This document shows positions 1-25,449 of a stretch of DNA of 25,449 nucleotides, piece after piece; within the stretch, counting starts at the first letter, position 1, and the number at the start of each line of letters is the position of its first letter. A program made the translations under genes and the position numbers. The notes beneath the pieces were generated by a model that saw only the letters and a list, made by a program, of their open reading frames with translations, searched no databases and was not told where the DNA came from. The DNA lies in IMG/VR virus record IMGVR_UViG_3300031999_000173, positions 1 to 25,449 of that record. The stretch is one strand, 5' to 3'. The stretch is from a virus.

Positions 1-1
1 A

Positions 2-1945
2 AATCTTTCAGTAACCGGCGCGACAAGCAATCTTGATAAATTAAGATTGAAGGGATTGGAAACGGTCACATTCACCGGCGGTTGGGATTCGACCCACGGA
101 ACGGTTGAATTCGATGGAACGACATCGGTAACAATACCGGCCGGATTCTCGAACGCCTTTTATAATTTATTATTCAATGGTTCGGGAACCTGGACTTTAA
201 GAAATACGACGACTTGTAATAATATTACTTTGACGACTGGAACTTTCGCGACTAATAATTATGGTTTGACAATTTCCGGGATTACAACTTTATCAAATGG
301 AACTTATTCGCCTGGGTCTTCGGCAATAACCGCAAAGGGAAACTGGATTTTCGCGTCGGCGCTTACGATAAGCGCGAATACTTCGACCGTAACTTTTGAT
401 ACGAATTCAGCGTCTATAACTTGCGGCGGAAAATCTTTTAATAATGTTGTCTTTAACCAATCGACAAAGGTTTGGACGCTTCAAGACGCTTTTATCGCGG
501 GCGGAACGTCAACAATAATCACCGGGACACTTTATTTAAATGGAAACAATTTCACCGCGACCGGTGTTTTTAGTAATAACAGCAGATTAAAACTTATTGG
601 AACCGAAACGGTAATATTTACGGCGGGATTTGATACTGATTCCGGGACAACAGAATTTAACGGTTCTGGTTCATATACTACGCCGACCGGTTTTGGCGGA
701 ACATATTTTTCTGTTGAATTTAACGGGTCGGGAACCTGGGACAAAGATACAAGTTCCGATTGTGTTATTCATGGTTCTTTACTTTTAAGCGCGTCGGCAA
801 CATTCGACTTAAACGGAAAAAATTTCAACATGGATACTTATGCATTTTCAGGCGGAAACAATTTAGGCACTTTAAGAATGAAGGGAACTGAAACAGTTTT
901 ATTTTCAGAATGGAATCAAGGAACCGGAACGGTTGAATTTGACGGGACAACCGCCGGGTCGATTCCTTCGACTTTTTCAGGGGCTTTGTATAAATTAAAA
1001 TTAAGTGGAATCGGAATTATATCTTGTTCAAGCGCGACAACAATCACGAACGATATAACAATCGCGGTGGGTAGTACGTTGAATCTTGACGGTCGAACGT
1101 TTTCGTCTTCAAATACTTTAAGCAATTTGGGAACATTTAGCTTGAACGGTTCCGAATCGGTGACGTTCAATTCATGGGATTCGACACATGGAATAGTAAA
1201 ATTTATCGGAACGTCTTCTTATACAATACCAACCGGTTTTGGCGGTCTATTTTACCATTTAACTTTCGACGGGGTCGGCGGAATTTGGGCGAAAAATACC
1301 GGGACGCATTGCGTCGTAAACGGGAATATGTCAATAGTAAACGGAACATATAATTTAAACGCAAAAAATTTAACAGTAACTGGAACATATTCTTGTATAA
1401 ATGGCGGAATTTTAAAACTTGTCGGAACTGAAACCGTTTCATTTTCCGCGTTCGATACCGATTCTGGAATGGTCGAAATCACTTCGACGGGTTCGTTTTC
1501 AATTCCTTCGGGTTTTGGAACGTCTTTTTATGATATAACATTTTCCGGAGATGGCGCCGCCGTAACTTTACCGGCGACTGGAATATCCGTCGGCAATGTA
1601 TTAAAAATGTTGACCAATGGCGGAACGTTAAAGTTTTATAAAAATCAAAATTATAATATTAACGGTTGGAACGTTGTCGGAACACCGAACGATATAGTTT
1701 TGGAACTTGCAGACGGAACGCCAGGCGTTGACCATACACACTTGAACGTAACCGTTCAAACCGGCGGGAGTTCGGCGAACCTTAATGTTCGGGACTCCGA
1801 CGCTTCGGGTGGTATTCTTATGATTGCCGGAACTGGAAGTATAAATTCGGGAAATAATACGAATTGGCAATTTCCAACATCCGGTTTTGTCGGAACGACC
1901 GAACCGGGTTTTGAATTTGGACTCGAAAACGCTTTACAAAAATAA
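2..1945 (+). CDS. Repeat-built phage fibre/adhesin-like protein, 5' end missing
   Basis: The reading frame is open from base 2, so the true start lies outside the window; the TTG at 47 is only the first in-window start-like codon. About 648 residues are visible. They are rich in Gly, Thr, Ser and Asn, with alternating hydrophobic residues, as in beta-helix or beta-sandwich fibres. A unit of roughly 92 residues recurs. It opens with GTETVxF, continues with a D(S/T)xxGxVEF strand and IPxGF, and then FNGSGTW. No signal peptide or membrane segment is seen. The gene sits 12 bases upstream of another tail gene and near a DUF2612-type baseplate gene, which suggests a receptor-binding or tail-surface role. 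That role is inference from context and composition; I do not recognise a specific family. Confidence 0.7.
   Translation, partial: NLSVTGATSNLDKLRLKGLETVTFTGGWDSTHGTVEFDGTTSVTIPAGFSNAFYNLLFNGSGTWTLRNTTTCNNITLTTGTFATNNYGLTISGITTLSNGTYSPGSSAITAKGNWIFASALTISANTSTVTFDTNSASITCGGKSFNNVVFNQSTKVWTLQDAFIAGGTSTIITGTLYLNGNNFTATGVFSNNSRLKLIGTETVIFTAGFDTDSGTTEFNGSGSYTTPTGFGGTYFSVEFNGSGTWDKDTSSDCVIHGSLLLSASATFDLNGKNFNMDTYAFSGGNNLGTLRMKGTETVLFSEWNQGTGTVEFDGTTAGSIPSTFSGALYKLKLSGIGIISCSSATTITNDITIAVGSTLNLDGRTFSSSNTLSNLGTFSLNGSESVTFNSWDSTHGIVKFIGTSSYTIPTGFGGLFYHLTFDGVGGIWAKNTGTHCVVNGNMSIVNGTYNLNAKNLTVTGTYSCINGGILKLVGTETVSFSAFDTDSGMVEITSTGSFSIPSGFGTSFYDITFSGDGAAVTLPATGISVGNVLKMLTNGGTLKFYKNQNYNINGWNVVGTPNDIVLELADGTPGVDHTHLNVTVQTGGSSANLNVRDSDASGGILMIAGTGSINSGNNTNWQFPTSGFVGTTEPGFEFGLENALQK
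47..1600 (+). repeat. About six tandem coding repeats of ~276 bp in the fibre gene
   Basis: Clear unit starts (the GTETVxF-like segment) lie near 53, 600, 883, 1148 and 1424. The last four are 265-283 bp apart. The first gap is about 553 bp, twice the unit length, and a degenerate unit (TVTFDTNSASI, then VVFNQSTKVWTL) fills it. The repeats are diverged at DNA level and conserved mostly as protein motifs, so this is an old duplication series rather than a recent expansion. Confidence 0.7.
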
Positions 1946-1957
1946 AAGGGGTGTCAA

Positions 1958-3727
1958 ATGTACGAAGGAAAAAAGAATTCGGACAAATGGTTTCCGGTAA
2001 TTTTTATTGATTCTACTGATTTCAAAACAAGAAAAACCGGAATCGTTTTCGGTGGAGTTACGGCGAAATATCATGTTGAAGGCGCGACAAGTCAGTCAAC
2101 ATATACCGTTTTAACGGCGGACTGGAAAGAGGCCGGGAATGGCGAATATTGGATTAATATAGGCGCGTCCGAATTTACAACCGAAGCAAAATATACAGTC
2201 ACGGTTCAAGCCGCCGCGTCGCTTGACGCTTCTTTCGTTGTCGAAGTTCGGGACAAAACAATCGCGGAATTAATTGACGATGTTGGAACGTTATTGACCA
2301 GGATTCCCGGCGCGTTGAATATATCCGGCGGAGTGGTGGACGCTGACGCGGTTAAGATTTCTACAAGCGCGACCGCCGCCGACGCACTTGAATTGATTTC
2401 TTTGAACGCAAAAGGCGCCGACCATAAAATACTAATATCAACGGACGACCAAGACTTGAAAACAACGCTTCATGTTGATATGAAAGCAGTTATTGGAAAT
2501 TATCCCGCCGCCGTCGCTTTTAAATCGGCTTGCGATAATATAAATAGTGGTAATTTTAAAGTTAATGTCGTAAGAATCTGGAACGATAGCGATACCGATG
2601 TTCCGCAAAGATTACGCGATTTTATGACAAATGGAATAGCTTCTTCGGGCGGTTTATTCTCCGACGCAATAAAAGCGCAAATAAACGCCGAAGTTGACGA
2701 GGCGCTTAATACGGCGATTCCCGTAACGCCGATAGCCGATTCAATAAATGATATAATTAAAACACTTGACGGAAAATTACCGACTGGCACAATTTCAGAT
2801 TTTGAAAATTCGACCGACGAAGTTTTGGCAAACGTAAAGAAAATAGAAGATGTTTCATTGTCCGGAAAAGTCGGCGACAATATGAACGTATTTTTCCAGA
2901 ACGGCGGGGCCGACACGACCAAAATTGTTGATAATATTGGAACAGGAACCGCGTTGACCGCCCAAGAAGTTCGCGACTCAATGAAATTAGCGCCGACCGC
3001 CGGGATCCCCGCCGCCGGTTCTATTGATTTGGCTGTTGATGATATTCAAGCGAAGACTGACCAATTGACTTTTACCGGTTCTGCCGTTCAAGCGGACGTT
3101 CAAGCCGTTGACGGTTCAACAGCACACGCCGCGACGCTTGACGCATGGGTCGGGGTCGGAATCGGAACCGATAACAAAACAATAATTTCCGAAGATGACC
3201 AGGACTTGACCGCGTCGCTTCATGTTGATACACAGGCAATCGCGGGCGTTGAAGCCACAGCGACGAACCTGGGCGCGAATATTACCGCAATTCGGGGCGC
3301 GACCGACGCGCTTCATTTCAACGGCGACAACGTCAAGGCCGACATTGAAGAAATAAGTGGGGACGCTACCGCCGCCGTAAATCTTGAAAGCGATTATGAC
3401 GGAACCGGTTATAATAAAGCAAATTCCGAAATCGGAATTGTTGCGCTTGCCGAAGATATAGGCGAGACTGCACAAGCAAGAGTTCATTTACAGGTATCAA
3501 ATATTGTAAACGTTGAAGACCTTCCAGAATTATTACAGGGAACGCCGCCGTCGATAGAATCTTTAGGCGCAAGCGTAACACGTTTAAGAATGGCTCTTGT
3601 GAATAAAGGTACAGATACAGCGTCTGAAAAATCATTCTACAATGCCGCCGGAACTAAAATCACGAAGAAAGCAATTTCCGACGACGGGACAACTTATGTC
3701 GAATCTAAAATGATAAGCGGGGCGTAA
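1958..3727 (+). CDS. Large phage tail/fibre structural protein
   Basis: This 589-residue protein starts at an ATG preceded by AAAGGGG. Residues 1 to about 105 look like a small beta-sandwich domain, opening with KWFPVIFIDSTDF and closing with SFVVEVRDK, a pattern common at the N-terminus of phage tail or upper-baseplate proteins. The rest is Ala/Asp-rich, alternating short helices and strands. Two segments are near copies: DDQDLKTTLHVDMKAV and DDQDLTASLHVDTQAI, about 255 residues apart. The C-terminus ends in a short beta-rich segment (NAAGTKITKKAISDDGTTYV). The gene lies between a fibre-like gene and a baseplate gene. A structural tail role is likely, but the exact role is not recognisable. 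Confidence 0.6.
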   Translation: MYEGKKNSDKWFPVIFIDSTDFKTRKTGIVFGGVTAKYHVEGATSQSTYTVLTADWKEAGNGEYWINIGASEFTTEAKYTVTVQAAASLDASFVVEVRDKTIAELIDDVGTLLTRIPGALNISGGVVDADAVKISTSATAADALELISLNAKGADHKILISTDDQDLKTTLHVDMKAVIGNYPAAVAFKSACDNINSGNFKVNVVRIWNDSDTDVPQRLRDFMTNGIASSGGLFSDAIKAQINAEVDEALNTAIPVTPIADSINDIIKTLDGKLPTGTISDFENSTDEVLANVKKIEDVSLSGKVGDNMNVFFQNGGADTTKIVDNIGTGTALTAQEVRDSMKLAPTAGIPAAGSIDLAVDDIQAKTDQLTFTGSAVQADVQAVDGSTAHAATLDAWVGVGIGTDNKTIISEDDQDLTASLHVDTQAIAGVEATATNLGANITAIRGATDALHFNGDNVKADIEEISGDATAAVNLESDYDGTGYNKANSEIGIVALAEDIGETAQARVHLQVSNIVNVEDLPELLQGTPPSIESLGASVTRLRMALVNKGTDTASEKSFYNAAGTKITKKAISDDGTTYVESKMISGA

Positions 3728-3730
3728 AAT

Positions 3731-4474
3731 ATGGCAATTGTAACAAAAGAAGACCGCAAGCGTTCAAGGGATTACGGGAAACCCTGGGACACTTTTCCGG
3801 TTCCGAAAGACAAAATCGACAGCGTTTCCCGTTCGCATATTTACGGTTCATATATACCAGGCGAAAGCCCAATTCCCGTTTCGCCGTATTATATAAACGA
3901 CCATGTCGCCCGCGCAATGCTTTTAATGATAGAACAGTTTAAGCCCGCGACAAATTTAAAAAACTTCATTTCTTCATTTATTAAAGAACTGCAAAAATGC
4001 GAAGATACAATTCGCGATTTAATGACGCGGCGTTTAATCTCCACGGCCCAGGGCGCCCTACTTGACGAAATCGGTTTAATCGTCGGCGAAGACCGGAACG
4101 GGCGAACGGACGAATATTTCAGACTTGCAATTTATGAAAGAATTTTTATTAACGTTTCCAACGGCGAACCGGAAACGATTCTTCGCGCGACAAAGTTTTT
4201 AATGGATTCAGACTTCGCGCGATATTTTGAAATTTACCCCGCCGAAGTTTTAATTAATATTGCAAGTGGTTTATTGACGCCGGTTGTTTCAATTATTCAA
4301 AAACTTGTTCCGGTTTGCGTTTCGGTTTCAATTTCAAATATTTATACAACCGTCCCGTTTTCTTTTTCGGGCGAAGGCGGAATTCCGTTTTCCGAAGGTT
4401 TGGGATTTTCCGAATATAATTATCTTGAATCCGGGAACGAAGTCGGCGGGCAATTTAGCGAATTAATAATTTAA
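3731..4474 (+). CDS. DUF2612-type phage baseplate protein
   Basis: This 247-residue protein starts at ATG 3731, four bases after the previous stop. The central segment, about residues 100-155, carries ISTAQGALLDEIGLIVGE, then RNGRTDEYFRLAIYERI and NVSNGEPETI. This layout of LLDxxGxxxGxxR, DxxYRxxI and NxSxGxxxxI is typical of the DUF2612 family, whose members sit at the baseplate wedge of tailed phages between tail-tube and fibre genes. The C-terminal 60 residues are strand-rich, with GEGGIPFSEGLGFSE. Family assignment is by recalled motif pattern; baseplate function follows from the family and the fibre genes on both sides. Confidence 0.72.
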   Translation: MAIVTKEDRKRSRDYGKPWDTFPVPKDKIDSVSRSHIYGSYIPGESPIPVSPYYINDHVARAMLLMIEQFKPATNLKNFISSFIKELQKCEDTIRDLMTRRLISTAQGALLDEIGLIVGEDRNGRTDEYFRLAIYERIFINVSNGEPETILRATKFLMDSDFARYFEIYPAEVLINIASGLLTPVVSIIQKLVPVCVSVSISNIYTTVPFSFSGEGGIPFSEGLGFSEYNYLESGNEVGGQFSELII

Positions 4475-4492
4475 AACAAAGGGGCTTTTAAA

Positions 4493-5095
4493 ATGGCAAA
4501 ACCGACATTATTTCCAGATTGGGCGCTTTCAGACATTATTGACCCGACAAGCGGACAAAACAATGTTGTCGAACCGTCAGCTGGTCAAAAAAATACGGGC
4601 TGGACTTTTAAACAGTTTCCACCACGTCAATTTTTTAACTGGCTTTTAAGATTGACAAACGAATGGTTAAAATGGTTCGATGAAAGAATAACATATATTG
4701 AACTTGGATTTATTGACCGTTCCGCTGATATTATTGCATACAACGGATGGACATCTCTTACAACTAAAAAGTTTTTTGTTCGGGAAATAAACGACCTTGT
4801 TTTTATAAGTTATCATTTCGAAGGGGCTGGCGACCCGCTTAATATTACGGTTATTTATTTACCCGGGACCTTGGAACTTGCGGCGGATTCCGGGGCGGTC
4901 TTAACAATGAACTTATCTGTAAAGGACGGCGGCGCCGACACCCTGGGCGTTTCGGCTTTGGCCCATGAACTTAACGCGACACGAATTTATTTTTATCCGG
5001 ACTTAACGACGGGAATAACTATTCCTAATTCAACATGGACGGGTTCGGGTAATAAAAAAGTAAGCGGTTTTTTATGGTTTAAAAAGGAATTATAA
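4493..5095 (+). CDS. Tail fibre/collar protein, paralogue 1
   Basis: This 200-residue protein starts at an ATG preceded by AAAGGGGCTTTT. Residues 1-70 form a conserved N-terminal block: MAKPTLFPDWALSDIIDP, then GQNNVVEPS, GWTFKQFPPRQFFNWL and EWLKWFDERI. This block, with a WA near the start and FN-W residues ending in an amphipathic helix, is common at the attachment end of phage tail fibres. The rest is beta-rich and ends in TWTGSGNKKVSGFLWFKKEL. The next gene repeats the whole plan, so the two arose by tandem duplication. The N-terminus probably docks to the baseplate and the diverged C-terminus may face the host; this is inference. Confidence 0.65.
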   Translation: MAKPTLFPDWALSDIIDPTSGQNNVVEPSAGQKNTGWTFKQFPPRQFFNWLLRLTNEWLKWFDERITYIELGFIDRSADIIAYNGWTSLTTKKFFVREINDLVFISYHFEGAGDPLNITVIYLPGTLELAADSGAVLTMNLSVKDGGADTLGVSALAHELNATRIYFYPDLTTGITIPNSTWTGSGNKKVSGFLWFKKEL

Positions 5096-5097
5096 AA

Positions 5098-5667
5098 ATG
5101 GCAAAACCGACAAAACTTCCAGAATGGGCGTTGACGACAATTATTGACCCGTCAAGTGGTCAAAGCAATATCGTTGAACCGACCGCCACGCGGAAAAAAA
5201 CCGGTTGGATATTTAAAGAATTTCCGCCAAGGCAGTTTTTCAATTGGCTTTCAAATTTAATTTATAAATGGCTTAAATGGTTCAATGAAGAAATCACAGA
5301 AATCGACAGCGAGTTCGACGATTTTAGTACAGAATTAATTATCGGTTTTTCAGTATTTACAACAAAGATTTTAAAATTTAAAGTCTTAACAAGTGACGCC
5401 GTTTATATTATTTACGACCTTGAAGGAACAAGCAATCAAACCGACTTATATTTCAATTTGCCGTCTTCGATTCCCTCTCAATATGAATCGGGAAATGTTG
5501 TCGCGATTTCCCGAATAACTGATTCAGGCGTCGACGGAATTGGTTATTTAAATCTATCGGCGGGAACGCGACAAGTCAATATTTTCCCTTCGCTGGTCTT
5601 CGGGTCTTTGTGGACTGCAAGCGGAACAAAAAAAGTCAAAGGAAATTTTATTTATCGGCGGGGTTAA
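5098..5667 (+). CDS. Tail fibre/collar protein, paralogue 2
   Basis: This 189-residue protein starts two bases after the stop of its paralogue. Its first 70 residues closely follow the preceding gene: MAKPTKLPEWALTTIIDP, GQSNIVEP, TGWIFKEFPPRQFFNWL and KWLKWFNEEIT. The middle part differs almost completely. The last segment is again alike: WTASGTKKVKGNFIYRRG against WTGSGNKKVSGFLWFKKEL. A conserved anchor and tail with a variable middle is what one expects of duplicated fibre or collar genes under diversifying selection. No carbohydrate-binding or enzymatic motif was recognised. Confidence 0.65.
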   Translation: MAKPTKLPEWALTTIIDPSSGQSNIVEPTATRKKTGWIFKEFPPRQFFNWLSNLIYKWLKWFNEEITEIDSEFDDFSTELIIGFSVFTTKILKFKVLTSDAVYIIYDLEGTSNQTDLYFNLPSSIPSQYESGNVVAISRITDSGVDGIGYLNLSAGTRQVNIFPSLVFGSLWTASGTKKVKGNFIYRRG

Positions 5668-5670
5668 ATA

Positions 5671-6132
5671 ATGACAAAATCGAACTTTGATTTATTGCCG
5701 AACTTTAAGCCCGAAGAAATCGAAGCGACCGGGGCAAAAATTGGAGATGTTAAATTTGATACAATTTATAAATTACAATGCGTCCGAACCCAGGCGAAGC
5801 GCCGCTTCGTTTTAGAATTAAACGGTTTGACGTCCGGGACTCATAAAAGCGTTCAGCATAAAAAAGGAATGGCGGTCGATTTTGAACTGGATGAAAAAGA
5901 CGGCCCGGTCGATTTCGCCGCGCATTATGGAATTATTCTTTTGGGCCTTGCGTTCGGATTTTGCCGCGTCGGTCTTTACTGGAACGGAAACCGGTATTCA
6001 CTTCATTTCGATACCGGCCCGGAGTTCGGCTTTTGGTCGGCGGCCATGGTCGAAAAAATAGTCAACAAGAAAAAAATTCGGGAATGGAAATATTTCCCGC
6101 TTTTTGTTGACCCGAAGACGTTGAAAGTATAA
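5671..6132 (+). CDS. M15-type metallopeptidase, probable endolysin
   Basis: This 153-residue protein has the zinc site of the peptidase M15 (D-Ala-D-Ala carboxypeptidase/L-Ala-D-Glu endopeptidase) fold: H63KKGMAVD70, fitting HxxGxAxD, and a C-terminal H112-F-D114, fitting HxD. The N-terminal NFKPEEIEATGAKIGDV resembles the start of M15A phage lysins. No signal peptide is visible, so release would depend on a holin, and a holin candidate follows 16 bases after the stop. The expected role is cleavage of host peptidoglycan peptide cross-links at lysis. A virion-associated wall-degrading role is a less likely alternative. Confidence 0.75.
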   Translation: MTKSNFDLLPNFKPEEIEATGAKIGDVKFDTIYKLQCVRTQAKRRFVLELNGLTSGTHKSVQHKKGMAVDFELDEKDGPVDFAAHYGIILLGLAFGFCRVGLYWNGNRYSLHFDTGPEFGFWSAAMVEKIVNKKKIREWKYFPLFVDPKTLKV

Positions 6133-6134
6133 AT

Positions 6135-6144
6135 GGGGGGGGGG
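6135..6144 (+). repeat. Ten-G homopolymer in the ribosome-binding site of the holin gene
   Basis: Ten consecutive G bases end five bases before the ATG at 6149 and serve as its Shine-Dalgarno region. Other G runs seen in the window are shorter. A tract this long is prone to gain or loss of bases during replication, which would change the strength or spacing of this ribosome-binding site. Confidence 0.8.
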
Positions 6145-6148
6145 CAAT

Positions 6149-6349
6149 ATGAACAATTTTAAATTATCAAAAAGCATTTGGAAAGCCGGTCGAATTGTAA
6201 TAATCTCAGCCGCGTCTTTTCTTATCGCTAATATTCAAAACTGGATTCCGCCGGAATATGCGACTCCGTTTATTATTGGCTTTGCCGAACTTGTTCGAAA
6301 TATCGTCTTTGGGAATCATAACCAAAGCGTTTTCTCTTTAACAAAATAA
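6149..6349 (+). CDS. Small membrane protein, holin candidate
   Basis: This 66-residue protein has one clear hydrophobic segment at about residues 13-27 (AGRIVIISAASFLIANI), a WIPPEYATP turn, and a second weakly hydrophobic helix (FIIGFAELVRNIVF). Size, position directly after the M15 peptidase gene and membrane character fit a holin, which would let the endolysin reach the wall. Sequence alone does not identify a holin family, so the call rests on context. It starts at ATG 6149 behind a ten-G tract and is the last gene before a strong terminator. Confidence 0.6.
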   Translation: MNNFKLSKSIWKAGRIVIISAASFLIANIQNWIPPEYATPFIIGFAELVRNIVFGNHNQSVFSLTK

Positions 6350-6351
6350 CC

Positions 6352-6388
6352 GCGACCAGGGAACACCGTCCCGTTTCCCGAAGTCGCG
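6352..6388 (+). other. Inverted repeat ahead of the late terminator
   Basis: CGCGAC at the left and GTCGCG at the right enclose a nested GGGAA/TTCCC pair. It starts two bases after the holin stop and precedes the terminator at 6394. It could stabilise the 3' end of the late transcript or assist termination. Confidence 0.4.
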
Positions 6389-6393
6389 ACCCG

Positions 6394-6424
6394 GCGCCCG
6401 CGTTGTAATGACCGGGCGCTTTTT
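6394..6424 (+). terminator. Rho-independent terminator after the lysis genes
   Basis: GCGCCCG (6394-6400) pairs perfectly with CGGGCGC (6413-6419) across a 12-base loop. A T run follows (6420-6424, then ATTT). It closes the tail and lysis gene block. Confidence 0.85.
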
Positions 6425-6505
6425 ATTTGTTACCGCCCGCGCCCGCGCGTCCAGGTGCCCGGAACGCAGGCATAGACAGGGCAAACCATGGGCGCCGCCG
6501 CCCAA

Positions 6506-6536
6506 GGCTTAAACCGCTCCAAATTAAGCCGCTTTT
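6506..6536 (+). terminator. Second terminator-like hairpin in the 6350-6694 gap
   Basis: GGCTTAA (6506-6512) pairs with TTAAGCC (6524-6530) and is followed by GCTTTT. A small GC hairpin (GGGCG/CGCCC) lies just upstream near 6490. The stem is AT-richer and the T tract shorter than in the 6394 terminator, so it is less certain. It lies just before the tandem repeats at 6549. Confidence 0.5.
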
Positions 6537-6548
6537 AAACATCCCGCT

Positions 6549-6596
6549 TTTGGCACGATTCTTGATATAACACTTTGGCATGATATTTGATACGAC
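6549..6596 (+). promoter_or_regulatory. Two tandem TTTGGCAYGAT-type elements
   Basis: Two near-identical elements lie 25 bp apart. Copy 1 (6549-6571) begins TTTGGCACGATTCTTGATA and copy 2 (6574-6596) begins TTTGGCATGATATTTGATA. Each has GG and TTGA spaced much like the -24/-12 boxes of sigma-54 promoters (TGGCAC-N5-TTGC), but with GA where GC is expected. They may be paired operator sites or tandem sigma-54-like promoters for the early genes. The repeat is seen directly; the function is inferred. Confidence 0.45.
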
Positions 6597-6624
6597 CGGC
6601 CAGAAAAATATTTTATCTTTTCTC

Positions 6625-6679
6625 TTGCATTTAATGCGTTAATAACGTACTTTATTAATAAATTAATACATTAATAACC
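6625..6679 (+). promoter_or_regulatory. Candidate promoter with ATTAATAA boxes, upstream of the early genes
   Basis: TTGCAT (6625-6630) lies 17 bp from TACTTT (6648-6653), an acceptable but weak sigma-70-type pair. ATTAATAA-like boxes occur at 6639, 6652 (palindromic TTATTAATAA), 6662 and 6670. The same boxes occur at the promoter near 8150, which suggests one shared regulator. The early transcript would start near 6660 and run into the gene at 6695. Confidence 0.45.
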
Positions 6680-6694
6680 AAAAAGGGAGGGGTT

Positions 6695-6856
6695 GTGAAA
6701 CAAAAGATAATGTTTTTTTGCCAGACCTGCGAAAAAGCGTTTGAGCTGTTTATCGAAATATCGCAGCGTGGCGATGGCCGCGCAACGTGGACGTGCCCCG
6801 TCTGTGGCAAACCTAACGAAATAACGGGGCAGATCGGCTTGCCGTTTAAAGTTTGA
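6695..6856 (+). CDS. Small zinc-ribbon protein
   Basis: This 53-residue protein starts at GTG 6695 behind AAAAGGGAGGGG. It has two CxxC pairs: CQTC at residues 9-12 and CPVC at 34-37, separated by about 21 residues, forming one zinc ribbon. It is the first gene after the intergenic control region, so it is probably expressed early. Small zinc-ribbon proteins in phages can modulate transcription or translation, but nothing here says which. Confidence 0.6.
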   Translation: MKQKIMFFCQTCEKAFELFIEISQRGDGRATWTCPVCGKPNEITGQIGLPFKV

Positions 6857-6885
6857 GGGCCGTATATAACATATCTACTATAACC

Positions 6886-6905
6886 GGGCGTCCTTCGGGG
6901 CGCCC
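6886..6905 (+). promoter_or_regulatory. UUCG-capped RNA hairpin before the start at 6922
   Basis: GGGCGTCC (6886-6893) pairs with GGGCGCCC (6898-6905), with one G-U pair, around a TTCG loop closed by C-G. This is one of the most stable tetraloop types. It ends just before AAGGGGG, the ribosome-binding site of the next gene, and may protect the 5' part of the message or control translation. No T tract follows, so it is not a terminator. Confidence 0.5.
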
Positions 6906-6921
6906 AAACAAGGGGGCTTTT

Positions 6922-7053
6922 ATGAATTGGGCGAAAGAAGCGGCAAAACGCGCTTCAATTGAAGACAGTATTTTGGATGCACACTTAAAAACGCTTGAAG
7001 ATGATTTCGAAGATGAAACCAAAAAAGAGGAAAATCAAGATTATGAAAACTAA
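6922..7053 (+). CDS. Small acidic hypothetical protein
   Basis: This 43-residue protein starts at ATG 6922 after AAGGGGGCTTTT. Its N-terminal half is a basic amphipathic helix (WAKEAAKRA), and the C-terminal half is very acidic (LEDDFEDETKKEENQD). It overlaps the next gene by 11 bases. I do not recognise it. The strong ribosome-binding site and overlap support real coding. Confidence 0.5.
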   Translation: MNWAKEAAKRASIEDSILDAHLKTLEDDFEDETKKEENQDYEN

Positions 7054-7270
7054 AAAAACCGCTTCGGTAATTCCGCCGACGCGCGACCGTTTCTTAAAAC
7101 CGGTTCCGGCGGTCACGTTGCCGGACGAAAAGAAACCTGTTTATTGTCCAATATTAAAAGCGCTTTGTGATTATGATGCTTGCGCCTGGTATTCGTCCAG
7201 GGCCGGGCGTTGCGCCGTCTTGTCGATATGCGAAATCATGTTTTCAAAATCTGTAACCGGGGGGCTATAA
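7043..7270 (+). CDS. Small cysteine-rich hypothetical protein
   Basis: This 75-residue protein starts at ATG 7043 behind AGAGGAAA, inside the end of the preceding gene. A Lys- and Pro-rich N-terminus is followed by YCPILKALCDYDACAW, then GRCAVLSIC. These five cysteines could form a metal site. It ends with a TAATG overlap onto the next gene. Function unknown. Confidence 0.55.
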   Translation: MKTKKTASVIPPTRDRFLKPVPAVTLPDEKKPVYCPILKALCDYDACAWYSSRAGRCAVLSICEIMFSKSVTGGL

Positions 7271-7713
7271 TGAATTTTCCCAAAGCTGACACTGTTGCGG
7301 TTTATCGCGTCTTTGAAGTTAAATTTTTAAATGCTTTTGAAGAAAACGCAAAAAGAAAAATTCCCGATATTGAACGGGGACGGGGAATATATTCCTGGCG
7401 GGCGGATTTTTGTTTTCAAGAAGACGCGGAACTTTATTTAAAAGCCGTCGCGTTGCATGAACCGAAGACCGTTCACGAACTTTATTATTTGCGCGACGGT
7501 AATTTTAACGACGAAGCCGAACGGATTCGCGTTTCGAATATTTGTCCCGATTGTGGAAAAGATACAAAGACGATTTATGATAATATGATCGGGAATGATT
7601 TTCTTTGTGAATCTTGCGGGGCAATTTTTGAAGGAACCGACGCACATAAACGCCGGGCGGCGCGTCTTGCTATGGAATTTTATTCCGAAGGGGCGACAAA
7701 TGGAAAAAATTGA
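7270..7713 (+). CDS. Hypothetical protein with C-terminal zinc ribbon
   Basis: This 147-residue protein starts at ATG 7270, overlapping the previous stop as TAATG. Residues 1-95 are mixed helix and strand, with no recognised fold. Residues about 96-122 carry CPDCG and CESCG, a classic zinc ribbon, followed by a helix rich in Arg and Ala. It overlaps the next gene by 14 bases. A nucleic-acid-related accessory role is plausible but unproven. Confidence 0.55.
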   Translation: MNFPKADTVAVYRVFEVKFLNAFEENAKRKIPDIERGRGIYSWRADFCFQEDAELYLKAVALHEPKTVHELYYLRDGNFNDEAERIRVSNICPDCGKDTKTIYDNMIGNDFLCESCGAIFEGTDAHKRRAARLAMEFYSEGATNGKN

Positions 7714-7867
7714 ATACCTGGGTGACGGCGTTTATTGTGTCTTTGACGGTTACGGACTGGAACTTCGGGCGAACGACCACGCGAACCCGACCGATAAAAT
7801 ATATCTTGAACCGTCCGTCTTGGATAATTTAATCCGATATTATGCACAATTTAAAAAGGGGGAATAA
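7700..7867 (+). CDS. Small conserved phage protein (YLGDGVY type)
   Basis: This 55-residue protein starts at ATG 7700. It carries IEYLGDGVYCVFDGYGLELR, then ANDH and PTDKIYLEPSVLDNL. I recall this pattern from many short hypothetical proteins in phage early regions, where it is conserved but uncharacterised. The gene ends with a TAATG overlap to the next gene behind an AAAAAGGGGG ribosome-binding site. Confidence 0.6.
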   Translation: MEKIEYLGDGVYCVFDGYGLELRANDHANPTDKIYLEPSVLDNLIRYYAQFKKGE

Positions 7868-8076
7868 TGGGTTCAGTAAGTGGAGCCACAAACGAAGGAA
7901 AAAGTTTTATTGTTTTTAACGACGGGGCGGTTTGTACGGTTTTTAAATCCGAAACCGGAATTCCGGTCGGCGGCGGCCGGCGGGTGACAATGGTCGGGGA
8001 AATAAAAAAGCGTCCCAGAAAACCAAAACCGGAACGCTTGAGGATTTATGAACCTGACAGCAAAGAAAAGCAGTAA
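7867..8076 (+). CDS. Small basic hypothetical protein
   Basis: This 69-residue protein starts at ATG 7867, directly after AAAAAGGGGGAATA. The N-terminal 45 residues look like a small beta barrel (SFIVFNDGAVCTVFKS, then GGRRVTMVGEI). The C-terminus is Lys/Arg/Pro-rich, suggesting nucleic acid contact. Not recognised. It ends about 100 bases before the promoter at 8144, so it closes the first early cluster. Confidence 0.45.
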   Translation: MGSVSGATNEGKSFIVFNDGAVCTVFKSETGIPVGGGRRVTMVGEIKKRPRKPKPERLRIYEPDSKEKQ

Positions 8077-8134
8077 CAATATAACATGAAAACCGCCGCC
8101 GGTCAATATTATTTCTTTAAGGCAATTAACAGAT

Positions 8135-8172
8135 TTATTAATATTGCCATTAATAAAGTTATTAATTATTTT
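8135..8172 (+). promoter_or_regulatory. Promoter with TTATTAAT operator boxes; leaderless start expected
   Basis: TTGCCA (8144-8149) and TATTTT (8167-8172) are 17 bp apart. TTATTAAT boxes lie at 8135-8142, inverted at 8149-8156, and again at 8159-8166. The first two form a perfect 8-bp inverted repeat with a 6-base spacer that overlaps the -35 box, as in repressor operators. The -10 box ends six bases before ATG 8179, so transcription should begin at or next to the start codon. Confidence 0.5.
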
Positions 8173-8178
8173 ACGGTT

Positions 8179-8337
8179 ATGAGTGACAAGGAACGCATGA
8201 ATGAAATGAAATTGGTTGATGTCGCCGCCTGGCTTTCCGCGACGCAATTGACGACCGACCAGGCGGAGAAACTATCTAAAATTGTAACCATTGCAAAGAC
8301 CAAAGCCGTTGAACCATTAACAGACGAAAGGGGGTGA
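8179..8337 (+). CDS. Small helical hypothetical protein, possibly leaderless
   Basis: I chose ATG 8179, giving 52 residues. An upstream in-frame ATG at 8086 would translate AT-rich promoter and operator sequence, so it is unlikely. The protein is helical and charged, with KLVDVAAWLSATQLTTDQ and EKLSKIVTIAKTKAVEPL. The start lies six bases after a -10 box, with no Shine-Dalgarno sequence. The ATTAATAA boxes in front match those at 6640-6679. Function unknown; it could be a small regulator. Confidence 0.45.
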   Translation: MSDKERMNEMKLVDVAAWLSATQLTTDQAEKLSKIVTIAKTKAVEPLTDERG

Positions 8338-8341
8338 TAAA

Positions 8342-8521
8342 ATGGCCGAAACTTTCAAAATTTCTCAAATTTATTTGTCCGGCGACGACGCAAAAACCGC
8401 CCATGATTTATTTAATAATTACGCGGACGATAAATTCAAGGGCAATAAAACCAAAGCGTTCAAGGCGCTTGTCCTGGATAATTTAAAACCAAAAGGGGTG
8501 AACCGTGACAGTAAAAAGTAA
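8342..8521 (+). CDS. Small hypothetical protein
   Basis: This 59-residue protein starts at ATG 8342 behind AAAGGGGGTGAT and ends inside the next gene. It carries FKISQIYLSGDDAKTAHDLF and KTKAFKALVLDNLK. A short strand followed by two helices would fit a ribbon-helix-helix-like DNA-binding fold, but the match is only general. It lies in the same operon as the recombination genes that follow. Confidence 0.5.
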   Translation: MAETFKISQIYLSGDDAKTAHDLFNNYADDKFKGNKTKAFKALVLDNLKPKGVNRDSKK

Positions 8522-9149
8522 TATAATGACCGGGCCGCCATTGCCGCCCGAAGTTAAAAAAACCGCCGCTAATGTTCCCGCCGCAATCGAACCCGATTTC
8601 AAAGCCCGAAAATCCGACGTCGTCGAAATATTGGAAACGCAATTAATCGAAATGCAAGCGAAGCAAGTCAAGGCGCTTAACATGAATTACTTGCTTGATA
8701 AATTATATGATACACTTCAAGAAACGACCGACAAAGATGCGCTCTATTTCGTCCGCCTGGGCGTCGAAGATATGCGTTCACTTTTAAAAAAGATGTTGGA
8801 CGCTTTCGACGCGAAAATGGTCGAAATAATGAAGGGCGAAAAGATTCACGAATTCGAAGCCGGCCCGGAAGGGCGCCGCGCCGTCATTTATTATGGCAAG
8901 GAAAAAGACGAAACGTTGACTGATGATGGACTTCGGACTTTGCGCGATATGCTTAAAAGTGCCGAACCCGATGTTCAATTGGCTTTATTGGCTTTACCGA
9001 CGTCCGCGTCCGCCTGGAAACTTGCCAGGGTCAAAGAAATTGCGGACACGAAGGGACTTGAACGCGACGAAATGATTCGGACGGAATACAAAGACAAAGT
9101 CGCGGTTCAATACGTTCCGAAATATATTCTTGAAAAAGCGGGGCAATAA
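8505..9149 (+). CDS. Hypothetical protein preceding the recombination genes
   Basis: This 214-residue protein starts at GTG 8505 after AAAAGGGGTGAACC. It is largely helical and charged. Residues 35-105 look like coiled coil (EILETQLIEMQAKQVKAL onward). A middle segment (HEFEAGPEGRRAVIYYGKE) is followed by helical repeats. No catalytic motif was recognised. It ends in a TAATG overlap with the Rad52/Mgm101-like gene, so it may be a partner protein in recombination or single-strand DNA handling. That is inference from position only. Confidence 0.55.
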   Translation: MTVKSNIMTGPPLPPEVKKTAANVPAAIEPDFKARKSDVVEILETQLIEMQAKQVKALNMNYLLDKLYDTLQETTDKDALYFVRLGVEDMRSLLKKMLDAFDAKMVEIMKGEKIHEFEAGPEGRRAVIYYGKEKDETLTDDGLRTLRDMLKSAEPDVQLALLALPTSASAWKLARVKEIADTKGLERDEMIRTEYKDKVAVQYVPKYILEKAGQ

Positions 9150-10450
9150 TGGAAAATCAAAAAAACCTGATTCCGAACCCGCCGCCGGTCGATTCCGACC
9201 CGGCGAAACTTTACGCGGAACGTCCGCCGGATTTGCCGCAAACACACGCGGAATTTTACAAGGGCGCCGCGCTTTTGGAAATCAGCCAAAAGGAACGCGA
9301 CACTTTAAACGTGCCGGTCAATAATCAAGAAGTCGAAATCCGTCCGGACGGTCTTTTATATTTGCCGCAAGTTTTCGTCCGGGAAAAGTTGAACGCCGCC
9401 TTCGGCCCTGGTCAATGGGCATTGATTCAAAACGGAATTACAATCGTCGGGAATACGCTTTGCTTTGACGGGTCTTTAGTCATTCGCGGAAAGTTCGTCT
9501 CCCGCGCAATGGGCGAAGCCGATTATATACGGTCAAACAAAAATATGTCCTGGGCTACCGTTTACGAATCGGCTAAATCAGACGCAATCGCCCGCGCTTG
9601 TAAAGATTTAGGCGTCGCAAAAGAATTATGGCAACCGCAATTTTGCAGAAATTGGGAAAAGATATTCGCGATTAAAGTTTTTCGAACTGATAAGAAAAAT
9701 TGGCAATGGCGGCGGAAAGATGTTTCGCCATTTTGGGACGAAGCCGGAGCGCCCGCCGGGACCACGAACCAGGCCGCCCAGGGAACGACCGCCGCGCCCG
9801 CCGGGCAAACACCCGACCAGGGACGCCCGCCGTTGCGTAAATGTCCCGCTTGCGGGTCGGACGCAATAATCGCGTCGAAGCCGGAATATGGCGGGGGGTT
9901 TGTTTGTTACAAACGAAAGGGCGGATGCGGAAAAGTTTTTGAAGACGCCGCGTTGACAATTCCCAGGGAACCGAAGCCGCCGAACGGGAACGGGAACGGA
10001 AAGAAGCCGACCGGGACGCCCGGCGGAACTGATTCGCCGCCGCCGCCGTCCGACGACCAGGCGCCGCCCGAAACGGAACACCCGGACGTAATTAAACACG
10101 GCCCGCCGCCTTCGGGGGCGGCCCAGGCATTGAACGCTGTACAGGAACCGGACAAAACGCCGCCGTATAATGCCGCGCCGATTTCCGAAGCGGCGACCAG
10201 GAAACGGACGTCGGACATTGCAGACATTCGCGGTCTTTACGAAAAAAGCAAGGGCGCGTTGTTTGTCCGGGCCGCCGGAAAAGCAATTTTTTATTGCGTA
10301 AATGTTTTTATAAAACAAAACGTCGCGTCCTGGGTTCCGTTGAAAAATACCGATATTTCCGTCGTCCTGGAACATTTCAAGAACGCGCCGGAACTGGAAC
10401 GAACGCTTTCGGCATATATAGACAAATTTGAATCTAACAAGGGGGTTTAG
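9149..10450 (+). CDS. Rad52/Mgm101-like single-strand annealing recombinase
   Basis: This 433-residue protein starts at ATG 9149. Residues about 65-175 match the Mgm101/Rad52-type annealing core: RPDGLLYLPQVFVREKLNAA, FGPGQWAL, then MGEADY, WATVYESAKSDAIARACKDL and GVAKELWQP. The segment YESxKSDAxxRACKDLGxxxELWxP is the family hallmark. A zinc ribbon follows near residues 229-265 (CPACG, CYKR, CGKVF), then a Pro/Gly-rich linker and a C-terminal helical domain from about 345. Such proteins anneal complementary single strands in phage recombination and replication. The following gene encodes a DEDD exonuclease, which could supply single-stranded substrate. The extra zinc and C-terminal domains make it larger than typical phage members. 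Confidence 0.82.
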   Translation: MENQKNLIPNPPPVDSDPAKLYAERPPDLPQTHAEFYKGAALLEISQKERDTLNVPVNNQEVEIRPDGLLYLPQVFVREKLNAAFGPGQWALIQNGITIVGNTLCFDGSLVIRGKFVSRAMGEADYIRSNKNMSWATVYESAKSDAIARACKDLGVAKELWQPQFCRNWEKIFAIKVFRTDKKNWQWRRKDVSPFWDEAGAPAGTTNQAAQGTTAAPAGQTPDQGRPPLRKCPACGSDAIIASKPEYGGGFVCYKRKGGCGKVFEDAALTIPREPKPPNGNGNGKKPTGTPGGTDSPPPPSDDQAPPETEHPDVIKHGPPPSGAAQALNAVQEPDKTPPYNAAPISEAATRKRTSDIADIRGLYEKSKGALFVRAAGKAIFYCVNVFIKQNVASWVPLKNTDISVVLEHFKNAPELERTLSAYIDKFESNKGV

Positions 10451-11101
10451 TTGGAAAAAATACTTTGGCTTGATTCTGAAACGACCGGCATTGACCCGGT
10501 TCAAAACGATATAATTCAGATAGCGGGAATTATCGAAATTGACGGAGAAATCAAAGACGAATTCGAATTTAAATGTCGGCCCTGGAACCCGGCGAATATA
10601 AATCCGTCCGCGCTTGAAATGAATAAATTTTCCAAAGACGAAATATTGACCTGGGCGCCGCCGTCCGAAGTTAAGAAAAAACTTTTTGATATTTTCGGAA
10701 AATATATCGACAAATTTAACCGCGAAGATAAATTTCTGGTCGGCGGACATTGCGTTTCGTTCGACATACAATTCCTTGACCAATTTATTAAGAAGTCAGG
10801 CGACCGATACGGCGCCGGTTCATGGCTTTCATGGCAACCGTTTGACACAATATTTATCGCGGTATTGCTTAAACGCCTGGGAATAATTTCGCCGGTTAAT
10901 TTTAAACTTGAAACGCTTTGTCAGGTCTTCGGTGTTCCGCCTGGCGGACACGATGCGCTTAAAGATATACGCGTGACACAATTGGTCGGCTTAAAAATGT
11001 TTAATCTTTTTAAAAATATCCGACAACCGCTCATTGAAATATCAAAATCGTTTCAAAAAGAATTGTCGGAAATTTTAAAAGATAATTATTTCGAAACTTG
11101 A
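10451..11101 (+). CDS. DnaQ-like 3'-5' exonuclease (DEDDh)
   Basis: This 216-residue protein starts at TTG 10451 behind AAGGGGGTTTAG, with no gap after the recombinase gene. All five DEDDh residues are present: D8 and E10 in LDSETTG, D105 in HCVSFD, and H167 and D172 in GGHDALKD. The family removes nucleotides from 3' ends in proofreading or recombination. The pairing with an annealing protein suggests a two-part phage recombination system. The last about 30 residues extend beyond the nuclease core as a helix. It is the last gene before the promoter at 11098. Confidence 0.88.
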   Translation: MEKILWLDSETTGIDPVQNDIIQIAGIIEIDGEIKDEFEFKCRPWNPANINPSALEMNKFSKDEILTWAPPSEVKKKLFDIFGKYIDKFNREDKFLVGGHCVSFDIQFLDQFIKKSGDRYGAGSWLSWQPFDTIFIAVLLKRLGIISPVNFKLETLCQVFGVPPGGHDALKDIRVTQLVGLKMFNLFKNIRQPLIEISKSFQKELSEILKDNYFET

Positions 11102-11126
11102 CGCGGTAAGTTCAAAATATTATACT
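11098..11126 (+). promoter_or_regulatory. Strong sigma-70-type promoter
   Basis: TTGACG (11098-11103), a 17-bp spacer and TATACT (11121-11126) form the best sigma-70 match seen in the window. The -35 box overlaps the stop codon of the exonuclease gene. A start near 11133 would make a transcript of about 140 nt ending at the terminator at 11222-11274. Confidence 0.65.
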
Positions 11127-11132
11127 TGTAAA

Positions 11133-11275
11133 AAATCGCGCCGGTTACGCGATACTGCAAGACAAGGGGTTCAATTGATATTCACTTCAAAAAATAAAAG
11201 CCGTTCGTCGAATCTAATTCGGGGCGTTCCTTTGTCCGCCCTGGGTTTAACCGGTTTGGCGGACGGCCCTTTTTA
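11133..11275 (+). ncRNA. Candidate small RNA between promoter and terminator
   Basis: The region runs from the predicted start of the 11098 promoter to the T tract of a strong terminator and has no convincing gene. A TTG at 11175 has an AAGGGG in front, but its frame runs straight through the terminator hairpin and into the DnaA-box-like repeats. The unit fits a small regulatory RNA. It could also be a replication primer, as it points into the putative origin, or just a short leader ending at an attenuator. Confidence 0.4.
11222..11274 (+). terminator. Rho-independent terminator after the 11133 transcript
   Basis: GTCCGCC (11234-11240) pairs with GGCGGAC (11258-11264). The outer GGGC (11222-11225) can pair with GCCC (11266-11269). 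The T run 11270-11274 follows, then ATTT. An inner GGTT/AACC pair adds stability. Confidence 0.8.
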
Positions 11276-11430
11276 TTTAAAAAATAATTGCCCGGCGCCT
11301 GGTCACGGTTCACAGAAAACGAAGGGACGGAACCGGCGACCCGCGTCCAGGGCAACCAGTCGGCGAACCGCGTCCGGGTTTATCGGCCCGAACGCCTTCG
11401 CTGGTCGGTCTTTTCCTGTTGTTTATGAAC

Positions 11431-11652
11431 CATTGAAAACTATGTTGATAAGTTGTTTTCGAACCATTGAAATAAAAGTTTTCAATGTGTTATCAACACT
11501 ATGTGGAAAACTTTTCAATGTTCTATCAACACAAAAACAACTTAAAATGCCTTTAAAATCGACCATTTTGAAAATTGTCAACGTTATCAACATCTCTATT
11601 ACTACAACTAATTATATAATTCGTTGGAATAATAGATTTGACCTATTGATAA
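11431..11652. other. Cluster of DnaA-box-like and TTTTCAATG repeats; putative replication origin
   Basis: TTATCAACA-type 9-mers occur at 11443-11451 (reverse), 11490-11498, 11523-11531 (CTATCAACA), 11584-11592 and, weaker, 11644-11652 (TATTGATAA). TGTGGAAAA at 11502-11510 is the reverse of TTTTCCACA. A second motif, TTTTCAATG, is interleaved at 11479 and 11512 and reversed at 11431 and 11465. The area is AT-rich from about 11420 to 11660, while its left flank is GC-rich. No gene is credible between 11281 and 11736. The clustering fits an origin or an initiator-binding region; this is inference. Confidence 0.5.
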
Positions 11653-11736
11653 TTTGCCAAAGGGGGGCCGGAATGAAATAAAAAAACCGCTTCAAGTAAT
11701 AAATATAAAAACAGTCTTTTAATAATAGGGGGTTTT

Positions 11737-12594
11737 GTGAATCAAAAGCAAAAAGAAAAAGCGACGGACAAAGCCGGGACGGAACTATTAAAGAAAAAAG
11801 GAAACCGCGAAACAACCGTTCACCTACCATTGCCGGTAAAATATACGACACTGGAAATTGCAGACATGGCGCTTGCATACGGAAAACTAAAACGCGAATT
11901 TAATCTTTCCGAAGTTAAGTTCGACTCTGTAAAAGAACAATACAAGGGTGAAAAGGCAAAGACGGAACTGGCAATGGATAAAATAATGAACGAAATTATG
12001 AACGGTTCCAGGAACGAAACGATTAAATGTTTCGCATATCATAGCGACAAGGGCGTTCTATTAAAAATCGTTCGTTCCGATACCGGCGAAGAAGTCAAGG
12101 GTCAAGCGCAATTTACCTTGCCGCTTAACACGCCGAAGATGGACGCCGCCGCGAAAAAGGGCGCCCATGAAGCCACCGGGGCCGCCCAGGGCGCCGGAAT
12201 ATCCGGGCCGACGCAACCGGTCAAGACTGCCGCGACGCAGATTTTAAACGACCGTCCCGGTCTTAAATACAAGAAATTTTTGAAAGACGACGCCCAGGGC
12301 GTCCCGGTTTGGGAATCGGTCGAAATTAAAAACATTGACCGGGGTGACGGGTTCCGCGTTGTAAATATTGACGGTACGGAATTTAAAGACGCCGTCGGAA
12401 ACAATTTTTTCCGCGCCCGCGACCGCGCGAAGAAAGTAGATAAATTTTGGGGCGTTGATGTTACCGCGCTTAAAATCGTTTTGACCGGCGACGCGAAACA
12501 GTCACCGGCCAAAGCCGAAGCCGCCCAGGACAAGGAACCAGGCAAAGCCGAACCAAAGACCGAACCGACGAAGCCCGCCGCGCCTGGGGCTTAA
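11737..12594 (+). CDS. Hypothetical early protein with N-terminal coiled coil
   Basis: This 285-residue protein starts at GTG 11737 behind AATAGGGGGGTTTT. Residues 1-90 are highly charged and helical, probably a coiled coil. An Ala/Gly-rich linker follows (residues about 130-170). Residues about 170-250 form a compact strand-rich domain (PGLKYKKFLKDDAQGVPVWE, then GFRVVNIDGTEF). The C-terminus is a low-complexity Ala/Pro/Lys tail. No known motif was recognised. It lies directly downstream of the putative origin and upstream of a RusA-like gene, so a replication role is possible. Confidence 0.5.
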   Translation: MNQKQKEKATDKAGTELLKKKGNRETTVHLPLPVKYTTLEIADMALAYGKLKREFNLSEVKFDSVKEQYKGEKAKTELAMDKIMNEIMNGSRNETIKCFAYHSDKGVLLKIVRSDTGEEVKGQAQFTLPLNTPKMDAAAKKGAHEATGAAQGAGISGPTQPVKTAATQILNDRPGLKYKKFLKDDAQGVPVWESVEIKNIDRGDGFRVVNIDGTEFKDAVGNNFFRARDRAKKVDKFWGVDVTALKIVLTGDAKQSPAKAEAAQDKEPGKAEPKTEPTKPAAPGA

Positions 12595-12595
12595 C

Positions 12596-12745
12596 ATGGA
12601 CGCCGTTGACGATAAAATTCTGGACATAATAATTCAGGCGGCCAAAATAAAAAAATGGCAATTACCGGAATTTATTGAAATGATTTCTTTAAAGTGGAAC
12701 GGGGAAAAAATTGAAAGCCCAAACAGTAAAAATAATTCCCTTTGA
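12596..12745 (+). CDS. Small hypothetical protein
   Basis: This 49-residue protein starts at ATG 12596, two bases after the previous stop, and overlaps the start of the RusA-like gene by 35 bases. It reads MDAVDDKILDIIIQAAKIKK, then WQLPEFIEMISLKW. It is a small, mostly helical protein. Frame, close spacing and codon use fit its neighbours. No function is recognised. Confidence 0.4.
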   Translation: MDAVDDKILDIIIQAAKIKKWQLPEFIEMISLKWNGEKIESPNSKNNSL

Positions 12746-13111
12746 AATTAAATCCGGGAATCAAGTCATTTCCTGGGGTTCGCGGGGCCGATTTAATTAT
12801 CGTAACTACCGAAACAAATGGTATAAGTTATTGAGTTATTATTTCGGCCCTTGCGACTACCCGGCGACCGTCAAAGTCCGGGTCGATTGCGTCCGGGTTT
12901 ATGGCAAGGGGAAACCGAATTCGACGAAGATAATTTGCGTCTTGGATTTAAACCGATGTTTGACCATTTAAAATATCAAGGTTGGATTAAAGACGATTCG
13001 CCGAAGTGGGTCGAAAGACATTATTTTCAAATAAGACAGGACGCCGCCGTCTTGGAATTCCCAGACATTGAACCGGGAATAATTATAAAAGTTTACCATG
13101 AAACCGTTTAA
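12711..13111 (+). pseudogene. RusA-like Holliday junction resolvase split by a frameshift
   Basis: One protein is spread over two frames. The first (TTG 12711, GGGG ribosome-binding site) gives KIIPFEIKSGNQVISWGSRG, then VKVRVDCVRVYGKG. It then leaves the family pattern and stops at 12971. The second frame (-1, ending 13111) continues with ETEFDEDNLRLGFKPMFDHL, then GWIKDDSPKWV. Together they give the RusA pattern DxDNLxxxxKPxxDxLxxxGxIxDDSP, with its conserved acidic residues. Adding one G to the GGGG run at 12908-12911 would restore a single frame of about 133 residues. The cause may be a sequencing error, a real mutation or G-tract slippage. The site is not a canonical -1 slippery heptamer. 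RusA enzymes cut Holliday junctions in phage recombination. Confidence 0.7.
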
Positions 13112-13250
13112 AAGAAAAGAGCAAAAACTAAACTGGATTTTGATAATGAACGAACGGCAAATTTGGGAAATTGAGCGTTGGATTCGCGGGGCGAAACTAA
13201 CAGCCGCCCAGGTCGAACGGTTACGAAAAGCATTTAAGGGGGTTTTGTGA
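13098..13250 (+). CDS. Small basic helical protein
   Basis: This 50-residue protein starts at ATG 13098, inside the end of the RusA-like gene, and ends with a GTGA overlap onto the next gene. It reads MKPFKRKEQKLNWILIMNER, then QIWEIERWIRGAKLTAAQ. It is very basic and helical. Translational coupling at both ends supports coding. Function unknown. Confidence 0.45.
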   Translation: MKPFKRKEQKLNWILIMNERQIWEIERWIRGAKLTAAQVERLRKAFKGVL

Positions 13251-13804
13251 ATGAAAAAAAAGAAGTCGAAGTATTGGATTTGTTCGGATATTCTCCAAAA
13301 GAAAAAGAACGGTTCGGTTTGATAAACGACTGGTTAGTCGAAAAGATGCAAGGGCCGGGCGGGACGTTTTGTCCGCTTTGCAAACAGCGCGTCAAGTTGT
13401 ATTTGCGGACTATTAATAAAAGCATGGTCAAGGGTCTTGTTTTGATTTATAAATATTACTTGACCCATAATAAGAACGTCCCGCTTCATATCGAAGGCTA
13501 TCTAAAACGCTGTCGCGTTTCGTCCGCCGTCCGGGGCGACATAACAAAACTATGTTATTGGGGTTTACTTAAACGGTACGAAAAAATCAAACAAGACGTT
13601 TCGGAACGTCGCGGAAAATATTGGATTACGGCGGACGGCGAAGCGTTCGTTCGCGGAAATTTAAAAGTTCCCAGGTATGCGAAAATTTTTAATAAAAAAT
13701 TTTACGGTTTCGAAGGGGACAAAATCGGAATCGGCGATGCAATGAAAACCGTATTTAATTATGATGAAGAAATGAAACGGTCAATAGAATATTTGGAAGA
13801 TTAA
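13247..13804 (+). CDS. Conserved phage protein with winged-helix-like core
   Basis: This 185-residue protein starts at GTG 13247 after AAGGGGGTTTT. It has FCPLCKQRVKLYLRTI near residues 42-57 (one CxxC), and then a helical stretch with VRGDITKLCYWGLLKRYEK. Last comes RRGKYWITADGEAFVRG, which looks like the wing of a winged-helix domain. The pattern KYWITxxGxxFVxG...VPxYxxIxNxxxxGF is one I recall from phage hypothetical proteins. DNA binding, perhaps in replication or transcription control, is plausible but unproven. It is the last phage-type gene before the cassette block, whose first hairpin begins ten bases after the stop. Confidence 0.55.
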   Translation: MNEKKEVEVLDLFGYSPKEKERFGLINDWLVEKMQGPGGTFCPLCKQRVKLYLRTINKSMVKGLVLIYKYYLTHNKNVPLHIEGYLKRCRVSSAVRGDITKLCYWGLLKRYEKIKQDVSERRGKYWITADGEAFVRGNLKVPRYAKIFNKKFYGFEGDKIGIGDAMKTVFNYDEEMKRSIEYLED

Positions 13805-13814
13805 AAATAAATTG

Positions 13815-13849
13815 TTATACGCTTAATTGCGTATAATAACGAGTTGTAC
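13815..13849 (+). other. Left boundary of the cassette array: hairpin plus core site
   Basis: TTATACGC (13815-13822) and GCGTATAA (13829-13836) form a perfect 8-bp stem with a TTAATT loop. Six bases later comes the core site GTTGTAC (13843-13849), where cassette 1 begins. The L''/L' stem, six-base spacer and R' layout is that of an attC half. No R''-like sequence with AAC is seen on the left, so this may be the original phage target, an attI-like site or a truncated attC. Confidence 0.5.
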
Positions 13850-14313
13850 TAAATAATGGCCGTAGGAATGTCGCGCTAAAACAAAGAAAGGAGATGACAT
13901 GCTTGCAGAGTACAAAGCAGAAAACAGAAAAGACGAAAACGGAAACCCAACCGGAGGAAGTGTCAGGGGTACGGGAATGTCGATTGATTGGCAGGATGGG
14001 CCGTTGGGTAGAGGTGCGGAAAGAAAAGAGCCAAACGGTGCTTTCGTTGAAACTGTAATTGACGCGGCACGGCAGCGCATACAGTTTTATCAGGACTCAA
14101 AATTTAATTGCAGAGAGAACGCTATTGCAATTACTAAGCTGGAAGAGGCTTTGCTGTGGCTTAATAAGCGCACAGCAGACAGAGAAAAAAGACAGGTCGA
14201 AGGAACGCATACAAATTAATAAAGAGCGCGACTTTATATGATTTTTGCGGCCATTACTCAGTACAACTCCCGCATGGTGAAAATTGCTAATGCAACTTCA
14301 CCATGCTATAACG
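13844..14313 (+). mobile_element. Integron-type gene cassette 1 (Tad1-like gene)
   Basis: The cassette runs from the T after the G of GTTGTAC (13843) to the G of GTTGTAT (14313). It is 470 bp with one gene and an attC-like end. The R'' box at its end, GTACAAC (14261-14267), is the exact reverse complement of its own starting core GTTGTAC. This match is expected because a cassette circle joins these two halves. Size, single gene and orientation fit known cassettes. Confidence 0.65.
13899..14219 (+). CDS. Tad1-like protein (Acb2/Tad1 hairpin family), candidate anti-Thoeris sponge
   Basis: This 106-residue protein starts at ATG 13899 behind GAAAGGAGATGAC. After a variable N-terminus come D30WQDGP35 and P45NGAFVETVIDA, then F69NCREN74AIAITKLEEALLWL88, R91T92, R95 and VEGTH (100-104). 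The order QxGP, NG, fxCREN, AIxxLEEAxxWLxxRTxxRxxRxVEGT is the pattern I recall for Tad1. Tad1 binds cyclic ADP-ribose signal molecules made by the host Thoeris defence and so blocks abortive infection. Related Acb2 proteins sequester CBASS cyclic nucleotides. The conserved Asn, Arg and Thr positions near the C-terminus are the ones expected to line the ligand pocket. Ligand identity cannot be read from sequence. It is the only gene of cassette 1. Confidence 0.75.
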   Translation: MLAEYKAENRKDENGNPTGGSVRGTGMSIDWQDGPLGRGAERKEPNGAFVETVIDAARQRIQFYQDSKFNCRENAIAITKLEEALLWLNKRTADREKRQVEGTHTN

Positions 14314-14319
14314 TTGTAT
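14261..14319 (+). other. attC-like site 1
   Basis: The layout is R'' GTACAAC (14261-14267), spacer TCCC, L'' GCATGGTGAA (14272-14281), central part, L' TTCACCATGC (14297-14306), spacer TATAAC, and R' GTTGTAT (14313-14319). The L stem is perfect over 10 bp. Inside it TTGC pairs with GCAA, leaving unpaired bases, as attC recombination sites do. R'' and R' pair in six of seven positions. The total is 59 bp, within the usual attC range. Confidence 0.65.
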
Positions 14320-14364
14320 GCAATTGCGAAACGTCTTACATTGTAAATTTTTGCCTTAATCATC

Positions 14365-14385
14365 AGTTGCACATCGTGTGCAACT
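14365..14385 (+). promoter_or_regulatory. Perfect 9-bp hairpin before the methyltransferase start
   Basis: AGTTGCACA, a TCG loop and TGTGCAACT form a perfect inverted repeat ending 14 bases before ATG 14400, next to the weak ribosome-binding region AAAGAG. It may be an operator, for example for autoregulation by the methyltransferase, or an RNA hairpin affecting translation. No T tract follows. Confidence 0.45.
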
Positions 14386-14399
14386 AAAGAGAAAACAAA

Positions 14400-15071
14400 A
14401 TGAAAACACTCATAGCGTGTGAAGAATCCCAAGCGGTCACAATCGAGTTCCGCGCACTTGGACACGAGGCGTATTCGTGCGACATTCTACCGTGTTCCGG
14501 CGGCCATCCGGAGTGGCACTTGCAGAAAGATGTAGCGGAGGTATTAAAAGAAAAATGGGATATGGTTATTGCATTTCCTCCGTGTACTCATTTGGCTGTA
14601 AGCGGGGCGGCTCATTTTGCAAAAAAACGTGCTGACGGACGGCAACAGCAGGGTATCGATTTTTTCATGGAATTTACAAAATTAAACTGTGCGTATGCGA
14701 TAGAAAACCCTGTTGGTATTATGTCAAAGATATGGCGCAAACCGAATCAAATTATTCAACCGTGGCAGTTTGGTGATTCATTTCAAAAACAGACTTGTTT
14801 ATGGCTTAATGAATTGCCTAAGCTTACCCCCACCAATATCGTAAATCGCGGAGAGTTCAAGACATACAAAGACGGAAGTGTAAGGGCTGTATGGTTTAAT
14901 GTGTGGGGGTCAAAAAATGTTAATCTGCATAATTACAGATCAAAAACCTTCCCCGGAATAGCAAAAGCAATGGCAATGCAATGGGGAAGCGCGTCCTGCG
15001 CTCAAGAGTTAGGCAAAAATGACACTATGGAAGTTTCGCAACAGCACACAACAGCCACTGTGACGCAATGA
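14400..15071 (+). CDS. Phage-type C5 cytosine DNA methyltransferase
   Basis: This 223-residue protein starts at ATG 14400. N-terminal LIACEESQAVTIEFRALGHE is a SAM-binding motif I like those of C5 methyltransferases. P60PC62THLAVSGA carries the catalytic Pro-Cys. AIENPVGIMS and KPNQIIQPWQFGD follow, then CLWLNELPKLTPTNIV and RSKTFPGIAKAMAMQWG near the C-terminus. This short form, lacking a large target-recognition domain, is widespread in phages as a DNA cytosine methyltransferase. Protection of phage DNA from restriction is the likely role. The last about 25 residues (ELGKNDTMEV onward) are read through the attC-like element and are not family sequence. Codon use differs from the surrounding phage genes. 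Confidence 0.78.
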   Translation: MKTLIACEESQAVTIEFRALGHEAYSCDILPCSGGHPEWHLQKDVAEVLKEKWDMVIAFPPCTHLAVSGAAHFAKKRADGRQQQGIDFFMEFTKLNCAYAIENPVGIMSKIWRKPNQIIQPWQFGDSFQKQTCLWLNELPKLTPTNIVNRGEFKTYKDGSVRAVWFNVWGSKNVNLHNYRSKTFPGIAKAMAMQWGSASCAQELGKNDTMEVSQQHTTATVTQ

Positions 15072-15101
15072 GTACACTGCGCACAATGGCAAACGTTGGA
15101 C
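15046..15101 (+). other. attC-like site 2
   Basis: The layout is R'' ACACAAC (15046-15052), L'' GCCACTGTG (15054-15062), an unpaired A at 15063, CGC (15064-15066) pairing with GCG (15079-15081), L' CACAATGGC (15082-15090), spacer AAAC, and R' GTTGGAC (15095-15101). The L stem has one C-A mismatch. The single bulged A in the left arm matches the extrahelical base typical of attC hairpins. The stop codon of the methyltransferase gene lies inside the site. Confidence 0.6.
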
Positions 15102-15484
15102 GAAATTAGACCGCTCTGAAAATATTAGGGCACGCTGAAAACCAAAACAAAAGAAGGAGAAGGTATGCATTACAGGAATGGTCGGGAAGCTCGAAATGGT
15201 GACGTTGTTGTTTCTATCCCTAAGAATGGAGTTCCGGCAGTCGGGATTCTGTATGGTGCGACGGCAGGGAATGATTACTGCAATGGTAGGCTGGCTCAAA
15301 TGTCGAGCGCTGACCCTTACTCGAATTTGAAGGACTGCCTTCATATTGAAGATGCGAAAATACCCGGATGGGAAGAAAAGCCAAGCGCGCCGGACACTAA
15401 GGAAGCGGTCTAACATCGTCCAACAAATGCATGGCGGGGAGTACCCCCAAATTTGGAGTACCAAACTTCGCCATGCATCGGACG
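15096..15484 (+). mobile_element. Integron-type gene cassette 3 (small conserved phage protein)
   Basis: The cassette runs from the T after the G of GTTGGAC (15095) to the G of GTTGGTG (15484). It is 389 bp with one gene. Its R'' box GTCCAAC (15418-15424) is the exact reverse complement of its own starting core GTTGGAC. This is the second exact start-to-end match in the array. Confidence 0.63.
15165..15413 (+). CDS. Small conserved phage protein (YRNGREARNGD type)
   Basis: This 82-residue protein starts at ATG 15165 behind AGAAGGAGAAGGT. It reads MHYRNGREARNGDVVVSIPK, then GILYGATAGNDYCNGRLAQM and DPYSNLKDCLHIEDA. I recall short proteins with NGxxAxxGDxV, GNDxCNGRLA and the CLHIED ending from many phages; they remain uncharacterised. 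The N-terminal part may be a small beta barrel. In a cassette beside a Tad1-like gene and a methyltransferase, a counter-defence role is worth testing, but nothing in the sequence proves it. The stop codon lies five bases before the R'' box of the attC-like site. Confidence 0.6.
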   Translation: MHYRNGREARNGDVVVSIPKNGVPAVGILYGATAGNDYCNGRLAQMSSADPYSNLKDCLHIEDAKIPGWEEKPSAPDTKEAV

Positions 15485-15490
15485 TTGGTG
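15418..15490 (+). other. attC-like site 3 with branched tip
   Basis: The layout is R'' GTCCAAC (15418-15424), L'' ATGCATGGCG (15427-15436), L' CGCCATGCAT (15469-15478), spacer CGGAC, and R' GTTGGTG (15484-15490). The L stem is perfect over 10 bp. Between the arms lie two small hairpins with the same AGTA loop, GGGG/CCCC and TTTGG/CCAAA, so the folded strand would have a forked tip. The total is 73 bp. Confidence 0.62.
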
Positions 15491-15520
15491 TAAATGGCCT
15501 TTATTAAAGGAGTTCGCGCA

Positions 15521-15817
15521 ATGAAAAAGAAAAAAGAAGTTACCCCGATGTGGACAACCGTGGTTGATCCAGGCGAATATGATTACGTTGGAGATTTTGA
15601 ATCTATGGTAAATATTTCAAATAAAAAAGAACAATGCTATTGCGATATGGATGTGGGTAAAGTTTGGGGCCTTGTTTTAGCTTACAAAAAACTGCGCTCA
15701 CAAATTAAGGAACAGGACGCATTCACCAACAAACAAAGTACGCCATTACCTTTCGATGGTGTTAGTGATAATCATTGTCCGAGGTGTGGATATTATTTGA
15801 AGGCTGGAAGAGAATAA
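15521..15817 (+). CDS. Hypothetical protein of possible cassette 4
   Basis: I chose ATG 15521, behind AAAGGAG, giving 98 residues; an in-frame ATG at 15494 has no ribosome-binding site. The AAAGGAG sits in the near-palindrome CCTTTATTAAAGG. The protein reads KKKKEVTPMWTTVVDPGEYD, then CYCDMDVGKVWGLVLAYKKL, and ends with CPRCGYYLKAG, one half of a zinc ribbon. Its ribosome-binding site type and codon use resemble the cassettes rather than the phage. CACCAAC at 15724-15730, inside the gene, is the exact reverse complement of the preceding core GTTGGTG, so the gene may be a cassette fused to phage DNA. Function unknown. Confidence 0.45.
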   Translation: MKKKKEVTPMWTTVVDPGEYDYVGDFESMVNISNKKEQCYCDMDVGKVWGLVLAYKKLRSQIKEQDAFTNKQSTPLPFDGVSDNHCPRCGYYLKAGRE

Positions 15818-15920
15818 CGGCGTACATTTGTCGCTTGATATTTGGGAACATAGTCATTCCCGCAAGTATGGCCGGGACACTAAAAAATATAATTACGATT
15901 TATTTAAAAAGGGGGTTTAA
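15801..15920 (+). pseudogene. Remnant 3' end of a phage gene after the cassette array
   Basis: A frame different from the 15521 gene runs open from just after a TGA at 15798 to TAA 15918-15920. It encodes LEENNGVHLSLDIWEH, SHSRKYGRDTKK and YNYDLFKKGV. It has no start codon. Its codon use is phage-like, and its end carries the AAAAAGGGGG ribosome-binding site and the TAATG overlap of the next gene, as complete phage genes here do. It looks like the tail of a gene whose 5' part was lost or displaced by the inserted block. A frameshift linking it to the 15521 gene (CPRCG part) is an alternative. Confidence 0.4.
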
Positions 15921-16390
15921 TGGAAAAACTGTTCGCGCCCGCGCGTTACTGGACGTTGACGCCCGAAGAAAAAAGATTTCTTTGTAATGGTTGTGGCCCG
16001 AAGTTTCACGGAATCGGCGATTATCTGGTTCCCGATAATATCCTGGGTGTTAATATTACCGCGTCTTGCGACATACACGACTTTATGTATTCCGAAGAAA
16101 CGCCGTTCGGGAACGATACGAAAGACAAAGCCGACCGGTCATTTCGGATAAATATGATTCGGCAAATTGATAACACAATGGGCGACCCGCCGCCGCTTAA
16201 AAGACACCGGTTCGCCTTGGTTCAATGGTTTATAAACGCCGATCGCCGCGCTTGGTTCACGTTAAAAGCCAAACGATATAAAATCACGGAAATTTATTTC
16301 GAAGCCGTTTCGCATTTCGGCGGGGCCGCTTATTGGAAGGGCAAAAATAAAGTTTGCGAACTTGGAACGTCGGAGTCTTGCAATGGGTAA
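15920..16390 (+). CDS. Phospholipase A2-fold protein
   Basis: This 156-residue protein starts at ATG 15920 behind AAAAAGGGGGTTTA. N23GCGP27 is followed by a loop rich in Gly and Asp, then C50DIHDFMY57 and, about 15 residues later, DKADRSFRINMI. The CxxHDxxY catalytic helix, with His53 and Asp54, and the second acidic helix are the core of phospholipase A2. The CGP loop is placed like its calcium-binding loop. Short proteins of this type are known from phages but poorly studied. Possible roles are membrane disruption at entry or lysis, or a structural use of the fold. No signal peptide is seen. Confidence 0.65.
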   Translation: MEKLFAPARYWTLTPEEKRFLCNGCGPKFHGIGDYLVPDNILGVNITASCDIHDFMYSEETPFGNDTKDKADRSFRINMIRQIDNTMGDPPPLKRHRFALVQWFINADRRAWFTLKAKRYKITEIYFEAVSHFGGAAYWKGKNKVCELGTSESCNG

Positions 16391-16592
16391 AAAAGAAAAG
16401 AGAACAGTTTGTAATTTGCTTAACGAAGTTATTGAAATTATATCAGCGGAAACATTATCTAAGCCTAAAACCGAACGCGAATTAATGAAATTATTAGAAA
16501 AAATTCGCAATGGAACAACCGCAATGGAAAACCGCCTTTTTAAATATCGTTATGCAATCGCGGGTCTTGGATTCAGGAGGGTCGAAAAATGA
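16383..16592 (+). CDS. Small helical hypothetical protein
   Basis: This 69-residue protein starts at ATG 16383, eight bases inside the preceding gene, and ends with an ATGA overlap to the next. It reads KKEKRTVCNLLNEVIEII, then KTERELMKLLEKIRNG. It is basic and helical and may be a coiled coil. Not recognised. Confidence 0.5.
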   Translation: MGKKEKRTVCNLLNEVIEIISAETLSKPKTERELMKLLEKIRNGTTAMENRLFKYRYAIAGLGFRRVEK

Positions 16593-16933
16593 ATATTCTT
16601 TTTTGTCCGAACTGTCATAAAATAATTGAACCGCCCGCGTTTTTAAAAAGCGATAAAGTCAACATTCTTGGAACTATTATTTTAAAATGCGGAAATTGTA
16701 AAACTGGTCAAGTAAAAATCAAACTTAATAAACCCGAACAAAAGGGGGGCGCGGAAAGCCAAAGCGTTGATAAAAATATACCAGGAACGCCGCCGGAAAT
16801 CGAACCGGCGGCAGTTCCGAAATGTATTTTATGCGGAGGAAAAGGTAAAGACCCGATGATTATAGAAGGTATTGAACAACGAACTTGTTCTTTATGTAAA
16901 GGAACTGGAAAAAATATAGTGGTCGAAAAATGA
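16589..16933 (+). CDS. Protein with two zinc-binding modules
   Basis: This 114-residue protein starts at ATG 16589 behind AGGAGGGTCG. Residues 1-45 form a zinc ribbon, CPNC near 6-9 and CGNC near 34-37, like Com-type phage zinc fingers. Residues 76-108 have CILCGGKGK and CSLCKGTGK, the CxxCxGxG repeats of the DnaJ cysteine-rich domain. A Pro/Glu-rich linker joins them. It ends with an ATGA overlap. RNA binding or protein folding assistance could be imagined; neither is shown. Confidence 0.6.
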   Translation: MNILFCPNCHKIIEPPAFLKSDKVNILGTIILKCGNCKTGQVKIKLNKPEQKGGAESQSVDKNIPGTPPEIEPAAVPKCILCGGKGKDPMIIEGIEQRTCSLCKGTGKNIVVEK

Positions 16934-17046
16934 AAATTGAAATTAATCCCGAAACAAAATTCTTTATACTTACCACGTTAATGTCGATTGCGGCGGCTTG
17001 TATTTATATTTTTTTGTATTCAAATTTTATACATGGTCTTTTTTAA
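16930..17046 (+). CDS. Small single-span membrane protein
   Basis: This 38-residue protein starts at ATG 16930 in an ATGA overlap. After IEINPETK comes one hydrophobic segment, FFILTTLMSIAACIYIFLYS, long enough to cross the membrane. Coupling to the gene before supports expression. It could be a small membrane-active accessory or lysis-related protein; there is no family evidence. Confidence 0.5.
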   Translation: MKIEINPETKFFILTTLMSIAAACIYIFLYSNFIHGLF

Positions 17047-17058
17047 CCTGGGGGGGTT

Positions 17059-17475
17059 ATGAAAACTAAAAACAGTAAAGAGCATTTATGCTATTCTTGT
17101 TCGCGCGATTTTATAGAATGTATCAATGAAGCAAAAGCTGAAGATATTGAAATGGACATTCACTTCGGAAACGGGGTCGGGAATGATAATATTATCGAAT
17201 GTAATTTTTGGGAACGTAAAAATAAACAGGGGGGGCGAAACAATGAAGAATTATCAGTCGGAAAAGTTATCAGTCTTTTAAGGCAATGGCGCCGCCGGTC
17301 GGCGACCTGGGAACGGAAAGCCCAGGCGACCGCGTCCGCCCGGTTCCGGAAAGACGCCCGGACGCTTGCTGGGAATTTACGTTCTTGCGCGTTGGAAGTT
17401 GAAAAAGTTATCATTTCGGAAATACTGGACGGAATCAAAAACCATTTACCAAGGCGGAATAATGAACTTACTTAA
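17059..17475 (+). CDS. Hypothetical protein with N-terminal cysteine cluster
   Basis: This 138-residue protein starts at ATG 17059 behind a run of seven Gs (GGGGGGG, then TT). The first 55 residues have HLCYSCSRDFIECI and, later, IIECNFWERK. This four-cysteine arrangement is seen in small phage proteins. The remainder is a basic helical segment (LLRQWRRRSATWERKAQ) that might bind nucleic acid. A phage G run (CAGGGGGGGCG) inside the gene near 17229-17235 is a possible slip site joining the two halves. Function unknown. Confidence 0.5.
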   Translation: MKTKNSKEHLCYSCSRDFIECINEAKAEDIEMDIHFGNGVGNDNIIECNFWERKNKQGGRNNEELSVGKVISLLRQWRRRSATWERKAQATASARFRKDARTLAGNLRSCALEVEKVIISEILDGIKNHLPRRNNELT

Positions 17476-17740
17476 TACGCTTTCTACAATGGGACTATTT
17501 GGAGAATTAACAAAAGTGCTTTCGAAAGACGATTATTCCGGGTCACGAAGTAAAAAACCGCCCTGCAGGATAAATGCGTCCGGTTCAAAAATGGCGCGTT
17601 GGATTCGCCGACGGAACGCCCATTCTTTCGCAGAAAGGTCTTTAAAATGGTTTGCCGCGTCCGGGTCAATTGGCCCCAATACCGTCAATATTTATCAAGA
17701 TCGTAGAATCGAGCGCCATTTAAGGAAAAAGGATAAATAA
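17462..17740 (+). CDS. Small basic hypothetical protein
   Basis: This 92-residue protein starts at ATG 17462 behind AAGGCGGAATA and overlaps the gene before by 14 bases. The N-terminus MNLLNTLSTMGLFGELTKVL is hydrophobic and helical. The rest is strongly basic (KMARWIRRRNAH, RRIERHLRKKDK). It could bind nucleic acid. Not recognised. Confidence 0.45.
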   Translation: MNLLNTLSTMGLFGELTKVLSKDDYSGSRSKKPPCRINASGSKMARWIRRRNAHSFAERSLKWFAASGSIGPNTVNIYQDRRIERHLRKKDK

Positions 17741-17743
17741 TTC

Positions 17744-17908
17744 ATGGCCCATAATTGCCCGGTTTGCGGCGATGTCTGTTTTTGCAATGGCGACGTTTCC
17801 GACCTTGTTGAAGATTCAAAGACCGCCCGCGATAATTGCGAACATTATCGTTTATGCGAAACGGAACCCGCCGACATATTTCAGGACGAAGACGACGGGC
17901 TTCAATAA
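17744..17908 (+). CDS. Small cysteine-rich zinc-binding protein
   Basis: This 54-residue acidic protein starts at ATG 17744. It has CPVCGDVCFC at residues 5-14 and CEHYRLC at 32-38, so up to seven cysteine or histidine ligands. It ends with a TAATG overlap onto the next gene. Short CPVCG proteins with acidic tails are common in phage accessory regions and lack known functions. Confidence 0.5.
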   Translation: MAHNCPVCGDVCFCNGDVSDLVEDSKTARDNCEHYRLCETEPADIFQDEDDGLQ

Positions 17909-18117
17909 TGGCGGACGGCCCGGAAATCGTTGTCGCGAAAGTTAATATTCCGAAATGCTTATCTTGCGGGGCGGACGTTCGAACCGTCCCACGATTTTAT
18001 ATTATTGATAATACCGATTACATTTGTTCAAACTGTCTTCACAAACCGGAAATAATATTTCTTTATACCCGCCTTTTGTCCGCCGGTCAACTTATCCCGG
18101 ACGATGTAAAACGATAA
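17908..18117 (+). CDS. Small zinc-ribbon protein
   Basis: This 69-residue protein starts at ATG 17908, overlapping the previous stop. It has CLSCG near residues 18-22 and CSNC near 42-45, separated by a strand segment (RFYIIDNTDYI), then a helical C-terminus. A one-zinc ribbon is likely. It is the last gene before the RHH promoter. Confidence 0.5.
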   Translation: MADGPEIVVAKVNIPKCLSCGADVRTVPRFYIIDNTDYICSNCLHKPEIIFLYTRLLSAGQLIPDDVKR

Positions 18118-18119
18118 TA

Positions 18120-18160
18120 TTGTTTAACAATTTGTTTTGTTTAACATTATTATTTATATT
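18120..18160 (+). promoter_or_regulatory. Promoter and operator of the RHH gene; leaderless start expected
   Basis: TTGTTT (18132-18137) and TATATT (18155-18160) are exactly 17 bp apart. TTGTTTAACA occurs twice as direct repeats, at 18120-18129 and 18137-18146. The first extends to the palindrome TTGTTTAACAA, and the copies flank and overlap the -35 box. The ATG at 18167 is six bases past the -10 box with no ribosome-binding site, so the message should be leaderless. The repeats are the likely binding site of the encoded RHH protein. Confidence 0.6.
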
Positions 18161-18166
18161 ACTTGC

Positions 18167-18349
18167 ATGAAATCAAAAATCCGCCCAGGGCGTCCGCGCC
18201 TGGTTCAAAACTTCCAAAGCAAATTTATTGCGTTTCGAATTCCCGCGCCGTATTTAAAAGACTTCGACAAAAAAGCAAAACGAAACAAACAAACCCGTTC
18301 GGCCCGTCTTCAATACCTGGTCGAACAAGATATAATCGCAAAATATTAA
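18167..18349 (+). CDS. Ribbon-helix-helix DNA-binding regulator
   Basis: This 60-residue protein starts at ATG 18167. A basic, Pro-rich arm (KSKIRPGRPRLVQNF) is followed by the strand SKFIAFRIPA, helix 1 (YLKDFDKKAKRNKQ), a turn TRSARLQ, and helix 2 (YLVEQDIIAKY). This is the layout of Arc/CopG-type regulators, which pair as dimers and insert the strand into the major groove. Direct repeats overlap its own promoter, so autorepression is likely. It lies upstream of a ParB-methyltransferase gene and terminase genes and could control them. Confidence 0.65.
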   Translation: MKSKIRPGRPRLVQNFQSKFIAFRIPAPYLKDFDKKAKRNKQTRSARLQYLVEQDIIAKY

Positions 18350-18363
18350 AAAGGGGGTCGATT

Positions 18364-18540
18364 ATGCCGCTTGACAGGATCCAAATACTTTTGAATGAAA
18401 GCCCGGAACTTCGGAAAATCTTTAATTCTTATAACGCCTTGCCGGTCTTGCTTTCATACGTCAAGACACGGGCCGCCGAAGGCGACGAAGTCGCGGTCGA
18501 AACCTTGCGTCAATTCGAAGCGTCCAAGGCGAAAGAATGA
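18364..18540 (+). CDS. Small helical hypothetical protein
   Basis: This 58-residue protein starts at ATG 18364 behind AAAAAGGGGGTCGATT and ends in an ATGA overlap with the next gene. It reads MPLDRIQILLNESPELRKIF, then LPVLLSYVKTRAAEGDEVAV. It is helical with no cysteines. It is in the transcript led by the RHH gene. Not recognised. Confidence 0.5.
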   Translation: MPLDRIQILLNESPELRKIFNSYNALPVLLSYVKTRAAEGDEVAVETLRQFEASKAKE

Positions 18541-18718
18541 AGCCGAAGGAATTGAACTTTAAGCCTAATGCTTGCAAGTTTCGGGAATACTGTCTTTCGA
18601 CTTGTAAAGCATACCCGAACGGACACCCGGAAAAGAACAAAATCAAAGATTATTTAATGACTTGCAAACCGGCGTTTTGTAAGACGATAGTAAAAACCAA
18701 AGCAAAGGAAAAAACGAA

Positions 18719-18722
<4 letters not shown>
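18537..18722 (+). CDS. Small cysteine-rich basic protein
   Basis: This 61-residue protein starts at ATG 18537 in an ATGA overlap and ends in another. Cysteines occur in CKFREYCLSTCK and CKPAFCK, five in all, in a Lys-rich protein. A compact metal site with nucleic acid contact is possible. No family recognised. Confidence 0.5.
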
Positions 18723-19918
<1,196 letters not shown>

Positions 19919-19923
19919 CGGTC

Positions 19924-19956
19924 GAACCGTCTTCGTTTTAAACGTCAAGGCGGTTC
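19924..19956 (+). promoter_or_regulatory. Intergenic hairpin before the terminase genes
   Basis: GAACCG (19924-19929) pairs with CGGTTC (19951-19956); inside, CTT pairs with AAG, and CGT with ACG. No T tract follows, so it is not a standard terminator. It lies between the methyltransferase stop and the TTG start at 19972 and could stabilise or control the terminase message. Confidence 0.4.
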
Positions 19957-19971
19957 CCAGGACATTATACT

Positions 19972-20595
19972 TTGTTAGAAAAAAAGAAAGTCGGTATAAT
20001 AAAAGAAGAAACGCGCCGGGGGCGACGTTACCGGCGGATTTCTTTGGAATCCTGGGACGAAATTAAAAATCTTTGGGCGACCGACCCGAAATATACATTC
20101 AATAAGCTATCTACCGAATACGATATTCCAGTCGCGACGATTAAACTTAAATCAATGAAGGAAGACTGGTCGGAATACCGGCGTCAAGTCCGCCTTGAAG
20201 CGGCGGCCCGGACGCAAGAAAAAACCGTCAAAATGCTTGTCGATTTGGGTATGCCGAAACATAAATTTATTCAAATGGTTGTCGAACGCGCCTTGGGCGT
20301 TAAATGTCACCGAAATATTAAAGAGCGTTTCGAAACAAAAAAAGACGGTAAAGCAGGAACGCCCGTCGCCGTTGAAAAAACAATAATAGCAATTGATAAT
20401 GCGGTCACGTACAAATATACGGATTTAATCGCGCAACTTGCCGGATGGAAAGCGCCGCCGAAGACGCCTATAAAAGAAACGTCGCCGACGCCGGAACTTG
20501 ACCGCGTCCAGGGGGCGGAGTTCGAAGCCGCCGAAATGACCGACGACCAGGCGGAACAAGTTTATCTTGAACGATTAAAAGCGGGGAAAAATTGA
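19972..20595 (+). CDS. Terminase small subunit
   Basis: This 207-residue protein starts at TTG 19972; no ATG alternative or clear ribosome-binding site lies near, so the start is uncertain. A basic N-terminus is followed by a helix-turn-helix near residues 25-65: ESWDEIKNLWATDPKYTFNK, LSTEYDIPVATIK and WSEYRRQVR. Small terminase subunits carry this kind of N-terminal DNA-binding unit to recognise the packaging site. The central helices (residues 80-150) would form the oligomer, and the acidic C-terminus could contact the large subunit. The position, with only one small gene before the large terminase, supports the call. Confidence 0.7.
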   Translation: MLEKKKVGIIKEETRRGRRYRRISLESWDEIKNLWATDPKYTFNKLSTEYDIPVATIKLKSMKEDWSEYRRQVRLEAAARTQEKTVKMLVDLGMPKHKFIQMVVERALGVKCHRNIKERFETKKDGKAGTPVAVEKTIIAIDNAVTYKYTDLIAQLAGWKAPPKTPIKETSPTPELDRVQGAEFEAAEMTDDQAEQVYLERLKAGKN

Positions 20596-20786
20596 CACCG
20601 CAAAAAAAATATAAATTAAAAATGCTTACTTTGGGTCTTTGTCAAGATTGCGGGGAAAAAGCGGTCAAAAAAAGATACTGTTTAAAACATTATAAATTAC
20701 AAAATAGTTATATAGCAAAATGGAAGCGAAAAAAACGAATTCAAATTAAAGCTAAAAAATATTTAAGGGATAAAAATATAAGATGA
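20592..20786 (+). CDS. Small zinc-binding basic protein between terminase genes
   Basis: This 64-residue protein starts at TTG 20592 (TTGA overlap) and ends with an ATGA overlap to the large terminase gene. It has CQDCGEKAVKKRYCLKHY, a Cys-Cys-Cys-His set typical of small phage zinc proteins, and a Lys/Arg-rich tail. It lacks the full HNH catalytic pattern, so I do not call an endonuclease. Its place suggests a DNA-packaging accessory role. Confidence 0.5.
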   Translation: MTPQKKYKLKMLTLGLCQDCGEKAVKKRYCLKHYKLQNSYIAKWKRKKRIQIKAKKYLRDKNIR

Positions 20787-22315
20787 ACCCGAACGCCGTC
20801 GCCGCCGGGCGAATATTCCGCGAACGCCTTGACCGCCTTGTCATTATACAACAAGACGACGAAGCGCTTGCGGCGTCTTTCCGAAAGTACAAGAACGACC
20901 CGGTTCAATATATTAATGACTGGTTTGTCACCTACGACCCGCGCGAAAAGCCCGCTTTAATGCCGTTCATTCTTTGGCCGAAGCAAGTTGAATATTTGCT
21001 TTGGTTACGGGAACGGTACGAAAAGAAAGAAGATTTTCTTGTTGAAAAGTCCAGGGACGCGGGCGCGACTTATTTAAACATGGCGTTCAGTCTTTGGCTT
21101 TGGCGGTTTTATCCTGGTTCGAAAATCGGTTTCGGTTCCCGAAAAGAAATGTTAGTTGACCGCCTGGGCGACCCGGATTCGATATTCGAAAAAGGGCGAA
21201 TAATGCTTCGGTATTTACCAAACGAATATTTACCGAACGGTTTCGACCCGGACACACACACGCCATTTTTAAAAATCATTAATCCGTCAAATGGAAATAC
21301 AATCACCGGCGAAGCGGGCGACAATATCGGACGCGGCGGTCGAAATTCTCTTTATTTTAAGGACGAATCGGGGCATTATGAACACGCGGAAAAAATCGAC
21401 GCCGCGCTTTCAATGAATTCCGACGTCAAGGGCGACATTTCAACGCCGAACGGAACCGGGAACCCGTTTTATAAAAAGCGCGTCGGCGGGTTTTTCAAAG
21501 TATTCTTTTTTGACTGGCGGGACGACCCGAGAAAAGATGACGCCTGGTATAAGCGCGAACTTGACAAGAACGGCCCGGTCATTATGGCCCGCGAAGTTGA
21601 CCGGTCTTATACTGAAAGCGTTGAACGAATTTGTATTCCGGCGAACTATGTTCAAGCGGCGGTTAATTACCCGATTGCGGCCCAGGGCCAAAAAGTCGCG
21701 GGCCTGGACGTTGCAGACGAAGGCGACGACTTGAACGCTTTAACCTTGCGTCAAGGCGTCGTTTTAAATACCGTTGAATCCTGGAAGGAAGGGAACACCG
21801 GCGAAACGACCCGGCGGGCCGCCTGGACGTTGCAAAAGAACGACATAAACATTTTAAAATATGACTCAATAGGCGTCGGGGCCGGAGTTAAAAGCGAGAT
21901 AATGAACTGGAACGCCCGCGAAAAATTCAAGATACGCGGGCAGGGCGTCAACTTTGGGGCGGCGGTCACAGACAAAGACGTTATTCAAGGCAAGAAAAAT
22001 AAAGATATGTTTTTAAATTTGAAAGCCCAATTGTGGTGGGCGCTTCGACTTCGATTCGAAAAAACCTGGGAAACAAAAACCGGAAAACGAAAACACCCGC
22101 CCGAAGAAATGATTTCGATTATTAATCACCCGCAATTGATTCTTGAATTAAGTCAACAGCGTTATGAGTTCGACGAAGGTTCCGGACGCCTTCGCATGGA
22201 ATCAAAAAAGAAAATGAAAGCGAGAGGAATCGCGTCGCCGAACCTTGCCGATTCTCTTGTTATTTGCTTTTCGCCGGTTATTGGATTAGATTTAATAATG
22301 TTGACCCAGGACTAA
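20783..22315 (+). CDS. Terminase large subunit
   Basis: This 510-residue protein starts at ATG 20783. FILWPKQVEYLLWL precedes an adenine-binding and Walker A-like segment, E88KSRDAGAT96, in the deviant form found in large terminases. Walker B is NSLYFKDES near residues 186-194. The C-terminal nuclease begins with GLDVADEGDDLNAL near residue 312, which carries the first acidic residues of the RNase H-like site; LADSLVICF near the end fits the last acidic position. It powers DNA packaging through the portal and cuts the concatemer. Length and neighbours (small terminase, portal) are normal. Confidence 0.9.
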   Translation: MNPNAVAAGRIFRERLDRLVIIQQDDEALAASFRKYKNDPVQYINDWFVTYDPREKPALMPFILWPKQVEYLLWLRERYEKKEDFLVEKSRDAGATYLNMAFSLWLWRFYPGSKIGFGSRKEMLVDRLGDPDSIFEKGRIMLRYLPNEYLPNGFDPDTHTPFLKIINPSNGNTITGEAGDNIGRGGRNSLYFKDESGHYEHAEKIDAALSMNSDVKGDISTPNGTGNPFYKKRVGGFFKVFFFDWRDDPRKDDAWYKRELDKNGPVIMAREVDRSYTESVERICIPANYVQAAVNYPIAAQGQKVAGLDVADEGDDLNALTLRQGVVLNTVESWKEGNTGETTRRAAWTLQKNDINILKYDSIGVGAGVKSEIMNWNAREKFKIRGQGVNFGAAVTDKDVIQGKKNKDMFLNLKAQLWWALRLRFEKTWETKTGKRKHPPEEMISIINHPQLILELSQQRYEFDEGSGRLRMESKKKMKARGIASPNLADSLVICFSPVIGLDLIMLTQD

Positions 22316-22337
22316 AACTTTAAAAAGGGGCTTTTTT

Positions 22338-23738
22338 GTGAAACGTAAATCCGGACAAGTCAAAGCGATTCGGAACGACCAGGCCGCGCCGCAAGCGTCC
22401 AGGGCCGACGGTTGGTTAAATCTTTTCACGGGACTTGGAATTCAAAACCGCGACAAAACACTTTCGACAACGGTTTCCCGCGATAACAACTTGCACGAAA
22501 CGGACTTGACTTTATTGTTCCGGTTCAACGGTCTTGCGAAACGAATTGTCGAATTGCCAGTCGGCGAAATGACCCGGAAAGGTTTCACAATAAAGAACGA
22601 TACCGACGGCGTTTTATTAAAAGCGTTTAACGATATGAACGTCGCGAAGGAATTCAGGAATTTAATTCGTTGGTCGAAAGTTTACGGCGGCGCGATTATG
22701 GTTCTTTGGATAGATGACGGTTCCGCCGATATGACCGTCCCGCTTAACGAAAAAGATATTCGTTCAATTTCAATGGTTCGCGTTTATCAGCGTTGGAGAA
22801 TTGACGCGACGACCGACATTGAAACCGATTATAAATCTATAAATTTTAACAAGCCGCGAACTTATGGCGTCTTTCCGGTTCGCGGTTCGCCGTTCCGGGT
22901 TCATTATTCCCGCGTTATTGCTATGGACGGTCTTGAACTTGCCGAAACCGAACGGCTTCAAAATAACGGGTGGGGCGATTCTGTTTACCAGGCAATGTTT
23001 GACCGCCTTCGCGCCCTGGGCGCTATTTACGGCGCGACTGATAACATAATGGAAGACTTTGTTCAAGGCGCTTTGACAATGAAAAATCTTCAAGAAATGA
23101 TTGCAGGCGGACAAGAAGACGTAATTAAAAAACGCCTTGATTTAATTGATATGTCCCGCCACGTTATTAATACTATGTTGCTTGACGAAAACGAAACGTA
23201 TGAGAAAAAGACGACAAGTATTTCAGGCCTTGCCGACGTCCTGGACAAATACAGTCAGTCACTAAGCGCCGTGACAGGAATTCCGGTCACGTTATTAATG
23301 GGCCAAAGCCCGGCGGGACTTTCCGCGACCGGCGCGTCGGATATTCGTTTTTGGTATGACAAAATTAAAAGCGAACAAGACGAAAGTTACAAGCCCGCGT
23401 TATATCGGTTTTTCTATTTACTGCAAATTGCAAAGCAGGGGCCGACCGGCGGAAAAGAAATCAAGAATTGGGAAATCGTTTTCGCGCCGCTTATGGAAAT
23501 GACCGAAACGGAAATCGTAACAAATAGAAAACTTCAAGCGGAAACGGACGCCGTATATATTACCAATGGCGTCTTGACACCGGACGAAGTCGCGATTTCA
23601 AGATTCGGCGGCGACAATTATTCGCTTGATACGAAACTATTTTCCGAAGACCGACAGGCCGCAAGCGACGGCGTCAAGGAACCAGGAACCGACAAAGACG
23701 AAGACGAACCCGACGGCCACGAAACAGAAGGGGCTTAA
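22338..23738 (+). CDS. Portal protein, DUF1073 type
   Basis: This 466-residue protein starts at GTG 22338 behind AAAAAGGGGCTTTT. Early segments LFRFNGLAKRIVELPVGEMT and the middle RWSKVYGGAIMVLWID match the DUF1073 portal family, as do SRVIAMDGLELAE and ITGIPVTLLMGQSPAGLSAT-like text (TGIPVTLLMGQSPAGLSATG). The final 30 residues are acidic and disordered. Twelve copies would form the ring at the head vertex through which DNA enters and leaves. Members of this Pfam family also gave rise to the Acb1 anti-CBASS enzymes, but length and position between terminase and MuF genes indicate the portal here. Confidence 0.85.
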   Translation: MKRKSGQVKAIRNDQAAPQASRADGWLNLFTGLGIQNRDKTLSTTVSRDNNLHETDLTLLFRFNGLAKRIVELPVGEMTRKGFTIKNDTDGVLLKAFNDMNVAKEFRNLIRWSKVYGGAIMVLWIDDGSADMTVPLNEKDIRSISMVRVYQRWRIDATTDIETDYKSINFNKPRTYGVFPVRGSPFRVHYSRVIAMDGLELAETERLQNNGWGDSVYQAMFDRLRALGAIYGATDNIMEDFVQGALTMKNLQEMIAGGQEDVIKKRLDLIDMSRHVINTMLLDENETYEKKTTSISGLADVLDKYSQSLSAVTGIPVTLLMGQSPAGLSATGASDIRFWYDKIKSEQDESYKPALYRFFYLLQIAKQGPTGGKEIKNWEIVFAPLMEMTETEIVTNRKLQAETDAVYITNGVLTPDEVAISRFGGDNYSLDTKLFSEDRQAASDGVKEPGTDKDEDEPDGHETEGA

Positions 23739-25418
23739 ATGCCGCTTAAAATATCGGCGTTCCAGGAACTTGTTTTAAAACGTCGCGCTTTGGGAATACA
23801 AAAAAAGAAATTGGGACGCTTGCCGAAAATATTGCACCCGACGCCCATTGAAAGACAATATTCGCGGGCGCTTGTTGCGATTGCGAAAAACATTCAAACA
23901 CAAACCGAAAAAGTTTTATTGTCCAGTCTTGAAGATGTTATCGCGGAACGTGACCGGGCCATAAACAAGACCGACGGCGTTCGCCTGGACGGATGGGCCG
24001 ACGACGCCGACCGTTTAATTAATTCCCTTAAAATGACTTTGGAAAATACGGTCTTATATCGACCGTCCCGCCTTGCCGCCGACATTGGACAAAAAACAAG
24101 CGCCTGGAATGATGTCCAATGGAGAAAGACAATGAAGGCGGTTATGGGCGTTGACTTTTTTCAGCGCGAACCCTGGCTTTCCGACATAATGAAATCTTTC
24201 GAAAAAGAAAACGTCGGTCTTATTAAATCAATAACCGACCAGGCCGTCAATAATATCGAAGGCATGGTTCACCGGGGCGTTACAAACGGCGACCGTTTTA
24301 CTAAAATTCAAAAACAAATTCAGAACCAATTTGACGTAACAAAGAACCGCGCCCGTCTTATTGCCCGCGACCAGGTTTCGAAACTTAACGGTCAAATAAC
24401 AATGACCCGACAAACCGCGTTAGGAATCGAAAAATATATTTGGCGAACATCGCTTGACGAGCGGGTTCGCGGAAACCCGGCGGGCAAATATCCGAACAGT
24501 CAATTTGACCATTGGGAACGCGAAGGACAAACATTTTCTTGGAACGACCCGCCGCCGGACGGCCACCCAGGACAAGCGATTCAATGCCGATGCACCGCCG
24601 AACCCGTTCTTTCGGAACTGGAAGACCTGGTCGAAGAAAAACCGGAAACGGAACCGGCGCCCGCGCCCGAAGCCGCGCCCGCGATTCCGGCCCAGGCCCA
24701 GGCAGTCGCGAAGGCAATCGAAGCGGCGGTTCCCGAACCGTTGACCGGACTCCCGCGTCTTTCAAGCGTTGTTAATAACGATTCAATTGTGAATTATGCA
24801 AAAGCCCATAAAATAGCGCAAGAAATAAATTTTGATAATAGTTTTCGCGAAAGAAGATGGGGAATTAAAATAATAAACGAAGCCGACCGGGTTAAAAAGG
24901 CGACTGTAATATTTACAGAGATTCAAAGAATTAAAAAAGCATACCCAAAATTTGAATGGCCGGAAATAAAAACTTTGCATATTACTAAAACAGAGGGGGG
25001 GCTTGCAAATAGCAACGCAAAAGCAAAAGTCGCGCAAGCTACAATTTCGGACGATATAACGCCCGAACGATGGGACGCAATTGAAGCATGGGAAAAAAAC
25101 AACAATAAACATTTTGGAGAAATCAGAAAAGAATCTCACACGGCATATTGTTTAAGACATGAAATAATGGGCCACATTCTTGAAGGCGAACGAAACGTCA
25201 CGGGGCCGCAATGGGAAAGTATATCTTCAAATTTTACGCGCGTATGGAGAAAAAAAAATGTTTCAGATTATGCCGGAAAATATATCGGGGAAAAAGGCAG
25301 GGGCGAATTTTTTTCAGATGCTTTTGCGACTTATACGTCGCCGTATTATTCCGAATTTCCACAATTACCGAAAATAATAACAGAATATTTTGATAAAATT
25401 TTAGACGGGAGTATTTAA
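23739..25418 (+). CDS. MuF-type head protein with C-terminal HExxGH metallopeptidase-like domain
   Basis: This 559-residue protein starts at ATG 23739, directly after the portal stop. Residues 1-290 form the phage head morphogenesis (Mu gpF/SPP1 gp7) region, ending in the hallmark G275HPGQAIQCRC285. An acidic, Pro/Ala-rich linker (about 290-335) leads to a separate domain. This has H474EIMGH479 and, 44 residues on, GE523FFSDAFATYTS, fitting a zinc metallopeptidase of HExxGH type with a downstream Glu ligand. The tail DNA from about 24780 is AT-richer than the MuF part. MuF proteins with swapped C-terminal enzyme domains are known as polymorphic toxins carried into the host with the DNA. A toxin or host-targeting protease is therefore likely here; its target is unknown. 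Confidence 0.75.
   Translation: MPLKISAFQELVLKRRALGIQKKKLGRLPKILHPTPIERQYSRALVAIAKNIQTQTEKVLLSSLEDVIAERDRAINKTDGVRLDGWADDADRLINSLKMTLENTVLYRPSRLAADIGQKTSAWNDVQWRKTMKAVMGVDFFQREPWLSDIMKSFEKENVGLIKSITDQAVNNIEGMVHRGVTNGDRFTKIQKQIQNQFDVTKNRARLIARDQVSKLNGQITMTRQTALGIEKYIWRTSLDERVRGNPAGKYPNSQFDHWEREGQTFSWNDPPPDGHPGQAIQCRCTAEPVLSELEDLVEEKPETEPAPAPEAAPAIPAQAQAVAKAIEAAVPEPLTGLPRLSSVVNNDSIVNYAKAHKIAQEINFDNSFRERRWGIKIINEADRVKKATVIFTEIQRIKKAYPKFEWPEIKTLHITKTEGGLANSNAKAKVAQATISDDITPERWDAIEAWEKNNNKHFGEIRKESHTAYCLRHEIMGHILEGERNVTGPQWESISSNFTRVWRKKNVSDYAGKYIGEKGRGEFFSDAFATYTSPYYSEFPQLPKIITEYFDKILDGSI
24995..25001 (+). repeat. Seven-G run inside the metallopeptidase-like domain
   Basis: Seven Gs encode part of TEGGLAN, upstream of the HExxGH motif. 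Gain or loss of one base would remove the predicted catalytic domain while leaving the head-assembly part intact. Confidence 0.6.
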
Positions 25419-25420
25419 AA

Positions 25421-25449
25421 ATGGGAAAACCAATTCCGCCGATAATTAA
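25421..25449 (+). CDS. Start of a downstream gene, cut by the window edge
   Basis: ATG 25421 follows the MuF stop by two bases with GGAG nine bases upstream, and MGKPIPPII is open to the end. By position it should belong to head assembly (for example a scaffold, protease or capsid gene), but nine residues give no identification. Confidence 0.4.

Follow-up and report, generated by a model that had tools for sequence, protein, structure and literature searches.

A Tad1-family gene is the first of three integron cassettes in a phage contig

Integrons stockpile antibiotic-resistance and bacterial defence genes. The locus described here raises the question of whether a phage gene directed against bacterial immunity can be carried, and exchanged, in the same form. 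A first-pass annotation, made from sequence alone, had proposed that a gene for a 106-amino-acid (aa) protein encodes a Tad1-like anti-Thoeris candidate carried by an integron cassette, and that counter-defence genes would then move by cassette recombination and not only by homologous phage recombination. The window analyzed here, 25,449 bases long, makes up an entire viral contig; the features that bear on the question are listed in Table 1.

Table 1. Features of the cassette array and of its phage surroundings
Feature	Coordinates	Strand	Remarks
Left phage flank protein, function unknown	13247-13804	+	phrog_2693; weaker match to phage transcriptional regulator
Hairpin beside left insertion point	13814-13840	+	inverted GTTRRRY-like arms (GTTATAC ... 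GTATAATAAC)
Cassette 1, 470 nt	13844-14313	+	carries Tad1; starts TTGTAC, ends with G of attC1 R' box
Shine-Dalgarno-like AAAGGAG	13887-13893	+	ahead of Tad1 gene, read from sequence
Tad1-family protein gene, 106 aa	13899-14219	+	ATG start; N-terminal strands, two long helices, VEGTH tail
attC1	14261-14319	+	R'' GTACAAC, L'' GCATGGTGAA, L' TTCACCATGC, R' GTTGTAT
Cassette 2, 782 nt	14314-15095	+	orphan DNA methyltransferase; missing to the base in sister phage
Phage DNA methyltransferase, 223 aa	14400-15071	+	phrog_757, E 3.5e-67
attC2	15046-15101	+	R'' ACACAAC, R' GTTGGAC; L arms GCCACTGTG.../...CACAATGGC
Cassette 3, 389 nt	15096-15484	+	starts TTGGAC, R'' GTCCAAC at end
Small phage protein, 82 aa, function unknown	15165-15413	+	cassette 3 ORF
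attC3	15418-15490	+	R'' GTCCAAC, L'' ATGCATGGCG, L' CGCCATGCAT, R' GTTGGTG; right end of array
Terminase large subunit and portal protein genes	20783-23738	+	phage genome marker

Sequence, profile and fold place the 106-aa protein in the Tad1 family. It shared 55% identity over 82 aa with the founding anti-Thoeris Tad1 of phage SBSphiJ7, with identity peaking in the last 40 residues, and it scored 28.7 bits against the Pfam family Acb2_Tad1_hairpin (PF24729; cut-off 27), on which the founder itself scored 34.2 bits. A phmmer search against the PDB returned CmTad1 (E 3e-15) and CbTad1 (E 1e-12), and a profile of 61 relatives reached the PDB Tad1 proteins at E 1e-23 to 7e-21. No Acb2 chain was named among the PDB sequence matches of the protein, and NCBIfam gave no Tad1 match. 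Across the 61 relatives, the invariant columns were G47, R60, R91, T92, R95, E101 and G102, and thus included the C-terminal tail; this tail is reported to line the ligand pocket (PMC12043709). The CbTad1 pocket residues F82 and N92 would correspond to Y64 and N74 in the 106-aa protein.

An AlphaFold monomer model (pLDDT 95.7) consisted of strands at residues 5-11, 17-24 and 27-31 followed by helices at 50-65 and 72-97. The arrangement by which we recognize Tad1, an N-terminal antiparallel sheet with two long C-terminal helices, was present, with three strands as against the four described for Tad1. In a Foldseek search, the top 20 PDB matches were without exception Tad1 chains, some of them in complex with 1''-3' gcADPR, with 1''-2' gcADPR or with cyclic trinucleotides; CmTad1 and gcADPR-bound CbTad1 were matched at E about 1e-6, with probability 1.00 and a TM score of up to 0.77. 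Phage T4 Vs.4, a member of the Acb2 family, was reached at E 2.7 only, and the protein does not conform to Acb2 as a short helical protein without an N-terminal sheet.

Most of what the first-pass annotation said about the protein held. The reading frame was exact to the base, and all of the named motifs were present (QDGP at residues 32-35, PNG at 45-47, FNCREN at 69-74, ITKLEEALLWLNKRT at 78-92 and VEGTH at 100-104). A structure prediction without the helical hairpin had been named as an outcome that would refute the idea; instead, the model has the two long helices and matches Tad1. The Tad1-like identity is upheld by sequence, profile and fold, while signal binding and protection are only inferred. 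What failed was the claim that the N-terminus is longer (about 27 residues) than the core needs: it is shorter than in other Tad1 proteins. A length of 106 aa is the norm in this subfamily, as against 123-138 residues in the solved Tad1 chains and 142 in SBSphiJ7 Tad1.

By homology, from which binding is inferred, the protein very probably soaks up bacterial immune alarm molecules. A rival reading accepts the Tad1 fold and assigns it a narrowed or different role, for example the binding of CBASS signals only, as for Acb2, or of another nucleotide signal. In favor of this rival, the N-terminal sheet of the subfamily is shorter (three strands, 106 aa), a WQxGPLGRG..RKEPNGAFVE segment is distinctive of the subfamily and absent from solved Tad1 proteins, and the range of cyclic dinucleotides bound varies among known Tad1 proteins (PMC12043709). 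Against it, the protein is almost the same as the anti-Thoeris SBSphiJ7 Tad1 in its helices and tail, and gcADPR-bound CbTad1 is among the best structure matches. An altered role is, in our view, unlikely, and we retain the reading of a Tad1-type signal sponge.

The gene for this protein lies in a three-cassette array that spans 13844-15484, in which an attC-like foldable site closes each cassette. Sites were scanned for with a simple home-made scorer, which gave attC1, attC2 and attC3 scores of 17.5, 14 and 16; matches at these scores arose in shuffled sequence at a rate of 0.03 per kb or less. Real phage DNA gives isolated chance matches near a score of 14, and some false ones were seen elsewhere in the window. 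DNA-folding z-scores were -6.8 for attC1, -4.7 for attC2 (bottom strand) and -6.0 for attC3 (bottom strand), and not one of 200 shuffles folded as well as any of the three sites on its best-folding strand. The cassette-specific complementarity of R' and R'' boxes is a stronger signal than the scorer values: the left border GTTGTAC (13843-13849) complements GTACAAC of attC1 at 7/7 positions, and GTTGGAC of attC2 complements GTCCAAC of attC3 at 7/7, counting in both cases the G of GTT. The left border of the array (13843/13844) adjoins the GTTRRRY-armed hairpin. No sigma-70-like promoter was found across 13600-15600, and an Rfam search of the window returned no matches.

We also noted 29-nt inverted stretches at the ends of cassette 1 (13841-13869 and 14241-14269), which are 83% complementary and extend beyond the R boxes. 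Cassette ends at another Tad1 locus, L005, resemble them.

Such hairpins might be ordinary terminators or palindromic repeats, in which case related phages would differ here by illegitimate or homologous recombination, and there would be no cassette system. This rival draws support from the mosaicism of phages, from the commonness of intergenic hairpins, and from the false matches that the scorer yields within the window. The evidence against it comes from a sister phage, IMGVR_UViG_3300031707_000057 (loci L003/L004), a 39,776-base viral contig with 98.8-99.9% identity to the window and the same gene order around the array. The sister keeps Tad1 and cassette 3 and is without the 782 bases 14314-15095. 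Its junction, TATAACG/TTGGACG (the slash marks the crossover), is the left part of attC1 fused to R' of attC2, with exact identity over 1,714 nt to the left and 8,252 nt to the right, and the 782-bp difference is the sole large insertion or deletion in the 23.8 kb compared. At the crossover, attC1 and attC2 have only AACG/TTG in common; these 7 nt are far fewer than homologous exchange, or a collapse by the assembler, would need. The boundary falls at the G/TT of two attC R' boxes, and the junction is what an integron integrase leaves, whether by insertion or by excision. No phage with an empty insertion site turned up: searches with the flank DNA and with the left flank protein led to the sister contig alone.

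The attC sites and this exact G/TT presence/absence show that the Tad1 gene is a genuine integron cassette, the first of three. The cassette claim of the first-pass annotation therefore held, on three attC sites and on a cassette present or absent at the exact G/TT crossover. Its further idea, that counter-defence genes are cassette-mobile, is supported; the loss or gain observed is that of the methyltransferase cassette beside Tad1.

Moreover, the arrangement recurs in other phages. We surveyed Tad1 relatives at 79 viral loci, about 74 of which were not in a detected cassette. At L006 and L066, Tad1 sits between two attC sites with 7/7 matches of R' and R'', a clear two-sided structure; the 34-kb L006 contig encodes a portal, an internal virion protein and an exonuclease and has at least four attC sites, and the 50.9-kb L066 contig, which encodes a portal and a major head protein, has attC sites of a different, GTTCGCC type. 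In the 53.7-kb L005 contig, which has a tape measure gene, a chain of attC sites precedes Tad1 and a degenerate site follows it; the GTTGTAT boxes at the two ends are identical. At L078, Tad1 is preceded by a good attC and followed by a matching R'' box that is without a clear second half. At L047, one good attC lies upstream of Tad1 and no closing site was seen. At L015, a long chained attC array stops upstream of Tad1, which is hence beside the array and not clearly inside it. In a tree of the family, cassette-borne Tad1 proteins fell into two groups split by a 99% supported branch; the tree rests on few columns, and its finer forks are unresolved. L005, L006, L066 and L078 all lie on phage contigs, and Tad1 is cassette-borne in several unrelated phages. 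Similarly, relatives of the cassette-2 methyltransferase were bracketed by attC sites, with 7/7 R'/R'' matches, in three more phage groups (L105, L114 and L117/L118); shuffled flanks gave no bracketed methyltransferases, and overall bracket counts of 0-0.3 per set. Relatives of the 82-aa protein of cassette 3 number in the hundreds among viral contigs.

Candidate attC sites near Tad1 at twelve further loci (L010, L016, L018, L023, L045, L054, L061-L063, L065, L081 and L082) were set aside as apparent chance matches or simple hairpins, and a strong hairpin directly after Tad1 at L050 may be a terminator. As a separate observation, arrays with R boxes of the GTTCGSC/GSCGAAC type occur in viral contigs (L066, 4802-5353; L078, 1572-5224; L242), with Tad1 or relatives of the ORF in cassette 3 as their cargo; they are perhaps the type of another bacterial phylum.

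Against the rival without a cassette system there stand, in addition to a boundary at the G/TT of two R' boxes that have 7 nt in common, the R'/R'' complementarity specific to each cassette and the same architecture around Tad1 (L006, L066) and around methyltransferases (L105, L114). We consider that rival very unlikely and keep to the cassette reading.

A third rival holds that the contig is a misfiled bacterial chromosomal integron, or a prophage inserted beside one, and cassette arrays are indeed typical of chromosomal integrons. However, the array lies among phage genes, with structural genes upstream of it and genes for terminase, portal and MuF downstream, the gene order is kept in the sister contig, and no tyrosine recombinase gene was found. 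The terminase and portal genes place the array in a phage genome, and we regard this rival as all but ruled out. A search of a plasmid collection gave no Tad1 relative. Nine relatives occur in bacterial genome contigs, and L085, the only one of these scanned for attC, had none; on one scanned contig, a chromosomal origin of the cassette is neither supported nor excluded.

Where, then, does the integrase come from? The window, the sister and the L005, L006, L066, L105, L114 and L117 contigs gave no tyrosine recombinase match, and both window and sister failed to qualify as a complete integron, that is, an intI gene and an attI site beside the array. An integrase gene is present on the L015 contig, and the L078 contig gave a weak tyrosine recombinase match. 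As no recombinase gene was found in the window, the sister and most of the carriers, the simplest reading is that the integrase is supplied in trans by the host; we hold this to be likely, the host IntI itself being inferred. The ends of the window and sister contigs are not known, hence an integrase elsewhere in the genome cannot be excluded.

Several other features of the window were noted in passing. A gene for an Mgm101-like single-strand annealing protein adjoins one for a DnaQ/RNase T-type exonuclease (9149-10450 and 10451-11101), a plausible recombination pair. An ORF at 18719-19918 encodes a fusion of a ParB-like protein and an N6/N4 methyltransferase, with a GCC-repeat alanine run mid-gene, and a small ORF at 15920-16390 weakly matches prokaryotic phospholipase A2 at E 7e-4, which is below the cut-off. 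Lastly, a 224-nt repeat of 72% identity (4478-4701 and 5083-5306) lies in the adjoining paralogous ORFs 4493-5095 and 5098-5667.

Taken together, we favor a joint reading, a Tad1-type sponge borne on an integrase-less cassette array that uses a host integrase, and we think it very likely correct, with binding, multimer, timing and IntI all inferred. Under this reading, the sponge would be made during infection and would assemble into a multimer; known Tad1 is a hexamer of three dimers. The multimer would trap the cyclic ADP-ribose molecules with which Thoeris signals, and probably the cyclic oligonucleotides of CBASS as well, so that the suicide effectors of the host would stay off. A host integron integrase acting in trans would cut at G/TT in folded single-stranded attC sites, and cassettes would be inserted or excised singly, which may allow a phage to acquire or shed its counter-defence genes individually. 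In a bolder version, on which we are undecided, some phages keep integrase-less arrays as exchangeable counter-defence slots; that the integrase of an integron-bearing host shuffles Tad1, orphan methyltransferases and other anti-defence genes in each infection could equally well prove right or wrong. With sponge and anti-restriction methyltransferase cassettes side by side in one phage, integron machinery appears to serve the attackers, and it may offer phages a route, via a host enzyme, for quick adaptation to new immune systems.

How does this array compare with known systems? With the Tad1 proteins of SBSphiJ7, CbTad1 and CmTad1, the 106-aa protein shares the hairpin domain, the predicted fold and a C-terminal motif (CRENA-ITKLEEAL-WLNKRTA-RE-R-VEGTH); it differs in its shorter N-terminal part (106 vs 123-142 aa), in its conserved subfamily segment and in its carriage on an integron cassette. 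With Acb2, the anti-CBASS sponge, it shares the Pfam hairpin domain, but Acb2 is without the N-terminal beta sheet, of which our protein has three strands, and in sequence and fold the protein is much closer to Tad1. The array itself has precedents. Integrase-less attC clusters (CALIN) with methyltransferase cargo have been described in virulent phages (Qi et al. 2023, PMC9892861), and other phage attC sites were recombined by IntI1 in the laboratory (PMC9892861). Our array meets the CALIN criteria of at least two attC sites with R''/L''/L'/R' architecture and of G/TT boundaries, and shares with the published clusters the lack of an integrase, the methyltransferase cassettes and the adjoining GTTRRRY-armed hairpin; the array of phage TJE1 likewise adjoins a terminator hairpin, and such motifs may have aided incorporation (PMC9892861). 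By contrast, the sections of PMC9892861 consulted mention neither Tad1-type cassettes nor cassette gain or loss between sister phages, and the open-access literature that we searched, with subscription journals mostly outside it, gave no account of a cassette that carries a Tad1-type sponge. What is new here is that a signal-sponge counter-defence gene is carried as a cassette, across two Tad1 groups and in several phages that are not related. Also new is the sister-phage pair, in which exact cassette exchange is documented; it is a natural case in phages that goes beyond laboratory attC assays. Phages thus seem to exchange counter-defence genes through cassette recombination.
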